A stretch of DNA of 60,472 bases, from assembly GCA_021813555.1 (NCBI GenBank), contig JAKAKG010000222.1, positions 1-60,472 on the forward strand, read 5' to 3'. Every line of letters starts with the position of its first letter. Positions within the stretch are counted from its first letter, which is position 1. Both the position numbers and the translations under genes were made by a program. This DNA comes from Acidobacteriota bacterium. GTDB lineage: Bacteria; Acidobacteriota; UBA4820; DSQY01. Under the pieces are notes generated by a model that saw only the letters and a list, made by a program, of their open reading frames with translations, had not been told where the DNA came from and did not search any database. Shown here one piece after another: positions 1 through 60,472 of the stretch.

Positions 1-1
1 C

Positions 2-103
2 AAGGGTGAGGTCAAGTCCTCCTCCAAGCTCACCTCCGTCAAGATCAACCCCGGCTTCAGCGAGGACCTCTTCAAGAAACCGAGCGGGGAAGAGAAGAAG
101 TGA
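2..103 (+). CDS. C-terminal end of an unidentified protein (partial)
   Basis: An open frame enters from the left edge and stops with TGA at 101-103. It gives 33 residues rich in Lys and Ser, ending in KKPSGEEKK. The stretch INPGFSEDLFKKP faintly resembles the end of outer-membrane lipoprotein sorting (LolA-like) proteins, but too little is present to assign a function. The stop codon is followed within a few bases by a GTGAAAA heptamer array. Confidence 0.5.
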   Translation, partial: KGEVKSSSKLTSVKINPGFSEDLFKKPSGEEKK

Positions 104-106
104 AAG

Positions 107-140
107 GTGAAAAGTGAAAAGTGAAAAGTAAAAAGTAAAA
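107..140. repeat. GTGAAAA heptamer array
   Basis: About five tandem units of the heptamer GTGAAAA, drifting to GTAAAAA, start four bases after the stop codon of the upstream gene. It is one of about ten heptamer families in the spacers of this window. The rest of the 104-424 spacer holds a GC-rich stretch and the promoter of the MFS gene. Confidence 0.7.
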
Positions 141-343
141 GAGAGGGCGCCGCGCCCTCCCTGCCGATCGCCGACGCCCCCGTCCGCTATCAAGGGCCGG
201 GGGCGTTGGTGTGTCTGTCCCCCTCCAGGCGACGATCCGCCTCGCGCGGCGACCTTGCTGCACTTCGCGTTCCGGCACATGGGCGTTCTGTCTTTACGCC
301 TCTTCCCCATCCTCAACTCGCCATTGCCCGTTCCCCCCGGATT

Positions 344-372
344 TTGGCATCTGGGCCCGGTTGGGCTACAAT
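344..372 (+). promoter_or_regulatory. sigma-70-type promoter of the MFS gene
   Basis: TTGGCA at 344-349 and TACAAT at 367-372 are separated by 17 bases, close to the housekeeping consensus. The predicted transcript starts near 379, about 46 bases before the TTG start codon of the transporter gene. Confidence 0.5.
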
Positions 373-424
373 TCCTGATTAGCCCGCGCCGCGAGGACGC
401 GGCGGGGCTCAGCGGAGCCGCCCT

Positions 425-1627
425 TTGGAGAAGCGCAAGCGCACCCTTCTGACCGTGTTTCTTATCGTTTTTATCGACCTCATGGGATTCGGGATCGTCA
501 TCCCGCTCCTTCCCCTTTATGGTGACCGGTACAACCCTTCCCCGGCGGTCTTCGGCCTCCTCATGGCGGCCTACTCGCTTATGCAGTTCATCTTCGCCCC
601 GATTTTGGGGCGCTTCTCGGACGCCGTGGGGCGCAGGCCCATCCTCATCCTGTCCCTGGCGGGGACCGTCATTGGCTATTTTCTCTTCGCCATGCAGGAT
701 TCTCTGTGGCTCCTGTTTCTGGCGAGGGCCGTGAACGGCATTGCCGGAGCCAACGTGGCCACGGCGCAGGCGGTCATCGCCGACGTGACGAAGCCCGAAG
801 AGCGGGCCAAGGGCATGGGACTCATCGGCGCGGCCTTCGGGCTGGGCTTCATCTTGGGGCCGGCCATCGGCGGCGCCGCCAACGAGTATTTCGGCGCCCG
901 GGCCCCGGGTTTCTTCGCCGCGGCCCTCTCCGCCGGCGCTCTCCTCATGACCGCCTTCGCCCTGCCCGAAACGTGGCCCGCCGAGCGGCGCGCCCAGGCC
1001 GCTCCCAACCGCGTCCGCCACGGCTGGTTCTCCGTCACCCGGCTCATGGAAGCGCTCCGCCATCCCCAGATCGGGCTCGTGCTCGTGATCTTCTTCCTCA
1101 CCACCTTCGCCTTCGCCAACTTCGAATCCACGTTTGCCCTGTTTCTGAATGAGACGATGCACCTCGACACCGCCCACGTCATGTACTTCTTCGTCTTCGT
1201 CGGCGTGCTGGCGGCGTTCATCCAAGGGGGGCTCATCGGCCGCCTCGTGAAGCGCTTCGGCGAGAGGAATCTCATCCTCACGGGGGCCGTCCTCCTGGTG
1301 CCCGGCTACCTGCTCATCCTCACCGCCACGTCCATAGGGCACCTCATGGCGTTCCTCGTCCTGCTGGCGCTCGGCGCGGGCTTCACGTCGCCGACGCTAT
1401 CGTCGCTCGTGTCGCGGCTGTCCACGGCCGAGGAGCAGGGCGGCATCCTTGGCATTTTTCAGTCCATGGCGTCCTTGGCGCGCATCACGGGGCCCTTCTG
1501 GGGAGTCTTCGCCTTCAAGGAGTTCGGGGTGTCCGTGCCCTACCTCACGGCGGGGTCGGTGTCCACCGTGGTGGTGGTCCTGGCGTGGCTGATGCTCGTC
1601 CGGGCCAGGCGACAGGAACAGCGGTAA
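425..1627 (+). CDS. MFS transporter, TetA-like multidrug efflux
   Basis: Inner-membrane proton antiporter of the major facilitator superfamily, probably exporting drugs or small organic compounds. The 400-residue protein has the expected 12 hydrophobic segments. The first helix carries DLMGFGIVIPLLPLY, and the loop motif GRFSDAVGRRP (about residues 60-70) is the MFS motif A seen in TetA-type exporters. The second half repeats the loop pattern weakly (GRLVKRFGERN). The start is TTG, chosen because the protein then begins directly before helix 1 and lies downstream of a good promoter. It appears monocistronic, and the substrate cannot be told. Confidence 0.85.
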   Translation: MEKRKRTLLTVFLIVFIDLMGFGIVIPLLPLYGDRYNPSPAVFGLLMAAYSLMQFIFAPILGRFSDAVGRRPILILSLAGTVIGYFLFAMQDSLWLLFLARAVNGIAGANVATAQAVIADVTKPEERAKGMGLIGAAFGLGFILGPAIGGAANEYFGARAPGFFAAALSAGALLMTAFALPETWPAERRAQAAPNRVRHGWFSVTRLMEALRHPQIGLVLVIFFLTTFAFANFESTFALFLNETMHLDTAHVMYFFVFVGVLAAFIQGGLIGRLVKRFGERNLILTGAVLLVPGYLLILTATSIGHLMAFLVLLALGAGFTSPTLSSLVSRLSTAEEQGGILGIFQSMASLARITGPFWGVFAFKEFGVSVPYLTAGSVSTVVVVLAWLMLVRARRQEQR

Positions 1628-1639
1628 AGCGGAAGACGG

Positions 1640-1790
1640 GAGACGCCAGACGCGAGACGCGAGACGCAAGACGCGAGACGCAAGACGCTAGACGCGAGAC
1701 CGGAGACGTTGAGGGGACCGGAGGCCATCCCAGCGGCCCCCGGTCCCTTCCTGTTCTGCCTATTGCCTACTGCCTACTGCCTATTCCTCT
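1640..1790. repeat. GAGACGC and TGCCTAC heptamer arrays
   Basis: After the MFS stop codon there are about eight units of GAGACGC/AAGACGC (1640-1700). A pyrimidine-rich array of TGCCTAC/TGCCTAT (about 1756-1790) then runs up to the stop codon of the converging ferritin-like gene. Confidence 0.75.
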
Positions 1791-2290
1791 AAATTAAATT
1801 CCTGAAATTCGTAGAAATAGCCCGTGCGGGTGAGGACGTCCACCTCGGCCTGGACGATGGCCGTGTGCCCGTCCTCGATCTCGAGGAACCGGCCGAACAT
1901 GGCCTTGGCGTCGGGGTCCGACAGGGTTTCCACGAGCCCTTTGTAGTAGGTGCTCACCTCTTCTTCGAGCTTGAGGGCCGTGAAGAGGCGCTTGTAGTCG
2001 TCGCTGTAGTCCCGCTTCTCCTGGGAGGCCTTGATCATCTCCAGCCCCTTCTGAAGAAAATCGGGGGCGGGAATGACCGTCCCGATGGGATCGGCGGAAA
2101 TTTTCCCCTCGGCGCGCCACTGCTTGAGGCGCGACTCAAGGTAGTCCACGTGGCCCTGTTCTTCCTTGGCCAAAACCTCAAAGAACACTTTGCCCTTGGG
2201 GTCGTCGGACTTGGTCGCGGCCCAGATATAGTGGTCTCGCACCTTGTTTTCGTAGTGCAGGGCTGTGACGATGGCTTCATCAACGGTCAT
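1781..2290 (-). CDS. Ferritin-like diiron protein, rubrerythrin-type
   Basis: A 169-residue four-helix ferritin-like protein, probably binding two irons and acting in peroxide or iron handling in the cytoplasm. Metal-ligand motifs are visible: E in HYENKVRD (about residue 14), EEQGH (about 43-47), EEEVSTYY (about 112) and EDGH (about 138-141). This pairing of two Glu-helix and two E..H motifs is the rubrerythrin pattern. The C-terminal rubredoxin domain with CxxC pairs is absent, so it is an erythrin-only form. Start ATG is preceded by GGAAAAGGGGAAAA. The SDR gene upstream ends 22 bases before it on the same strand, so the two may be cotranscribed. Confidence 0.8.
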   Translation of the reverse strand: MTVDEAIVTALHYENKVRDHYIWAATKSDDPKGKVFFEVLAKEEQGHVDYLESRLKQWRAEGKISADPIGTVIPAPDFLQKGLEMIKASQEKRDYSDDYKRLFTALKLEEEVSTYYKGLVETLSDPDAKAMFGRFLEIEDGHTAIVQAEVDVLTRTGYFYEFQEFNLEE

Positions 2291-2312
2291 GGTTTTCCCC
2301 TTTTCCTGCGAG

Positions 2313-3041
2313 TCAGGCCTTACCGGCGGGGCCGAAGGGGTCCCGCGAGGGCATGAGGTGGATCTCGTCCACGTTGGCTTCCGCCGGCTGGGAGAGGGCG
2401 TAGGACACGGCCTCGGCCACGGTTTGGGCAGCCATCATTGATTCCCTGGGAAGTTTGCCGCCGAAGGTGTTCCACGCCGGGGTGAGGGTCGCCCCGGGGA
2501 GGATGGCCGTGACCTTGACGCCTTTCGGAGCCGCCTCCAGACGCAGGGCCGCCAGGAAGCCCATGAGGCCCCACTTGCTGGCGCAGTAGGCGGTTTCCTG
2601 GGGGAACCCGATTTTGCCTGCGATGGAGGACAGGGCGATGACGTGGCCCGCGCCCTGCTTGTAGAAGTGGGGCAGAAGGTACTTGATCAAGAAGTAGGTG
2701 GACGTGAGGTTCGTGTCCAGGACCTGCCGCCACTCCTCCGTGGGGGTGGCCTCCAGCCGGTTCATGCGGAACACGCCGGCGCTGTGCACCACCGCGTTCA
2801 CGGCCCCGAAGGTCTTGAGGGACTCGGCCACGATGGCCCGGACGTCTTCCTCGACGGTCATGTCTCCGGGGATCGCCACCACCCGCTGTCCCCTGCTGGC
2901 CATCTCCCGGGCCGCCGCTTCGATCTTCTTGCGGTTCCGTCCCGTGAGCACGACCGTGTGATGCTCCCGTGCGAGTTGATCGGCCACGGCCTCGCCGATG
3001 CCCGAACTCGCCCCCGTCACCAGGATGATCTTCTTGTCCAT
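2313..3041 (-). CDS. Short-chain dehydrogenase/reductase
   Basis: A 242-residue classical SDR with a Rossmann fold binding NAD(P)H. The glycine motif TGASSGIG is at residues 9-16, the NAG-like motif appears as VHSAG (about 87-91), the catalytic Ser is in ALSSIAGK, and the YxxxK motif is YCASK (about 152-156). The basic residues TGRNRKK after beta-2 suggest a preference for NADPH. It belongs to the YdfG/serine dehydrogenase-like group by length, and the substrate is not predictable. It lies directly upstream of the ferritin-like gene. Confidence 0.85.
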   Translation of the reverse strand: MDKKIILVTGASSGIGEAVADQLAREHHTVVLTGRNRKKIEAAAREMASRGQRVVAIPGDMTVEEDVRAIVAESLKTFGAVNAVVHSAGVFRMNRLEATPTEEWRQVLDTNLTSTYFLIKYLLPHFYKQGAGHVIALSSIAGKIGFPQETAYCASKWGLMGFLAALRLEAAPKGVKVTAILPGATLTPAWNTFGGKLPRESMMAAQTVAEAVSYALSQPAEANVDEIHLMPSRDPFGPAGKA

Positions 3042-3092
3042 GAACGCTCCAGAACCAGCTGTAAGTATAAACGAAGGGCCGAACGAGGGGAA

Positions 3093-3335
3093 GGGGAAAG
3101 GAGGATTCGGAAAGCGGAATTCGGAAAGCGGAAAGCGGAAAGGAGGGGGAGGAAGGCGGAAGGGGCGAATTCGGATTTGGGATTTTGGAAGGGGGCCCTT
3201 GTAGGCGAGGGTTGGGTTAATTCCTCACCGCTCACCGCTCACTGCTCACGTCCCTTGGGAAAAAGATCGCGCTCTGGAGAGCGCTCCTACAGCGGGCGAA
3301 TGGTGCCCCCTCCCCGCGTCTCGCGTCTCGCGCTT
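3093..3335. repeat. Composite heptamer spacer
   Basis: The spacer 3042-3401 has no gene. It carries GCGGAAA/TCGGAAA units (about 3106-3165), GGGATTT-like units (about 3173-3190), CTCACCG/CTCACTG units (about 3222-3250) and GCGTCTC units (about 3317-3332). Purine-rich arrays come first and pyrimidine-rich arrays last. Confidence 0.7.
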
Positions 3336-3347
3336 TTCCGCGCGGGC

Positions 3348-3379
3348 AAAAAAAGAGCGGGCCCGCGGGCCCGCTCTTT
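3348..3379 (-). terminator. Rho-independent terminator of the lipase operon
   Basis: A perfect palindrome AAAGAGCGGGCCC/GGGCCCGCTCTTT at 3352-3379 is followed, on the minus strand, by a run of seven T. It sits 22 bases after the stop codon of the GDSL lipase gene and would end its transcript. Confidence 0.85.
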
Positions 3380-3401
3380 CGTAACGTCTCGACGCCTGCC
3401 G

Positions 3402-4646
3402 CTACTTCTGCAGCGACGGACTTGAAGTGAGCTCCGAGTAAGCCGAAGAGGGGACGCTGATGGGCAGCGCGCCGGGAGACATGCGGAACCCCTGGGGATC
3501 GTTCAGGTTCACGTTCTGGACGTTCACCAGAGGCAGGGAGGTTCCGTAGTAGCTGTTGATCGCCTTGGTGGCCTCGCGGGCGATGACGGCCTGTCCCGTT
3601 ACGGTGGGATGGACGCCGTCCAATCCGAAGAGGCCGCCCAGGTATTCGGTGGTGAGCTTGACGCCGTTGGGCAGCATGTAGCCGTGCTTCTTGACCTTCG
3701 CCAGGAAGGAGTTGAAATCGAAGACAGGGCAGTGGAACTGGGCGGCCACGGCGTTGATGACGGCGTTGTCCGCGTCCACGATGGCCTGAATCTTGGGCAC
3801 GTCCGCGGCGTGGAGGATTTCGCCGGGGCCCAGGGGGCCCGGGTCCTTGCCCTCGAGGATGAGCTTGATGTGCTCGTGGGAGTAAGGCGTGGCGTAATCC
3901 TTCTTGGTCATGCCGAACTTGGCGATGGGCATGCCTTGGGCCGCGAGGGTGGAACCTTTGCTCAGGGCGGGGATCATGGTCACGTCGGGGATGTTGACCA
4001 GAAGCATCTTGGCGCCCGTCTGGGCCATGGAGCCCACGATGGCGGGATAGACCTGGGCGAAGACGGCCGCGGGCACGGTGTAGTTGGGGTTGCCGGTGGC
4101 GGCGCCACCGAGCACGTCGTTGCTGCCGATCCAGATGATCGCGAAGGTGGGCTGGAGGGTCGCCGCGAGGCCCACCTGGCTGGCCGGAGCGTGGCCCTGG
4201 AGGTAGACGCCGGGGAAGCCCAGGATGAGGTCAGTGAGGCTCGCCGGCGGAATGGCGGGCTTCAGGGTGAGGCAGTCCACCGACGTCTGGCCGGGGACGG
4301 CCAGATTCGTGGGCTGGCTCGCGGGATTCATCAGGGAGCCCATCTCGGTGGCGACGGGGACCAGAATGGGGAAGCCCGTCACCGGGTCAAAGCCCTGGAG
4401 CCTCTCTTGGATGGGGATGCCGGGGTAGCTGATGAGGGGCAGGGTGAGGGGATGGCCCGCCTTCTCAGAGATGAGGTTGGCGTAGCTCTTGGGTTGCCCG
4501 TATTCATTGAGCGACAGGCCGTAATAGCCCGCCGAGAGGCTATCGCCGAGCACCACGATCTTGCTGAAGTCGGGGGCCTGGGCGAAGGCGGCGGACGCCA
4601 CCAGGAGGCCCGCCGCGAGGATGAGCAGGGACTTTCTCAGGTTCAT
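3402..4646 (-). CDS. Secreted GDSL/SGNH lipase-esterase
   Basis: A 414-residue exported hydrolase of the SGNH superfamily, likely cleaving esters or lipids. A signal peptide (residues 1-22, ending AFAQA) precedes block I, VVLGDSLSAGY, with the nucleophilic Ser near residue 37. Block III is GSNDVLG (about 174-180), and block V is DGVHPTVTGQ near 346, giving the catalytic Asp and His. There is no obvious autotransporter barrel, so it is probably periplasmic or outer-membrane associated. It follows the FadL-type channel gene by 15 bases, which suggests one transcript and joint use of lipids or long-chain esters. Confidence 0.85.
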   Translation of the reverse strand: MNLRKSLLILAAGLLVASAAFAQAPDFSKIVVLGDSLSAGYYGLSLNEYGQPKSYANLISEKAGHPLTLPLISYPGIPIQERLQGFDPVTGFPILVPVATEMGSLMNPASQPTNLAVPGQTSVDCLTLKPAIPPASLTDLILGFPGVYLQGHAPASQVGLAATLQPTFAIIWIGSNDVLGGAATGNPNYTVPAAVFAQVYPAIVGSMAQTGAKMLLVNIPDVTMIPALSKGSTLAAQGMPIAKFGMTKKDYATPYSHEHIKLILEGKDPGPLGPGEILHAADVPKIQAIVDADNAVINAVAAQFHCPVFDFNSFLAKVKKHGYMLPNGVKLTTEYLGGLFGLDGVHPTVTGQAVIAREATKAINSYYGTSLPLVNVQNVNLNDPQGFRMSPGALPISVPSSAYSELTSSPSLQK

Positions 4647-4661
4647 CTCAGGGCTCCTCCC

Positions 4662-5912
4662 TTAGAACTTGTAGGTGACGGAAACGCCGCCCAGGTAAGC
4701 GTAGGCTTTGTAGGTTCCGGGGACGAAAGGCGTGGTGACGGGCACGTTTTTGTTCTGGAAAGGCAGGTACATGAGGTAGCTGTCCACGCCCCAGTGCTTG
4801 GTGTGGTACATGAGGCCGCCCGTGAAGCCGTTGCGGTTCGAGTCGGGGAGGATGGGGGAGGCGTATTTGTCGGGCACGGGGCTCTGGTCATAGAAGTACC
4901 CGAGGCCGTAGCTCCAGCGGTCCGACAGTCTATACTCGAAGCCGATCTTGTATTTGTAGATGTCTTTCCAGTTCTGGGGCACCACCGAATCGCGGACCTG
5001 CCCCTGATTGGGCGTGAAGTGCATGGCCAGGGTCTTGAAGCAGCTCCACTCCTGCCGGGTGGCGTCCACGTCGATGGACCACTTGTCGGCCATGTAGGCG
5101 ACGCCGAGGGTGTAGACCCGGGGCAGCGTGAGATCGCCCGCCGCGAGGGTCCTCGGGAACATGGGCGTGAAGTTGGGGTCCGTGGGGATGCGGAAGAACT
5201 TCACGTCTCCCGTGTATTTCAGATGGACTTTGTCGCGGAAATTGAGGCCCACCTGCCAGTGCTTGGTCGGCTTGCCCAACACGCCCAGGCCCCAGCCCAC
5301 GCCGTTGGCGGTGCCGTTCAGGACGCCCATCCCAGGTTCAGGTGTGCGGGTGAGGGGCGGGGTGGGATAGGGAATGGCGGGGAAAAAGATTCCCTGGCGG
5401 AGGTAGATGGTGGAGTGGACGAAGTTGGCGGCGAGGGCCATGGCCCATTTGTCGCCGAAGCGCCACGCGATGGTGGGCGTGGTGTAGATGGCCTTCTGCA
5501 AGGTCCGCTCGGAGATGGCGGCGCCCGCCCAGTTGCTGGGCCACTCGGTGGCGAGGTCGTGGGGAGAGTTGACGCCGATGCCGAAGGAAACGGAGCCGGG
5601 CGTGCGGTACGTGAGGTACATGTACAGGGGCCAGTAGGTTTTTTCGGGGCCCTGGATGTTGCCGGCGGGCCCGTTGTATTTCATGTGTTCGTTGACGAAG
5701 TCGAAGCCGGCCATGAAGGCGCTGCCCTGAAAGGCGATGCCTGCCGGGTTGTAAAAGATGGCGCTCGGGTCGTTCGCCCGTGCCGCGAAAGCGCCGCCTT
5801 CGGCCGACGCGCGGGCTCCCTGCTCTTCCACCAGGGTCCCCGAGGCCCAGACGCCGAGCGCCGCCGCGAGGATCACCCACGCCAAAACTGCTCTTCTGAC
5901 CCGCTGCTTCAT
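4662..5912 (-). CDS. FadL/OmpP1-type outer-membrane hydrophobic channel
   Basis: A 416-residue outer-membrane beta-barrel of the FadL family, which moves long-chain fatty acids or other hydrophobic compounds. It starts with a signal peptide ending near VWASG. Next comes the family's N-terminal region EQGARASAEGGAFAARANDPSAIFYNPAG, where the NPAG motif is typical. The C-terminus VSVTYKF ends in Phe, as needed for barrel assembly. The start at 5912 is chosen because GAGGAGGACGCG precedes ATG and the signal peptide follows directly; upstream in-frame codons give no sensible N-terminus. It is first in a two-gene operon with the GDSL lipase. Confidence 0.85.
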   Translation of the reverse strand: MKQRVRRAVLAWVILAAALGVWASGTLVEEQGARASAEGGAFAARANDPSAIFYNPAGIAFQGSAFMAGFDFVNEHMKYNGPAGNIQGPEKTYWPLYMYLTYRTPGSVSFGIGVNSPHDLATEWPSNWAGAAISERTLQKAIYTTPTIAWRFGDKWAMALAANFVHSTIYLRQGIFFPAIPYPTPPLTRTPEPGMGVLNGTANGVGWGLGVLGKPTKHWQVGLNFRDKVHLKYTGDVKFFRIPTDPNFTPMFPRTLAAGDLTLPRVYTLGVAYMADKWSIDVDATRQEWSCFKTLAMHFTPNQGQVRDSVVPQNWKDIYKYKIGFEYRLSDRWSYGLGYFYDQSPVPDKYASPILPDSNRNGFTGGLMYHTKHWGVDSYLMYLPFQNKNVPVTTPFVPGTYKAYAYLGGVSVTYKF

Positions 5913-6257
5913 CGCGTCCTCCTCACAATGTCTCATCCCTTGGCCGACTCGCCGCCTCGCGTCCCCCCAGCAGGACGGGACCGGCTCCGGCATCCACCGA
6001 CGACACTTACCCGCGGCGTTCTCTCGACGTTCTAACGCAACGTCCAAACCCGCACAACCCATATTCTTGCCAGTGGGATGCCCTCGGTCCGCGCGGTGCC
6101 AGGCCCCAGCCTGGCCGCGTTCTAGGACGGAGAGTCATGACGGTGTGCTCCTGGCGCCGATGCACGTCTCCGGTCCCAGGTTCCTTCTCATTCCCCCTGG
6201 CCTCCTTACTCTGTTCCTACTGAGGCAAGGTTATCTGGATGCGGAGGGCGTGTCAAG

Positions 6258-6353
6258 TGACGGGGGTTATCGTTTCCCCGTCAAGAAGGCAGGCTCCGCC
6301 ACTAAAGGCGGGACCGGAGGAAATGGGAACACAGTTCCCGAAAGGCCTGTGCC
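6258..6353 (+). ncRNA. Candidate structured RNA (hairpin plus three-way junction)
   Basis: A perfect 8-bp hairpin, TGACGGGG/CCCCGTCA (6258-6283), is followed by what can fold as a three-way junction. P1 is GGCAGGC (6288-6294) with GCCTGTGCC (6345-6353, two-base bulge). P2 is CCGCC/GGCGG (6296-6311). P3 is GGGAAC/GTTCCC (6325-6339). It does not match a riboswitch class I recognise, and strand is uncertain because hairpins fold either way. Confidence 0.3.
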
Positions 6354-6359
6354 ACGCGG

Positions 6360-6497
6360 AGATGGGAGATGGGGGAACACGGAATTCGGAAGGGAAAGAG
6401 GTTGGGATTTGGGATTTGGGATTGCGGAAAAGAGACCACCCTGGGCGGGGGTTGTCTTACTCCTCACCGCTCACCGCTTACGGCTCACTCCTCACTT
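6360..6497. repeat. Composite heptamer spacer
   Basis: GATGGGA units, then GGATTTG/GGGATTT units (about 6402-6425), and then a pyrimidine-rich array of CTCACCG/CTTACGG/CTCACTC (about 6461-6495). It has the same purine-first, pyrimidine-last order as the other composite spacers. Confidence 0.65.
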
Positions 6498-6733
6498 CGC
6501 CAAGCGGACAGGGACCAACGCCGTCTGCCCAAAGGCGCCGCGCGCAAGCTGGTTTTATGGTGCTCGTCAGCAAAATGGAACAAGTGTTCCTGGCGCTCCC
6601 TGCGAAATTCACTCAAGTAGTTTATATATAAGTAGATAGCTCTGAAAGTGGCGCTGGCGTGAAACACTTACTCCCAAACGTTCCACTTCGCGCGCATGCG
6701 GCTTAATACCTCTAAAATAACAATGTTGCAAGT

Positions 6734-6750
6734 TGGCACGAGTCTTTCAT
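6734..6750 (+). promoter_or_regulatory. Possible sigma-54 promoter of the cytochrome gene
   Basis: TGGCACG at 6734-6740 is a perfect -24 element. Four bases later comes TTTCA where TTGCA is expected, so the -12 element lacks the normal GC. It lies 31 bases before the start codon. Two sigma-54 activators are encoded in the window, but the damaged -12 element makes this uncertain. Confidence 0.3.
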
Positions 6751-6780
6751 TGGCAGTCCCTGTTTGAAAGGAGGTGTTTC

Positions 6781-7113
6781 ATGGTGGTTTCCAAGTGGAT
6801 CAAGACGGCGGTTATCGCGGCGGGTCTCAGCTCCATGGTCATCGCAGTGGTGGCCGGCGGCAGCGAGACCAAGGGGAAATTCTTTTACAAGAAGGACTGC
6901 AAGACCTGCCACGCCAAGGGCGGGGCGGGCGGCGAAGTGACGCCTCTGACCAAGACCCAGGCGCAGTGGAAGGCCTATTTCCAGGCCGGCAAGCACAACA
7001 AGGGCAAGGAAGATCTGAGCAAGTACCTCACGCCCGACAAGATCCAAGACGTGCAGACCTTCCTCACGGCCCACGCGTCCGATTCACCTCAGCCCGAGAC
7101 GTGCGGCGGCTGA
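6781..7113 (+). CDS. Small monoheme c-type cytochrome
   Basis: A 110-residue periplasmic electron carrier. An N-terminal hydrophobic signal (about residues 8-26) is followed by KDCKTCHAKGG, a single CxxCH heme site near residues 40-44. The rest is Lys-rich, with a helix LSKYLTPDKIQDVQTFL typical of class I cytochromes; no obvious distal Met is visible. The start is at 6781, behind a strong AAGGAGG seven bases upstream; an upstream in-frame start has no such site. It precedes the DUF3373-like porin gene by 75 bases and the molybdoenzyme operon, so it probably shuttles electrons for that respiratory system. Confidence 0.8.
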   Translation: MVVSKWIKTAVIAAGLSSMVIAVVAGGSETKGKFFYKKDCKTCHAKGGAGGEVTPLTKTQAQWKAYFQAGKHNKGKEDLSKYLTPDKIQDVQTFLTAHASDSPQPETCGG

Positions 7114-7188
7114 GCAAGGGCCCGCGCCCCGCGCGGGGATAACACCAGCGTTTCCATCAGGCGCCGGATGGGCGCCAAGGAGGGATAG

Positions 7189-8775
7189 ATGAGGAAGATT
7201 GGACTAGGGGTCGTTCTTGCCGTGCTCCTCGTGCCCATGGGCCTCATGGCCCAAAGCAACGAGGAACTCATGAAGCAGATCGAGCAGCTCAAGCAGCAGC
7301 TCCAGAGCCTCGAGCAGAAGGTTTCGTCCCAGCAGGCCGCGCCCGCTCCCGAGGAGCAGGTGAAGGATCTGGACAACCGCCTCACCAAGGTGGAGATCAA
7401 GACCGCCGGCGACAACATCTCGTGGGGCGGCGACATGCGCGTCCGCTTCGACAACCAGAGCTGGAAAATCAACCCCTACCAGCAGGTCATGGGCTTCGAT
7501 CCGCACACGGGCATGCCCATCACCCACCAGGTACCCGCGCAGAACTGGTCCAACCCCATGCAGTGGTCCATGCGCCTGCGCCTCAAGATGAACGCCAACG
7601 TGACGGACAACCTCAAGTTCATGGGCCGCCTCTCCATGTACAAGCTCTACGGCGGCGCCGACGTGCCCATCTTCAACGGCCAGCCCAACACCGTTTACAA
7701 TGGCTCCGTTTCGGCTCGCGTGCCCAGCAATGATGTCCTCCACGTGGAGCGCGCCCTGCTTCGTTACGATTTTCCCAACGCCCCCTTCACCCTGGCCTTC
7801 GGCCGCATGAACACCAGCGACGGCCCTCCCTTGGAAATCCGTGAAGGGACCGAGCGCCAGGCGACCCCCATGGCCATCATGGTGAACGCCGAGGTGGACG
7901 GGGTCCACATGGACTACCACATGGATAAGCTGGGCCTGCCCGAGGGTACCACCTTCGGTATCTGCGCCGGTGTGGGTTACGAGTCGGGTTTTGGAGGGGG
8001 TGGCCAGGTAAGCAGTTCCTACACCATGACCCCCTTCGGCATGGGTTCCATCAACGGCATGAAGGACACGACAGTAGCGGGCTTCATTTATGACATGCCC
8101 CTGCTCTTTGAGGTAGGCAACACGGTCAACAGCGCGCGCTTTATCCTCGGCTATAACCGGTTTACCAACATGGGCGACATCCCCTTCGGGTCCCTCATCA
8201 ACTTCCCCATTCCCGGCCCCTACGCCCAGCCCTCTCCCCAGTACGTGACGGCCACCAACAACCTGGGCGACATGGACCAGTGGGGCATCACCTGGGAGCA
8301 CAACATCGGCGACACCTTCACCTACTTCCTGGCGGGCGGCTACATCAAGAGCCATCCCAACGGCAAGGTGAGCCAGTACGGCTTCGGCGGCCTCCTCGGC
8401 GATCCCACCCACAGCAAGACCGGCACCGCCTACTACGCCGGCATCAAGTGGACCCCCGTGCCCATGTTCGACCTGGGCGTCGAGTTCAACCACGGCTCGC
8501 CCCGCTGGTACACCTACACCCCCAGCTCCGGCGAAGTGGGCGACAAGCTCGCGGCCCGCGGCGACGTGTGGGAAGGCTACATGCACATCAACTTCAACAA
8601 GCACGCCTCCATGCGCATCGGCTACACCTACTACGACTACTCCACGGCCTTCAGCGGCTGGCACATCGCCCCCGGCGACCTGAACTACTACAACCTGAAC
8701 AACAATGCCGTGAACTTCTACGCGTTCCCCAAGACCGTGAAGAACGCGTATCTGCTCTTCGACGCGACCTTCTAG
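7189..8775 (+). CDS. DUF3373-like outer-membrane porin with N-terminal coiled coil
   Basis: A 528-residue outer-membrane protein. The signal peptide (ending LMAQS) is followed by a Gln/Glu-rich coiled coil (about residues 22-65, NEELMKQIEQLKQQLQSLEQ). A long barrel-like region then has alternating aromatic strands and ends in FDATF, with a C-terminal Phe. The coiled coil plus barrel layout, with DMRVRFDNQSW at the barrel start, resembles DUF3373 proteins found beside cytochromes in metal-reducing bacteria. It may be a porin or a conduit partner. AAGGAGGG precedes the ATG. A strong terminator follows, so it forms a unit with the cytochrome gene. Confidence 0.7.
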   Translation: MRKIGLGVVLAVLLVPMGLMAQSNEELMKQIEQLKQQLQSLEQKVSSQQAAPAPEEQVKDLDNRLTKVEIKTAGDNISWGGDMRVRFDNQSWKINPYQQVMGFDPHTGMPITHQVPAQNWSNPMQWSMRLRLKMNANVTDNLKFMGRLSMYKLYGGADVPIFNGQPNTVYNGSVSARVPSNDVLHVERALLRYDFPNAPFTLAFGRMNTSDGPPLEIREGTERQATPMAIMVNAEVDGVHMDYHMDKLGLPEGTTFGICAGVGYESGFGGGGQVSSSYTMTPFGMGSINGMKDTTVAGFIYDMPLLFEVGNTVNSARFILGYNRFTNMGDIPFGSLINFPIPGPYAQPSPQYVTATNNLGDMDQWGITWEHNIGDTFTYFLAGGYIKSHPNGKVSQYGFGGLLGDPTHSKTGTAYYAGIKWTPVPMFDLGVEFNHGSPRWYTYTPSSGEVGDKLAARGDVWEGYMHINFNKHASMRIGYTYYDYSTAFSGWHIAPGDLNYYNLNNNAVNFYAFPKTVKNAYLLFDATF

Positions 8776-8793
8776 AACCCTCCATACCCTTAT

Positions 8794-8826
8794 GGCCGGG
8801 GGGCTCCGAGCCCCCCGGCCTCTTTC
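8794..8826 (+). terminator. Rho-independent terminator after the porin gene
   Basis: GGCCGGGGGGCT/AGCCCCCCGGCC forms a 12-bp perfect stem with a three-base loop, followed by TCTTTC. It lies 19 bases after the porin stop codon and separates it from the molybdoenzyme operon, which begins 20 bases later. Confidence 0.8.
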
Positions 8827-8846
8827 AACCGGTGGGGGAGAGAGCG

Positions 8847-11036
8847 ATGGGAGCGAATCCAATGGACCGTAGAACGTTCATGCAAGTGACCGGCGCAGGC
8901 GCGGCCGCCACGGCCCTGATCACCCAGACTGGATGCCTAAAATACTTTGAGAAGGGCACGGCGCAGGAGGCCGCGCCCACGGTGGTTCCCACCACCTGCG
9001 AGGTGTGCCCGAACAAATGTTCCGTGCTGGCGGTGGCGGAGGGCGGCGTGGTTCACAAGCTCAACCCGAACGCCGAGAGCCCGCGATCGAGAGGCATGCT
9101 CTGTGCCCGAGGGAACGCCGCCATCAAACAGGTGTATGACCCCGATCGTATCAAGCAGCCATTGATTCGCGCCGGCGCCAGGGGCGAAGGAAAGTGGCGC
9201 GCGGTTTCCTGGGATGAAGCCTGGGACTACGCCGCCAAGAAGCTTTCTGAGATCAAATCGAAGTACGGCCCCGAAGGGACCCTGTGGTCCTCCACCGAGG
9301 GGTTTCAAGAGGTCTTCTTCAAGAATCTCGGCTTGGCCCTGGGCTCTCCCAACATCGTCCGCCACCCCACCTTGTGCCTCGCCTCCGTGAACCTGGCCTA
9401 CTCGGCCACCTTCGGCACGGTCCCGGCCTTCGACATGGAGAACGCGGACTACGTCATCATGTCCGGCGCCAACCGCTTCGAGGCCATCATCATCCCCGAC
9501 ACCATGGACCTCATCGGCTCGGTCATGCTCAAGAAGGCCAAGCTCGTTTATCTGGACCCGCGCTTTACGGTGACGGCCGCCAAGGCCGACCACTGGTATC
9601 CCATCCGGCCCGGGACGGACCTGGCCTTCATTCTCGCCATGATCAACGTCATCGTGGGCGAGGGCCGGTATGACAAGGACTTCGTGGCCACCTACACCAC
9701 GGGCTTCGACAAGCTCTCCGACCACGTGCGCCAATACACGCCCGACTGGGCCGAGAAGGAAACGGAGATCGCCGCCCGGGACATCGTCCGTACGGCCCGG
9801 GAGTTCGCTGACGCCGCGCCGCGCGCCGTCTACTACGCGGGCCGCCGCAGCTCCTGGTACACCAACGACTTCCAGATGCGGCGCGCCCAGGCCATCCTCA
9901 ACGCCATCGTGGGCAACTGGGACCGCGAGGGAGGCATGGTGCCCAACGCCAAGATCTCCATGGGCGAATATCTTTTCCTCCCGTGGGACGATCCCAAGGC
10001 GGGGCGCGTGGACGAGATCGACAAGAATTTCCCCCTCTCCGCCAAGGGCGACGGTGCCTATCTCAAACTTCGGGAGAACGTGCTCTCGGGGCAGCCCTAT
10101 CCGGTGAAGGGCTGGATGGTCTACAAGCAGGATCCCATGAACGCCCTGCCGGAGCAGGCCAAGACCATCAAGATGCTCGAGCAGATGGACTTCGTGGGCG
10201 TCATCGACTTCCAGATGAGCGATACGGCCTGGTACGCGGACGTGGTCTTCCCCGAATCTCACTACCTGGAGCGCACGGACCCCATGGAGATGATGCCGGG
10301 CATCTGGCCCGCCGTCGTCTACCGGCAGCAGGTTGTGAAGCCCATCCACGACACCAAGCCCAACCTGGAGATCATTCAAGGTCTGGCCAAGCGCCTCAAC
10401 GTCTCGGACTATTTCGACTACACCATGAAGGACTGGGTCGAGGCGCAGGCGAAGGACGTGCCCGTGGAGAACGCCTTCGACTACCTTCAGAAGCACGGCG
10501 TGGTCACCACCGGCGGCTTCCCGAAATACGGTACGACGCTCAAGCCGGACCACCGGTTCATCACCAAGAGCGGGAAAATCGAACTCTTCTCCGACCGGCT
10601 CCAGGAAAGCGGCTACGATCCGCTTCCCGTCTACAAGCCCCCCGTGGAGCCCCAGCCGGGGCAGTTCCGCGTGGTCCTGGGCAGGCGGGCTTACTACACC
10701 CACGCGAACAACACGAACAATCCGTGGCTTCACGAGTTCGCCCCCGAAAACCACCTCTGGATCAATCCCGACCCGGCGCAGCGGATGGGGATCCAGACGG
10801 GGGACCTCCTGGAGGTCTCCAGCAAGGTGGGGACCGTGCGGATCAAGGCGCGCGTCACCGACGAGATCCGTCCCGACTGCGTGTTCATGCTCCACGGGTT
10901 TGGCAAGCGGTCGCAGTGGCAGAAGCTGGCCTACGACAACGGCGCCAGCGACGCCCAGATTCTCGAAACGGCGTGGGACCAGGTCTCGGGCAACGCGGCG
11001 TTCCACGAAACCTTCGTGAACATCCGCAAGGTCTGA
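8847..11036 (+). CDS. Molybdopterin oxidoreductase, Psr/Phs-type catalytic subunit
   Basis: A 729-residue catalytic subunit of a membrane-bound respiratory enzyme of the DMSO reductase family (bis-MGD and one 4Fe-4S). A twin-arginine signal with DRRTFMQ at residues 7-13 shows folded export. The FeS ligands are C51, C54, C58 and C86 (C-x2-C-x3-C-x27-C). In HPTLCLAS, C177 sits where polysulfide and thiosulfate reductases have their Mo-ligating Cys. The C-terminal guanine-dinucleotide domain is complete. The neighbours are the FeS subunit, NrfD-type anchor and TorD-like chaperone. A sulfur compound is a likely substrate, but arsenate, selenate or others cannot be excluded. The start is chosen by GGTGGGGGAG and the Tat signal. 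Confidence 0.88.
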   Translation: MGANPMDRRTFMQVTGAGAAATALITQTGCLKYFEKGTAQEAAPTVVPTTCEVCPNKCSVLAVAEGGVVHKLNPNAESPRSRGMLCARGNAAIKQVYDPDRIKQPLIRAGARGEGKWRAVSWDEAWDYAAKKLSEIKSKYGPEGTLWSSTEGFQEVFFKNLGLALGSPNIVRHPTLCLASVNLAYSATFGTVPAFDMENADYVIMSGANRFEAIIIPDTMDLIGSVMLKKAKLVYLDPRFTVTAAKADHWYPIRPGTDLAFILAMINVIVGEGRYDKDFVATYTTGFDKLSDHVRQYTPDWAEKETEIAARDIVRTAREFADAAPRAVYYAGRRSSWYTNDFQMRRAQAILNAIVGNWDREGGMVPNAKISMGEYLFLPWDDPKAGRVDEIDKNFPLSAKGDGAYLKLRENVLSGQPYPVKGWMVYKQDPMNALPEQAKTIKMLEQMDFVGVIDFQMSDTAWYADVVFPESHYLERTDPMEMMPGIWPAVVYRQQVVKPIHDTKPNLEIIQGLAKRLNVSDYFDYTMKDWVEAQAKDVPVENAFDYLQKHGVVTTGGFPKYGTTLKPDHRFITKSGKIELFSDRLQESGYDPLPVYKPPVEPQPGQFRVVLGRRAYYTHANNTNNPWLHEFAPENHLWINPDPAQRMGIQTGDLLEVSSKVGTVRIKARVTDEIRPDCVFMLHGFGKRSQWQKLAYDNGASDAQILETAWDQVSGNAAFHETFVNIRKV

Positions 11037-11046
11037 GGGGACGACG

Positions 11047-11604
11047 ATGGCTGACCAAAAGAAAAAGAAGCGCTACGCGCTCGTGCTCGACTCGAAGAAG
11101 TGCATCAACTGCAAGGCCTGCGTGGTGGCGTGCAAGGCTGAAAACGGCGTCCCCGTGGGCAAGTTCCGGAACTGGATCGACGAGGAGAAGCGGGGCTCCT
11201 ACCCCAAGCTCCTCATGACCTTCGATCCCGGCCAGTGCATGCACTGCGAGAACCCCTCCTGCGTCAGGGTTTGCCCCACGGGAGCTTCGTGGCAGAGAGC
11301 GGACGGCATCGTTCTGGTGAACTACTCGGACTGCATCGGCTGCCGCTATTGCATGATCGCCTGTCCCTACAACGCCCGCTACTTCCGGGAGGACCTGGGG
11401 GTGGTGGACAAGTGCACCTTCTGCGTGCAGAGGGTGGACAAGGGCCAGCCGCCGGCGTGCGTGGAGACCTGCCCCTCCAAGGTGCGGGTCTTCGGAGACC
11501 TGGACGACCCGCAGGGAGAGCTCCACGATCTCCTCTCCACGCGGCGCTACCTGGTCAAGAAAGCGGAAACGGGCAACGGCCCGCAGTTGTATTACCTGCT
11601 GTAG
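11047..11604 (+). CDS. 4Fe-4S electron-transfer subunit (PsrB/DmsB/NrfC-like)
   Basis: A 185-residue ferredoxin-like subunit holding four 4Fe-4S clusters. It passes electrons between the membrane anchor and the molybdenum subunit. Four cysteine groups are visible: C19-x2-C-x2-C-x3-C, then CMHCENPSC with VCPTG, then CIGCRYCMIACP, then CTFC with PACVETCPS. It has no signal sequence of its own (it begins MADQKKKK), so it should be carried out with the Tat-exported catalytic subunit. It starts 10 bases after the catalytic gene and ends 10 bases before the anchor gene. Confidence 0.92.
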   Translation: MADQKKKKRYALVLDSKKCINCKACVVACKAENGVPVGKFRNWIDEEKRGSYPKLLMTFDPGQCMHCENPSCVRVCPTGASWQRADGIVLVNYSDCIGCRYCMIACPYNARYFREDLGVVDKCTFCVQRVDKGQPPACVETCPSKVRVFGDLDDPQGELHDLLSTRRYLVKKAETGNGPQLYYLL

Positions 11605-11614
11605 GGAGAGAGCC

Positions 11615-12574
11615 ATGCAGACCATCGAATGGGGTTTCCTGATCGTCAATTACCTATTCCTGGGCGGGCTTTCGGCGGGCATCTTTTTCGTCTCGGCCCT
11701 CGCCACCTACCTTCAGGAGAACGGCCAGCCGGCCTATCCGCGCATCGCCAAGTACGGAGCCATGATGGCCCCCTGGCCCGTGGCCTTCGGGTCGTTCCTG
11801 CTGATCTTCGACCTGGGCAACTGGTACCGGTTCTACAAGCTCTTCGTCACCTTTCGCTGGGAGAGCCCCATGTCCATCGGCTCCTGGCTGCTCATGATCT
11901 TCACGACCCTCACGTTCCTTTACTTCTGGTCGTGGCTGCCCGCCGAGTTCCGCCAGAAGCTCTTCGCCCTGGTCCCCAAACGCCTGGCCTTCCTCAACCG
12001 CCTGAACGTGGATCTCTCCGGGTGGAGCCGTCCCCTGGCCATGGCGGGATTTCCCTTCGCCGTGGGCGTGGGCATTTACACGGGCGTGCTCCTGGGAGCC
12101 GTCCAGGCCCGGCCCTTCTGGAACACCAACCTGGTGGCCCAGATGTTTCTCTTCTCGGCCCTCTCCACGGGCACGGCGGCTCTCATCCTGGCCCTTTCCT
12201 TCAACAAGAAGAGCCTCGATTTCAAGCAGGTGCGGTTCCTCTACACGCTGGACATCTGCTTCATCATCCTGGAGTTCTTCATCGTCCTGCCCTACCTCAT
12301 CCACGGGAAGCTCTCGGTCCTGGCCGTGCAGGAGGCGCTGAAACTCATTCTGGGAGGCCCGTACACGCTCGCCTTCTGGCTCTTCTTCCTGGGGCTGGGG
12401 CTCCTGCTCCCGCTGGCCATCGAACTGTGGGAGATGGCCCCCGTCTTCCGGCAGAAGAGCACGATCCATCACAACAAACCCTTGGCCTCCGCGGCCGCGC
12501 TCCTGGTTCTGGCGGGCGGCTACCTGTTGAGGTTCATCTTCGTCTATGCCGGCCAAATCAGCGCGTTCAAGTGA
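11615..12574 (+). CDS. NrfD/PsrC-type quinone-interacting membrane anchor
   Basis: A 319-residue integral membrane subunit with about eight hydrophobic helices. It exchanges electrons with the quinone pool and anchors the FeS subunit on the outer face of the inner membrane. The start METIEWGFLI... matches family proteins, where the opening helix contains GGLSAG as here (YLFLGGLSAGIFF). No heme-ligand histidine pairs are needed in this family. It sits third in the molybdoenzyme operon, behind GTAGGGAGAG as ribosome binding site. Confidence 0.88.
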   Translation: MQTIEWGFLIVNYLFLGGLSAGIFFVSALATYLQENGQPAYPRIAKYGAMMAPWPVAFGSFLLIFDLGNWYRFYKLFVTFRWESPMSIGSWLLMIFTTLTFLYFWSWLPAEFRQKLFALVPKRLAFLNRLNVDLSGWSRPLAMAGFPFAVGVGIYTGVLLGAVQARPFWNTNLVAQMFLFSALSTGTAALILALSFNKKSLDFKQVRFLYTLDICFIILEFFIVLPYLIHGKLSVLAVQEALKLILGGPYTLAFWLFFLGLGLLLPLAIELWEMAPVFRQKSTIHHNKPLASAAALLVLAGGYLLRFIFVYAGQISAFK

Positions 12575-12593
12575 GGGAGGAGGCTTGGGAACG

Positions 12594-13247
12594 ATGGACA
12601 ACAGCGGCAGAGAGGATCTGATAGGCGCCCTCTCGGAGGTCTTCAGCATCCTGTCCGAGGTGTTCCTTGAGCCCGAGGCGGACGTGAAGGTGCGGCTCGC
12701 GGGCGTGATCGGGCGCTGTCCCGAGAGGTGCCCCGGGCTGGACGGCCTTCCCGGGGCCTTGGCCTCCATGGTCGAGCACTGCGGCAAGCCTCAGCACCAA
12801 GCCGTGGAGTACGTCCGCCTCTTTCTCCACGGGAACGGGAACGCCACCGTGCATCCTTACGAGTCGGTGTTCACCTACAACCGGCTCATGGCCCCCGAGT
12901 GCCTCGGCGACCTGAAGGCCCTGCATGAATCCGCGGGCATTCGGCCCCGCAAGGGGCTCACCCTGCCGCAGGATCACCTGGGGCTCGAGCTGGAATTCCT
13001 TTCGTATATCCTCGCCGGGTTCGCGCAGGCGGAGGACGCGGAGGAGCAGGAGCGGTGGCGGGAGACGGCCGGGGTCCTCCTGCGCCGCCACCTGGTCCCC
13101 TTCGGGCGCCAGTTCGTGAGGAAGCTGGGGGATGCGCAGCCCAACCCCTACTTCGCCAGCGCGGGGGACGCCCTCGTGGAAGGGCTCCACGCCTGCACCC
13201 TCCTTCTGGGCATCGACATGGAAGCGCCTGCGGGTTCCGATCACTAG
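12594..13247 (+). CDS. TorD/DmsD-like molybdoenzyme chaperone
   Basis: A 217-residue, mostly helical cytoplasmic protein that would bind the Tat signal and help insert the cofactor into the catalytic subunit. The family pattern is visible: the YVRLFL segment with HPYESVF (about residues 72-89) and a DHLGLELEFLSYIL helix (about 125-138, family motif E..F). The start at 12594 follows GGGAGGAGG. Being last in the operon fits a dedicated chaperone. The stop codon TAG overlaps the end of the MITE-like element, so the original C-terminus may have been altered. Confidence 0.8.
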   Translation: MDNSGREDLIGALSEVFSILSEVFLEPEADVKVRLAGVIGRCPERCPGLDGLPGALASMVEHCGKPQHQAVEYVRLFLHGNGNATVHPYESVFTYNRLMAPECLGDLKALHESAGIRPRKGLTLPQDHLGLELEFLSYILAGFAQAEDAEEQERWRETAGVLLRRHLVPFGRQFVRKLGDAQPNPYFASAGDALVEGLHACTLLLGIDMEAPAGSDH

Positions 13248-13523
13248 CAGGCTGCTGAGAAACTCCCGTGGGTCGCGTTGCCAGCGCCACGGGCCCGGAT
13301 GCAAGGCGCCGCGACGCCGTCGATGCCTTGCACATCGTCTAGGAGCGGCAACACGGCAGGCGGGCCCGTGCCGCGGCAACCCTTCGGGCGCAAGGGATTG
13401 GGGGCCATCTGCGTTGTTGCGGCTCCTAGGAAGGGGGCCCACCCTGCCGTCGTCGCCGCGCCTAGCCTATGGCCCCCAAGCCTCTTGCGCGCGGCCCATG
13501 CGAGTTTTTCAGCAGCCTGCTAG
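13244..13523. mobile_element. MITE-like element with 22-bp inverted ends
   Basis: CTAGCAGGCTGCTGAGAAAC TC at 13244-13265 and its reverse complement at 13502-13523 match at all but one position. They enclose 236 bases without a coding frame of any quality. Palindromic CTAG at both outer ends may be the target. Related AGCAGGCTGCTGAAAAACTC ends are, from memory, widespread in unrelated bacterial genomes as non-autonomous elements. The left end provides the stop codon of the TorD-like gene. Confidence 0.65.
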
Positions 13524-13530
13524 ACGTTTA

Positions 13531-13563
13531 GGGGCGGGCCTTTGGCGGGCCCGCCCCCTTTCC
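13531..13563 (+). terminator. Terminator after the molybdoenzyme operon
   Basis: GGGGCGGGCC/GGCCCGCCCC forms a 10-bp stem with a seven-base loop, followed by CTTTT. It lies just outside the right end of the MITE-like element and faces the converging TrmO gene. Confidence 0.65.
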
Positions 13564-13591
13564 CCCTAAAAAAACACAGCGGCTCTCACCG

Positions 13592-14107
13592 TCAGGATTG
13601 CTCCTCCTGCCACCAGCCCAGCCTGGGCGACTCGGCGCAGTCGTGGGAGGGCAGATAAGGCTTGATGTCCAGAAGCGGAGTGTGGTCGCAGAGGTCCGCG
13701 CCCAGGACATGGAGGTCTCCCCCCTCGCGCTTCACCAGCTCCACCAGAGTAAGGCCGAGGGGATTGGGCCGCCTCGGCGACCGGGTGGCGAAGACCCCAT
13801 GTTCCATGTCCCGCTCCTTGGGCTTCACCAGAAGGTCGAAGCCGTCACTCCTGTGAAGGAGAACGATCAGCCACAGGTGGCTGAACCCCTCCAGGTCCTT
13901 GAGCCCCGACACGTAGTCGGGAAAGACGTGGACCGTAGATCTCCCGATGCGCTTGAAGTGGCGCGGCGCTTCCACGGGCGTCGAAAAGGGGGCGCGTATG
14001 ACCCCGATGGGCCGCACGCGCCAGCTCAGGCTCGGCCCGCCCCCTTCGGGGCATGGGGCCTCCAGTGCGGCCGCGTGTTCAAGGTCTGGCGGCTTGGGCC
14101 GGCTCAT
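13592..14107 (-). CDS. trmO: tRNA (N6-threonylcarbamoyladenosine(37)-N6)-methyltransferase TrmO
   Basis: A TrmO/TsaA (YaeB-like) enzyme of 171 residues. It uses S-adenosylmethionine to methylate t6A37 in some threonine tRNAs. Family motifs are GVIRAPFSTP near the N-terminus, LEGFSHLWLIVLLHRS in the middle, and GVFATRSPRRPNPLGLTLVEL, where RSPxRPNPIG is the family signature. VLGADLCDHTPLLDIKPYLP near the end is also characteristic. The start at 14107 is preferred because GGGGGAAGG lies two bases upstream; an in-frame ATG at 14131 lacks a good site. It overlaps the end of the cytochrome b gene by 29 bases, so it is the last gene of that operon, an odd place for a tRNA enzyme. Confidence 0.85.
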   Translation of the reverse strand: MSRPKPPDLEHAAALEAPCPEGGGPSLSWRVRPIGVIRAPFSTPVEAPRHFKRIGRSTVHVFPDYVSGLKDLEGFSHLWLIVLLHRSDGFDLLVKPKERDMEHGVFATRSPRRPNPLGLTLVELVKREGGDLHVLGADLCDHTPLLDIKPYLPSHDCAESPRLGWWQEEQS

Positions 14108-14732
14108 GGCCTTCCCCCTTCCCCGTTTCATAGCCCGTGATCATCGCTCTCAGCAGGCTCCACGGCGTCGTTCCCGTGGTGGCGAGGTAGATGTGGCCGA
14201 TGAGGAAGGCGAGGAACAGGTAGGCGCCCAGGGTGTGGGCGGGGCCCAGAACTCTCAGTCCGCCGACGCGTTCGAAGGTGGCCGGCCAGCGGTTGGCTCC
14301 CCACATGAGGACGCCCGTGATGATCTGGAAGGGCAGCAGGATGTTCAGGAGCGCCAGGTAGGTGACCTTCTGAAGGGGATTGAGCTTGTGCCTGGGGTCC
14401 GTCTCGTAGGGGTGCGGCTCGCCCTTGAAGATGCCGTACAGGTAGAAGCGCGCTTGCCGGACTGCTCCCCCGGTGAAGTCGTCCATCTCGGGCAGGAAGT
14501 GGTGATACTTGTTCGCCGTCAAATGGTAGAAGAGGCCGAGGAAGGCGTTCAGGATCAGGGCGAATCCGATCCATGAGTGCCAGCTCACGGCGTGGGCCAT
14601 GGACCCGAGGATGCCGAAGCGGTCGGGGTAATGGATGGCGAAGCCGCTGAGGATCAGCATGATCATGGCCGCCGCCTGGAGCCAGTGCCAGATCCGCTCG
14701 TGAAGGGCGTAGAGGGGTTTGGACGCGCTCAT
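14079..14732 (-). CDS. Di-heme cytochrome b membrane subunit
   Basis: A 217-residue four-helix membrane protein of the formate dehydrogenase-gamma / Ni-hydrogenase cytochrome b type, likely the quinol-oxidising partner of the multiheme cytochrome. Helix histidines are visible in HERIWHW (residues 11-17), HAVSWHSWIGF (about 47-57), FYHL and GPAHTLGAYLFLAFLIGHIYL (about 165-185), enough for two b hemes. The start codon overlaps the stop of the multiheme gene (ATGA), showing tight coupling. The pairing of a separate small cytochrome b with a multiheme c subunit recalls the Cbc-type quinone oxidoreductases of Geobacter. Confidence 0.82.
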   Translation of the reverse strand: MSASKPLYALHERIWHWLQAAAMIMLILSGFAIHYPDRFGILGSMAHAVSWHSWIGFALILNAFLGLFYHLTANKYHHFLPEMDDFTGGAVRQARFYLYGIFKGEPHPYETDPRHKLNPLQKVTYLALLNILLPFQIITGVLMWGANRWPATFERVGGLRVLGPAHTLGAYLFLAFLIGHIYLATTGTTPWSLLRAMITGYETGKGEGHEPAQAARP

Positions 14733-16861
14733 GACCTGCCTCCAAAGAGACGGATGGCTCCGTGAATGAGGGCGAAGAGCAGGGCTCCCGCCACGCTCAG
14801 CCAGCCCAGCCACTCGATCCACGTGGCCCTGCTGTTGCCGATGATGTAGAAGGAACTCAGAAGGGGCCTGTTGTTGAAGGTGGGCATCTTTCCTTTGTAG
14901 TTGACCACGTTTACGGGCTTGCCGCCGTAGATGACGGGCACGTCCTTGGGCAGGGCGTCGTCCAGGTCCAGGGGGCGGTGGAGGATGCTGTTCTTGGCGT
15001 GGCAGGCGGTGCAGTCCTTGGTGGCCTGTTCCTTCCCCACGATGCTGTGGCTCATGGCCCACGGAACGATCTCGATGCGCAGCTCGGGGTCGGTGATGCC
15101 CGCGTATTTCTGCAGGAGGCCCTTCACTAGGGCGATCTTTTCGGGCGTGGTGTAGAGGGCCTGGGCTCGGTCGATGATGCCGTCCTTGTCCCCGAACTCC
15201 TTCACGATCTCGGGGCGGTAGGTCCAGCCGTTGGACTTGTCCCAACTTTCGAAGAAGGCCTTCTGAACCTGCCAGGTGAACACGGGCCGGCCCTTGGCCT
15301 TGTCAAACCAGTAGACGCCCGTAATGAGGTTGGTGGGCCGGATTTGGAGATGGCCGTCCTTGGCGGGCGTGGGGACGTAGGCCGGCTGGAAGCCCGTGAC
15401 CTTGGAGTCGGGATCCACGATATCGCCGTCGATGCCGCGGAAGGTGATCCGGCTCGTGCCCGTATCCATCAGGAAGCCCCACTCATCGCTGCGGTAGGCC
15501 CAGAAATGGATGGCGGGGATGTGGCAGGTCTGGCAGGCCAGGGCCTTGAAGTGGAGGCTCTTGTAGGGCAAGAAGGCGTGGGTTTTCTCCGCGTCGTGGC
15601 AGTCGGCACATCCCCGCATGGTGTTGTGACGGCTCATGTTCACGGTCTCGGGCGGGATGTTGCCCCGGGCGAAGTTGTGGTCGGGGCGCTTGAGGTAGAT
15701 GGCGATGTCCTCGCTCACGGGCTTGTACTTCAACTGCTTTTCGGGATCCTCCTGGATCTTGCGGCCGGGGTTGTTGGGCGAGAAGTGGCAATCGATGCAG
15801 ATAAGCCCCTTGGCGGCGTGCACGTCCCAGGGAAAATTCATCTTGTCCTTGCCCACGATGTGGGGGGAGACGGTGTCGCTGATCTTGGCGCCGTTGTAGA
15901 TCCATCCTGCCTTCTCCGTGCCCCTCATGATGTCGGCGTGCTGGATGGGCTGGATGGTGGTGGCATCCCGCGCGGTGAAGCCGTGGCACTTGGCGCAGTT
16001 TTCGAGGGTGGGATCGGACAGGTTGAGGACCTCCTGCTTCACCGTTCCGTCGGCGTTGAACGCGGCGCGGTCATAGAGAAAGGCGCCTTTGGCGTCCTTG
16101 GTCACGATGCCCGTCTGGGAGAGGGTGGCGTTGTTGGCCCACCTGAAGTTCCCCGCGCTCATCTCCTCCCGCCGCGCCCCTCGGCTGGCCTTGGGCACGT
16201 GGCAGATGAAGCAGTCGCCTTCGGCCGTGCCGCTCTTCTCCCAGTCCCAGGGGATGACTTTGCCAGACTCGCGGTCCCGGATGGTGTAGCTCGGGTCCAG
16301 CGGCCCCTTGGCCTTGGCGTCCGGCGACAGAAATTTGCGGCCGTAGAGGTCGTACTCGGAAATGCCTCCGCCCGTGTGGCATACGCCGCATTTGGTGAGC
16401 CACTCGGGCTGGCTCATGTCCGCGTCCGCCGCGTCCGTGATGCCCGCGTGGGTGAGCTGGCGGTTGGGGATGATGGAGAACTTTCCGAACATGCCGGGGG
16501 ACGAGTTGAAGGGAGCGATTCCGTGGGCTTTCAGGAGGGCCGGATCCATCTCGGTCTTACCCTGCTGAAAGTGGAAGCTGTTGGTGATGAAGTCGTAGTC
16601 GTGGCAGTCCCCCCCGCACGTCTGGCGGGTGCTGATGGGGTTGCCCGTGTCCAGCACGTTCTTCCCCGCCGCGTCCTTCAGCACCAGGGCTGGATGGAGC
16701 AGCTTGGGGGGAGCGGGCTGATCGCCTGCTTGCTTCATTCCTGGGTCCTGCCCCGCCATGGTGGCGATGCCCAGCACCGCCGCCAGGACCAGGAGGGCGG
16801 GAGACACACCTACCCTGTCGTCCCGCCGCCCGTGGAGGCGGGACCCTGCGTCACGAATCAT
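14729..16861 (-). CDS. Multiheme c-type cytochrome with C-terminal membrane anchor
   Basis: A 710-residue exported cytochrome. A signal sequence (about residues 18-38) is followed by seven CxxCH sites at about residues 158, 217, 289, 355, 418, 443 and 617. An eighth site, CGGDCH at 82, has three spacer residues. The heme spacing is wide, unlike compact c3 cytochromes. A single transmembrane helix (about 684-701) near the end would tie it to the inner membrane beside the cytochrome b. Together they could pass electrons from quinol to periplasmic or extracellular carriers. Octaheme tetrathionate reductase relatives and CbcA-like proteins are the nearest families I can think of. The natural acceptor is unknown. 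Confidence 0.82.
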   Translation of the reverse strand: MIRDAGSRLHGRRDDRVGVSPALLVLAAVLGIATMAGQDPGMKQAGDQPAPPKLLHPALVLKDAAGKNVLDTGNPISTRQTCGGDCHDYDFITNSFHFQQGKTEMDPALLKAHGIAPFNSSPGMFGKFSIIPNRQLTHAGITDAADADMSQPEWLTKCGVCHTGGGISEYDLYGRKFLSPDAKAKGPLDPSYTIRDRESGKVIPWDWEKSGTAEGDCFICHVPKASRGARREEMSAGNFRWANNATLSQTGIVTKDAKGAFLYDRAAFNADGTVKQEVLNLSDPTLENCAKCHGFTARDATTIQPIQHADIMRGTEKAGWIYNGAKISDTVSPHIVGKDKMNFPWDVHAAKGLICIDCHFSPNNPGRKIQEDPEKQLKYKPVSEDIAIYLKRPDHNFARGNIPPETVNMSRHNTMRGCADCHDAEKTHAFLPYKSLHFKALACQTCHIPAIHFWAYRSDEWGFLMDTGTSRITFRGIDGDIVDPDSKVTGFQPAYVPTPAKDGHLQIRPTNLITGVYWFDKAKGRPVFTWQVQKAFFESWDKSNGWTYRPEIVKEFGDKDGIIDRAQALYTTPEKIALVKGLLQKYAGITDPELRIEIVPWAMSHSIVGKEQATKDCTACHAKNSILHRPLDLDDALPKDVPVIYGGKPVNVVNYKGKMPTFNNRPLLSSFYIIGNSRATWIEWLGWLSVAGALLFALIHGAIRLFGGRS

Positions 16862-16902
16862 GAGTTTTCTCCTTGGCTCTGTTCAGCCCCTAGTGGTTCG
16901 CG

Positions 16903-17832
16903 TCAGTGGGCCGCCTCTTGAAGGGCCTTGATGAGGTTGTCGAAGAGCGCGGTGTAGGACTTGGCTCCAGGGATTCCCTCGATGGAGGAGGCCACCTCGA
17001 TAACCTTCAGGCCCGGCTCCTGCCGGAACGCCTTGCCGTATTCGGGGGGCGTGCTGGGATCCACGATGACGATCTGGGCCTTCATCTCCTTCACGTGGTC
17101 AAGAAGGAGCTTGGGCGTGGGGAGGACGCCAGGGGTTCCCTTGCACACCACGAAGGTGGGCCCGCCGAGCTTGGAAAAATTCTGCCAGCCGCACTGGGCG
17201 CTGAAGATGCGCAGATTCGAGAGGGGCTCCAGTTCCTTCTTCCAGCGGGCGATGTCTCCGGCCACGGCCTTCTGGAAGGCCTCGGCGTTGGCGAGGAAGT
17301 AGGCCCTCTTGTCGGGCCTCAAGTCGCCCAGGCCCTCCGCCGCCGCCCGGGCGATGGTGGCTCCGTTCTGGGGGTTGAGCCAGAAGAAGGGGTCCCCTTC
17401 CATCTGGGAGGGGTCCACGTACCCGAAGCACGTGGAGGTGGGGACGTTGACCCTCGTTGCGCCTTTGGAGACGTCGATCCAGCCCGCGCTGGCTTCCTTC
17501 GAGGATGCCGCTGGTGTGCCCTTGTCGAGGGCCGCGTTGATGGCCGCCGACTCGTTGAAGAATCCCGTCCAAACCACCGCGTCGGCCTTGGCCAGCCTCG
17601 CGCGCACGGCGGACTCCACGGCCAGGTTCTTTCTGAGGATGCACCCCTTGAACAGGCTGAAGGTGTCCACCTGGTTGCCGCCCACGACTTTGACGATGGC
17701 CTCGATGTCCGGCTCCGTCACGGCCACCTGTAGTTTCCCTCCCGGCCCGGCCAGCACGGCCGAGGTCCCCAGGACCCATGTCGCCGCCGCGCAGAGGGCC
17801 AGCCGGCCCCATGAACTCCGTGTCGTTGTCAT
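16903..17832 (-). CDS. ZnuA-like periplasmic binding protein with altered ligands
   Basis: A 309-residue exported protein of the metal-ABC substrate-binding (ZnuA/TroA) fold. A signal peptide ends near residue 29, then LQVAVTEPDIEAIVKVVGG opens the first lobe as in the family. GDPFFWLNPQNG (about 146-157) aligns with the metal-binding YDPHxWLDP loop, but the His is replaced by Phe. The mature protein has only two His residues, neither in a ligand position. It has four Cys (64, 135, 214, 230). No ABC permease or ATPase is nearby. It lies between a NifX-like gene (one-base overlap) and the multiheme cytochrome gene, so it may serve that complex rather than zinc uptake. Confidence 0.75.
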   Translation of the reverse strand: MTTTRSSWGRLALCAAATWVLGTSAVLAGPGGKLQVAVTEPDIEAIVKVVGGNQVDTFSLFKGCILRKNLAVESAVRARLAKADAVVWTGFFNESAAINAALDKGTPAASSKEASAGWIDVSKGATRVNVPTSTCFGYVDPSQMEGDPFFWLNPQNGATIARAAAEGLGDLRPDKRAYFLANAEAFQKAVAGDIARWKKELEPLSNLRIFSAQCGWQNFSKLGGPTFVVCKGTPGVLPTPKLLLDHVKEMKAQIVIVDPSTPPEYGKAFRQEPGLKVIEVASSIEGIPGAKSYTALFDNLIKALQEAAH

Positions 17833-18200
17833 CACACACCTCCAGGGGCACAAGGCCCTGCATTTCCATCCACGCCGGGCAGCCTGAAGCGCGGCTCCCC
17901 CAGCGCTCCGCACCGGTACGCCGAAATCACTTCCATCACCTCGCCCGCCAGGCCTTGAACCACGTCCATGCCCCGGGACCGAATATCCTCTTCCATATCC
18001 TTGCCGATGGCTCCGCAGAGGAGGACGTCTACGCCCATGGCTTGAAGCTTGGGCGCCCGCTCGCTGAATCCGAGGCCGCGGCACGTCCGCTGGCCGGCGG
18101 ATTTGACCCCCCGCTCGTCCACCCGCCAGAGGGTCACCCTGTGGCAAAAGTCGAAGGTCGGAGCAACCCTTCCGTGAAATTCCGGGACCGCCAGAAGCAT
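17832..18200 (-). CDS. NifX/NafY-type dinitrogenase-cofactor-like domain protein
   Basis: A 122-residue cytoplasmic protein of the Nitro_FeMo-Co fold (NifX/NifB C-terminal/VnfX group), which in known cases binds metal-sulfur cofactor precursors. The pattern DFCHRVTLWRVDERG...SAGQRTC, then LLCGAIGKDMEEDIRSRGMDVVQG, fits the family core. Extra Cys residues (FCH, RTC, LLCG, YRCG) may bind a metal. There are no nitrogenase genes in the window, so a redox or metal-sensing role beside the cytochromes is more likely. It is the first gene of the operon, with GGAGGG before ATG and a sigma-54 promoter just upstream. Confidence 0.75.
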   Translation of the reverse strand: MLLAVPEFHGRVAPTFDFCHRVTLWRVDERGVKSAGQRTCRGLGFSERAPKLQAMGVDVLLCGAIGKDMEEDIRSRGMDVVQGLAGEVMEVISAYRCGALGEPRFRLPGVDGNAGPCAPGGV

Positions 18201-18221
18201 GGCACCCTCCGCCCCTGCTAA

Positions 18222-18237
18222 AGCAAGGGCCGTACCA
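18222..18237 (-). promoter_or_regulatory. sigma-54 promoter of the cytochrome operon
   Basis: On the minus strand TGGTACGGCCCTTGCT matches the consensus TGGYACG-N4-TTGCW in full, with the essential GG and GC pairs in place. The start site would fall near 18210, about ten bases before the start codon at 18200, with the ribosome binding site between. Confidence 0.8.
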
Positions 18238-18316
18238 CTAGTCGATTACATTTCTAGCGTATGGCTGATGTTTTGAGAAGAAGGGATCGAGGGGTGAGGA
18301 AGGATTCGTAAAGTGG

Positions 18317-18360
18317 TGCACAGTGCATCGGTCTGAAAGGCGAAAATTGCAAAGTGCAAT
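18317..18360 (-). promoter_or_regulatory. Paired upstream activator sites (TGCA-N3-TGCA)
   Basis: Two perfect palindromes, TGCACAGTGCA (18317-18327) and ATTGCAAAGTGCAAT (18346-18360), share TGCA-N3-TGCA. Their centres are 31 bp apart, about three helical turns, and 112-143 bp upstream of the predicted start of the sigma-54 transcript. This is where enhancer-binding proteins normally sit. Confidence 0.65.
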
Positions 18361-18373
18361 AGTGCGTCGGAGG

Positions 18374-19780
18374 TTAGCTCGAGTGTGGAGGTTCGCCCTT
18401 CTTCAGCCGCCGCCAGAGGGTGGTCTTGTGGATCCCCAATTCGCGCGCCGCGGCGCTTCTGTTGCCCTTGTGGCGCTCAAGGACGGAGAGCATGTGCGCG
18501 CTCTCCACCTGCCGGAGGTTGCCGGCCCCGAGGGGCGCTTCTCCCGGGGCCGGCGGGCCGGAGTCGGCGCACACGGCCGCGGGCAGGTGCTCGGGGAGGA
18601 CCAGGCCTTGGCGGCACAGGATGAAGGCGTGCTCGATGGAGTTTTCAAGTTCGCGGATGTTGCCCGGCCACGGGTAGCGTAGGAGGCATCGCATGGCTTC
18701 CGGCGTGAAGCCCTGAATGTCGCGGCCCCGAAGATGGTTGAGCTTGTCCAAGACGTGCATGGCCAGGAGGGAAATATCCTCGCGCCGGTCGCGCAAGGGA
18801 GGAATTGCAATTTGCACCACATTGAGCCGGTAGTACAGATCCTCCCTGAAACGCCCCGCCCGCACTTCGGCCAGAAGGTTCTTGTTGGTGGCCGCCAGGA
18901 AGCGCACGTCGGCGTGCAAGGTTCGGTTGGAGCCCAGGGGCTCGAAGGTCTTTTCTTGCAGGACCCGAAGGAGGCGCACCTGCATGGCGGGGGAGACGTC
19001 CCCGACCTCATCCAAGAAAAGGGTGCCGCCCTGGGCCGCGGAAAGGCGCCCGAGCTTGTCCCGTTTGGCGTCGGTGAAGGCCCCGGCCCGATAGCCGAAG
19101 AGTTCCGATTCCAGCAAGGCGTCGGGCAGGGCTCCGCAGTTGACCACTACCAGGGGTCCGGAAGCGCGGGGGCTGAGGTGGTGCAGGGCGCGGGCCATGA
19201 GCTCCTTGCCCGTGCCGCTCTCCCCCGTGATGAGGACCGTGCAGTCGCTCTCCGCCACCTGCGGGAGCAGCTCGAAGATCTCCCGCATCTTGTGGTGCGC
19301 CGAGAGCATGTCCTGGAAGGCGAACCGCTTTTCCACCTGCCGCCGCAAGTCCTCCACCAGGGAAAGGTCCCGAAAGGTTTCCACCCCGCCCACCACGTGG
19401 CCCTTCGCGTCCTTGAGCAGCGCCGTGCTCACGCTGATGGGGACCTTCTGGGCTTTGGAGTTGAGGATGCGCACCGACTGGTTGATGACGGGGCGGCCCG
19501 TGGCAAGGGTCCTCTTCAGCGCGCACGAGCCTTCGCAGATATCGGCCTTGAAAACCTCCCAGCATGGGCGCCCCACGGCTTCCTCTTCGCTCGTGCCGGT
19601 GATGGTGGCGGCGGCCCTGTTGAAGGAGGTGACCTTGAACTCGCTGTCCACCGTAAAGACGCCGTCGTTGATGGAGTCGAGGATGGTGCGAAGGCCCCGG
19701 TCCCAGGCCAGGCCGACCTTGCGTTCTCTGGCGGATTCACGGGATGGGACAGCCTTATCGGTCATGGTTGCATTATGCAC
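18374..19780 (-). CDS. sigma-54-dependent activator, PAS-AAA+-Fis
   Basis: A 468-residue enhancer-binding protein. The N-terminal PAS domain (about residues 28-140) carries C73-x8-C82-x3-C86. The AAA+ domain has Walker A GESGTGKE, the sigma-54 contact loop GAFTDA (a variant of GAFTGA), the Walker B region GGTLFLDEVGD and RYPWPGNIRELEN. The C-terminal Fis-type helix-turn-helix is NRSAAARELGIHKTTLWRRLKK. It probably senses redox state or a metal and activates the cytochrome operon just downstream. The GTG at 19780 overlaps a TGCA-N3-TGCA palindrome, and an ATG at 19765 is an equally possible start. Confidence 0.88.
   Translation of the reverse strand: MHNATMTDKAVPSRESARERKVGLAWDRGLRTILDSINDGVFTVDSEFKVTSFNRAAATITGTSEEEAVGRPCWEVFKADICEGSCALKRTLATGRPVINQSVRILNSKAQKVPISVSTALLKDAKGHVVGGVETFRDLSLVEDLRRQVEKRFAFQDMLSAHHKMREIFELLPQVAESDCTVLITGESGTGKELMARALHHLSPRASGPLVVVNCGALPDALLESELFGYRAGAFTDAKRDKLGRLSAAQGGTLFLDEVGDVSPAMQVRLLRVLQEKTFEPLGSNRTLHADVRFLAATNKNLLAEVRAGRFREDLYYRLNVVQIAIPPLRDRREDISLLAMHVLDKLNHLRGRDIQGFTPEAMRCLLRYPWPGNIRELENSIEHAFILCRQGLVLPEHLPAAVCADSGPPAPGEAPLGAGNLRQVESAHMLSVLERHKGNRSAAARELGIHKTTLWRRLKKGEPPHSS
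19769..19779 (-). promoter_or_regulatory. TGCA-N3-TGCA palindrome at the activator start
   Basis: TGCATTATGCA is the same motif as the two upstream activator sites of the cytochrome operon. It covers the first codons of the PAS-AAA+-Fis gene, suggesting that the regulator controls its own synthesis. Confidence 0.4.
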
Positions 19781-19802
19781 CTATTCAGGTGCCGGGTAAA
19801 GG

Positions 19803-19925
19803 GGAAGGACGAGAGCGGCAAGCGGAGAGGAGGTGGTCGGATTTGGGATTTGGGATTTGGGAAAAGAGGCGGCCGAGGGGGAGGATTTCCCTACCACCTC
19901 ACGGCGCACTGCTTGCTCCGATTGA
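19803..19925. repeat. Composite heptamer spacer
   Basis: GCGGAGA/GCGGCAA-like units, then three GGGATTT units (about 19841-19860), and a short CTCACGG-type stretch near 19897. This fills most of the 265-base gap between the two activator genes. Confidence 0.6.
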
Positions 19926-20045
19926 GGGGACAGGGGACAAGCTCAAAGGGAGGTGAATGGGGCTTGTTCCCTCGCCTCCCCGCTCCGGCGCCCCGCGTGC
20001 TGATCCATTGCGGCACCAAGGCTGGCGCGATTCATGGCCTGCGCT

Positions 20046-21869
<1,824 letters not shown>

Positions 21870-21927
21870 CTCAGATTCACACAGTAGATTCCCGTGCGGG
21901 GTGAGTCAAGGCAAACTCAAGATGTAC

Positions 21928-22272
21928 TCAAGGCCGGGGGGCCGCTTCACCCCCGCTGAGCCGGACGATGAAGGCCACGAGATGGCGCCGGGCATCACCA
22001 CGGATGTGCGGGAAGGGAGGCATGCCCTTGGCCCCATGGTCGAGCCGCTCCTCCACCGCGGAGGCGCTCAAGTGGCGTCCCGCCAGGGACGGGCCCGTCG
22101 TTCCCCCCTGGTGGCAGGGAAGGCAGGCCTCCATGTAGACGGTGGCCGCGTCGTCGGTGGCGGGCTTGTAAGGGCTGCCCGTGCACGCCAGGGCCAAGGC
22201 GATGCCCGCCACGGCAAGGGCGGCGGGGGAGAAGAAGGAAGGCTGGCGTCGGGCCCCGTTTTCGGTCACCAT
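21928..22272 (-). CDS. Lipoprotein monoheme cytochrome c
   Basis: A 114-residue exported cytochrome. A hydrophobic signal ends in LALACTGS, a lipobox with the lipidated Cys near residue 30, so the protein should be membrane-attached. The heme site CLPCH is followed by QGGTTGPSLAGR, as in class I cytochromes, and KGMPPF provides a candidate distal Met. The start at 22272 is chosen because the signal peptide follows directly; the upstream in-frame extension is unlike coding sequence. It could accept electrons from the adjacent bc-type complex. Confidence 0.75.
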   Translation of the reverse strand: MVTENGARRQPSFFSPAALAVAGIALALACTGSPYKPATDDAATVYMEACLPCHQGGTTGPSLAGRHLSASAVEERLDHGAKGMPPFPHIRGDARRHLVAFIVRLSGGEAAPRP

Positions 22273-22486
22273 GAGGATGGACTGTACGGCCTTCCAGGGC
22301 CCACGGGAAGGCAGGGCAGCGGGCCTCGCCAAAGTTGGGGCATATGCCCCTCGCCATGGCGGCACGGGATTGTCCTTTCAACCTTTTGAACCCCGGAGCA
22401 TCTTAGAGGGTGTTCGGATCAAAGGCCGGACGAAGGTGGTGGCGGACAACGGATGGCAAAGGAGCAGAGGACTGGAAGCTGGTGAA

Positions 22487-22525
22487 GTTCGGGCCGCGCA
22501 GCGTCTCGCGTCTCGCGCCCCGAAC
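22487..22525 (+). repeat. Hairpin containing GCGTCTC heptamers
   Basis: GTTCGGG/CCCGAAC (22487-22493 and 22519-22525) encloses two GCGTCTC units. It stands in the 295-base spacer ahead of the Moco operon; the rest of that spacer shows nothing clear. Confidence 0.4.
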
Positions 22526-22567
22526 AGATCGTTCCCGGCAATGCACGTCCTCCAAGGAGCAGCGACC

Positions 22568-23029
22568 ATGAACGGTCCCGAACTCATCGCGGTAAACCTT
22601 TCCGAAGGCGGCATCCCCAAACTGCCCGTTCAGCGGGCTCAGGTCTTGGAGCGGGGGCTTGAGGGTGACGGACAGGCCCACGCCAAGCACACCAAGCCCA
22701 ACCGCGCCCTCTCCCTGCTCCATCAGGAGGTCATCGCGCAACTGGCGGCGGAAGGATACGCCGTAGGGCCGGGCGCCTTGGGTGAGAACCTCACGGTTCA
22801 GGGCTTGTACGATCTTCCGCTCGCCGTGGGCACCCGGTTGGCCTTTGCGGGAGGCGTGGAAATCGAGCTGAGCGAGGCCAGGAAGCCGTGTTTCGTCCTG
22901 GATGCGGTGGATCCCAAGCTCAAGGAAGTGACGGTGGGCCGCCTGGGATGGATGGCGCGGGTGGTAAAGCCGGGGTGGATCGGTCCCGGCGAGGCCATTC
23001 GTGTTTCCTACCCCGCGCCTACGGTCTGA
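22568..23029 (+). CDS. MOSC domain protein (first of two)
   Basis: A 153-residue stand-alone MOSC domain, the beta-barrel fold of Moco sulfurase C-termini and YiiM/YuaD proteins that handle Moco or its sulfur. Visible features are VLERGLEGDGQAHAKHTKPNRALSLLHQEVI, GPGALGENLTVQGL (the GxxGENL signature) and the conserved Cys in EARKPCFVLD. It heads the Moco operon. The ATG at 22568 follows CAAGGAGCAG. Confidence 0.82.
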   Translation: MNGPELIAVNLSEGGIPKLPVQRAQVLERGLEGDGQAHAKHTKPNRALSLLHQEVIAQLAAEGYAVGPGALGENLTVQGLYDLPLAVGTRLAFAGGVEIELSEARKPCFVLDAVDPKLKEVTVGRLGWMARVVKPGWIGPGEAIRVSYPAPTV

Positions 23030-23047
23030 CAACGAAAGGGTATCCCC

Positions 23048-23659
23048 TTGGCCGGTCCGAACGCAGGGATCATTCTGGGCGCCGTCCTGGCCGGCGGCGA
23101 AAGCCGCAGGATGGGGAGGCCCAAGGAGGGCGTCCTCCTCCCCGGAGGGAGGCCCATGATCGAACCCATTCTGGATGCCATGCGCGAGGCCTTCGGATCG
23201 GTGATCGTGGCGGGCGCCTGCGCGGGGTACGAATGCGCGGGGCGGCCGGGGGTCCTGCACATCCGGGACGGCCAGCCGGGCCTTGGGCCGCTGGCCGGAC
23301 TGGAAGCCCTCCTCGCCTCGGGCGCCGCGGAGGGCTATGTGGTGGCCGCCTGCGACCAGCCCATGGTGACGGCGGTCCTCCTTCGCCGTCTCGCGCAAGA
23401 GGCGGGGCCGCGGGGGCGGTTTTTCAGGGCGGCCCGGAGCGGTGAGCACCTCGACCCCCTTCCCGGCTATTTTCCGTCCTGCTGGCTGACGTCCGTCACG
23501 ACAGCCCTGGCGGAAGGAAGGCGTTCGCTGAGGGCGCTGGTGCGGTCAGCGATGGTGGAGTGGGTGCCCCTGGAGGACTCGGATGCGGGCAAGCTGGCCA
23601 GCATCAACGCCCCCGAAGACCTCAGACTCCTCCCAGAGGGATCGGGTGTGAGACCATGA
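23048..23659 (+). CDS. mobA: Molybdenum cofactor guanylyltransferase MobA
   Basis: A 203-residue enzyme that joins GMP from GTP to Mo-molybdopterin, making the guanine-dinucleotide cofactor required by the molybdoenzyme at 8847. The N-terminal nucleotide-binding signature AVLAGGESRRMGRPKEGVLL is clear (residues 12-31), followed by GPLAGLEALL and the metal-binding ACDQPMV (about 101-107). The start is TTG at 23048, since the signature follows closely. Its stop overlaps the moaA start. Confidence 0.87.
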   Translation: MAGPNAGIILGAVLAGGESRRMGRPKEGVLLPGGRPMIEPILDAMREAFGSVIVAGACAGYECAGRPGVLHIRDGQPGLGPLAGLEALLASGAAEGYVVAACDQPMVTAVLLRRLAQEAGPRGRFFRAARSGEHLDPLPGYFPSCWLTSVTTALAEGRRSLRALVRSAMVEWVPLEDSDAGKLASINAPEDLRLLPEGSGVRP

Positions 23660-24642
23660 GCGCTATGATCGATCCCTTCGGCCGCCGGCACGTCTACCTA
23701 AGGCTCGCCTTAACCCACCGGTGCAACCTTAACTGCACCTACTGCCGCCCGTCCGGGTGCGGCACGGTCACCACCGGCCCCATCCTTCCTTCCGGCAGCA
23801 TTCTCCGCCTGGTCCGCATCTTCGCGGCCCTTGGCATCTGCAAAGTGCGCCTCACGGGCGGAGAGCCCACCCTGAGGCCCGACCTCCCGGATCTGGTGTC
23901 GAGGATCGCCGCGGTGCAAGGCATCGGGACCCTCGCCCTCACCACGAACGGGGTCACCCTCGGAAGCCTCGCCGCCCCCCTCCGGCGGGCCGGGGTCGAG
24001 AACCTGAACGTGAGCCTGGACAGCCTCCGCCGGGAACGGTTTCTGAAGATCACGGGCCGGGACCTCCTCCCCGCGGTCCTCAAGGGCATCGGCGCGGCGC
24101 TGGAGGCGGGATTCGAACCCCTCAAGCTCAACACGGTCGTCATGGGCGGCGTGAACGACGACGAACTGCTGGAGTTCGTGGAGCTTGCGCGGAGCAAGCC
24201 CGTGAACATCCGCTTCATCGAGTACATGCCGTTCCGGGAGAACGGGTGGAGCCGGGAGGGCTTCGTGTCCCACGAGCGCATGCGCGAGCGCATCGAACGG
24301 GTTCACCGGCTCGTCCCCGTGGGCCAAGGCGAGCATACGGGCGGCGTGGCGAAGGACTTTTCCGTGGAGGGCTTCCGGGGCCAGATCAGCTTTATCACGC
24401 CCCTCTCCGACGTCTTCTGCGACCGCTGCAACCGGCTGAGGGTGACCGCCGACGGCAAACTGAAAACGTGCCTTTTCGCACCCGCCGGGCTCGACCTCGC
24501 GAAGGCGCTCGCGCGCGAGGCGAGCGATGCCGCCGTGGCGCGCCTCATTCTCGAAGCCCTCGCCTCCAAACCCGAGAAGCACCCCGAGGCGGAGGAGCTG
24601 AGGGCCGGCCAGGATCTGCCCATGAACGAAATAGGAGGCTGA
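23656..24642 (+). CDS. moaA: GTP 3',8-cyclase MoaA
   Basis: A 328-residue radical SAM enzyme, the first step of molybdopterin synthesis, making 3',8-cyclo-GTP. The N-terminal 4Fe-4S motif is CNLNCTYC (about residues 24-31). The radical SAM GGE motif appears as LTGGEPTLRPDL. The second C-terminal cluster motif is CDRCNRLRVTADGKLKTCLF. The family's usual GG ending is present as NEIGG, the C-terminal di-glycine needed for activity. The ATG overlaps the MobA stop as ATGA, confirming translational coupling. Confidence 0.93.
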   Translation: MSAMIDPFGRRHVYLRLALTHRCNLNCTYCRPSGCGTVTTGPILPSGSILRLVRIFAALGICKVRLTGGEPTLRPDLPDLVSRIAAVQGIGTLALTTNGVTLGSLAAPLRRAGVENLNVSLDSLRRERFLKITGRDLLPAVLKGIGAALEAGFEPLKLNTVVMGGVNDDELLEFVELARSKPVNIRFIEYMPFRENGWSREGFVSHERMRERIERVHRLVPVGQGEHTGGVAKDFSVEGFRGQISFITPLSDVFCDRCNRLRVTADGKLKTCLFAPAGLDLAKALAREASDAAVARLILEALASKPEKHPEAEELRAGQDLPMNEIGG

Positions 24643-24644
24643 AG

Positions 24645-25589
24645 GTGCTGGACGTCTCACACAAGACGAGGACCCGCCGGACGGCGCGCGCCCAGGCGAT
24701 TCTGCGGGCCGACCCCGGGACGGTGGACCGCATCCGCCGCCGCGAGGTGCCCAAGGGCGACCCGCTGGAAGTGGCCAAGGTGGCGGCCGTGCAGGCGGCC
24801 AAGGAGACACCCCGCATCATCCCCTACTGCCACCCCCTGCCGGTGGATTTCGTGGGGGTGGAGTTCGAGCTGGGGGAAGCCACGGTCACGGTCACCACCA
24901 CGGTGACGGCCACCTACAAGACGGGCGTCGAGATGGAGGCCCTTACGGCCGCGAGCGTGGCGGCCCTGACCCTCTATGACATGCTCAAGATGTTCGACGA
25001 GGCCATGGTCATCGAGTCCGTCCGGCTCCTGGAGAAACGGGGCGGCAAGTCGGACTTCAGGGAGGCGTTTCCCGAGCCGCCCAGGGCCGCGGTCCTCGTC
25101 CTCTCCGATTCCTCCGCCGCGGGAACCAAGGGAGATCTCTCCGGCCGCCTCATCGTGGAGCGGCTCCAGGCGGTGGGCGTCGAGGTGGCGGACTACGCGA
25201 TTCTCCCCGACGAGCCGGACCAGATCTCCGCGGCCTTGCGGGCCTACGCCGACGTGCTGAAGCTGGACCTGGTGATCACCACGGGCGGCACGGGCCTCGG
25301 GCCCAGGGACAGGACGCCCGAGGCCATGGAGGGCATCATCGAGCGGGAGGTTCCCGGCATCGCTGAGGCCTTGCGCTCCCACGGCCTCGAACATACGCCT
25401 TACGCCATGCTGGGCCGCGGCCGGGCGGGGGTTCGCGGCGCGACGCTGATGGCCAACTTCCCGGGATCACCCTCCGCCGCAGGGGACGCCATGGACGCTG
25501 CGCTGCCGGCCCTCCTACACGCCCTTACCATGCTCAGGGGGGGCGGCCATCCCGAGGGCGACGCCCGTCGTCGGAAGGAGGCCCCGTGA
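24645..25589 (+). CDS. moaCB: MoaC-MoaB fusion (cPMP synthase and Mog-like domain)
   Basis: A 314-residue bifunctional protein. Residues 1-145 are MoaC: VSHKTRTRRTARAQ, IPYCHPLPVDFV, and KTGVEMEALTAASVAALTLYDM carry its active-site residues, converting the MoaA product to cyclic pyranopterin phosphate. Residues about 150-300 are MoaB/MogA: AVLVLSDSSAAGTKGDLSG and TTGGTGLGPRDRTPEAM, the adenylation domain. The start is GTG behind AGGAGG, three bases after the moaA stop. Joined MoaC and MoaB are known in some bacteria and couple early and late steps. Confidence 0.9.
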   Translation: MLDVSHKTRTRRTARAQAILRADPGTVDRIRRREVPKGDPLEVAKVAAVQAAKETPRIIPYCHPLPVDFVGVEFELGEATVTVTTTVTATYKTGVEMEALTAASVAALTLYDMLKMFDEAMVIESVRLLEKRGGKSDFREAFPEPPRAAVLVLSDSSAAGTKGDLSGRLIVERLQAVGVEVADYAILPDEPDQISAALRAYADVLKLDLVITTGGTGLGPRDRTPEAMEGIIEREVPGIAEALRSHGLEHTPYAMLGRGRAGVRGATLMANFPGSPSAAGDAMDAALPALLHALTMLRGGGHPEGDARRRKEAP

Positions 25590-26809
25590 TTCCTTTTTCC
25601 GAGGCCCTGGACGAGGTTCTGGCGCGGGTTGCGGCGATGGAGCGCGAGGACGTGGCCTTAGGTTCGGCCCTGGGGCGCTTTCTGGCGAGCAACGTGAAGG
25701 CCCTCTCCGCCATGCCCCGCTTCGACAACTCTTCCGTGGATGGTTTCGGCGTCCGGGTGTCCGACTTGGAAGGAGCCTCCAGCGAGCATCCCGTGCGCCT
25801 CCCCGTGGCGGGCACCGTGCCCGCCGGCAGTCTCTGGAACGGTTCTCTCCCCCCGCGGGCGGCCCTCAAACTCATGACCGGGGCTCCCGTGCCCCCGGAG
25901 GTGGAGGCCGTGGTCATGCGCGAGGACGTGGACGAGGCGAGCGGCGCCGCCGCCTTCCGCGGGCCGGCGGAGCACGGCCAGAACATCCGGCGCCGGGGCG
26001 GCGAGTACGGTGTTGGTGCTCTTCTTCTCCGGGAGGGCACCAAGCTCACTCCGCCCGCGGTGGCGGTCCTGGCCTCCCAGGGCATGGCGCGGGTTTCCGT
26101 GCACGGCCGGCCCCGGGTGCAGCTGGTGGTGACGGGCAGCGAACTCGCCCTCCAGGGCGGGCTCGCGGCCGCGCAGATCTACGATTCCAATGGCTGGGGC
26201 CTGGAGGCCGCCATACGTTGCCTCGGCATCGAGGACGTCCGCGTGACGACGTGCCGGGACGACCCCGGCGAAGTCCGTTCGGCCCTCGCGGCGGCCATTG
26301 AGGAAGGGGACGTGGTGATCACCTCCGGAGGTGTCTCCGTGGGCGATTTCGATTTCGTACCTTCGGCCTTCGAATCCCTCGGCGGCCGCCGACGCTTCTG
26401 GCGCGTCGCCATCAAACCCGGCAAGCCCAACTACTTCGGCGAGTGGGAGGGCGCATCGGGACGCCGGACCTTCCTCTTCGGCCTGCCGGGCAACCCCGTG
26501 GGCGCCCTGCTGTCCTTCGAGCGCCTCGTGCGCCCCGCCCTCCTCAAGCTCATGGGAGCACGCGAACTCCGGCCCGCCGCCCTTCAAGCCCGCCTTACGC
26601 AGGCCATCCACAAGGCCGGAGGGCGCCTGGAGTTCGTCCGGGGCATCCTGGCCAACACCGCGGAGGGGGCTGAGGTAGAGCCCATCGCGGCACGGGAATC
26701 GCACATGCTGGTGGGCCTGGCCTCCGCCAACTGCCTCATCGCCTTTCCGCGGGACGCCACGCGCCTTGAGGCGGGAAGCCTCGTGGACGTGGAGCTTCTG
26801 GCATGGTGA
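25586..26809 (+). CDS. moeA: Molybdopterin molybdenumtransferase MoeA
   Basis: A 407-residue enzyme inserting molybdate into adenylated molybdopterin. The N-terminal region has FDNSSVDGFGVR, matching the conserved F.nSamDGyA motif, and AGTVPAG, LMTGAPVP and GQNIRRRGGEY. The MoCF-binding domain has VVTGSEL, YDSNGWGL and TSGGVSVGDFDFV. GLPGNPVGALLSFERLVRPAL is the C-terminal signature. The GTG start overlaps the moaCB stop. Confidence 0.92.
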   Translation: MIPFSEALDEVLARVAAMEREDVALGSALGRFLASNVKALSAMPRFDNSSVDGFGVRVSDLEGASSEHPVRLPVAGTVPAGSLWNGSLPPRAALKLMTGAPVPPEVEAVVMREDVDEASGAAAFRGPAEHGQNIRRRGGEYGVGALLLREGTKLTPPAVAVLASQGMARVSVHGRPRVQLVVTGSELALQGGLAAAQIYDSNGWGLEAAIRCLGIEDVRVTTCRDDPGEVRSALAAAIEEGDVVITSGGVSVGDFDFVPSAFESLGGRRRFWRVAIKPGKPNYFGEWEGASGRRTFLFGLPGNPVGALLSFERLVRPALLKLMGARELRPAALQARLTQAIHKAGGRLEFVRGILANTAEGAEVEPIAARESHMLVGLASANCLIAFPRDATRLEAGSLVDVELLAW

Positions 26810-26826
26810 TCTGAAGGGAGAGCGTC

Positions 26827-27282
26827 ATGGAGACGACAACGGGAACACTGGTGGCCGTTTCGGCCAGCGAGACCAAGGGCGTGAGGAAGCACAACCTGGA
26901 ACGCGCCCTGCTCAAGGCCGGCTGGGGAATCGAAGGGGACGCGCATGCCGGAGAGTGGCACCGCCAGATAAGCCTGCTTGCCCAGGAGAGCATCGACAAG
27001 ATGCGGGCCCTCGGCCTGGATGTATCCTCGGGTGACTTCGCCGAAAACCTCACCACGCTGGGCATCGACGTCCCCCACCTTCACATCGGCGACCGCCTCC
27101 GCGTGGGCGAGGCCGAGCTCGAGGTGACCCAGATCGGCAAGGAGTGCCACACGCGCTGCGCCATCTACCAGCAGGCGGGCGACTGCGTCATGCCCAAAGA
27201 AGGGGTCTTCGCCCGCGTGCTCAAGGGCGGCACCGTCCGCCCCGGCGACGCCGTCGTTCACCAGCCGGAGTGTGCGAACTAA
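26827..27282 (+). CDS. MOSC domain protein (second of two)
   Basis: A 151-residue MOSC domain protein, closer to the MogA-associated type. GVRKHNLERALLKAGWGIEGDAHAGEWHRQISLLAQESI and SGDFAENLTTLGIDV hold the core signature. The family's cysteine lies in GKECHTRCAIYQQAGDCVMPKEGVF. It closes the Moco operon 17 bases after moeA. Two different MOSC proteins bracket the operon, suggesting different sulfur or cofactor-transfer duties. Confidence 0.85.
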   Translation: METTTGTLVAVSASETKGVRKHNLERALLKAGWGIEGDAHAGEWHRQISLLAQESIDKMRALGLDVSSGDFAENLTTLGIDVPHLHIGDRLRVGEAELEVTQIGKECHTRCAIYQQAGDCVMPKEGVFARVLKGGTVRPGDAVVHQPECAN

Positions 27283-27331
27283 CAGTCCGCTTTCTCGGCT
27301 TCCCTCGCCCATAACCATGGTGCGAAACGGG

Positions 27332-27349
27332 CGCGCCTCCTGAGGCGCG
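27332..27349 (+). terminator. Hairpin after the Moco operon
   Basis: CGCGCCTC-CT-GAGGCGCG is a perfect 8-bp inverted repeat 49 bases after the last stop codon. No T run follows, so it may be only a processing or attenuating structure. Confidence 0.35.
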
Positions 27350-27471
27350 GCGCTCGCGCCCTCCCTCCGCGGCCGGTCGGCATGTCCGGCGCGCCGAAAA
27401 ACTTTCGGGGCCGCCGGGCGTATGAAGGTTCATGAGGCGGCTGAGCCGCCGGGACGAAGGAGAGTAAGACC

Positions 27472-28578
27472 ATGAAGAAGCTGTTTCGGATGCTTTTGAT
27501 CCTGGCGGTGGTGGGCGTGGCGGCGGTGGCCATGTATGCGTGGGTTCGCGGGCGCGGAAAGAACGACAAGGCCGTCACCCTCGTGGAAGTTCAAATGGGC
27601 TCCATCACGGACAAAGCCCTGGCCGTGGGCCAGATCGAGCCGAGGCAGAAGTTTCAGGTGAAATCCAAGGTCTCGGGCCTGGTGAAGACGTGCGTTGTCC
27701 AGGTGGGCGACACGGTGAAGCCCGGCGATCCCCTCTTCGAAATCCAGCCCGACCCTACGCCGCAGGACCTCATTGATGTGGACCGGAACGTGGAGTCGAG
27801 CCGGGCCTCCTTCGACCGCGCCAAAGCCGACTACGACCGCTACAAGCAGCTCTACGCCGAGAGCGTCGTGGCCAAAGGAGACCTGGACGCCAAACGCGAG
27901 CAGTTCGAGCTGGCGCAGGTGGCCTACCAGCGGGCCAGGGAGAACCGCGAGCTCACCATCAAGGGCCGCGTCTCCGGCGGCGGCGCTTCCATGGAGACCA
28001 TCATCCGCGCGCCGGCGGCGGGGACCATCCTCACACGCGCCGTGAACCCCGGCGACCCCATCGTGCCCCTGACCTCCTTTCAGCCCGGAACGGAAATGGC
28101 CACCATCGCGGACATGCGGGATCTCATCTTCAAGGGGACCGTGGACGAGATCGACGTGGGCAAGATGAAGGTGGGCCTCCCCGTGCGCATCAAGGTTGGG
28201 GCCCTGCCCACCGACGTGGTGACGGGCAAGGTTTCCCGCATCGCGCCCCAGGCGCAGAAGAAGGAGGGCTCGACCCTCTTCGACGTGGAGATCGAGCTCG
28301 ATCCCAACGCCGCCGTCACGCTACGGGCGGGCTACTCGGCCAACGCCGACGTGGTGATCCGGGAGAAGAAGGACATCCTCACCATTCCCGAACGGCTGGT
28401 CCTCTTCGAAGACGGCGGCAAGAAGTCCTTCGTGGAGGTTCCCGGTAATAAACCCGAGGACGAGCCCAAGAAGGTGGAGATCAAGACGGGCCTCTCCGAC
28501 GGCTTGAACATCGAAGTGGTCTCGGGTTTGAAGGCGGGTGACAAGGTCGTGCAGCGGCCGCCGAAGGAAATAGCGTGA
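27472..28578 (+). CDS. MacA-like periplasmic adaptor (module 1)
   Basis: A 368-residue membrane-fusion protein linking an inner-membrane exporter to an outer-membrane channel. It has an N-terminal membrane segment (about residues 6-23), a lipoyl half-motif QFKVKSKVSGLVKTCVVQVGDTVKPGDPLFEIQPDPTP, a coiled-coil hairpin (about 100-165), and the returning half IRAPAAGTILTRAVNPGDPIVP. The beta-barrel and membrane-proximal domains complete it. GGAGAGTAAG precedes the ATG. It is strongly similar to the adaptor at 31430, and each is followed by two permease genes. Confidence 0.85.
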   Translation: MKKLFRMLLILAVVGVAAVAMYAWVRGRGKNDKAVTLVEVQMGSITDKALAVGQIEPRQKFQVKSKVSGLVKTCVVQVGDTVKPGDPLFEIQPDPTPQDLIDVDRNVESSRASFDRAKADYDRYKQLYAESVVAKGDLDAKREQFELAQVAYQRARENRELTIKGRVSGGGASMETIIRAPAAGTILTRAVNPGDPIVPLTSFQPGTEMATIADMRDLIFKGTVDEIDVGKMKVGLPVRIKVGALPTDVVTGKVSRIAPQAQKKEGSTLFDVEIELDPNAAVTLRAGYSANADVVIREKKDILTIPERLVLFEDGGKKSFVEVPGNKPEDEPKKVEIKTGLSDGLNIEVVSGLKAGDKVVQRPPKEIA

Positions 28579-28680
28579 GGACGGGGAGCAGGGAGCTGGT
28601 AGCAGGGAGCAGGAGGCAAGAATTGGCGAGCGCTATTCCCTACGGCTCCCGGCTCCCGTTCTCCCCGCTTCCGCCTGTGT
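28579..28680. repeat. Facing heptamer arms GGGAGCA / GGCTCCC
   Basis: GGGAGC(A/T) units follow the adaptor stop codon. GGCTCCC/GTTCTCC units stand just before the permease start. The two arms are complementary and could pair across about 35 bases. Confidence 0.7.
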
Positions 28681-28689
28681 GAGGATTCC

Positions 28690-29919
28690 ATGCTCGCGAT
28701 CGTAGACGTCGGACGCCAGCTTTTCCGGGACCTGCGCAGCCAGAAGCTCAGGACCTTCCTGACGGTCTTCGGGATCGTCTGGGGAACGGTGGCCGTGAGC
28801 CTGCTGCTCGCCTTCGGCCAAGGCCTGCACAAGCAGCTCATCAAGAGCGTCGCCGGCCTGGGCGACCGAATCGTCATCGCCTTCCCGGCCCGAACGTCTC
28901 TCCCTTACGAGGGGCTGGGCAAGGGCCGGCCGATCATCGTCCACGAAGAAGACATCCAGGCCGTGGCCCAGGAGGCCTCGGGGCTGGATGCCATCTCGAG
29001 CGAATACACCGGCAGCTTCAAGGTACACCAGGGTGACAAGACCATGGCGGTGGACGTTTCGGGGGTCTTTCCCATCTTCGGCTCCATGCGCAACCTCATT
29101 CCCCAAGAGGGCGGCCGCTTCATCGACGACGTGGATATCGAAGCCCGGCGCCGCGTGGCCTTCCTCGGCGACCAGTTCGCCAAGGATCTCTTCGGCAAGG
29201 AAGATCCCGTCGGCAAGGTCTTCATCGCCCAAGGGTCTCCCTTCCTCGTGGTGGGCGTGCTCAAGGAGAAGGACCAGGACAGCAGCTACAGCGGGCGCGA
29301 CAAGGACAAGATGTTCATCCCGGCCACCACCTTCAAGGCCGTCACCGGACAGAAATACTTGGACCTCTTTATCTACAAGGCCACCACGCCCGAGGGCAAC
29401 AAGGCCCTGACCAAGGACGTGAACAGGATCCTGGGCCGGCGCCTCCATTACGATCCTAGCGACACGGAAGCCTTGAAGGTCTGGGACACGACGGACATGT
29501 TCTCCTTCATGGACGCCTTCATGCTTGGCTTCCAGCTCTTTCTCGGCATCATCGGATGCCTGACCCTCGTGGTGGGCGGTATCGGGGTTTCCAACATCAT
29601 GAACGTGGTGGTGGAGGAGCGGACGCGGGAAATCGGCATCAAGATGGCCCTAGGCGCCAAGAGCGGGTCCATCCTGAAGCAGTTCATCATGGAGACCATG
29701 GTCCTCACGGGCAGCGGGGGACTCCTGGGCCTGCTCCTGTCCGTGGCGATCTGCGCCGCGTTCCCCAGCAGCCTCGTGGAGTACGTAGGTCTACCCGTCG
29801 TGTCGCCATCGGTCGCGGCGTTGACCGCGTCCGCCCTGGGGCTGGTGGGCCTCCTGGCCGGCTATTTCCCCGCCAGGGACGCCAGCAGGCTCGACCCCGT
29901 CGTCGCGATGAAGCTATGA
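28690..29919 (+). CDS. MacB-like ABC permease, type 1 (module 1)
   Basis: A 409-residue FtsX/MacB-type permease without an ATPase domain. One N-terminal helix lies within LRTFLTVFGIVWGTVAVSLLLAFGQGL. A large periplasmic domain follows (about 45-275). The last three helices contain VVGGIGVSNIMNVVVEERTREIGIKMALGA, the FtsX family signature, and end with AGYFPARDASRLDPVVAMKL. It pairs with the type 1 permease at 32667 and likely forms a mechanotransmission exporter with the ATPase at 35509. Confidence 0.85.
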   Translation: MLAIVDVGRQLFRDLRSQKLRTFLTVFGIVWGTVAVSLLLAFGQGLHKQLIKSVAGLGDRIVIAFPARTSLPYEGLGKGRPIIVHEEDIQAVAQEASGLDAISSEYTGSFKVHQGDKTMAVDVSGVFPIFGSMRNLIPQEGGRFIDDVDIEARRRVAFLGDQFAKDLFGKEDPVGKVFIAQGSPFLVVGVLKEKDQDSSYSGRDKDKMFIPATTFKAVTGQKYLDLFIYKATTPEGNKALTKDVNRILGRRLHYDPSDTEALKVWDTTDMFSFMDAFMLGFQLFLGIIGCLTLVVGGIGVSNIMNVVVEERTREIGIKMALGAKSGSILKQFIMETMVLTGSGGLLGLLLSVAICAAFPSSLVEYVGLPVVSPSVAALTASALGLVGLLAGYFPARDASRLDPVVAMKL

Positions 29920-30018
29920 AACCGGGAGCGGGGAGCGGGGAGCAGGGAGCGGAGAAATAGATGCGCAAGGAATTCCTTTCGGCTACCTGCTCCCGTTCTA
30001 CCGGCTCCCGCCGGAGGC
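29920..30018. repeat. Facing heptamer arms GGGAGCG / GCTCCCG
   Basis: Four GGGAGCG/GGGAGCA units follow the stop codon, and CTGCTCCCG...GGCTCCCG comes before the next start. The arrangement is the same as in the preceding spacer. Confidence 0.7.
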
Positions 30019-30022
30019 CCCC

Positions 30023-31273
30023 ATGCGCATGAAACTGATCTTCCAGCTTTTCATCAGGGCTTCCCAGCTTCAGAAGAAGCGGGCCGTCCTCACGGTGGCG
30101 GCCATCGCGTGGGGCACGGTGGCCATCCTCCTCCTGCTGTCCTTCGGCGAAGGATTGAAGAATCAGATGATGCGGGGCCGCAGAGGCATGGGCGAGAACC
30201 TGGCCGTGATCTGGCCCGGTGAGACGTCCATGGCCTGGAAAGGCCTGCCCGCGGGGCGCCCCGTCCGCCCCATCGCGGACGACGTGGACTACCTGCGCAA
30301 GAAGCTTCCGGACCTGGAGGCCGTCCTGGGCGAGATCCACAACTGGGGCGTCGTCATGACCAACGGGCGCACGACCATCACGGGCCATCTCATCGGCACG
30401 AACTGGATTTACGGCGAGGTGCGGAACCACATCCCCCAGCCCGGCGGCCGCTTTTTCAATCCCCTGGACGAGGCGGAGAAAACGCGCGTCATCTTCCTGG
30501 GTGACAAGCTCTCGGAGAAGCTCTACGGGAAGGAGAACCCCGTGGGCAAGACCCTCCTGGTGGACAGCTCTCCCTATCTCGTCATCGGCGTCATGAAGCC
30601 CAAGCTTCAGATGGGCAACTACGCGGGCATGGAGAACGACCACGCCGTGATCCCCATCACGACCTACGTGGGCCAGTACAGCCAACAGCGCCTCAACAAT
30701 CTCGTCCTCAAGGTCAAAAACCCCAAGGACATGCCCCGGGCCCTCAAGGAATTCAAGGAGGCCCTGGGGACGAAATACCGGTTCAACCCCGAGGACCCGA
30801 AAGTTTTCGGCATCTGGGACACGGTGAAGAACTCCATGACCATGAACAACATCATGGTCGGCCTCCAGCTCTTCCTGGGTATCATCGGTGCCCTGACCCT
30901 CCTCATCGGCGGCATCGGCGTGGCCAACATCATGTACGCCGTGGTCAAGGAGAAAACCAGGGAAATCGGCATTCAGATGGCCATGGGGGCCCGGTCTTCA
31001 TGGATTACGGGACCCTTCGTTCTCCAGGGACTGTTGTACACATTGCTGGGCGGGGTTCTGGGCCTGGTCATCTCGGTGGTCATCGTGACCCTCCTGTCCC
31101 TGGTGCCCACCGAGGGCAACCAGGCTCTGGAGCTCATGGGCAAGCCCGCCCTCTCCTGGCAAATCGGCTTCGCTACGGCGGCCATCCTCGGGCTCATCGG
31201 GATCCTCGCCGGCTACTTCCCGGCGCGGCGGGCCGCGGCCGTGGATCCGGCCGAAACCTTGAGGTACGAGTAG
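30023..31273 (+). CDS. MacB-like ABC permease, type 2 (module 1)
   Basis: A 416-residue FtsX/MacB-type permease without an ATPase domain. The N-terminus MRMKLIFQLFIRASQLQKKRAVLTV and the end PARRAAAVDPAETLRYE match the type 2 permease at 34006 rather than the neighbour at 28690. The family signature is IGGIGVANIMYAVVKEKTREIGIQMAMGAR. The periplasmic part spans about residues 45-275. A type 1-type 2 pair in each module suggests a heterodimeric membrane domain. Confidence 0.85.
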   Translation: MRMKLIFQLFIRASQLQKKRAVLTVAAIAWGTVAILLLLSFGEGLKNQMMRGRRGMGENLAVIWPGETSMAWKGLPAGRPVRPIADDVDYLRKKLPDLEAVLGEIHNWGVVMTNGRTTITGHLIGTNWIYGEVRNHIPQPGGRFFNPLDEAEKTRVIFLGDKLSEKLYGKENPVGKTLLVDSSPYLVIGVMKPKLQMGNYAGMENDHAVIPITTYVGQYSQQRLNNLVLKVKNPKDMPRALKEFKEALGTKYRFNPEDPKVFGIWDTVKNSMTMNNIMVGLQLFLGIIGALTLLIGGIGVANIMYAVVKEKTREIGIQMAMGARSSWITGPFVLQGLLYTLLGGVLGLVISVVIVTLLSLVPTEGNQALELMGKPALSWQIGFATAAILGLIGILAGYFPARRAAAVDPAETLRYE

Positions 31274-31368
31274 GGCGGTGATTGGCGATGAGCTGAAAGC
31301 TGATCACTTTTGGCTGTTGGCTGTGGGTTGAGGGACGGTAGACAAAAAGGACCACGAACCGTCTGTAG

Positions 31369-31374
31369 TATAAA
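31369..31374 (+). promoter_or_regulatory. Possible -10 element ahead of module 2
   Basis: TATAAA in an AT-rich stretch (GTAGTATAAAATGG) lies about 55 bases before the second adaptor gene; no good -35 is seen. If active, it would start a second transcript for module 2 and the ATPase. Confidence 0.3.
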
Positions 31375-31429
31375 ATGGTCACCGGCGCCCCCTCCGCCTG
31401 AATCAAGGCGGCCAGGGGCTTAGAGGCTT

Positions 31430-32551
31430 ATGGGGGGTTCTGTGAATCGGACAATAAAAATCGGGATATTCGCCGTCGCCGTGTGCGGCGCCGCCGCAGG
31501 GATTTACGCCCTTCTCGCCAACAGCAAAAAGGGCGAGGGTGGCCCTAAGGCGGTTGAGGTGAAGCTGGGGTCCATCACCGACAAGGCCCAGGCCGTGGGC
31601 GACATCGAACCCAAGCAGCGGTTCTCGGTGAAATCCAAAATCCCTGGCATCGTGAAGAACTGCTTCGTGGAGGTTGGCGACCAGGTCAAGACCGGAGACC
31701 CGCTCTTCGAGATCGGCCCCGATCCCACCCCTTCCGAGCGCACGGGTGTGGACAGGGCCACCGACCGCGCCCAAGCTTCCTACAATCGGTCCAAGGCCAA
31801 GTACGAGCGATACAAAGGGCTCCAGACCAGCGGCATCATCTCCAAGCAGGACTACGAGGACACCAAGGAGGAGTACGAGCTCGCCAAGGTGGCCCTCGCC
31901 GAGGCGCAAGAGAACCGCGACATCGCCCTCAAGGGGCGGATCGAGACGGGCAGCGCCAAAGTGGAGTCGATCATCCGGGCTCCCGCCGACGGAACCGTCC
32001 TCACGCGCGCCGTCAACCCCGGTGACCCCATCGTTCCCCTCACCTCCTTCCAGCCCGGAACGGAGCTGGCGGCCGTGGCCGACATGCGCGAGCTCCTCTT
32101 CCGCGGTACGGTGGACGAGATCGACGTGGGGCGTCTCGCCATGGGCCTCCCGGCGCGCATCAAGGTGGGGGCCATCGCCTCAGGCGAGGTGACGGGAAAG
32201 CTCACGCGCATCGCGCCCCAATCGCGGGTGAAGGACGGGGCCACCGTGTTCGACGTGGAGATCACCCTCGATCCAGGCCAGAAGGCCGCCCTCAGAGCAG
32301 GTTACTCCTGCAATGCAGCCATCATCATCCAGGAGAAGAAAGGCGTTCTCCTCATTCCCGAACGAGTCGTCTCCTACGAGAAGGCGAAGGAGAAAGCCTC
32401 CGTGGAAGTCCCCGGACCCGACGCGGACGGACCACCCAGGAAGGTGAACATCACCGTGGGCATCTCCGACGGGCTCGACGTCGAAATCCTGTCCGGTCTC
32501 AAGGCTGGAGACAAGGTGCTTGAGAAGGTAGCGAAGGAGAGCAAGGGCTAG
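31430..32551 (+). CDS. MacA-like periplasmic adaptor (module 2)
   Basis: A 373-residue membrane-fusion protein, a clear relative of the adaptor at 27472. Shared segments include the lipoyl half RFSVKSKIPGIVKNCFVEVGDQVKTGDPLFEIGPDPTP and the return IRAPADGTVLTRAVNPGDPIVPLTSFQPGTELA, nearly identical in both. This points to a fairly recent module duplication. The N-terminal helix is about residues 9-27. The ATG at 31430 is used; a GTG at 31442 behind GGGGGG is an alternative start. Confidence 0.85.
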   Translation: MGGSVNRTIKIGIFAVAVCGAAAGIYALLANSKKGEGGPKAVEVKLGSITDKAQAVGDIEPKQRFSVKSKIPGIVKNCFVEVGDQVKTGDPLFEIGPDPTPSERTGVDRATDRAQASYNRSKAKYERYKGLQTSGIISKQDYEDTKEEYELAKVALAEAQENRDIALKGRIETGSAKVESIIRAPADGTVLTRAVNPGDPIVPLTSFQPGTELAAVADMRELLFRGTVDEIDVGRLAMGLPARIKVGAIASGEVTGKLTRIAPQSRVKDGATVFDVEITLDPGQKAALRAGYSCNAAIIIQEKKGVLLIPERVVSYEKAKEKASVEVPGPDADGPPRKVNITVGISDGLDVEILSGLKAGDKVLEKVAKESKG

Positions 32552-32552
32552 C

Positions 32553-32660
32553 GAAGCGCGAGACGCAAGGGGCGAAACGCGAGACGCGAGATGGCTTCGC
32601 CGGTTTGATGGTGTCCCGCTCAATCGCTTGATCGCTCAAACGCTTAATAGCCCATACGAG
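32553..32660. repeat. GAGACGC and CGCTCAA-type heptamer arrays
   Basis: GCGAGACGCAAGGGGCGAAACGC... follows the stop codon. CAATCGCTTGATCGCTCAAACGCTTAA stands before the next gene, with CGCTCAA/CGCTTGA/CGCTTAA units. Confidence 0.6.
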
Positions 32661-32666
32661 GACTTC

Positions 32667-33902
32667 ATGCTCGCTCTCAAGATAGCCATCCAGCAGCTTC
32701 TCGTGGACGTGCGCAGCCAGCGGCTGCGGACGCTCCTCACGGTGCTGGGCATCACATGGGGGACGGTGGCCCTGGGCTTGCTTCTGGCTTTCGGCCGGGG
32801 CCTCCATCAGAACATGAGGTCCCAGCTGGCGCGGGCCGGCGAGAACGTCGTCTTCGCCTGGACGGGCAGCACCTACAAATCCTGGGAGGGCTTCAAAAAG
32901 GGCCGGCCGCTCCAGCTTACGGACGAGGACCTGGAGGCGGTCAGGAATCAAGCCGTCAACCTGGGTGCCATATCCACGGGCCAGCACTGGAACATGATGG
33001 CGACCTGCGGCACCCAGTCCATCGAGTCGGATGTCACCGGCGTGACGGCGCCTGACTATTTCGCCATCCGCCGCCTGCCCATCCTTCCCGGCGGCCGGGC
33101 CCTCGTCCCCAGGGATATCGAGGAGAGCCGGCGCGTGGCCTTCGTGGGGTACCGCATCGCCGAGCAGCTCACGGGGGATAAGAACCCGGTGGGCAAGGAG
33201 ATCCTCCTTCAGAACTTCTCCTTCATCATCGTGGGAGTCCTTGACCCCGAGGACCAGCCCGGGGGCGACGAAGGATGGGACTCGGACGCCGTGGTCATCC
33301 CCATCACCACCTTCCGGTCTCTCACGGGCCAGCAAAAATTCAGGTTTTTCCTGTTCAAGCCGGCCGATCCCACCCGGAACAAGGAGACCGTTGAGAGCGT
33401 CCGTGGCGTGTTGGCGCGGCGTCTCCAGTTCGATCCAACCGACAAGGGGGCCCTCGACTTCGACGACTTCACGGAGTTCGGGCGCTCCGCCGACGCGTTC
33501 ATGACCGCCATCGCGCTCCTGCTCGGGGTTTCGGGGCTGCTTACCCTGGTGGCCGGCGGGGTAGGCGTCTCCAACATCATGAGGGTCACCGTGGAGGAGC
33601 GCACCCACGAGATCGGCATCAAGATGGCCCTGGGCGCGAGGAGCGGCCTCATCCTCTCCTCGTTCCTCCTGGAAACCATCATCCTCACGGCGGCGGGGGG
33701 CCTCATCGGCCTGCTGGCCGCCTACGGGACCATTGGAGTCTTTCCCCGGTTCGACCTCAAGCAATACGTGGGCACGCCGAACCTGTCCCTGGGGTACTAC
33801 CTGCTCATCGTGACCCTCTTAGGGCTGGTGGGTCTTGCGGCGGGGTACGGGCCCGCCAAACGCGCCAGCAGGATGGACCCCGTTTTCGCCATGAAGCTTT
33901 GA
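32667..33902 (+). CDS. MacB-like ABC permease, type 1 (module 2)
   Basis: A 411-residue FtsX-type permease matching the type 1 protein of module 1: VRSQRLRTLLTVLGITWGTVALGLLLAFGRGLH corresponds to its first helix region. Near the end are VAGGVGVSNIMRVTVEERTHEIGIKMALGARSGLIL and AGYGPAKRASRMDPVFAMKL. The start at 32667 is chosen because the homologous N-terminus begins there; an in-frame codon at 32628 would add a tail encoded by repeat sequence. Confidence 0.83.
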   Translation: MLALKIAIQQLLVDVRSQRLRTLLTVLGITWGTVALGLLLAFGRGLHQNMRSQLARAGENVVFAWTGSTYKSWEGFKKGRPLQLTDEDLEAVRNQAVNLGAISTGQHWNMMATCGTQSIESDVTGVTAPDYFAIRRLPILPGGRALVPRDIEESRRVAFVGYRIAEQLTGDKNPVGKEILLQNFSFIIVGVLDPEDQPGGDEGWDSDAVVIPITTFRSLTGQQKFRFFLFKPADPTRNKETVESVRGVLARRLQFDPTDKGALDFDDFTEFGRSADAFMTAIALLLGVSGLLTLVAGGVGVSNIMRVTVEERTHEIGIKMALGARSGLILSSFLLETIILTAAGGLIGLLAAYGTIGVFPRFDLKQYVGTPNLSLGYYLLIVTLLGLVGLAAGYGPAKRASRMDPVFAMKL

Positions 33903-33904
33903 AG

Positions 33905-34003
33905 TTGGCAGCTGGGAGCGGGGAGCAGGGAGTGGAGAACAAGATGCAGATTGGATCATTTCCGGCTACCTGCTCCCATTCTCCCTGGTCCCGAAAGGTC
34001 TGT
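33905..34003. repeat. Facing heptamer arms GGGAGCG / GCTCCCA
   Basis: AGCTGGGAGCGGGGAGCAGGGAGT follows the stop codon, and CTACCTGCTCCCATTCTCCC precedes the next start. These are complementary purine and pyrimidine arms, as in module 1. Confidence 0.7.
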
Positions 34004-34005
34004 CC

Positions 34006-35259
34006 ATGCGCCTTGGCCTGATCTTCCACCTCCTGAAGACCTCGCTCCTCCACCAGCGCAGGAGGGCGGCCCTGACCATCCTCACGGTGGCCTGGGGCAC
34101 CCTCTCCATGGTCTTTCTCCTGGCCTTCGGGGAAGGGGCGAGGGTGAAGGCGGAAGAGGAATTCAAGGGCTGGGGCGAGGCCTTTGCCATGGTTCACGCG
34201 GGGCGAACGAACAAGGAGTGGCAGGGGTATCCGAAGGGCCGCCAGATCCAGATCTGGTCGAGGGACATCCCGGTGATCCAAGGCCGTCTCGGTGAGGACG
34301 TTCTGATCTCCGGCTGGATTGGAAGGGGAGGCATCCTCCTCGACCACGACGGGACCACCGCCGTGGTGAGCCTCCGCGGCGTGGATGCGCCCTTCGAGCG
34401 GCTCCGGAACATCAAGCCGGTCGAGGGAGGGCGGTTCCTCTCGGCGCGGGACGAGCAGGAGAAGAGGCGCGTGATCTTCCTCGGGGACATGCTCGCCGCG
34501 GAGCTCTTCGGCGAAGAGGAGCCGGTGGGACAGAGCCTCCTCGTGAACGGGCAGCGCTACATGGTCATCGGGGTGCTTCAGCACAAGCTCGCGCAGGGGC
34601 TCGGCGGGGAAAGCCCCGACACCCGCATGGCGGTCATTCCGCGATCCACGCTCCTCTTCCAGTTCGGCGACCGGCCCCTGGGCGTCCTCGTGGTCATGCC
34701 GCCCAACCCGGACCAGATGGACGCGACGCTCGGAAGCCTCAAGGAGACCCTCAGCTCCCTGTACAAGCTGGATCCCGAGGACGAGCAGGCCCTTCACATA
34801 TGGGACAGAGCCAAGAACGCGCAGGACATGCGCAACATGTTCACCGCCATCCTGGCTTTTCTCGCCATCATCGGCGGGCTCACCCTCTTCATCGGCGGAG
34901 TGAGCGTGGCCAACATCATGTTCGCCATCGTCAAAGAGCGGACCCGCGAAATCGGCGTCAAGATGGCCATGGGCGCCCGCCGCAGGCAGATCGTGCTGCC
35001 CATCCTCATGGAGGGGATGCTCTACACCTTGTCGGGAGGGGCCGTGGGGCTGGCCGTGTCGGTGGTGCTCGTGGAGCTCATGGGGGCCCTGCCCACGGAT
35101 AAATACAAAGGCCTCTCCATGATAGGCCATCCGACCATCTCGTGGAGCATCGCGCTCCTCACGGTGGCGATCCTGGCCGTCGTGGGCACTCTGGCCGGCT
35201 ATTTCCCCGCCCGGCGTGCGGCCTCCATCAACCCCGCGGAGACGCTGAGGTATGAGTGA
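34006..35259 (+). CDS. MacB-like ABC permease, type 2 (module 2)
   Basis: A 417-residue FtsX-type permease matching the type 2 protein of module 1. It begins MRLGLIFHLLKTSLLHQRRRAAL and ends PARRAASINPAETLRYE. The signature helix region is FIGGVSVANIMFAIVKERTREIGVKMAMGARR. The periplasmic domain lies between about residues 45 and 275 and is more divergent than the membrane parts, as expected if it contacts different adaptors or cargo. Confidence 0.85.
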   Translation: MRLGLIFHLLKTSLLHQRRRAALTILTVAWGTLSMVFLLAFGEGARVKAEEEFKGWGEAFAMVHAGRTNKEWQGYPKGRQIQIWSRDIPVIQGRLGEDVLISGWIGRGGILLDHDGTTAVVSLRGVDAPFERLRNIKPVEGGRFLSARDEQEKRRVIFLGDMLAAELFGEEEPVGQSLLVNGQRYMVIGVLQHKLAQGLGGESPDTRMAVIPRSTLLFQFGDRPLGVLVVMPPNPDQMDATLGSLKETLSSLYKLDPEDEQALHIWDRAKNAQDMRNMFTAILAFLAIIGGLTLFIGGVSVANIMFAIVKERTREIGVKMAMGARRRQIVLPILMEGMLYTLSGGAVGLAVSVVLVELMGALPTDKYKGLSMIGHPTISWSIALLTVAILAVVGTLAGYFPARRAASINPAETLRYE

Positions 35260-35261
35260 GT

Positions 35262-35450
35262 GGGACGGGAGCAGGGAGAAGGGGAGCGGGGAGAAGGGGA
35301 CAGAGAACAAGGAACAGAGAACAGGGGGCAGGATGATTGCTGGTTGCGGATTGCACTGGGCAGGAGCGGCGGGAACGATTCCTTGCATCTCGCGTCTTGC
35401 CCCTCTCCCTGCTTCCCGCTCCCCGCTCCCGAAACCCCAGAGGGCGCTTT
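35262..35450. repeat. Long facing heptamer arms
   Basis: GGGAGCAGGGAGAAGGGGAGCGGGGAG and GAACAAGGAACAGAGAACAGGG stand on the left. CTCGCGTCTTGCCCC and CCCTGCTTCCCGCTCCCCGCTCCCG stand on the right. This fills the spacer before the ATPase gene. Confidence 0.65.
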
Positions 35451-35508
35451 TGCGTAAGTCCTCCTAGCTGACGGTGGAGTGCCGGCGGCTTTTCCTCACG
35501 GAGCGCCC

Positions 35509-36246
35509 ATGAATTGGCCCTTGGGAAAAAGAAACGGGAAGAACGGAAACGGCGGCAATGGCGCCATCATCGAGATGGCCTCCATCCGGAAGGTCTACGA
35601 TACGGGCAAGGTCCAGGTGGAGGCCCTTAAGGGCATTAATCTGGCGGTGCACAAGGGCGAATTCGTAGCCATCGTGGGGCCCTCGGGCTCGGGCAAATCC
35701 ACCCTCATGAATCTCATCGGATGCCTGGACACCCCTACGGACGGAACCTACCACCTCGCGGGCGAAGCCGTGGCCGGCCTGGATCGAGACCGCCTCGCGG
35801 ACGTGCGCAACCGCCGCGTCGGCTTCGTCTTCCAGAATTTCAACCTCCTGCCCCAGATCTCCGCCTTCGAGAACGTGGAGCTGCCCATGCTCTTCGGCGG
35901 CGTGGCCAAGGCGGAGCGCAAGAGCCGCGTGGAGGAACTGCTGGGGCGCGTGGGTCTGGCCGAGCGCATGGACCACAAGCCCACGGAGCTCTCAGGCGGC
36001 CAGATGCAACGCGTGGCCATCGCCCGGGCCCTGGCCATGAATCCCGACATCGTCCTCGCTGACGAACCCACGGGCAACCTGGACACGACCTCCGGAGGGG
36101 ACATCATGGGCCTCTTCAAGGAGCTGTGGGCCCAAGGCAGCACCCTCGTCGTGGTGACGCACGACATGGCCCTCGCGGATCGCGCGGGGCGCATCGTCGA
36201 GATCCGCGACGGCCGGGTGACGCGGGACACCGTCGCCGCGGCATAA
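35509..36246 (+). CDS. ABC transporter ATPase (MacB/LolD type)
   Basis: A 245-residue ATPase that powers the FtsX-type permeases. Walker A is GPSGSGKST, the Q-loop is FVFQNFNLLP, the ABC signature is LSGGQMQRVAIARAL, Walker B is IVLADEPTGNLD, and the switch His is in VVTHD. It is the only ATPase gene for the four permeases upstream. The start at 35509 (MNWPLG) has GGAGCG in front; a Gly/Asn-rich linker (residues 6-20) precedes the conserved core. Confidence 0.92.
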   Translation: MNWPLGKRNGKNGNGGNGAIIEMASIRKVYDTGKVQVEALKGINLAVHKGEFVAIVGPSGSGKSTLMNLIGCLDTPTDGTYHLAGEAVAGLDRDRLADVRNRRVGFVFQNFNLLPQISAFENVELPMLFGGVAKAERKSRVEELLGRVGLAERMDHKPTELSGGQMQRVAIARALAMNPDIVLADEPTGNLDTTSGGDIMGLFKELWAQGSTLVVVTHDMALADRAGRIVEIRDGRVTRDTVAAA

Positions 36247-36345
36247 GCGCGGGACGCGATGAAGCGACACGCGAGACGCAAGACGCGATTAAGCGAGACG
36301 CGACTAGGCGAGACGCGATTAAGCGAGACGCGAACCGCTCCGGGG
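36245..36345. repeat. GAGACGC heptamer array
   Basis: About ten degenerate units such as GAGACGC, AAGACGC and GATTAAGC occur in a regular alternation with GCGATTAAGCGAGAC. They begin at the stop codon of the ATPase gene. Confidence 0.7.
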
Positions 36346-36431
36346 CAAGCGCTAGGCGCGCGGTGGGATAGGGGCGCTGCGACGACGGCCGGACGAGACC
36401 ATCGCGGCGGCCGTGTGGTATCTTCAGACCC

Positions 36432-37205
36432 ATGAGAATCTATCTGTCACGGTGGCTGTGCTTGGATGTGGCATCGAACCTCGCGAGGCTCCGAGAGGAG
36501 GCGCGGGAGGCGGCGCAGGCCGGGGCGCGCTGGGTGGTTTTCCCGGAGAGCTTCCTCCACGGATACACGCGGCGTGCAGACCCGGCCCAGGTGCGGCGCA
36601 CCTTGGGGGAAGTTTCTTCGGAGCATCCGGCCACCGTTTTCTTTTTCGGCTCATTCTCCGAGGACAGGCGGAACCGGATGACCGTCTGGCTGGGCGGCCG
36701 CGAGCTCGCCCGGTACGACAAGGTGCACCTGTTCGGCCCCAACAACGAGCCGCAGCTTTGGGATCCGGGCGACCGATATTCGGCAGTCGATCTGACAGGC
36801 TGCCCGGTGGGGCTTCTCAACTGCAACGACCTGCGCTTTCCGGAGCAGGCCCGGGCCTTGAAGCTCAAGGCCGGCGTGCAGGCGTACGTGGCGGTTGCCT
36901 GGTGGCCCTGGCGTCGGACCCACGTTTGGGAAACCCTCCTGCGCGCGAGGGCCATCGAGAACGGCGCCTGGGTGTTCGGCTGCTGTGTTGCGGGATCGCG
37001 CTTTCCTGGAGAAGACTTCGCGGGAGCGGGGAACTACGCGTTCGATCCCGCCGGGGAGCCGGTCCGCACGCGGGATGACCGGACCTATGAGTGCGACCTT
37101 TCTTCGCCCCCCGCCCTCGTCGTCGACACGGCGATATCCTCGGTGGATATCGCAACAGTGGAAGTCTTCCAGATCGGAGAAGGGACTAGGGGACTGGGGG
37201 ATTAG
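36432..37205 (+). CDS. Carbon-nitrogen hydrolase (nitrilase superfamily)
   Basis: A 257-residue amidase or omega-amidase-like enzyme. The catalytic triad is visible: Glu in VVFPESFLHG (about residue 39), Lys in RYDKVHLFG (about 97), and Cys in LLNCNDLRFPE (about 130), which is the family's CYDLRFPE with Asn for Tyr. The later GAWVFGCCVAG and FAGAGNYAFDPAG fit the family. The last residues, GEGTRGLGD, are encoded by the start of the GGGGACTA repeat array, so the true end has been extended or replaced by repeat DNA. Confidence 0.8.
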   Translation: MRIYLSRWLCLDVASNLARLREEAREAAQAGARWVVFPESFLHGYTRRADPAQVRRTLGEVSSEHPATVFFFGSFSEDRRNRMTVWLGGRELARYDKVHLFGPNNEPQLWDPGDRYSAVDLTGCPVGLLNCNDLRFPEQARALKLKAGVQAYVAVAWWPWRRTHVWETLLRARAIENGAWVFGCCVAGSRFPGEDFAGAGNYAFDPAGEPVRTRDDRTYECDLSSPPALVVDTAISSVDIATVEVFQIGEGTRGLGD

Positions 37206-37370
37206 GAGACTAGGGGACTAGGGGACTAGGGGATTAGGGGACTAGGGGACTAGGAAGGGAAACGGCGGGAACTCCCCCGCTGTCTGCTTTTTCCTTAATC
37301 TCCTCACTTCTCACTCCTCACTTCTCACTCCTCACTCTTCACTTCTCACTCCTCATATTCCACCGTCTTT
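37183..37370. repeat. GGGGACTA octamer and CTCACTC/CTCACTT heptamer arrays
   Basis: About nine units of GGGGACTA/GGGGATTA (37183-37252) begin inside the hydrolase gene. After a short gap comes an array of CTCACTT/CTCACTC (about 37305-37360). It is the longest tandem block of the window. Confidence 0.8.
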
Positions 37371-37476
37371 CCAATTCCATTTTCCTGGCATGGTGCCTCC
37401 TGGGGTGCATTCTACCGCGGCGGCTTTGTGCTTCGGCAAGGGCCTCTGCTATCCTTCGCGTCTAGGGAGGTGTGCA

Positions 37477-39015
37477 ATGAAGTGGATCAGGCCTCTTCTG
37501 ATTGCATCAGCGCTCGGCTTGCTGGCGCTGGGGGCCTTCGGTGCCGCATCGGCCCCGCCCAAGAGCTACAGCTTCACCATCCTTCATTTCAACGACTTCC
37601 ACGGCCAGGTGGAGCCGGTGTGCGAGGAACCAGGAAAACCCTGCGGCGGTCTGGCGCGCCTGGCGGGCCAAGTGTCGGCCGCCGAGGCGGACGCCGCGGC
37701 GCGCGGGGAGAAGGCCTTCCTGTTCTTTGCGGGGGATCTCTTCACGGGGACCGCCTTCTCGACCCTCTTCCAGGGCGGACCCGAGTTCGACGCCCTCTCC
37801 CGCATGGGCGTCACGGCCATGACCACGGGCAACCACGAGTGGGACTTCGGGCCCGGTGTGCTCGTGGCGAGGGTGCGGAAGGCCTCCTTCCCCGTGGTTC
37901 TGGACAACGTCAAAGCCGCGGACCCCGCTCATGTCTTTTGGGTTCCCTCCCTGGACCTGAAGGCGGGTGATCTGCGCATCGGAGTCCTCGGGGTCACCAC
38001 GCCCGACACGCCCGTCACCACGGCCCCCGGCAATACCCAGGGCTTCTCCTTCTCGGACCCGGTGGCCGCGGTGGGAGCCGAGCTGGCCGTCCATCAAAAG
38101 GATTGGGATTTCGTCATCGTGGTGAGCCACTGCGGATTTGAGGTGGACAAAGCCCTGGCGGACCGGTACCCATCTTTGGGGCTCATCGTGGGGGGCCACG
38201 ACCACAAGGTTCTCGAAGCGCCCTTCGTGGAAAACGGTGTTCCCATCGTGCAGGCGGGTGACCGGGGACGGTTCCTCGGGGAAGTCCGCGTGACGATGGA
38301 GAAGGGGAAGAAGCCCGTCGTCACGGGCCGCCTCCTGCCCATCACTCCCGAGATGCCTGAGAGCCCGGGGGTCAAGAGCCTGCTCGCGCCCTACCTTGCC
38401 AAAGAAGAGAGCGCCCTGGGAGCGGTCATCGGCAAACTGCCCGCCGCTCTTTCTGGGGACAGAGAGATATTGCGGACGCAGGAGGCCCCCATCGGCGACC
38501 TGCTGGCCGACGCCATGCGCTCCGAAGCTAAGGCCGACGTGGCGTTCGTCAACGGCGGGACGATCCGCGCGGGGCTCCCCGCCGGCGATGTGACGGGCCG
38601 CGACCTCTACGCCTGTCTGCCCTTTTTCGATTCCCTCTGCACCGTCCGCCTTACGGGAGCGCAGGTGCAGAGCCTCCTGGACCGCTGCGCGTCCATGCCT
38701 CTCCAGGATGCCCCCGGCGGATTCCTCCAGGTGAGCGGCCTCTCGGTGCGCTATGAAGGGGGAAAGGCGCGCGGTGTTGCCGTGGGCGGTGTTCCCCTGG
38801 ACCCGGCTCGGAGCTATCTCGTAGCGTGCACCCATTTCCTCCTCTCCGGAGGGGACGGGTTGGACGAGTTCAAGGCCGGGACGGACGTGCGGGATTGGGG
38901 CATCAGCCTCCAGGAACTTCTGCGGAGGAAGCTGGAAAGCCCCCGCCTGGCCCTTCCCGAGGCGGGTGAGCGCATCCGCCGAATTGATGCGCCGCCAGCG
39001 CGGAAGGCCGCGTGA
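37477..39015 (+). CDS. Secreted 5'-nucleotidase/UshA-like metallophosphoesterase
   Basis: A 512-residue periplasmic hydrolase releasing phosphate from nucleotides or related esters. A signal peptide (to about residue 26) is followed by the calcineurin-like domain: FNDFHGQ (D and H metal ligands), GDLFTG, GNHEWDFG, VVSHCGFEVD and VGGHDHK. The C-terminal 5'-nucleotidase domain starts near residue 305, with APIGDLLADAMR and FVNGGTIRAGLP, the substrate-binding motif. The start at 37477 follows GGGAGG and gives a proper signal peptide. It stands alone between repeats and ispH. Confidence 0.87.
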   Translation: MKWIRPLLIASALGLLALGAFGAASAPPKSYSFTILHFNDFHGQVEPVCEEPGKPCGGLARLAGQVSAAEADAAARGEKAFLFFAGDLFTGTAFSTLFQGGPEFDALSRMGVTAMTTGNHEWDFGPGVLVARVRKASFPVVLDNVKAADPAHVFWVPSLDLKAGDLRIGVLGVTTPDTPVTTAPGNTQGFSFSDPVAAVGAELAVHQKDWDFVIVVSHCGFEVDKALADRYPSLGLIVGGHDHKVLEAPFVENGVPIVQAGDRGRFLGEVRVTMEKGKKPVVTGRLLPITPEMPESPGVKSLLAPYLAKEESALGAVIGKLPAALSGDREILRTQEAPIGDLLADAMRSEAKADVAFVNGGTIRAGLPAGDVTGRDLYACLPFFDSLCTVRLTGAQVQSLLDRCASMPLQDAPGGFLQVSGLSVRYEGGKARGVAVGGVPLDPARSYLVACTHFLLSGGDGLDEFKAGTDVRDWGISLQELLRRKLESPRLALPEAGERIRRIDAPPARKAA

Positions 39016-39076
39016 AAGAAGCGCGGCGCTTGGGAATCTCTGGGCAGGTTAAGGAGTTACAAAGCATGGGGATACT

Positions 39077-39925
39077 ATGCCACTGACCATCAAGCGGGCA
39101 ACCAAATACGGGTTTTGTTCCGGCGTGCGCATCGCGGACCTGAAGGTCAAGCGCTTCACGGCCAAAGGCGGGCGCGGCGCCATCCTCGGGCAGGTGGTCC
39201 ACAACGAGCGGGTCGTGGAGGAGATGGAAAAGCTGGGCGTGCGAACCGTCCACGCCCTGGAGGAGGTGTCCGAGCCGGTCATCGTCTTCTCCGCGCACGG
39301 GGTTCCCCCCTCTACCCACGAAGCGGCCCGCGACATGGGGCTCGAGATCCTGGACACCACCTGCAAGTTCGTGTACGACATCCACAGGGAGTCTCGCAAG
39401 GCGCTGGCCGAGGGGGCTCACCTGGTGTTCATCGGGGATCCCAGCCACCGGGAAGTCATCGGCTACACCCACGATCTGGATCCCTCCGCCTACCATATCC
39501 TCCACAGTGCCGAGCAGGCCGAGGCCGTGGATTGGCGCGCCTATCGGGCTATCCGCGTCTTCTACCAGACCACCCTGAACGCCGATCAGTACAACGGGGT
39601 GGTCAATGTCATCGAGGCCGCCAACCCCCGAACATCCCGGGCCGACACCGTCTGCTACGCCACCAAGGAGAACCAGGAGGCGGCCCGTGCCTTGGCCAGG
39701 GATCCCGAGGTCCAGATGGTATTGGTCATAGGCGGCAAACACTCGGCCAACACAAGGCACCTCCACGAGATCTGCTCCCAGTTCAAACCCAGCTACTTGA
39801 TTCAAGGAGACTCGGACATCGACGTGGCTTGGCTGCAGGGCGTTTCCGTCGTGGGCATCACCGCGGGCGCTTCTACCCCCGACTACGTGGTGGACGAGGT
39901 GGAGCGGTTCCTCAAGGCGCTGTAA
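39077..39925 (+). CDS. ispH: 4-Hydroxy-3-methylbut-2-enyl diphosphate reductase IspH
   Basis: A 282-residue 4Fe-4S enzyme, the last step of the MEP isoprenoid pathway. The three cluster cysteines are in GFCSGV (residue 14), DTTCKFV (about 95) and DTVCYATKENQ (about 192). The conserved histidines are in VVHNERVV, FSAHGVPP and DPSHREVIGY. KHSANTRHLHEIC also fits the family. Length is normal. Confidence 0.9.
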   Translation: MPLTIKRATKYGFCSGVRIADLKVKRFTAKGGRGAILGQVVHNERVVEEMEKLGVRTVHALEEVSEPVIVFSAHGVPPSTHEAARDMGLEILDTTCKFVYDIHRESRKALAEGAHLVFIGDPSHREVIGYTHDLDPSAYHILHSAEQAEAVDWRAYRAIRVFYQTTLNADQYNGVVNVIEAANPRTSRADTVCYATKENQEAARALARDPEVQMVLVIGGKHSANTRHLHEICSQFKPSYLIQGDSDIDVAWLQGVSVVGITAGASTPDYVVDEVERFLKAL

Positions 39926-39944
39926 GAGCCCGAAGCAGTCTTCC

Positions 39945-40667
39945 TCATCCCTTCAAACCCATGCCGTAATAGAGGGGCAGCCTAACCCGGCGCAGGCCGG
40001 AGAGGATGGCCGCGCGCTCAGCGGCCGCCATGGAGAGGGCCTTTTCGGAGCCGAGCCTGCCTTGGTTCCGGAGGAACGCTACCTCATGCTCGGCCTCGGC
40101 GGGGTCCGTGATGGTGGTCCACTCATGGGAAGCGGCGCGGATGGTGGGGCGAAAGCCGGCCCGTCTCAGTCCCTCTTCCAGCCAAGGGCCCACGTCAAGA
40201 TGGCCTCCTGAGAAGTGCACGGCCCCGGCGATGGCCTTCCCCATACCCGTGTTGGGCTCGTCCACCCGGGCGGACAGGTCGGGCTCGGCCAGGATCATGG
40301 CTACGCCTTGGGGCTTCAAAACCCGCCTCGCTTCGCGCAAGGCCGCGAGAGGATCGGGAAGCCACAGGAGGAGGAAGTGGAAGGCCACGGCGTCGAGGGA
40401 ACCATCGGGGAAGGGCAGGGCGCAGGCGTCCCCAGCCACGGTTCGGACGTTCTCCGGTGGGGGGCTTCCTGGAGCCAAATCGAGCCCGTAGACGGGGCGC
40501 CCTGTTCGTGAGGCCATTTCGGCGGCCACGAGGCCCTCGCCCGAGCCCACATCCAGCACCTTCTCCCGCGTGGAGAGCCTCGCCATGCGGTACACGGCCG
40601 CGCGGATAGGCCGCGTCCGTTCAAACTGGAACCTGGAGGGGAACGCGTGGCCACCGTGTGCGGCGAT
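39945..40667 (-). CDS. Class I SAM-dependent methyltransferase
   Basis: A 240-residue methyltransferase with motif I KVLDVGSGEGLVAAEM, the acidic residue in VYGLDLAPG, and DACALPFPDGSLDAVAFHFLLLWLPD as motifs II-III, typical of the UbiE/type 11 group. Its position 6 bases after the radical SAM gene suggests it works in the same modification pathway. The start is uncertain: homologous sequence extends upstream of the first ATG (40586), and the only codon with a spaced GGAGG is ATC at 40667, a rare non-standard start. A GTG further upstream, inside the radical SAM gene, is the alternative. Confidence 0.75.
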   Translation of the reverse strand: MAAHGGHAFPSRFQFERTRPIRAAVYRMARLSTREKVLDVGSGEGLVAAEMASRTGRPVYGLDLAPGSPPPENVRTVAGDACALPFPDGSLDAVAFHFLLLWLPDPLAALREARRVLKPQGVAMILAEPDLSARVDEPNTGMGKAIAGAVHFSGGHLDVGPWLEEGLRRAGFRPTIRAASHEWTTITDPAEAEHEVAFLRNQGRLGSEKALSMAAAERAAILSGLRRVRLPLYYGMGLKG

Positions 40668-40672
40668 GGCGG

Positions 40673-42022
40673 CTAACCTCCGCTGGCCACTTCGCGGCAG
40701 AAGAGCTTCTGGTGCTCCGCCTCGATGGGACAGCCTCCCCCGCAGAGGGCCAGATGCTCGCAGGCCTCGCACTCGTTGAGGGGCTTTTGCGGCTTTCGGA
40801 GCCGTTGGCAAAGGGGGTGGTTCCAGATGGCGTCCCAGGGATCGCGCAGGATGTTGCCCACGCCCTCGTAGTAGGACTGGCAGGGGATCACCGTTCCGTC
40901 GGGCTCCACGGCCATGCTCAGGCGCGCCGCCGTGCACTGCTTCACGCCCACACCCATCTCCACGGGATTCAGCTCGCAGTATCGCGTGGGGGTATACCAC
41001 ACGAGACGAACGCCCTTCTCGCGGGCGCGGGCGGCGAGGCGCTCCAGGATCGGAATGACCTCCCGTGCAGTAAGCTCGGTGCCGCTGGCCTTGCCCTGGC
41101 CCGAGTAGATCATGCCGTTCACCGCGAAGGAGGGGAGGCCCTCCTGGGCTACCAGGTCCACGAGGGCTTCGATGCCATACGCGTTGAGCTGGGTGAGGGT
41201 CGTGTTGGTGAGGGTGTAGATTCCCGCGGCCTTGGCCGCCCGAAGGCCGGCGAGGGTCTCATCGAAGGAGTCGGCCCGGGTCATGACGTTGTGAATGGAA
41301 GGGTCCGCCGACTCCAGGGTGATCTGCACGTGGTCGAGTCCCGCTTCTCGAAGCCTCGCGGCGAACGCGGGGTCGCCCAGGCGGCGCCCGTTGGTGTTCA
41401 GGCCGGTCACGAGGCCCAGCTCCTCGGCATAGGCTATCAGGTCGGGCAGGTCCTCGCGCAGGGTCGGTTCCCCTCCCGTAAAGACCACGTGGGGAATTCC
41501 CGCCTTCTCGCACGCGTCCAGGACCTTGCGCCAGGAGGACGTGTCCATCTCCTCCACGTCCCGTCCCGGCTCGTTGTAGCAGTGCGCGCAGCGGTTCTGG
41601 CACCGGTAGGTGAGGGCCAGATCCATGCGCATGGGCGCCGTGAGGTCGGGGGAGTAGGGTTCGATGAGGTCCACCCCCAGGTCCGTCAGCGGACAGACCT
41701 GGTCCGTGGCGGAGAGGACTTTCACCGTATCGAAAATCCGGTGAATATCATCATGGAGCTGGCCGCGGGTCACGCCGCGGTAGCGCCTGAGCATGGCCTC
41801 CATGGCGCCCTCCTCGCCAAGGCCGTCCAGGAGGTGCTTGACCATCTCCGCGGCCGTGGCGTTGAGGTGGAGGATGCGGCTCGCGTCCAGGGTCACTACG
41901 GCGCCGTGGTCCGGGTTGACTCGCATGTGCACGCGGTGCGTGGCGCCGTCCACCTCCACCGTGCCCGAGTAGAGCCCCGGATCGACGGGCTTCGCTCTCT
42001 TGAACCAATCTTTGATCTTCAT
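40673..42022 (-). CDS. Radical SAM/SPASM maturase with N-terminal PqqD-like domain
   Basis: A 449-residue enzyme of the peptide-modifying radical SAM class. Residues about 35-105 resemble PqqD/RRE, the peptide recognition element (ILHLNATAAEMVKHLLDG). The radical SAM cluster is C141-x3-C145-x2-C148 (CQNRCAHC), followed by FTGGEPTLREDL. The C-terminal SPASM region has QCTAARLSMAVEPDGTVIPCQ and CEACEHLALCGGGC plus a last Cys, giving ligands for auxiliary 4Fe-4S clusters. Fused RRE and SPASM point to a RiPP-like maturase. The gene starts 16 bases after a protein with a Cys-Ala repeat tail, its likely substrate. Confidence 0.85.
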   Translation of the reverse strand: MKIKDWFKRAKPVDPGLYSGTVEVDGATHRVHMRVNPDHGAVVTLDASRILHLNATAAEMVKHLLDGLGEEGAMEAMLRRYRGVTRGQLHDDIHRIFDTVKVLSATDQVCPLTDLGVDLIEPYSPDLTAPMRMDLALTYRCQNRCAHCYNEPGRDVEEMDTSSWRKVLDACEKAGIPHVVFTGGEPTLREDLPDLIAYAEELGLVTGLNTNGRRLGDPAFAARLREAGLDHVQITLESADPSIHNVMTRADSFDETLAGLRAAKAAGIYTLTNTTLTQLNAYGIEALVDLVAQEGLPSFAVNGMIYSGQGKASGTELTAREVIPILERLAARAREKGVRLVWYTPTRYCELNPVEMGVGVKQCTAARLSMAVEPDGTVIPCQSYYEGVGNILRDPWDAIWNHPLCQRLRKPQKPLNECEACEHLALCGGGCPIEAEHQKLFCREVASGG

Positions 42023-42038
42023 GGCTTCCGCTCTTCCA

Positions 42039-43592
42039 TCATCTTCCCCCTCCCGCGCAGGCGCAGGCGCACCCGGCGCAGGCGCACGCGCAGGCGCATC
42101 CGCCGCCCGAGTGGCCGCCACCCGAAGTGACGGGCATGGGGTTGGTCTTCTGTGTGACGGCCGTGGAAAGGCCCGGCACGGAGTTCACCAGATCGTGGCC
42201 GAAGCTCTCGATGCTTGAGACCACGGTGTTGGCCGCAGCCACGGGGCTTGGGATGGAGCTTCCGCCCGGCGCGGGCAGGCCGGCGCCGGTGGTCCCGGCA
42301 TGAGAGGACCCGTAAAGCGCTCCCCACCACACGGGCAGCGGCATGGGGCGCGTCCCGAACCGCTCCGTGGCCGTCTGGCCGAAGTCCTTGTCCAAAAGGA
42401 GCCATTCAAAGGCCTGGGAGTAATCCTCCTGGCCCGCCTGGTCCCATGCCTTGCGCATGATGTCCTGGTAGTAGAGGAGGGATTTCTTGCGGCTGAATCC
42501 CTTCATTTTTTCCTGGACGCGCTGGACGAGGTCGGTGATGACGCGCGCTGCTTCCCCCTGGCTTATTTTTCCGTCGTCCTGCACCGCCTTGGCGAACTCC
42601 TGCTCGTAGGAGAAGGCAGGCTCCTGCCCCGGCAGAAGCGCCAGCGTGAGAGGACTGCGGGAGAGAACCTTTACCAGGCCCTTGCGCAGCATGCCGAAGA
42701 GGAGGAGAGCCATGACCTTGTCCACGGGCTGCTGCATGAGGACGGCCACTTCGGGGACCGTGAGGCCGCGCCGGACCTCGGTGCCCTCCATGCCCACGGA
42801 GGGCGGGAGGTACTGCATCCTCCTCCTGCGATTCTGGACGATGCCAACTACGAACAAGCCTACGAAGAGGAAGGGACACACGCACGTGAGCGACCCTCCC
42901 AGAAGGCTCGCCACGGCGTCGCCCATGCGCGTGCTCAGGGGCGGCCCCGCGGGCTTCTCCGCGACTCGCTGCATGACGCGGGCGGGGAAGGAGGCGCCGA
43001 AGGTATAGGCCCGGGACGGCGAAGCCTGCGGAATATCCCAGACGTAGTGGACGCGCCCGTCCTCCACCCGCGACGAGGTGAACTGGAGCCCGTGGTAGCG
43101 CGGCTCGTCCGGCCCCACTCCCTCGGGCAGGACGAACTCGCACACGAGGTGGGTGGTGCCGCTCGTGTACTCGGCCCCGTACCACGTGGGGCTGAACACG
43201 AGGCTTGCGTAGCTCTTGTCCTCGTCGTCGGGGAAGACGCGGTCCTTCAGGAGGGCCGTCAGGTGCAACGTGCCGCTCCGGCCCGCGGGAATCGCCCGGT
43301 CCCCCAAGTGCACTTCCACGCCGTGGGCCACGGCCGTCGAGGGGCGTATGTCGCTCATGGGCGTTCCGTCCAGGTCCGCCTTGACGTCGCTGTAGCCGTC
43401 GTCGGGGAGGCCCACGTCGATGACGTCGATGGGCTGGCCTTCGTTGGCGAAGGTGATGGCGTAGCTCACCCACACCGAAGCGTCCCGGTTCACCGCCACG
43501 GTGCACCGGTTCTCCGGAACCTGAAACTTGTAGTCCGCGAATGTGCCCAACGCCGCGCAGAGGGCGAGGCACGCGATGATGAGCTTCTTCAT
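42039..43592 (-). CDS. Membrane protein (DUF2207-like) with Cys-Ala repeat tail
   Basis: A 517-residue protein. A signal peptide (1-19) and an outward-facing beta-rich domain (20-225, DUF2207-like) lead to one membrane helix (about 229-252) and an RRRR stop. The inward-facing part has a winged-helix-like segment (GLTVPEVAVLMQQPVDKVMALLLFGMLRKG, 277-305), a helical region and a Gly/Pro-rich linker. The last 27 residues are Gly-rich with seven Cys at 499, 501, 503, 505, 508, 510 and 512, mostly alternating with Ala (ending CACACACAGCACACAGGGR). The tail is predicted cytoplasmic, where the radical SAM enzyme could act. Function is unknown. Confidence 0.75.
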   Translation of the reverse strand: MKKLIIACLALCAALGTFADYKFQVPENRCTVAVNRDASVWVSYAITFANEGQPIDVIDVGLPDDGYSDVKADLDGTPMSDIRPSTAVAHGVEVHLGDRAIPAGRSGTLHLTALLKDRVFPDDEDKSYASLVFSPTWYGAEYTSGTTHLVCEFVLPEGVGPDEPRYHGLQFTSSRVEDGRVHYVWDIPQASPSRAYTFGASFPARVMQRVAEKPAGPPLSTRMGDAVASLLGGSLTCVCPFLFVGLFVVGIVQNRRRRMQYLPPSVGMEGTEVRRGLTVPEVAVLMQQPVDKVMALLLFGMLRKGLVKVLSRSPLTLALLPGQEPAFSYEQEFAKAVQDDGKISQGEAARVITDLVQRVQEKMKGFSRKKSLLYYQDIMRKAWDQAGQEDYSQAFEWLLLDKDFGQTATERFGTRPMPLPVWWGALYGSSHAGTTGAGLPAPGGSSIPSPVAAANTVVSSIESFGHDLVNSVPGLSTAVTQKTNPMPVTSGGGHSGGGCACACACAGCACACAGGGR

Positions 43593-43616
43593 GATCGGTC
43601 CCCCATGAGGCGCAAG

Positions 43617-43735
43617 GTCAGGGAGCAGGGAGCAGGGAGCAGGGAGGGACCGCGCAACCCCGGTGGTCTGCGAGTTTCTTCCCCATTCATATCAGCACCT
43701 CATCCCCTGCGCGTGCTTCCCGCCTCCCGTTGATC
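43617..43735. repeat. Facing heptamer arms GGGAGCA / CTTCCCG
   Basis: Three perfect GGGAGCA units (43620-43641) occur about 25 bases upstream of the start of the Cys-tail gene, and GCTTCCCGCCTCCCG lies near 43717. They separate the Cys-tail operon from the zinc-ribbon genes. Confidence 0.7.
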
Positions 43736-43755
43736 GTCTCTCCCCATCGCGTCCT

Positions 43756-44139
43756 TCACCACTTGGGCTCTTCCTGGATGAGGAATGTTCCCTTGCAATA
43801 GCCGCACGTCACCGTGAGGGTCCCCTCGGGGTTGAGGGTCGCCGTGGAAGCGTCGACCTGTCCGCCGCAGTGAGGGCAGACAATGGGCTTCAGGCTGAGT
43901 TGTCCCGGAGGCTCCTGGCCGCCCGGTCCCGCCGGGGTCCCCTCCTTGAGCGAGGTCCCTCCCTTGGGCCGCCAGGCGAGCACCACCAGCACGAAACCCG
44001 CGAGGATCAGCAGGCCTCCCACCACAAGCCGCGGCAGGACCTTGTGCTGGGCCACCGCGTCGGGGTGGGCGGCGGCCAGCACGAAGATCCCCCCCAGCAG
44101 CCAGAGGAACGCGGAGACGAGAGTCGCCATGATTTTCAT
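43756..44139 (-). CDS. Two-helix membrane protein with C-terminal zinc ribbon
   Basis: A 127-residue protein with membrane helices at about 5-24 and 36-56, a Gly/Pro linker and a zinc ribbon: IVCPHCGGQVDAS...VTCGYCKGTF (CPHC near 88, CGYC near 112). The ribbon should be cytoplasmic. It follows the larger zinc-ribbon protein by 14 bases and probably works with it. No function is known to me. Confidence 0.65.
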   Translation of the reverse strand: MKIMATLVSAFLWLLGGIFVLAAAHPDAVAQHKVLPRLVVGGLLILAGFVLVVLAWRPKGGTSLKEGTPAGPGGQEPPGQLSLKPIVCPHCGGQVDASTATLNPEGTLTVTCGYCKGTFLIQEEPKW

Positions 44140-44153
44140 GCACGAACCCCGCG

Positions 44154-45344
44154 CTACTGATAGCGCTTTACGTCCATCTTCCAGTTGGATTTGAGCTCGA
44201 TGCGGAAGACGGGGTGGGATCCCGCGTCGAAGGTGTAGTCCCACTCGCCCGCCACGGGTTCCTGGGGAGGACGCCAGACCGCCACCCGGATGTGATGCTG
44301 CCCGGCGGCAACGGTCAGCTCCTTGGTGATGCGCTGCTTGGCCGACGTCGCCACCAGGTCCTGATCGTAGACTTTGGCGCCATCCACTTTCACGACGAGC
44401 TTGGTGCCGGGGGCCTCCGATTCGAGGATGAGGCCCAGCACTGCTTTGGCCTGGACGGGCGCGGGTGCTGCTTCTAGGGGAGCCGGGCCGGAGGAGGGGG
44501 CCGGCGGCTGACCCGCCGCGGCTTCGGCGGGCGGCTCGGGCTGCGGAGGCGTGGAGGAGGCCGTCGACGGCGCACGCTTCGTAGGCCGGGAAGGCGTTGG
44601 CGGCGGCGCCGGGGTCTCCGAGGGCGCCGCCGCGGATGGGGCAGCCTCCTGGGGCGCCGGGGTTGCCGGTGCTTCCGTGGGCGTGGCGGACTCGGAACTC
44701 GGCGGCGCGACAGGCTCGGGCTGGGTCTCGGCCGGAGTCTGGCTTTGCGCCTGCTGGGCCTGATCCTGCGCCTGCTGCGTCGCCTGAGCGAGCTGGTCCA
44801 AGGCCTTGGCTTTCGTCCTCTTCCACCAGACGTACCCGCCAGCACCTAGACCGGCCAGGACGACGAGGCCCACCAAGGCGGCGATGATGATGATCACCAT
44901 AGTGGATGACTTCTTTTTCGGGGGGCTGCCCGCGCCCGCCACCGGGGCCGCCTTGGGAGGAGCCGTCGGTTTGGCCGCCGCGGGAGGAGGCGGCGGCGGG
45001 GCAGCTTTGGCGGCCGCCACCGGAGCCGGGGGTGTCGCCACGGGAGCCGGGGGTGCCGCGGGCGGCGGCGGGGGCGGCGCGGGAGCCTGAGCGGCCTTCG
45101 GCGGCGCTGGAGGGGTCAGGGGCTTGGCGATCTTGGCTCCGCAGAAGCCGCAGAAGGTCGCGCCTGGCTTGGTCAAGGGCTTGCCGCACGTGGGGCAGGC
45201 CGGCGCACCCGCTGGCGCGGCGCTCAGATCCGTCGTCATGGTGGTCTCGGCGGGGTTCGGCGAGACATCCCGCTTGGCTCCGCAGACGCCGCAAAATTTC
45301 GCTTCATCCTTGAGCGTGGTGCCGCAATTCGCGCAGACCGCCAT
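44154..45344 (-). CDS. Double zinc-ribbon, proline-rich single-pass membrane protein
   Basis: A 396-residue protein. Two N-terminal zinc ribbons (CANCGTTLKDEAKFCGVCG at 4-22 and CPTCGKPLTKPGATFCGFCG at about 50-69) are followed by a Pro/Ala-rich linker. A membrane helix (about 149-171, IIIIAALVGLVVLAGLGAGGYVWW) comes next, then a second Pro-rich stretch, and finally a folded domain (about 295-396) of beta character. The layout resembles zinc-ribbon membrane proteins of unknown role, perhaps sensing or scaffolding. A promoter is seen about 110 bases upstream. Confidence 0.7.
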   Translation of the reverse strand: MAVCANCGTTLKDEAKFCGVCGAKRDVSPNPAETTMTTDLSAAPAGAPACPTCGKPLTKPGATFCGFCGAKIAKPLTPPAPPKAAQAPAPPPPPPAAPPAPVATPPAPVAAAKAAPPPPPPAAAKPTAPPKAAPVAGAGSPPKKKSSTMVIIIIAALVGLVVLAGLGAGGYVWWKRTKAKALDQLAQATQQAQDQAQQAQSQTPAETQPEPVAPPSSESATPTEAPATPAPQEAAPSAAAPSETPAPPPTPSRPTKRAPSTASSTPPQPEPPAEAAAGQPPAPSSGPAPLEAAPAPVQAKAVLGLILESEAPGTKLVVKVDGAKVYDQDLVATSAKQRITKELTVAAGQHHIRVAVWRPPQEPVAGEWDYTFDAGSHPVFRIELKSNWKMDVKRYQ

Positions 45345-45453
45345 GGCCGACCTCCCCGGGATCCTGTCTTCCTTGCCTTATGCGTTCGGGCGAGCAACCC
45401 GCCGCGGGCACCCAGCTCGCCGCTTCGCCCCTCAATCCGGACCTGACGATCGT

Positions 45454-45484
45454 ATTGTAGCAGGAGTGAGGGCCCGCCGGTCAA
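45454..45484 (-). promoter_or_regulatory. sigma-70-type promoter of the zinc-ribbon pair
   Basis: On the minus strand TTGACC (45484-45479) and TACAAT (45459-45454) are separated by 19 bases, slightly long. The transcript would begin near 45447, leaving a leader of about 100 bases before the double zinc-ribbon gene. Confidence 0.4.
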
Positions 45485-45557
45485 CACAGCACGGGGGCCG
45501 CCACGACTTACACTGGGACCGCGTCCGAAGCATGGGGAACGCCGTGCCAGGGGCCCT

Positions 45558-46886
45558 TCAGGGAAGATCGCCGGAGCTCCAGCGGAACTGGACTCTGGCC
45601 GCACGGTACTCCCACTGGGCGGTGACTTGGGATGTCTCGGCTTTGGCGAGGGCCGTCTCGGCATCGAGGAGGTCGGTGATGGTTCCCGCGCCCACCTCGT
45701 AGCGGTCCCTGGCGAGCCGCTCGCTCTCCCGCGCGCTCGCCACGAGGGCCTCCGCGGTCTGGATGGCCTCGTAGGAGGCCTGGAGCCCGGAAAAGGCGTC
45801 CCAAACCTGTTCCTGAACGGCCAGGGCCGTCTGCCGGGCGTCCGTCTCCGCCTTGCTCAGGTCCACTTTGGCCTTGGCGAGGTTCTGGACACGCGAGAAT
45901 CCCGTGAAGAGGGGGACGGAGACGGTCACGCCGACGAGCCATGTCTTGTCCTGCGGGTACCAGGAGGCGTCCTCGCGTCCGTAGGAGGCCGCCGCGGAAA
46001 CCTTGGGCGAGAAGGCGCCCCGGGTGGCGTCCACCCCCCGGCGGGCGGCCTCCACGCCCTGCTCCGCCGCGTGGATGGCGGGCCGGTTTTGGAGGGCCGT
46101 GGCTTGGGCGCGGGCGAGTTCCGATTCCTCGGGAGCCTTGGGCGGGTCTACCGGCGGTGCGAGGTTCAAGGGAGTCGAGGCGTTCAATCCCATGGCGGTG
46201 GCCAGGCGGCCTCTGCTCACGCGGACCGCGTCATCGGCGCGGACGAGGGTCAGGCGCGCGTCGGCCGCGTCCGCTTCGGCGCGCTTCACGTCCACGAGGG
46301 GGACCGCTCCAGCTTCCTTGCGGGCTTGGGCGAGGGCCAGATGATCTTCGGACCGCTTGAGGCTCTGGGCCGCCACGTCCCGCCGCGCCTGGGCGGATGC
46401 AAGGGCGAAATAGGCTTGGGCCACGGTCAGGGACAGGTCTTGCCTCACGCGTGCCGCCTCCGCTCCGCTCATCTTCTGCCGCGCGCGGGCGGCGCCCAGT
46501 TGGGCCTTGCGCTCGCCGCCGTCGAAGAGCGTATAGGCGGCGCTCAGGGCGAAGGTGTAGTCGTCCGTGGGGCCCACCAAGGTTGGCACGGGCTTTCCCG
46601 GGAAGGAAAGGCCGTTGGGCAGGAAAATGCGCCGCTGCCACCGGCTGGCGCCCAGGCTGAGGGCGAGGCTGGGGTAGTAGGGCGCCTTGGCCGCCTCAGC
46701 CGTGTGCGAGGCGCTTTCCAATGAGAGGGCTGCGGACGCCTCGATGGGGCTCTCGCCCTGGGCGGCGGCGATGCACTGCTCCAAGGTTAGGGGCGCCGCC
46801 GGGGTCGAGGGCGCGTGCTCGGAAACCGTCTGTGCTCCGAGGGCCAGTCCCGCCATTAACATCAGTCCTATCATCCAGGCCCGCAT
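45558..46886 (-). CDS. TolC-family outer-membrane efflux channel
   Basis: A 442-residue outer-membrane channel of the TolC/OEP family. It has a signal peptide ending near GLALGAQT and two internal repeats of long helices, e.g. ARQKMSGAEAARVRQDLSLTVAQAYFALASAQARRDVA and its counterpart near 380. LTLEQCIAAA at the mature start is a common family opening. It ends the efflux operon, supplying the exit duct for the HlyD adaptor and the ABC-2 pump. The start at 46886 is chosen because AAGGAG lies seven bases before ATG. Confidence 0.87.
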   Translation of the reverse strand: MRAWMIGLMLMAGLALGAQTVSEHAPSTPAAPLTLEQCIAAAQGESPIEASAALSLESASHTAEAAKAPYYPSLALSLGASRWQRRIFLPNGLSFPGKPVPTLVGPTDDYTFALSAAYTLFDGGERKAQLGAARARQKMSGAEAARVRQDLSLTVAQAYFALASAQARRDVAAQSLKRSEDHLALAQARKEAGAVPLVDVKRAEADAADARLTLVRADDAVRVSRGRLATAMGLNASTPLNLAPPVDPPKAPEESELARAQATALQNRPAIHAAEQGVEAARRGVDATRGAFSPKVSAAASYGREDASWYPQDKTWLVGVTVSVPLFTGFSRVQNLAKAKVDLSKAETDARQTALAVQEQVWDAFSGLQASYEAIQTAEALVASARESERLARDRYEVGAGTITDLLDAETALAKAETSQVTAQWEYRAARVQFRWSSGDLP

Positions 46887-46958
46887 GGCGCGCTCCTTTG
46901 TATTCATCTTCGATCTCGTCCGCATCCCGCCTTTAACATCCCACATACCACATCCCCC

Positions 46959-48092
46959 TTATCCAGCGGTTTTCTTGAACCGTCCCGAGGCCAGGGACAG
47001 GAGGACCACGCCCAGGACCGCCAGGGCGGCCATCTGGGGCCAAAGAACTTCCACGCCGACGCCCTTGAGGAAGACCCCCCGGACGATGATCAGAAAATAT
47101 CGCAGGGGATTGACATAGGTGAGCCACCGCACCACGAGGGGCATATTGGCGATGGGGTAGATGAACCCCGAGAGGAGGATGGCGGGCTGCATGAAGAAGA
47201 AGGCCGTCATCATGGCCTGCTGCTGGGTTTTACTGATGGTGGAGATGAGAAGGCCCACCCCGAGGGTGCTCAGGAGGAAGAGCCCCGTGGAGGCGAAGAG
47301 GACGAGGGGGTTCCCCTGGAAGGGCACGCGAAACCAGAACACGGCGATAAGGCTGATGAGGATCACGTCGAAGAAGCCGATGAGGGCGAAGGGGATGGTT
47401 TTGCCCAGGATGAACTCCGCCCTGCCGATGGGGGTCACCATGATCTGCTCCATGGTGCCGATCTCCCGCTCGCGGACGATGGCCATGCTAGAGAGGATGA
47501 CGGAAACCACCATGAGGAGGAGGGCGACGACCCCGGGAACAAAGTAGTCACGGCTGTCCAGGTTGGGGTTGTACCACGCGCGGGAGGCCAAGGTCACGGG
47601 CTGGACGGCCAGGGCAGCGCCGCCGCTTCGGTTCAGCCGCCTGATGAGCAGATCCTGGCCGTAGGCCGAGGCGATTCGGGAGGTGTATCCCAGAACGATG
47701 CTCGCGGTATTGGAATCGGTGCCGTCCAGGATGAGCTGGAGCTGGCCCGTGCGGCCCCCCTCCACGTCGTCTTGGAATCCCCGGTTGATTCGGAAGACGG
47801 CCTTCGCGGAGCCCTTGTCCAGAACGTCCGCCACTTGCGCTTCACTGCCCAGCCGCTGGACGACGTGGAAATACCCCGATCCGTCAAAGGCGTCCATGAG
47901 GCGGCGGCTCTGGGGAGTGTTGTCCAGGTCGAAGAGGGCTACTCGGATGCCGCGCACGTCGGTGGTGACAGCGTACCCGAAGATGATCACCTGAAAAATA
48001 GGCACCACGATGAGCACGGCCCTCATCCGCGGGTCCCTGAGGACCTGGATGAACTCCTTTCGGAGCATGGTGCGCAGGCGCTCGGCTATCAA
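46959..48092 (-). CDS. ABC-2 type permease, second subunit
   Basis: A 377-residue inner-membrane permease (YbhR/YhhJ type). One helix near the N-terminus after MLRKEFIQVLRDPRM is followed by a periplasmic domain to about residue 170. Five more helices come next, with EREIGTMEQIMVTPIGRAEFILGK, the family motif after the second helix. LSGFIYPIANMP is also typical. The start TTG at 48092 has GAGGTG in front; ATG at 48068 is an alternative. It follows the other permease in the operon with a gap of about 90 bases. Confidence 0.82.
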   Translation of the reverse strand: MIAERLRTMLRKEFIQVLRDPRMRAVLIVVPIFQVIIFGYAVTTDVRGIRVALFDLDNTPQSRRLMDAFDGSGYFHVVQRLGSEAQVADVLDKGSAKAVFRINRGFQDDVEGGRTGQLQLILDGTDSNTASIVLGYTSRIASAYGQDLLIRRLNRSGGAALAVQPVTLASRAWYNPNLDSRDYFVPGVVALLLMVVSVILSSMAIVREREIGTMEQIMVTPIGRAEFILGKTIPFALIGFFDVILISLIAVFWFRVPFQGNPLVLFASTGLFLLSTLGVGLLISTISKTQQQAMMTAFFFMQPAILLSGFIYPIANMPLVVRWLTYVNPLRYFLIIVRGVFLKGVGVEVLWPQMAALAVLGVVLLSLASGRFKKTAG

Positions 48093-48182
48093 GGATTCAC
48101 CTCTGCGAGACGTGATGAGGGGATGAGGGAACCTTTGCGTTCTGGCGACCCCAGTCCGATAGGTGTGCATTCATCGCTCTCG

Positions 48183-49316
48183 TCACGCCAGCCTCTTTTT
48201 GAAGGTCTTCAGCGCGAGACCCACCATCACGGCGCTGAAGGCGAGAAGGAAGAGGCCCTCTCCGTAAAGGTCCGAGGGCCCCACGCCTTTTAGATACAGC
48301 CCCCTGAGGAGGGCGACGAAATATCGGGCGGGGACGAGGTACGTGACCGCCTGGAGGACCTTGGGCATGTTGCTGATGTCGAACATGAACCCCGACAGAA
48401 GGAAGGCCGGAAGGAAGGTGGCCATGAAGGCTACCTGGCTCGCCAGGAGCTGGTTTTTGGCCACGATGCTGATGAGCATGCCCATGGAGAGGGCGCCCAC
48501 CAGGTAGATCATGGACATGGCCGCCAGCGCCAGGAGGCTTCCGCGCAGGGGCACGTGGAAGAGGAATCGCCCCGCAAGGACCGAGAGGACCATGTCGAGC
48601 GCTCCCACGGCCACGTAGGGCGCAAGCTTGCCCACCACGAGCTCGGAGGCGCGGATGGGGGTGGAGAGGAGCTGTTCCATGGTGCCCGTCTCCCACTCCC
48701 TCGCCACGGTGAGGGACGTGAGTAGGGCGGCGATGAGCATCATGATGACTGCGATGAGCCCGGGGACGATGAAGTCCATAGATTCCATGTCCGTGTTGTA
48801 CCAGACGCGGGGGCGCACCTCCAGCGGAAGGGCCGGGGGCTTCACCCCATGGCGCAAGGCCCGCTTCATCATGGCGCCCTGAGAGAAGTTTTGAACGATG
48901 GATTCGGCGTAGTTCATAGCGATGGTGGCCGTGTTCGCGTCACTGCCGTCCGCGATGACCTGGACTTCCACGGGCCTCCCCGCCGCCACCTGCCGGCCGA
49001 AGTCCAGCGGTATGACCAGGGCCACCAGGGCCTTGCCCCGGTCCAGGGCCTCCGCGATGGCGCCGTAGGTGTCCACTTCGGAGAGGAGGGAGAAATACGG
49101 CGATCCCGTGAAACGGGCCGCCAGCTCTCGGCTCTGGGGCGTCTGGCTCTGGTCCCAAACGAGGAGAGGCACGTGGTCCACGTCCAGGGTGAGGGCGTAG
49201 CCGAAGAGGAGGAGGAGCACCAGGGGCAGAGCGATGCTGACCCCCAGGGCTCTGGGATCCCGCAGGATATGGAGCGACTCCTTCCTCGCCACGGCCCATG
49301 TCCGGCGGAGATTCAT
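48183..49316 (-). CDS. ABC-2 type permease, first subunit
   Basis: A 377-residue permease (YbhS type) with an N-terminal helix (about 25-45), a periplasmic domain and five C-terminal helices. The signature AREWETGTMEQLLSTPIRASELVVGK and LSGFMFDISNMPKVLQ match the partner at 46959, so the two likely form a heterodimer. The gene overlaps the ATPase gene by four bases (ATGA). Confidence 0.87.
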   Translation of the reverse strand: MNLRRTWAVARKESLHILRDPRALGVSIALPLVLLLLFGYALTLDVDHVPLLVWDQSQTPQSRELAARFTGSPYFSLLSEVDTYGAIAEALDRGKALVALVIPLDFGRQVAAGRPVEVQVIADGSDANTATIAMNYAESIVQNFSQGAMMKRALRHGVKPPALPLEVRPRVWYNTDMESMDFIVPGLIAVIMMLIAALLTSLTVAREWETGTMEQLLSTPIRASELVVGKLAPYVAVGALDMVLSVLAGRFLFHVPLRGSLLALAAMSMIYLVGALSMGMLISIVAKNQLLASQVAFMATFLPAFLLSGFMFDISNMPKVLQAVTYLVPARYFVALLRGLYLKGVGPSDLYGEGLFLLAFSAVMVGLALKTFKKRLA

Positions 49317-50272
49317 CTCGCCACCTCCCGCTGTGTTCCTTCGGCCCTGTCACGTGCTTCGATGAGGGAAACGAACACATCCTCAAGGCTGGGGGTGATG
49401 CGTTCGGCGGGTTCCATCTGCAGTGCCCCCAGAGCGTCTCGGAGTCCCGGTTCCAGGGCTGAGGCATCGGGGGTGACCACGTGGAGGTAGCGGCCGAAGA
49501 TGGCCACGTCTCGCACTCCTGGAAGGGCCGAGATGCGCTCCAGGCCTTCTTGGGGAGATGTACAAGCCACGCGGAGCACCTGATCCTTCATGGCATGTAT
49601 CTTGAGCTCTCCGGGCGTGCCCAGGGCCACCAGTTCGCCTCGGTAAATGAGCCCGAGGCGGTCACAATATTCGGCTTCTTCCATGTAGTGCGTGGTCACG
49701 AAGATGGTGACGCCCCCGGCGGCGGTCTCGTAGATGAGGTCCCAGAAGGCGCGGCGGCTTATGGGGTCCACTCCCGATGTGGGCTCGTCCAGAAAGAGGA
49801 CGGGGGGTTCGTGGAGCAGTGCGCAGCCGAGGGAGAGGCGCTGCTTCCATCCCCCCGGGAGGAGGCCCGTTTTGGCGTGCCGCCGTTCCGCCAGGCCCGA
49901 CATGGCCAGCACCCACTCTTTCCGAGGAGCCTTCTTCTCTGGCGGTATGCGGTAAATGCCCGAGTAAAAGTCGATATTTTCCCCTACGGTCAGGTCTTCG
50001 TAGAGCGAGAACTTCTGGCTCATGTAGCCGATGTTGCGTTTGACGGCCTCGGGCTGGGCCTTGACGTCGAGGCCCGCCACGGTGGCCGTGCCCGACGTGG
50101 GGGAGAGAAGCCCGCAGAGCATCCGGATGGTGGTGGACTTTCCGGCGCCGTTGGGGCCGAGAAAACCGAAGATTTCTCCTGGGGCCACCTCCAGGCTGAT
50201 GGCGTTCACGGCCAGGAAATCGCCGAATCGCTTGGTCAGGTCGCGAAGGATCACGCCATGGTTATTCGTCAT
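49313..50272 (-). CDS. ABC ATPase, second (C-terminal YbhF-like)
   Basis: A 319-residue ATPase with Walker A GPNGAGKST, Walker B VLFLDEPTSGVDP, a switch His in VTTHYMEEAEYCDR, and a C-terminal regulatory part. The ABC signature reads LLPGGWKQRLSLGCAL: LSGGMKQ has become LPGGWKQ, a Ser-to-Pro change. If the two ATPases form a heterodimer, as in YbhF where both halves are fused, one site may be degenerate. The next ATPase gene lies 42 bases upstream. Confidence 0.85.
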   Translation of the reverse strand: MTNNHGVILRDLTKRFGDFLAVNAISLEVAPGEIFGFLGPNGAGKSTTIRMLCGLLSPTSGTATVAGLDVKAQPEAVKRNIGYMSQKFSLYEDLTVGENIDFYSGIYRIPPEKKAPRKEWVLAMSGLAERRHAKTGLLPGGWKQRLSLGCALLHEPPVLFLDEPTSGVDPISRRAFWDLIYETAAGGVTIFVTTHYMEEAEYCDRLGLIYRGELVALGTPGELKIHAMKDQVLRVACTSPQEGLERISALPGVRDVAIFGRYLHVVTPDASALEPGLRDALGALQMEPAERITPSLEDVFVSLIEARDRAEGTQREVAR

Positions 50273-50314
50273 AGGCAGTTATCCTGGGGACAGGGGACCA
50301 ACGTTGCCGTGCGT

Positions 50315-51253
50315 TCACGCGGCACCCCCTGCATTGTCTTTCGCGCTCCCTAGCGCCGAGGTGAACACGTCCTCGAGGGACGGTTCGGCGACGCGAACCT
50401 GCTCGCAGGAAAGGCCCGCGGCGCGAAGGGCGGCCTCCACCGTCCGGCGTCCCTCCTCCGCGTTCTCAACCACCACGTGGAGTTTGTCGCCGAAGAGGGC
50501 CACGGAAAGGACGCCTGCGGCGCGCAAGGCGGGCGCCGCCTGGCGAGCCTTGGTGCAGCGCACTTCCAGGAGGGTGCCTTTCATGAGCCGCTTCACGCCG
50601 GCCGGAGTGTCGCAGGCCAGGAGCTTCCCTTGATGCATGAGGCCCACGCGCCCGCAGCGCTCCGCCTCGTCCAGGTAGGCCGTGGAGACGAAGATCGTGA
50701 CCTTCTCCTTAAGGAGGTCGTAGAGAATTCGCCAGAAGTCCCGCCGCGACACGGGGTCCACGCCGTTGGTGGGCTCGTCCAGGAACAGGACGCGAGGCGT
50801 GTGGATGAGGGCGCAGCATAGGCCCAGCTTCTGCTTCATCCCGCCCGAGAGGTTGCCCGCCTGGCGCCGTTTGAAGGGAGCCAGGCCGCTGAACGCCAGG
50901 AGCCGGTCCACCCGCTCAGCGCGATCCGCCCGCGGGACGCCGTAGAGGTCCCCGTAAAACCCGATGTTCTCCATGACGGTGAGGTCCTGGTAGAGGCCGA
51001 AGCGCTGGCTCATGTAGCCGATGTGATCCTTCATGGCTTCGGGGTCCTTCACCACGTCGAACCCCGCGACCTGGGCCTGCCCGGACGTGGGGTCCAGAAT
51101 GCCCGTGAGGAGGCGCATGGTGGTGGTCTTGCCGGCGCCGTCGGGCCCCACCAGGCCGAAAATCTCTCCCTCGGCAACGGAGAGAGTTAGCCCGTCCACC
51201 GCGCGGTTCGCGCCGAAGATTCGGGTCAGCCCATGGGCTCTTATGGCGTCCAT
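50315..51253 (-). CDS. ABC ATPase, first (N-terminal YbhF-like)
   Basis: A 312-residue ATPase: Walker A GPDGAGKTT, signature LSGGMKQKLGLCCAL (intact Ser), Walker B VLFLDEPTNGVDP and the switch region VSTAYLDEAERC, where Tyr replaces the usual His. So the two ATPases have complementary defects: this one lacks the switch His, and the other lacks the signature Ser. GPDGAGKTT with Asp is typical of the YbhF first half. It follows the adaptor gene by eight bases. Confidence 0.87.
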   Translation of the reverse strand: MDAIRAHGLTRIFGANRAVDGLTLSVAEGEIFGLVGPDGAGKTTTMRLLTGILDPTSGQAQVAGFDVVKDPEAMKDHIGYMSQRFGLYQDLTVMENIGFYGDLYGVPRADRAERVDRLLAFSGLAPFKRRQAGNLSGGMKQKLGLCCALIHTPRVLFLDEPTNGVDPVSRRDFWRILYDLLKEKVTIFVSTAYLDEAERCGRVGLMHQGKLLACDTPAGVKRLMKGTLLEVRCTKARQAAPALRAAGVLSVALFGDKLHVVVENAEEGRRTVEAALRAAGLSCEQVRVAEPSLEDVFTSALGSAKDNAGGAA

Positions 51254-51261
51254 GCGTCCTG

Positions 51262-52233
51262 CTAGCTCCCCGTCTCGATCAGCCCGTTCGCCGGCATGCC
51301 CGGCTTGAGGTCCATGCTGGGGTTGGGAACCGTGATCTTGATGCGGTAGACCAGCTTCACGCGCTCCTTCTCCGTCTGGACCATCTTGGGCGTGAACTCG
51401 GCCTCCTGCGAGATGAAGGTGACACGGCCTTCGAAGCGCTTGCCCGGGTAGGAGTCGGTGGTGATGGCCGCCTTCTGTCCCACCTTGACCCTGCCCAAAT
51501 CCCGCTCGTCGATGTAGGCTCTCAGGTAGACGTCGTTCAAATTTCCGAGGGTCACTACGGGCGTGCCGGGGACCACGTACTCTCCCGGTTCCACGTTTTT
51601 GGAGAGGACCACGCCCGCTTCGGGAGCCGTGAGCGCGGCGTAGCCCAACTGCGTCTTGGCCTGAGCCACGGCCTCGGTGGCTTGGGCCAGGTGGGCGCGG
51701 GCCTGGTCGATGTCCTCCCGGCGCGGCCCGTTGAGCACCAGGTCGTACTGCTGCTGGGCCTGGTTCACCCGGGCTTCGGCGGCGAGAAAAGCGGCGTGGG
51801 AGGCGTCGAACTCGCGAGGGGAAATGACGTTTTTCCTCAACAGCTCCGTGTTGCGCTTGTCGTCGGCCTGGGCGCGGCCCAGGTCCGCCTTAGCCTGATC
51901 GAGCTGGGCCCTGGCGGCGCCGATCTCTTCATGCCTGGAGCCGGCCAGGAGCTTGTCCAGGGCCGCCTTGGCGGCGTCGGCCTCGGCCTGGCGCAGGGCC
52001 ACCTGCTGCCTGAAATCCGTGTCGTCCAGCCTGGCGAGAAGCTGGCCCGCCTGGACGATCTGGCCCTCGTCCGCGGGGCGCTCGGCGACCCTTCCGGGGA
52101 CCTTGAAACTCGCTTCGACCTGGGTGACTTCGACGTTGCCCGAGGTCCGAAGAACCCCTTCTTGCGAGCCGGCGCACCCCATCACCAAGGCGGCGGCCAG
52201 GGCCCCCGCGCTCCAACGGCCGTAAGCTGTCAT
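51262..52233 (-). CDS. HlyD-family adaptor lipoprotein (YbhG-like)
   Basis: A 323-residue periplasmic adaptor. The signal ends in ALVMGCAGS, a lipobox, so it is probably lipid-anchored to the inner membrane. A lipoyl half (VEASFKVPGRVAERPADEGQIVQAGQLLARLDDTDF), a long coiled coil (about residues 80-180, with Gln/Ala-rich heptads) and the return half (APEAGVVLSKNVEPGEYVVPGTPVV) follow. It is cotranscribed with the TetR gene (four-base overlap). It links the ABC-2 pump to the TolC channel. Confidence 0.87.
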   Translation of the reverse strand: MTAYGRWSAGALAAALVMGCAGSQEGVLRTSGNVEVTQVEASFKVPGRVAERPADEGQIVQAGQLLARLDDTDFRQQVALRQAEADAAKAALDKLLAGSRHEEIGAARAQLDQAKADLGRAQADDKRNTELLRKNVISPREFDASHAAFLAAEARVNQAQQQYDLVLNGPRREDIDQARAHLAQATEAVAQAKTQLGYAALTAPEAGVVLSKNVEPGEYVVPGTPVVTLGNLNDVYLRAYIDERDLGRVKVGQKAAITTDSYPGKRFEGRVTFISQEAEFTPKMVQTEKERVKLVYRIKITVPNPSMDLKPGMPANGLIETGS

Positions 52234-52961
52234 GCCCGGTCCTCCTTCTTTCGGATCTGTCGCGCGGCGGGCTCGTGGGCGCTCCGCGCGGTTTTGCTTG
52301 AGCCGTGCCGCGTTCTCGGTTCAGCAGAGGCCTCGGGCCTTATGAGAAGGCCTCGGAGGACCAGGTCCGCCACGGCGCGGCCCGGGGCCTCCGGCCAGGC
52401 CGGCAGGGAGGTTCCTGCCGTCTTGGCGATGCGCCCGCTCATGGGCTTGGCCACGATGTGGAGCATGGTTCCCACCACCAGAAGAATGTGTAGGGTGGCG
52501 GGGTGAACCTTCCGGAAACAGCCCTTGGCGGAAGTGCTGCAGATGATGGACTGTTCCAGGGCGATGATCCGCCCCAGGGCTTTGATCATGGGTTCGGTCA
52601 AGTCCTTCCCGCCCGTGGCCAGTTCGCGCAGGATGATGCGCGGCATGTAGGGCCGGACCCGTGCCACGGACTCGAAGGCCTCCGCAATGGCCGCAATCTG
52701 GCCCTCGGGAGTAGCGGCTTTGGCGACGCCCTCCTGAACGGCCGACCACATGGATGCCAAGGCCTCCGAAATGACCATGTCGTAAAGAGCCGCCTTGCCG
52801 CCCACGTGGTAGTAGAGCATGGCTTTGTTCACGCCGGCCCTTCGCGCGATGGCGTCGACCCTGGCGCCGGAGAACCCCCTCGCGCCGAACTCCGCGGCAG
52901 CGGCGCGGAGGATGGCACTCCGCGGGTTTTTGGGGGAAAGCGCGTGGGCGGGGTCGGCCAT
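52230..52961 (-). CDS. TetR-family repressor of the efflux operon (CecR-like)
   Basis: A 243-residue regulator. The N-terminal helix-turn-helix has AILRAAAAEFGARGFSGARVDAIARRAGVNKAMLYYHVGGKAALY, the TetR signature. The C-terminal part (about 70-210) would bind the inducer and resembles the CecR/YbiH domain by position and gene order. It is the first gene of the operon TetR-HlyD-ATPase-ATPase-permease-permease-TolC, the same set as the E. coli cecR-ybhGFSR operon plus its own channel. The start at 52961 follows ACGGAG; an ATG two codons upstream is possible. Confidence 0.88.
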   Translation of the reverse strand: MADPAHALSPKNPRSAILRAAAAEFGARGFSGARVDAIARRAGVNKAMLYYHVGGKAALYDMVISEALASMWSAVQEGVAKAATPEGQIAAIAEAFESVARVRPYMPRIILRELATGGKDLTEPMIKALGRIIALEQSIICSTSAKGCFRKVHPATLHILLVVGTMLHIVAKPMSGRIAKTAGTSLPAWPEAPGRAVADLVLRGLLIRPEASAEPRTRHGSSKTARSAHEPAARQIRKKEDRA

Positions 52962-52990
52962 GATCATCTCCGTGGGTCAACCATAAGGTT

Positions 52991-53008
52991 TAACCAACTA
53001 GTTGGTAA
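52991..53008 (-). promoter_or_regulatory. Palindromic operator of the TetR-family repressor
   Basis: ACCAACTAGTTGGT (52993-53006) is a perfect 14-bp palindrome in an AT-rich stretch, about 30 bases upstream of the repressor gene. The ACTAGT centre with flanking TAACC/GGTAA is typical of CecR/TetR-type operators. The operon is probably autorepressed. Confidence 0.75.
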
Positions 53009-53044
53009 TATGGGCCGCCTCAAGGCGGCTGTCAAGGGGTCCGG

Positions 53045-53260
53045 GCAGGGGGATTCGAATTCGGAATTCGGAAAGCGGAAAGCGGAATTCGGAAAGCGGA
53101 ATTCGGAAAGGGAGGAGATGGACCACCGAGGACACCAAGAACACCAAGGGAGAGATGGGGACGTGGAATATGCGAGGGGAAAGGCGGCGTCGCAGCTTGC
53201 GTGGCTGTTCTCCTGATCTTTCGATCACCCGATTACCCGCTCACGTCTCGCGCCTGCGCT
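53045..53260. repeat. Composite heptamer spacer
   Basis: GCGGAAA/TCGGAAT units (53055-53115), a GACACCAAGAACACCAAGGG segment, then GATCTTTCGATCACCCGATTACCCGC and CACGTCTCGCGCC before the tyrA leader. No gene is seen in 53009-53322. Confidence 0.65.
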
Positions 53261-53261
53261 C

Positions 53262-53290
53262 TTGACCTGCGCGGCGAGGTGAGCTAGGGT
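53262..53290 (+). promoter_or_regulatory. sigma-70-type promoter of the tyrA leader
   Basis: TTGACC (53262-53267) and TAGGGT (53285-53290) are 17 bases apart. The predicted start near 53297 is about 26 bases before the leader-peptide ATG, consistent with an attenuator transcript. Confidence 0.45.
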
Positions 53291-53322
53291 TTCCTCAACG
53301 GGCAGTGCCCGGGGAGGACGTC

Positions 53323-53397
53323 ATGGCTCAGGCTATCCGCAATTCTTTCGCAGACCCTGCGGCCTATTATTACTACGCCCTCTCCCTGCCGCCTTAG
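53323..53397 (+). CDS. Tyrosine-rich leader peptide
   Basis: A 24-codon frame with a strong ribosome binding site (GGGGAGGACGTC before ATG). It encodes MAQAIRNSFADPAA, then four consecutive Tyr codons (TAT TAT TAC TAC), and ends ALSLPP before TAG. One Phe also occurs. Ribosomes short of charged tyrosine tRNA would stall at the Tyr run and change the folding of the following RNA, as in known trp and phe attenuators. It is too short to be a functional protein otherwise. Confidence 0.8.
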   Translation: MAQAIRNSFADPAAYYYYALSLPP

Positions 53398-53423
53398 GCG
53401 CGCCCGACGCGTTGACACGAATG

Positions 53424-53449
53424 GGGCCCGCCGAGGTGGCGGGCCCTTT
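53424..53449 (+). terminator. Attenuator terminator before tyrA
   Basis: GGGCCCGCC (53424-53432) pairs perfectly with GGCGGGCCC (53438-53446) around a five-base loop, and TTT follows. It lies 26 bases after the leader-peptide stop codon. GGCGCGCCC at about 53397-53405, between leader and terminator, could pair imperfectly with the left arm and act as antiterminator. Confidence 0.75.
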
Positions 53450-53493
53450 GCCTTCCACCGTGGCGGAATCCATGAAATCTGAGGAGACCCGTC

Positions 53494-54627
53494 ATGGAAA
53501 CCAAATCGGAACGGCCACGTACCCCCCAAAGGAGGCCGGCGGCCTCCGCCCTCGATCGCCACCGCTCCGCCATCGAAGCGCTCGACGGCCGCATTCTCAA
53601 GCTCGTGGCGCGCCGCCTGCGGGTGGCCAAATCCGTCGGCGAACTGAAGGGCTCATGCGGCATCCCCCTCCGAAAATTTGAGGTGGAGGCGCAGGTATGC
53701 GAACGCCTTTCAAGCCTCGCCGAACGTCTGGGGCAAGATCGAACGCTGGGGGGAGATCTGGCCCTTTTCCTCATCGGGCGGTCCCTCGAAACGCAGGCAC
53801 CCATCCTGGAGTCGGCCTACGCCGGGGACCGGCTCAAGGCGCTGGTGGTGGGCGGCATGGGCGGCATGGGGCGCTGGATCGCCGGCTTCCTCTCCAGCCA
53901 GGGCCACGCCGTCAGGGTGCTCGACCCGGCTCAGGGAGAGTGCCGGTGGGGCCGGGCGGAGAACTTGGAATGGGGCGCTTCCTGGGCCGATCTGGTGGTG
54001 GTGTCCGTTCCCATGAGCCGCTGCGCCGGCGTCCTCGAGTCCGTCGGCGCCGCCCATCCCAAGGGCGTGGTAGCGGAACTGTGCAGCCTCAAGGGGCATC
54101 TTCTGCCCACCCTTGAGCGCCTACGATCGGGAGGCACGCGGGTGGTGTCCTTCCACCCCATGTTCGGTCCCGACGTACGGATGCTCAGCGGCCGAACCAT
54201 CGTCGTGTGCTCGGAGGGCCATGAGGCGGACCGTTCTCTGGTGAAGGGCCTTTTCGCCTCCACAAGCGCTCACTTGGTTGAGATGGACGTCCCGGAGCAC
54301 GATCGCAGAATGGGGGCCGTTCTGGGACTGTCTCACCTCGTCAACCTGGCCTTCGCCAGGGCCCTGTCCCTTTCAGGCAGGCCCTTTTCGGATCTCGGGG
54401 CCGCCTCGGGCGTGACCTTCCAGAAGCAGGTCTCCACGGCGCTGGACGTGGTGGGGGAGAACCCCGGCCTCTATTACGAGATCCAGGCCCTCAACGCCGT
54501 GACGCCGGAGACGTTTTCATGGATGGAGCGCGCGCTGTCCGACTATCGCGAGGCGGTGGCGCGGGGAGAGGAAGAGACTTTTGTCGCCCTCATGAAGGAG
54601 AGCGCCGCCTACTTCCAAGGCGGATAA
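53494..54627 (+). CDS. tyrA: Chorismate mutase-prephenate dehydrogenase (T-protein)
   Basis: A 377-residue bifunctional enzyme of tyrosine synthesis. Residues about 18-105 form an AroQ-type chorismate mutase: LDRHRSAIEALDGRILKLVARRLRVAKSVGELK holds the conserved Arg and Lys residues. From about 113 the prephenate dehydrogenase begins with ALVVGGMGGMGRWIAGFL (nucleotide-binding GGxGxMG). VSFHPMFGPDV contains the catalytic His region, and LGLSHLVNLAFA is also conserved. The fusion and domain order match the E. coli TyrA protein. It is controlled by the Tyr-rich leader upstream. Confidence 0.9.
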   Translation: METKSERPRTPQRRPAASALDRHRSAIEALDGRILKLVARRLRVAKSVGELKGSCGIPLRKFEVEAQVCERLSSLAERLGQDRTLGGDLALFLIGRSLETQAPILESAYAGDRLKALVVGGMGGMGRWIAGFLSSQGHAVRVLDPAQGECRWGRAENLEWGASWADLVVVSVPMSRCAGVLESVGAAHPKGVVAELCSLKGHLLPTLERLRSGGTRVVSFHPMFGPDVRMLSGRTIVVCSEGHEADRSLVKGLFASTSAHLVEMDVPEHDRRMGAVLGLSHLVNLAFARALSLSGRPFSDLGAASGVTFQKQVSTALDVVGENPGLYYEIQALNAVTPETFSWMERALSDYREAVARGEEETFVALMKESAAYFQGG

Positions 54628-54682
54628 ACGCTTCCGCTGAGGGAGCCACCGCGCCCCGTCGGTCCGGCGCTTCGCACACTCC

Positions 54683-55636
54683 TCAGCCTTGTCCCTCCGC
54701 CAGCCACCGTTCGCAGTCGAGGGCGGCCATGCATCCGCTGCCCGCGGCGGAAATGGCCTGCCGATACACCTTGTCCTGGACGTCGCCGGCGGCGAAAACT
54801 CCCTCCACCGAAGTCCGCGTCGAACGGCCCAGGGTGACGATATACCCCGTTTCGTCGAGGTCGAGCTGTCCCTGAAAGAGCTTCGTGTTGGGCGTGTGGC
54901 CGATGGCGTAGAAGAGGCCCGCGGCTTCCACCGTGCGCTCCTTCCCATCGGGAAGGTGCCGAATGACCACGCCTCGCAGCCCCGTCTCCCCCACCGCGTC
55001 CACCACGGCCGAATTCCACATGACCATGATCTTCTTGTCCTCGATTACGCGCTTCTGCATGGCCTTGGAGGCGCGGAACTCGCCCCGGCGGTGCACCAGG
55101 ATGACCTTGGAGGCGAAATGGGTGAGGTACATGGCCTCTTCCATGGCGGTGTCGCCCCCGCCCACGACCACCAGGACGCGATCCCGGAAAATGGGCAGGC
55201 CGCCGTCGCACACGGCGCACGCGGAGATCCCCCTGTTCCAGAGGCGCTCCTCGGCGGGGATGGCCAGCCGCTTGGCCGTGGCCCCCGTGGCGATGATGAG
55301 GGCCCGGGCGCTGACAGTTTGGGACCCCGATTTGACCACGAAGGGCCGTGAGGACAGGTCCACCGATTCAACGTCCTCCGTCTCGATGCGGGTTCCGAAG
55401 CGCTCGCTCTGAGCACGCATGCGCTCCATCAGCTCGGGCCCCGTGATGCCTTCGGGAAAGCCGGGGAAGTTCTCCACCTCGGTGGTGGTCATGAGCTGTC
55501 CGCCGGCGACGCCTCCGGAGATGAATCCTTCAAACATGAACGGCCGCAAGTTGGCTCGGGCCGAGTAAATGGCCGCCGCATGCCCGGCGGGCCCCGATCC
55601 TATGATGACGACCTTTTCCATCCTATGCTCGGACAT
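54683..55636 (-). CDS. trxB: Thioredoxin reductase
   Basis: A 317-residue FAD- and NADPH-dependent reductase. The FAD motif is [16 protein letters not shown] (residues 8-23), the redox pair CAVC is within SACAVCDG (about 137-142), the NADPH motif is [15 protein letters not shown], and [32 protein letters not shown] is the family end. The [25 protein letters not shown] region is standard. TATACT stands about 24 bases upstream of the start as a likely -10. Confidence 0.93.
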
Positions 55637-55659
55637 GGTTTCTCTCCTGCCTAAGCCGC

Positions 55660-55665
55660 AGTATA
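55660..55665 (-). promoter_or_regulatory. -10 element of trxB
   Basis: TATACT on the minus strand lies about 24 bases before the trxB start, with AGGAGAG between. The -35 region is weak. Confidence 0.35.
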
Positions 55666-55752
55666 GCCGATTTAACTGGGAAACTCAGGTGGGGGGGCAC
55701 CTCAGGCGGCAGGACACCGCCGGGGGTGAGCCGGCCGGGCGCGCTCACGTGC

Positions 55753-56472
55753 TCAGTTGGACAGCCGCCGATAGAGAGCCCCGGGCGCCACCCTGGCCGC
55801 CAGCGCCACGAGCGCCCACCGGCGGGGCACATACGCCACCTTCTTCCTGCGGAGGATGGCAGCGTAGATCTGGCGGGCGGCCGCCGACGCCTTCACCACC
55901 CAGAACATACCCTTCTGCCCCTTGGTCATGGGCGTGTCCACGTACCCCGGGCGGATGTCCGTGACGGAGACGCCGTACTTCTCCAGGTTGAACCTCAGGC
56001 CTTCCAGGTAGTGCGACACGAACGCCTTGGACGCATTGTAGGCAGGGACCGTGGGGCTTCCCCTCAGGGAGGCGACCGAGGAGATGCCCACGAGGTGGCC
56101 CGCCTTTTTTTCGAAGAAGTGGTGCGCCGCCCAGGTGGCGCAGGCCGCGAACCCCGCCACGTTGGTGGCGATGGTGGATTCCTCCAGCGCCCATTGCAGC
56201 TTCCGGTTGTAGGGGCTGATTCCCGAGCTGAGCACCACGCAATCAACACTCCCCAGGCCTTCGAGCAGGGCGTCGAGGGACGGGGCCACCGAGTCCGTGC
56301 GCATCACGTCCAGGGGCTGGACGCGGATGCCTGGGCCCAGGTCCGTCCGCAGGGCTTCCAGTGCGCTCATGTTCCGGCCCGCGAGCCCAAGGCGCCATCC
56401 GTCCGCGGCCATGACCCGAGCCAGTTCCAAGCCCAACCCCGAGCTTGCCCCAACGATGATTGCGCTGCGCAT
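55753..56472 (-). CDS. Short-chain dehydrogenase/reductase
   Basis: A 239-residue SDR with IIVGASSGLGLELARVM as cofactor motif, the cofactor-facing LAGRN, SSGIS in place of NAG, and the active-site YNASK (about 144-148) with the preceding Ser in GISSVASL. C-terminal residues (about 200-239, basic and hydrophobic) suggest membrane association. The start at 56472 follows GGAGGAGAC. It is divergent from the selC gene, whose promoter overlaps its upstream region. Confidence 0.82.
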   Translation of the reverse strand: MRSAIIVGASSGLGLELARVMAADGWRLGLAGRNMSALEALRTDLGPGIRVQPLDVMRTDSVAPSLDALLEGLGSVDCVVLSSGISPYNRKLQWALEESTIATNVAGFAACATWAAHHFFEKKAGHLVGISSVASLRGSPTVPAYNASKAFVSHYLEGLRFNLEKYGVSVTDIRPGYVDTPMTKGQKGMFWVVKASAAARQIYAAILRRKKVAYVPRRWALVALAARVAPGALYRRLSN

Positions 56473-56503
56473 GTCTCCTCCCACCGACGAGCCTCGCTGA
56501 GAG

Positions 56504-56509
56504 TATAAT
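56504..56509 (+). promoter_or_regulatory. -10 element of selC
   Basis: A perfect TATAAT lies seven bases before the first base of the tRNA. A -35 element is not obvious. Confidence 0.5.
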
Positions 56510-56516
56510 GCCAGAT

Positions 56517-56614
56517 GGAGGTGCTAGGGCGCTGGTGCGTTCCGCGGCCTTCAAAGCCGTTGCACCGGGGTTAACCCCCCGGCGGGTGGGTTCGATTCCC
56601 ATGCACCTCCGCCA
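56517..56614 (+). tRNA. selC: Selenocysteine tRNA (anticodon UCA)
   Basis: A 98-base tRNA including CCA. The 8-bp acceptor stem GGAGGTGC/GCACCTCC, one longer than usual, is a hallmark of bacterial tRNA-Sec. The anticodon loop is CTTCAAA between CGGC and GCCG, giving the anticodon TCA, which reads UGA. A long variable arm (about CACCGGGGTTAACCCCCCGG) and a T arm with GGTTCGATTCC complete it. It shows that the organism inserts selenocysteine. The selA/selB genes are not in this window. Confidence 0.92.
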
Positions 56615-56658
56615 AACCCCCAAGAGGGAGGCTCCGCCCCCCTCTTGGCGCTTCGCTC
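56590..56658. repeat. tRNA 3'-end direct repeat, left copy
   Basis: Sixty-nine bases, starting in the T loop of selC (GTTCGATTCCCATGCACCTC) and running 44 bases past CCA, recur at 56942-57010 with one difference. This copy keeps the tRNA intact, like the attachment site (attL) of a tRNA-integrating element. Confidence 0.75.
56620..56648 (+). terminator. Hairpin after selC
   Basis: CCAAGAGGG/CCCTCTTGG is a 9-bp stem with an 11-base loop, six bases after the tRNA end. There is no T run. The second copy of the repeat carries the same hairpin at 56972-57000. Confidence 0.5.
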
Positions 56659-56941
56659 TGCTTCGCCTCGCTACGCTGAACTCCTCGGGGATAGGTAGCG
56701 CCTAGAGTTCGGGCAAAGCCCGAAACTCGGCGCGCTTTTCTAGAAAGCCTCCTGCAACGGCCTCGCTTGACAGGGGAATCGAAGGGCGGGAAACGCCGCA
56801 GCCCCGCCGCGAGAACGCGAGCGAAGAGCGAGCGTTCGCAGCCTTGCGGGGCAAGGCGAGGGCCCCGCCCCGGGAACGCTAGTGGAGCTTGGGACGGAGC
56901 GAGCGGACTCTGACGCGAGCGAGGCCCCTAGCGACACTTGA
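56659..56941. other. 283-base segment between the repeats
   Basis: No gene is seen here. The stretch is GC-rich, with hairpin-like pieces such as AGTTCGGGCAAAGCCCGAAACT and CGAGAACGCGAGCGAAGAGCGAGCG. Lying between two copies of the tRNA 3' end, it may be the remnant of an excised or decayed element. Confidence 0.5.
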
Positions 56942-57010
56942 GTTCGATTCCCATGCACCTCCGCCAGACCCCCAAGAGGGAGGCTCCGCCCCCCTCTTGG
57001 CGCTTCGCTC
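56942..57010. repeat. tRNA 3'-end direct repeat, right copy
   Basis: The second copy of the 69-base repeat. It includes the last 25 bases of the tRNA but no T stem partner, so it is not a tRNA. It ends two bases from the stop codon of the acyl-CoA dehydrogenase gene, as expected of a right attachment site (attR). Confidence 0.75.
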
Positions 57011-57012
57011 GG

Positions 57013-58161
57013 CTAGTCCCGCAGCAGCGACCTGGCGATGACCATGCGCTGGACTTCGCTCGTCCCTTCGTAGATGGTGGTAACTCGGACGTCCCTGTAG
57101 AAGCGCTCCACGGGGTATTCGCGGCTGTAGCCGTAGGCTCCATGGATCTGCACGGCCGTGTCGCACACGGCCTTGGCGCATTCGCTGGCGAAAAGCTTGG
57201 CCATGCTGGAGGCTTGGGACTGTCCCGGCCCTCCCCCGGCCGCTCGCAGGGAGGCGGCGCGATAGGTGAGGAGGCGGGCCGCTTCGATCTGGGTCGCGGC
57301 CTGGGAGATCATGAACTGGATGGCTTCATGATCAGCCAGAGGAACACCAAACGTGTGGCGCTCCCGAGAGTATTTCACCGCCTCCTCGAAGGCCCCTTGG
57401 GCGATGCCCAGGGCTTGGGCGGCGATGCCGATGCGTGAGACTTCCAGGGTGGCGAGGGCGATTTTCATGCCCATGCCTTCCTGCCCGAGAAGGTTCTCCG
57501 CGGGCACCCGGCAGTCTTCAAACACCAGGCCGGAGGTGATGGAGGCCCGCAGCCCCATCTTCTTCTCGTGGGGAAGGAAGTGGAACCCCGGGGTGTCGGA
57601 GGTCACGATGAAGGCCGAGATGCCCTTGGCTCCCGTGCCGGGGGCGGTGACGGCCATAACCACGAAGACCTTGCCCACGTGGGTGTTGGTGATCCAGGCC
57701 TTAGATCCGTTGAGCACGTAGGCGTCCCCGTCCCTGACGGCGCGGGTCTGCAAGGCGCCCGCGTCCGTGCCGGACCCCGGTTCCGTGAGGCAGAAGCCGC
57801 CGAGGTGCTCCCCCTTGGCGAGGTGTGGCAGGAACCTGCGTTTCTGCTCCTCGGTCCCGAAGCGGACGATGGGCTCCTGGCAGACGGAATTGGTGACGGA
57901 CACGGTGACCGCCGTGGAGGGGCAGACGCGCGCCAGTTCTTCGATGGCGATGGCGTAGGAGAGATCGTCCAGCCCCGAACCCCCGTACGCCTCGGGGGTC
58001 ACCATGCCCAGCAGGCCTAGTTCCGCGAGCCCGGGAAGGAGTTCCGCGATGAACTCCTCCTTCTCGTCCCGCCGTGCCACTCCCGGGCGGATCTTCTCCT
58101 CGGCAAAGTCCCGCACCATCTGGCGAACCATTATTTGATCATCGTTGAGTTCGAAATTCAT
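57013..58161 (-). CDS. Acyl-CoA dehydrogenase
   Basis: A 382-residue FAD enzyme for the first oxidation step of acyl-CoA. The N-terminal helical part contains LTEPGSGTDAGALQTRA, the FAD-contacting LTEP.aGSD-like motif. The middle domain has KAWITNTHVGKVFVV. The C-terminal part has QIHGAYGYSREYPVERFYRDVRVTTIYEGTSEVQRMVIAR, where Glu in YEGTSE is the catalytic base. It resembles short-chain (butyryl-CoA type) enzymes. It may be expressed with the crotonase-like and 2Fe-2S genes upstream on the same strand. Confidence 0.92.
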   Translation of the reverse strand: MNFELNDDQIMVRQMVRDFAEEKIRPGVARRDEKEEFIAELLPGLAELGLLGMVTPEAYGGSGLDDLSYAIAIEELARVCPSTAVTVSVTNSVCQEPIVRFGTEEQKRRFLPHLAKGEHLGGFCLTEPGSGTDAGALQTRAVRDGDAYVLNGSKAWITNTHVGKVFVVMAVTAPGTGAKGISAFIVTSDTPGFHFLPHEKKMGLRASITSGLVFEDCRVPAENLLGQEGMGMKIALATLEVSRIGIAAQALGIAQGAFEEAVKYSRERHTFGVPLADHEAIQFMISQAATQIEAARLLTYRAASLRAAGGGPGQSQASSMAKLFASECAKAVCDTAVQIHGAYGYSREYPVERFYRDVRVTTIYEGTSEVQRMVIARSLLRD

Positions 58162-58204
58162 GGGCCGTCAACCTCCCGGAAGGGCGATTATACAACGCGT
58201 CAGT

Positions 58205-58245
58205 GGAGTCCGTTCAGGTCCCCCTGCTCCCCGCTCCCCGCTACC
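58205..58245. repeat. GCTCCCC heptamer array
   Basis: CCCCCTGCTCCCCGCTCCCCGC, a pyrimidine-rich member of the GGGAGC family, sits just beyond the end of the crotonase-like gene. Confidence 0.55.
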
Positions 58246-58248
58246 ACC

Positions 58249-58887
58249 TCAGAACCGCGGCTTCCTCTTTTCAAGGAAAGCGGCGACGCCCTCGGCGGGA
58301 TCGCCGGTCTCGAAGGCGAGGGCGAACGAGGCGCGCTCGAGGGCCTGGGCCGGCCCGACGGGCAGGCCCGCCTGGTGGTGGAGGAGGGGCCTGAGAAGTC
58401 CCAGGGCCTTTAGTGAGAGGCCGTCGAACCGGCTCCGGGCCGCGTCCAGAGCGGCATCGAATCCTTCGGGAACAACCTCGGCCCATCCCGCCCTCCTGGC
58501 CTCGTGGGCGGAGAGCCTCCCGCCGGCGAACCAGACGCGGGAGGCCCCTCCGTGGCCCAGGCGCAAGGCGAGGAGGACCGCTTCTCCTCTCCCCATGGGA
58601 TCGAAGCGAAGGGACGACCTCGGGGCCATCAGCAGGGCGTCGCAGGCGAGGAAGAGGGTGGGGGCGTCCCCTGTCACCGCTCCAGACAGGACCCCCGTGA
58701 CGGGCATGGGGTGGGCGAGCAGCTTCTTCAGATGGGCGGAGATGCCCGGAATGGGTGCCGAGCCGCCCCGGCTGGCGAGGACGATGGGCAACTCCTTTTC
58801 CAACGCCAGGCCGAGGGTTTCCCCGGCATCCGCGGTGCCGAGGCGGACCACCTCCGAGAGAAATCGCCCCTTCACCCTTCGCTCCAT
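58249..58887 (-). CDS. Crotonase-like protein, short form
   Basis: A 212-residue member of the enoyl-CoA hydratase/isomerase fold, about 45 residues shorter than usual and lacking the normal N-terminal beta strands. LASRGGSAPIPGI corresponds to the usual FSAGxD region, but without that motif. The later MPVTGVLSGAVTGDAPTLFLACDALLMAP holds the G.G.G-like oxyanion-hole region. AGRLSAHEARRAGWAEVV and the end FLEKRKPRF are typical. The catalytic Glu residues are not evident, so activity is doubtful. It overlaps the 2Fe-2S gene by 16 bases. Confidence 0.6.
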   Translation of the reverse strand: MERRVKGRFLSEVVRLGTADAGETLGLALEKELPIVLASRGGSAPIPGISAHLKKLLAHPMPVTGVLSGAVTGDAPTLFLACDALLMAPRSSLRFDPMGRGEAVLLALRLGHGGASRVWFAGGRLSAHEARRAGWAEVVPEGFDAALDAARSRFDGLSLKALGLLRPLLHHQAGLPVGPAQALERASFALAFETGDPAEGVAAFLEKRKPRF

Positions 58888-59171
58888 CCGACCAGGGCGC
58901 GTCGCACTTCGGGGCCGGCCTCGACGATCTCGTCGCCTTCCCTCACCGCCGTCTGGCAGGCGAGGGCTTCGAGCTGGACCCCGTCCCGCATGAGAGTGAG
59001 GGCGCAATGGTGGCAGTCTCCGTTCCAGCAGAAGTCCCCGTAGGGGATCTCCATGGGCTCCAGGAACTGGAAGCAGCGCAGGAGGAGGTTCTTCTGGGGG
59101 ACGCGGACCTCGCGGCCCAGGTACCGGACGGTGACGAGGCGCTCGTAGGGTTCGTATATGTCGTCGGTCAT
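58872..59171 (-). CDS. Small 2Fe-2S ferredoxin-like protein
   Basis: A 99-residue protein. FCWNGDCHHCALTL with a later ALACQT gives C-x4-C-x2-C...C, the plant-type 2Fe-2S pattern with four ligands. YEPYERLVTVRYLGREVRVP forms the first beta strands. GDEIVEAGPEV is the late strand seen in the same fold. It may carry electrons for the adjacent acyl-CoA oxidation genes or for an unlinked partner. The HH pair between cysteines is unusual. Confidence 0.65.
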   Translation of the reverse strand: MTDDIYEPYERLVTVRYLGREVRVPQKNLLLRCFQFLEPMEIPYGDFCWNGDCHHCALTLMRDGVQLEALACQTAVREGDEIVEAGPEVRRALVGWSEG

Positions 59172-59270
59172 GGACGCGGGAGCTGGGAGCAGGTAGCAGG
59201 AAGCAGGAAGAAATAGGGTGGCATGTTTCTCTCCGCTCCCCGCTCCCGGCTCCCCGCTTCCGCCTTTCTC
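59172..59270. repeat. Facing heptamer arms GGGAGCA / CGCTCCC
   Basis: GGAGCTGGGAGCAGGTAGCAGGAAGCAGG faces CTCCGCTCCCCGCTCCCGGCTCCCC GCTTCC. The pair fills the spacer between the 2Fe-2S gene and rseP. Confidence 0.7.
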
Positions 59271-59271
59271 A

Positions 59272-60472
59272 TCAGAAAAACTTCGCCACGTCCATCACGA
59301 GGATGACGGCGAAGAGCAGGATCAGCAGGCCGAATCCCACCTGAAGGATCCGGTCCTTGACCCCCATGGGCATGTCGCGCCTCGCGGCGGCCTCCACCAG
59401 GAGGATGAGGATCTGGCCGCCATCGAGCCCGGGGATGGGGAGGATGTTGAAGAAACCGAGCTGGAGCGAAATGATGGCCATGAGCCAGAGGATGTTATAG
59501 ATCCCCGTCCGGGCCACCTTGCCGGTGATGTAGGCGATGCTCACGGGGCCCGAGAGGGAGCTGAGGGCCACCTTGCGCTCGATGAGGCGCTGGATGGTGC
59601 GCACCGCGAGGGTGGATTGGTCCAGCGTGATGCGCGCGGCTTTGCCGAGGCAGGCGGGGAAGGGGTAGCGCACCCACTGGCTTTCCTTGGGGGCGACGCC
59701 CACGAGGTACCGCTTGTCCTGCTCGTTCCACGCGGGCGTGATGGTGACATCAAAGGTCCGGCCGTCCCTCAGGATGGTGAACCGCTCGGGCTTGTTGCCC
59801 CCCTCCTTGACGGCCCGCTGGAACTGGTCCCAGTAGGCCATGGGAACGCCGTCCATGGCCACGATGCGGTCGTCGGGCCTGAGCCCCGCGGCCTGGGCCG
59901 GCGAGGGGTCGGCCACCCCGCCGATGATGGGCAGGAGGGCGGGGAAGACACCGATGTCCCCCACGGGCTGGCGCAGGATCGTGGCCGTGACGGGCGTCAC
60001 GGTGAAGGTCTCATCCTTGGTGCCCCGAAGGATCTGGATGGGGTAGGGTTTTTGGGAAAGGGAGAAAATCACCTCGCGGGCGCCCTCCCAGTCGGACACG
60101 CGGTTTCCGTCCAGGCTGAGGATGACGTCACCCTCCCGGAGACCGGCCTTGGCCGCCGGCGAATCCGGGGCCACCCAGCCGATGCGCGGCGGCTGGCCTC
60201 GGAGGAGGGATTCCTCCAGACCCACCATGACCAGCCCCGCAAAGAGTACATAGGCCAGGAGCACGTTGAAGACCACGCCCATGACCATGACGATGAGGCG
60301 CTGCCAGCGCGGCTTTTTGAAGAACAGTTCGCCCGGGCCCAAGGCCGTGTCCGACCCCTGCACCGAATCCAGTTCCGTCTCGCCGCGAAATTTCACGAAG
60401 CCGCCGAAGAGGAGCCACCGGATCTGCCAGAGGTTGTAGGCGCCTTTCTTCTCCCACGCCTTGGGTCCGAAC
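59272..60472 (-). CDS. rseP: Site-2 protease RseP/MmpA (partial, N-terminus off window)
   Basis: The C-terminal 400 or so residues of an intramembrane zinc metalloprotease (M50). The reading frame continues to the window edge through GGFVKFRGE, which matches the family's PxGGYVKxxGE, so the HExxH active site lies outside. Visible here: a membrane helix (RLIVMVMGVVFNVLLAYVLF), two PDZ domains (APDSPAAKAGLREGDVILSLDG and DPSPAQAAGLRPDDRIVAMDG), and the C-terminal helices with FNILPIPGLDGGQILILLVEA, where NxxPxPxLDGG gives the third zinc ligand. It releases anti-sigma or other membrane-bound regulators in known bacteria. Confidence 0.9.
   Translation of the reverse strand, partial: FGPKAWEKKGAYNLWQIRWLLFGGFVKFRGETELDSVQGSDTALGPGELFFKKPRWQRLIVMVMGVVFNVLLAYVLFAGLVMVGLEESLLRGQPPRIGWVAPDSPAAKAGLREGDVILSLDGNRVSDWEGAREVIFSLSQKPYPIQILRGTKDETFTVTPVTATILRQPVGDIGVFPALLPIIGGVADPSPAQAAGLRPDDRIVAMDGVPMAYWDQFQRAVKEGGNKPERFTILRDGRTFDVTITPAWNEQDKRYLVGVAPKESQWVRYPFPACLGKAARITLDQSTLAVRTIQRLIERKVALSSLSGPVSIAYITGKVARTGIYNILWLMAIISLQLGFFNILPIPGLDGGQILILLVEAAARRDMPMGVKDRILQVGFGLLILLFAVILVMDVAKFF

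Follow-up and report, generated by a model that had tools for sequence, protein, structure and literature searches.

Does the cysteine-rich C terminus of a membrane protein serve as the substrate of the radical SAM enzyme encoded next to it? The question is raised by two adjoining genes in the window, by which we mean the whole 60,472-nucleotide stretch of Acidobacteriota DNA that was analysed. An earlier note on this DNA had proposed that the seven-Cys tail of a 517-residue protein is modified by an enzyme encoded sixteen bases on, perhaps with a thioether formed on each Cys. Both genes were found as described. They are open reading frames on the minus strand, 43592–42039 for the tail protein, which starts with ATG, and 42022–40673 for the enzyme, whose ATG at 42022 lies 16 bases past the tail-gene stop. 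The membrane protein ends in SGGGHSGGGCACACACAGCACACAGGGR followed by the stop codon, and residues 499–517 (42042–42098, minus strand) make up the tail CACACACAGCACACAGGGR, which contains seven Cys and is identical at all 41 loci compared.

The architecture of the tail protein was examined by hydropathy and AF2 modelling (mean pLDDT 77.5). An N-terminal hydrophobic helix or signal is followed by an extracytoplasmic beta domain (residues 23–203), a transmembrane helix at about 234–258, modelled as 239–258, and a winged-helix-like and helical domain that spans 279–412 in the model, the second limit being approximate. A conserved helix (450–487) ending in TNPMP, modelled as helical over 450–483, then leads into a Gly-rich spacer and the Cys-Ala tail, which is disordered in the model. 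Residues T480, N484 and P485 are invariant in an alignment of 28 members and lie just before the spacer; this TNPxP segment is a candidate recognition element. Hydropathy gave one inner transmembrane candidate in 28 of the 41 members and two in the other 13. Usually the second candidate is a helix near residue 300 that the AF2 model assigns to the winged-helix part; a few members have instead a stretch adjoining the main helix. Net charge flanking the strongest transmembrane candidate comes to about +3.0 on its C side and -0.2 on its N side. Because the C side is the more positive, the tail is predicted to be cytoplasmic, in the same compartment as the enzyme. All 41 tails terminate proteins of 510–585 residues with a transmembrane helix, so at the level of sequence the earlier suggestion of a large membrane protein as the target held across the set, with the tail predicted to lie inside.

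Description of the protein as DUF2207-like drew support from relatives and not from the window protein, which has no match to any Pfam or NCBIfam model. DUF2207_C (PF20990) matches weakly in four of 28 close relatives (best 0.001), TIGR04222 matches in two of 28 members (best E 0.007), and the PF09972 (DUF2207) cut-off of 24.4 bits is passed by two of the distant tail proteins scanned, both of the CHSA type described below (25.6 and 25.5 bits). An N-terminal extracytoplasmic domain, a transmembrane helix and a winged-helix-like cytoplasmic part are shared with the DUF2207/YciQ family, whereas the window protein falls below Pfam detection and only its CHSA-type relatives pass PF09972. We know of no report of ordinary DUF2207 proteins with such tails or enzymes. 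A PDB sequence search returned no convincing relative of the membrane protein. Foldseek comparison of the 517-residue model with the PDB gave only partial matches, with E of about 1e-8 and low TM-scores, to the beta domains of M1 aminopeptidases and of ribophorin I; the resemblance probably runs through the beta domain (residues 23–203) and is uninformative on function.

The enzyme (449 residues, 40673–42022, minus strand) was analysed with Pfam, AF2 and Foldseek. As had been claimed, it combines PqqD-like, radical SAM and SPASM domains, all three above the Pfam cut-offs (Radical_SAM 5.4e-29, SPASM 3.1e-10, PqqD 3.5e-5; for PF05402, 24.5 bits against a cut-off of 23.4). The RRE, or PqqD-like domain, occupies residues 16–105 (41708–41977, minus strand) with the order beta-beta-beta-alpha-alpha-alpha. 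The radical SAM motif CQNRCAHC (C141, C145 and C148; 41579–41602, minus strand) is invariant in 29 members, and so are the SPASM cysteines C349, C363, C381, C418, C421, C427 and C431 (40730–40978, minus strand) and the linker cysteine C110. The claim of a full set of SPASM cysteines therefore stands for these seven; in the 29-member alignment it is chiefly the Acidobacteriota sequences that have an eighth Cys, close to the C terminus. The AF2 model (pTM 0.81) shows the RRE strands and three helices arranged as in PqqD, then the barrel, then the SPASM domain. The nearest solved folds found by Foldseek are SkfB, SuiB, CteB and anSME, and the closest PDB sequences are SkfB and PqqE. With the window enzyme, none of the 25 NCBIfam radical SAM models listed reached its curated cut-off. 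The best score for a named maturase family (PqqE, NirJ2, GeoRSP, ACGX, SkfB, StsB and others) was 136 bits against a cut-off of 500. The ACGX system (TIGR04340), which also has a radical SAM/SPASM enzyme and whose targets are Cys/Ala/Gly repeats, gave 88 of the 400 bits that its model requires.

To find further tails, a degenerate DNA pattern was run against 396 Acidobacteriota and 301 Chloroflexota genomes (697 in all), with the reversed pattern as a control. The tail pattern was present in 19 of the Acidobacteriota and 17 of the Chloroflexota genomes, with one match per genome, and the control gave zero matches in the same genomes. A scan of species genomes yielded relatives of the membrane protein from both phyla with 31–98% identity, and every one had the same final 19 residues, with one extra CA in a single protein (L006). 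Between the phyla the protein bodies are only 31–40% identical, whereas the tail does not vary at any position, its closing GGGR included. At 40 loci this one peptide is encoded by 39 distinct DNA sequences, in which both AGR and CGN codons are used for the final Arg, indicating that selection acts on the peptide. The source genome has a single such tail, a second tail-like motif being a spurious 31-residue frame. Spread by viruses or plasmids was also considered and rejected: the tail pattern was absent from viral contigs, and plasmids gave no enzyme match at E 1e-40.

The enzyme gene lies directly downstream of the tail gene at all 41 loci, which come from 40 genomes (L005 and L084 are the same). 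The gap between the two genes has a median of 34 bases and is within 60 bases at 31 loci; the genes overlap at nine. At one locus (L079) the contig holds just the first 152 enzyme residues. Unusually long gaps occur at L076 (797 bases) and L101 (567 bases). At L073, in genome G030, the tail gene is intact but the reading frame of the enzyme breaks off some 300 residues in, by sequencing error or decay.

The reverse search used an enzyme profile (A2) with homologues at E<=1e-75 considered. It found 31 of 396 Acidobacteriota genomes, 18 with the exact tail and 13 with other Cys-repeat tails, and 22 of 301 Chloroflexota genomes, 17 with the exact tail, three with the six-Cys tail CACACAGCACACAGGGR, a single one with CHSA repeats, and G499. 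The last has a dead paralogue alone, so that 21 of 301 Chloroflexota genomes have an enzyme with catalytic residues, every one together with a tail. Thus all catalytic homologues, in 31 Acidobacteriota and 21 Chloroflexota genomes, are accompanied by a Cys-repeat tail in the genome, nearly always adjacent. Counted against the tail as substrate were the broken enzyme frame of G030 and two genomes (G102 and G247) in which a CHSA gene and the enzyme are on separate contigs. A profile of the membrane protein (A1) found 30 of 396 Acidobacteriota genomes, nearly the same list as the enzyme profile. Fisher's test gave p < 1e-30 in each phylum, with genomes that are not independent and a Chloroflexota table that counted 22 genomes rather than 21, a difference too small to alter the outcome. 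Because of this non-independence, the distribution is a better argument than the p value: the system is patchy over about a dozen Acidobacteriota families, and tail and enzyme are both absent from near relatives such as G018.

The variant tails have 3+4 or 3+3 Cys, the form CACACVSCACACACAGGGG, or CHSA repeats. The tail of G026, GGGCACACAGCACACACAGGGR, has 3+4 Cys where the usual arrangement is 4+3, and in G060 and G035 the tail CACACVSCACACACAGGGGAGC is carried by a short protein of 312–320 residues without the winged-helix part. CHSA-repeat tails occur in ten Acidobacteriota and two Chloroflexota genomes, on proteins of about 500–580 residues that end in Acidobacteriota mostly with CHSACVSGGAH. 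Over their winged-helix part these proteins show a weak but significant match to the window family. Loci of this type in both phyla have their own radical SAM enzyme (L114, positions 1567–3069; L116, L118–L122, L127, L134 and L136). On the enzyme tree the CHSA type forms one clade and the CACACVS type another, each with 100/100 support, and the tail groups require seven changes against 40.8 with shuffled labels; the placement of the G026 enzyme, on a long branch, is unsure. Tail types thus track enzyme clades, and enzyme and tail have diverged in step.

Other conserved neighbours were a zinc-ribbon protein, a pseudo-radical-SAM protein and a methyltransferase. Directly upstream of the tail gene lies a gene for a small zinc-ribbon membrane protein (127 residues and 43756–44139, minus strand, in the window) with CxxCG and CxxC motifs and a C terminus ending in EEPKW. 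Such a protein, of 107–133 residues, is encoded upstream at 38 of 41 loci; of the three without it, two represent one and the same end of a contig. Across the two phyla CxxCG, CxxC and the C-terminal PKW are invariant in 24 of these proteins, whose matches to zinc-ribbon models are weak. The zinc-ribbon gene stop overlaps the tail-gene start at nine loci, by seven bases at eight of them. A methyltransferase had been reported to follow the enzyme in the window, and it does: a class I SAM-dependent methyltransferase (Methyltransf_11, 4.8e-19) is encoded at about 39945–40595 on the minus strand, with an uncertain start codon. Methyltransferases of one family follow in most Chloroflexota loci and in a minority of those from Acidobacteriota. 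The pseudo-radical-SAM protein follows at 20 of the 21 Chloroflexota loci in the set of 41 (for example L006, 9051–10217); it has kept the RRE, has lost CxxxCxxC and the SPASM cysteines, and is truncated at the C terminus. Neither the methyltransferase nor the pseudo-enzyme is universal across loci, which also counts against the explanation given below.

The enzyme thus carries the broad features of RRE-radical SAM-SPASM maturases: a PqqD-like RRE, CxxxCxxC with SPASM cysteines, and a gene-linked, co-inherited candidate substrate. The earlier note had asked for the co-occurrence of tail and enzyme to be examined in relatives, and over the 697 genomes it proved close to perfect in both directions, which strongly supports the tail as substrate. 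Given gene linkage, invariance and two-way co-occurrence, the adjoining enzyme very probably has the tail as its dedicated substrate.

The system would then be a dedicated post-translational modification system with a single protein substrate. The DUF2207-like protein would span the membrane, exposing the beta domain on the outer side and keeping both the winged-helix part and the flexible tail in the cytoplasm. A cytoplasmic enzyme would recognise it, probably through the RRE and the TNPxP/Gly-rich segment, and then modify CACACACAGCACACAGGGR. The pseudo-enzyme is probably a substrate-handling partner, and in most Chloroflexota this catalytically dead RRE-radical-SAM protein probably helps to present the substrate; the methyltransferase may contribute a further step, and the zinc-ribbon membrane protein would be a partner in the system. 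The modified tail might be retained on the membrane, with metal handling, redox activity or a structural cap as candidate roles. A metal-thiolate role of the tail, before or after modification, is possible. More tentatively, and with somewhat less than even confidence, we propose a widespread class of membrane proteins whose fixed Cys-repeat tails (the CA ladder and CHSA) would become a permanent polycyclic thioether or a metal or redox cofactor at the cytoplasmic face of the membrane, protein-bound and ribosomally encoded rather than released as a RiPP.

As the tail consists only of Cys, Ala and Gly with a final Arg, few other acceptors are available for a modification. Known sactionine bonds reach Ala and Gly, as in ruminococcin C1 (Cys5-Ala12), thuricin CD (Ala25) and streptosactin (Cys31-Gly34, i+3) (PMC8172795), and in the CHSA repeats an Ala lies at i+3 from each Cys. 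These two points lead us to suggest that a hydrogen might be abstracted from the alpha-carbon of Ala or Gly, which a Cys thiol would then capture, giving a thioether ladder or a hairpin around the central Gly. By analogy with these peptides, Cys-to-Ala/Gly thioethers are our leading guess for the tail chemistry, held at just under even confidence. A thioether on each Cys, as originally proposed, is plausible from the enzyme class, in which SkfB, SuiB and CteB are the nearest folds.

Known reactions of radical SAM-SPASM enzymes also include epimerisation, oxidation and the making of C-C or ether bonds. The tail might be the substrate of a different chemistry, such as formylglycine-like Cys oxidation, Ala/Gly epimerisation, backbone changes, or S- or C-methylation with the methyltransferase; this competes with the thioether chemistry and not with the substrate claim. 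The presence of anSME, which oxidises Cys or Ser, among the nearest folds and of a methyltransferase gene at many loci would fit such a reaction. However, cysteines alternating with Ala and Gly only, together with an RRE-fused enzyme closest to SkfB, resemble thioether maturases most, and many Acidobacteriota have no methyltransferase gene close to that of the enzyme. We regard this as a serious alternative, though one with appreciably less than an even chance.

It is unlikely, in our estimate, that the modified tail is cleaved off as a small peptide (RiPP) and that the membrane protein is an oversized leader. The Gly-rich spacer before the tail does look cleavable and RRE enzymes normally serve RiPPs, but inspection of the locus listings showed no protease or exporter gene that was conspicuously conserved, the protein body is itself conserved, folded and membrane-bound, and the tail is predicted to be on the cytoplasmic side.

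Metal-thiolate proteins typically bear arrays of CxC and CxxC, and the spacing CxCxCxCxxCxCxC could instead form an unmodified, metallothionein-like site of a membrane metal sensor or buffer, with the enzyme acting on another molecule or protein of the pathway. Such a site would also suit the zinc-ribbon partner encoded upstream and the reducing cytoplasm in which the tail is predicted to lie. Yet a metal site should tolerate Ala/Gly changes between the cysteines, and the tail is invariant across phyla, GGGR included. Moreover, the RRE of the enzyme is a peptide-binding domain, the enzyme is co-inherited with the tail, variant tails included, and the locus listings, which covered open reading frames of at least 60 residues, showed no further small precursor peptide next to it. 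We think an unmodified metal site quite improbable, slightly more so than a released peptide. Although the DNA that encodes the tail in the window is repetitive and GC-rich, a chance low-complexity or hexanucleotide (TGCGCC) repeat beside a coincidental neighbour is excluded by codon diversity and conservation, with 39 DNA sequences at 40 loci giving the same 19 residues in two phyla through AGR and CGN Arg codons, no match to the reversed pattern, and near-perfect enzyme linkage in both phyla.

The apparent substrate of the enzyme is a C-terminal sequence, the same in two phyla, on a folded membrane protein, and several enzyme-matched tail types exist. RRE/SPASM radical SAM enzymes are known mainly as makers of small peptides, and the present findings suggest an unstudied system in which the end of a membrane protein is chemically modified instead of a small released peptide. 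If it is modified, the tail would represent a protein-bound structure of a new kind, whose chemistry, with a substrate of 19 fixed residues, can be put to a direct test.

The sactipeptide and ranthipeptide maturases SkfB, CteB and GggB, and SuiB, likewise combine an RRE, a radical SAM domain and SPASM/Twitch, and in the PDB it is SkfB, SuiB and CteB that head the structural matches and rank among the best sequence matches. Their known substrates are small leader-core precursors, whereas the core here is the C terminus of a 510–585-residue membrane protein; the tails examined were on proteins of this size or of 312–320 residues and not on a small precursor with a cleavable leader. Quinohemoprotein amine dehydrogenase offers another likeness, in that the thioether target of QhpD, the gamma subunit QhpC, remains a protein. 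QhpC is a soluble enzyme subunit, and the donor and acceptor residues and gene context of QhpD/QhpC differ from those of the window system.

The statement that no characterised example exists was upheld for this system in the literature searched, in which few subscription journals were covered: neither a description of the tail-enzyme pairing nor a mention of the string CHSACHSAC was found. It was too broad for the general idea, since QhpD is a radical SAM-SPASM enzyme that forms thioethers within a protein subunit (PMC8172795), and membrane proteins of TIGR04222 with Cys-rich tails encoded beside MNIO (DUF692) enzymes have been proposed as MNIO substrates (PMC12452194). The TIGR04222/MNIO pairing is the closest published parallel, with a large membrane protein, an extracytoplasmic domain, an unstructured Gly/Cys tail, a gene-linked RiPP-type enzyme and a proposed protein substrate. 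The present system departs from it in enzyme class (radical SAM-SPASM rather than MNIO), in its fixed tail where the other is variable, in predicted topology (cytoplasmic here, whereas periplasmic tails are predicted there; PMC12452194) and in tightness of linkage, near-perfect here, whereas about a third of the genomes there lack an MNIO (PMC12452194). Taken with the MNIO-linked proteins, the system suggests that two or more unrelated classes of enzyme may have come to modify Cys-rich tails on DUF2207-like membrane proteins. In Streptococcus mutans, a protein of the DUF2207 family has an effect on stress tolerance and on biofilm (PMC10457818), by analogy a weak pointer to the cellular role of the tail protein.

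Some further genes were seen at or near these loci. At L110 (4958–6232) a second RRE-radical-SAM-like protein has lost the CxxxCxxC motif, and the pseudo-enzyme of G499 (L135, 2598–3743) has neither a tail nor an active enzyme nearby. In the window itself, just upstream of the cassette, positions 44154–45344 encode a 396-residue protein with two zinc ribbons, a transmembrane helix and a long Pro/Ala-rich stretch.
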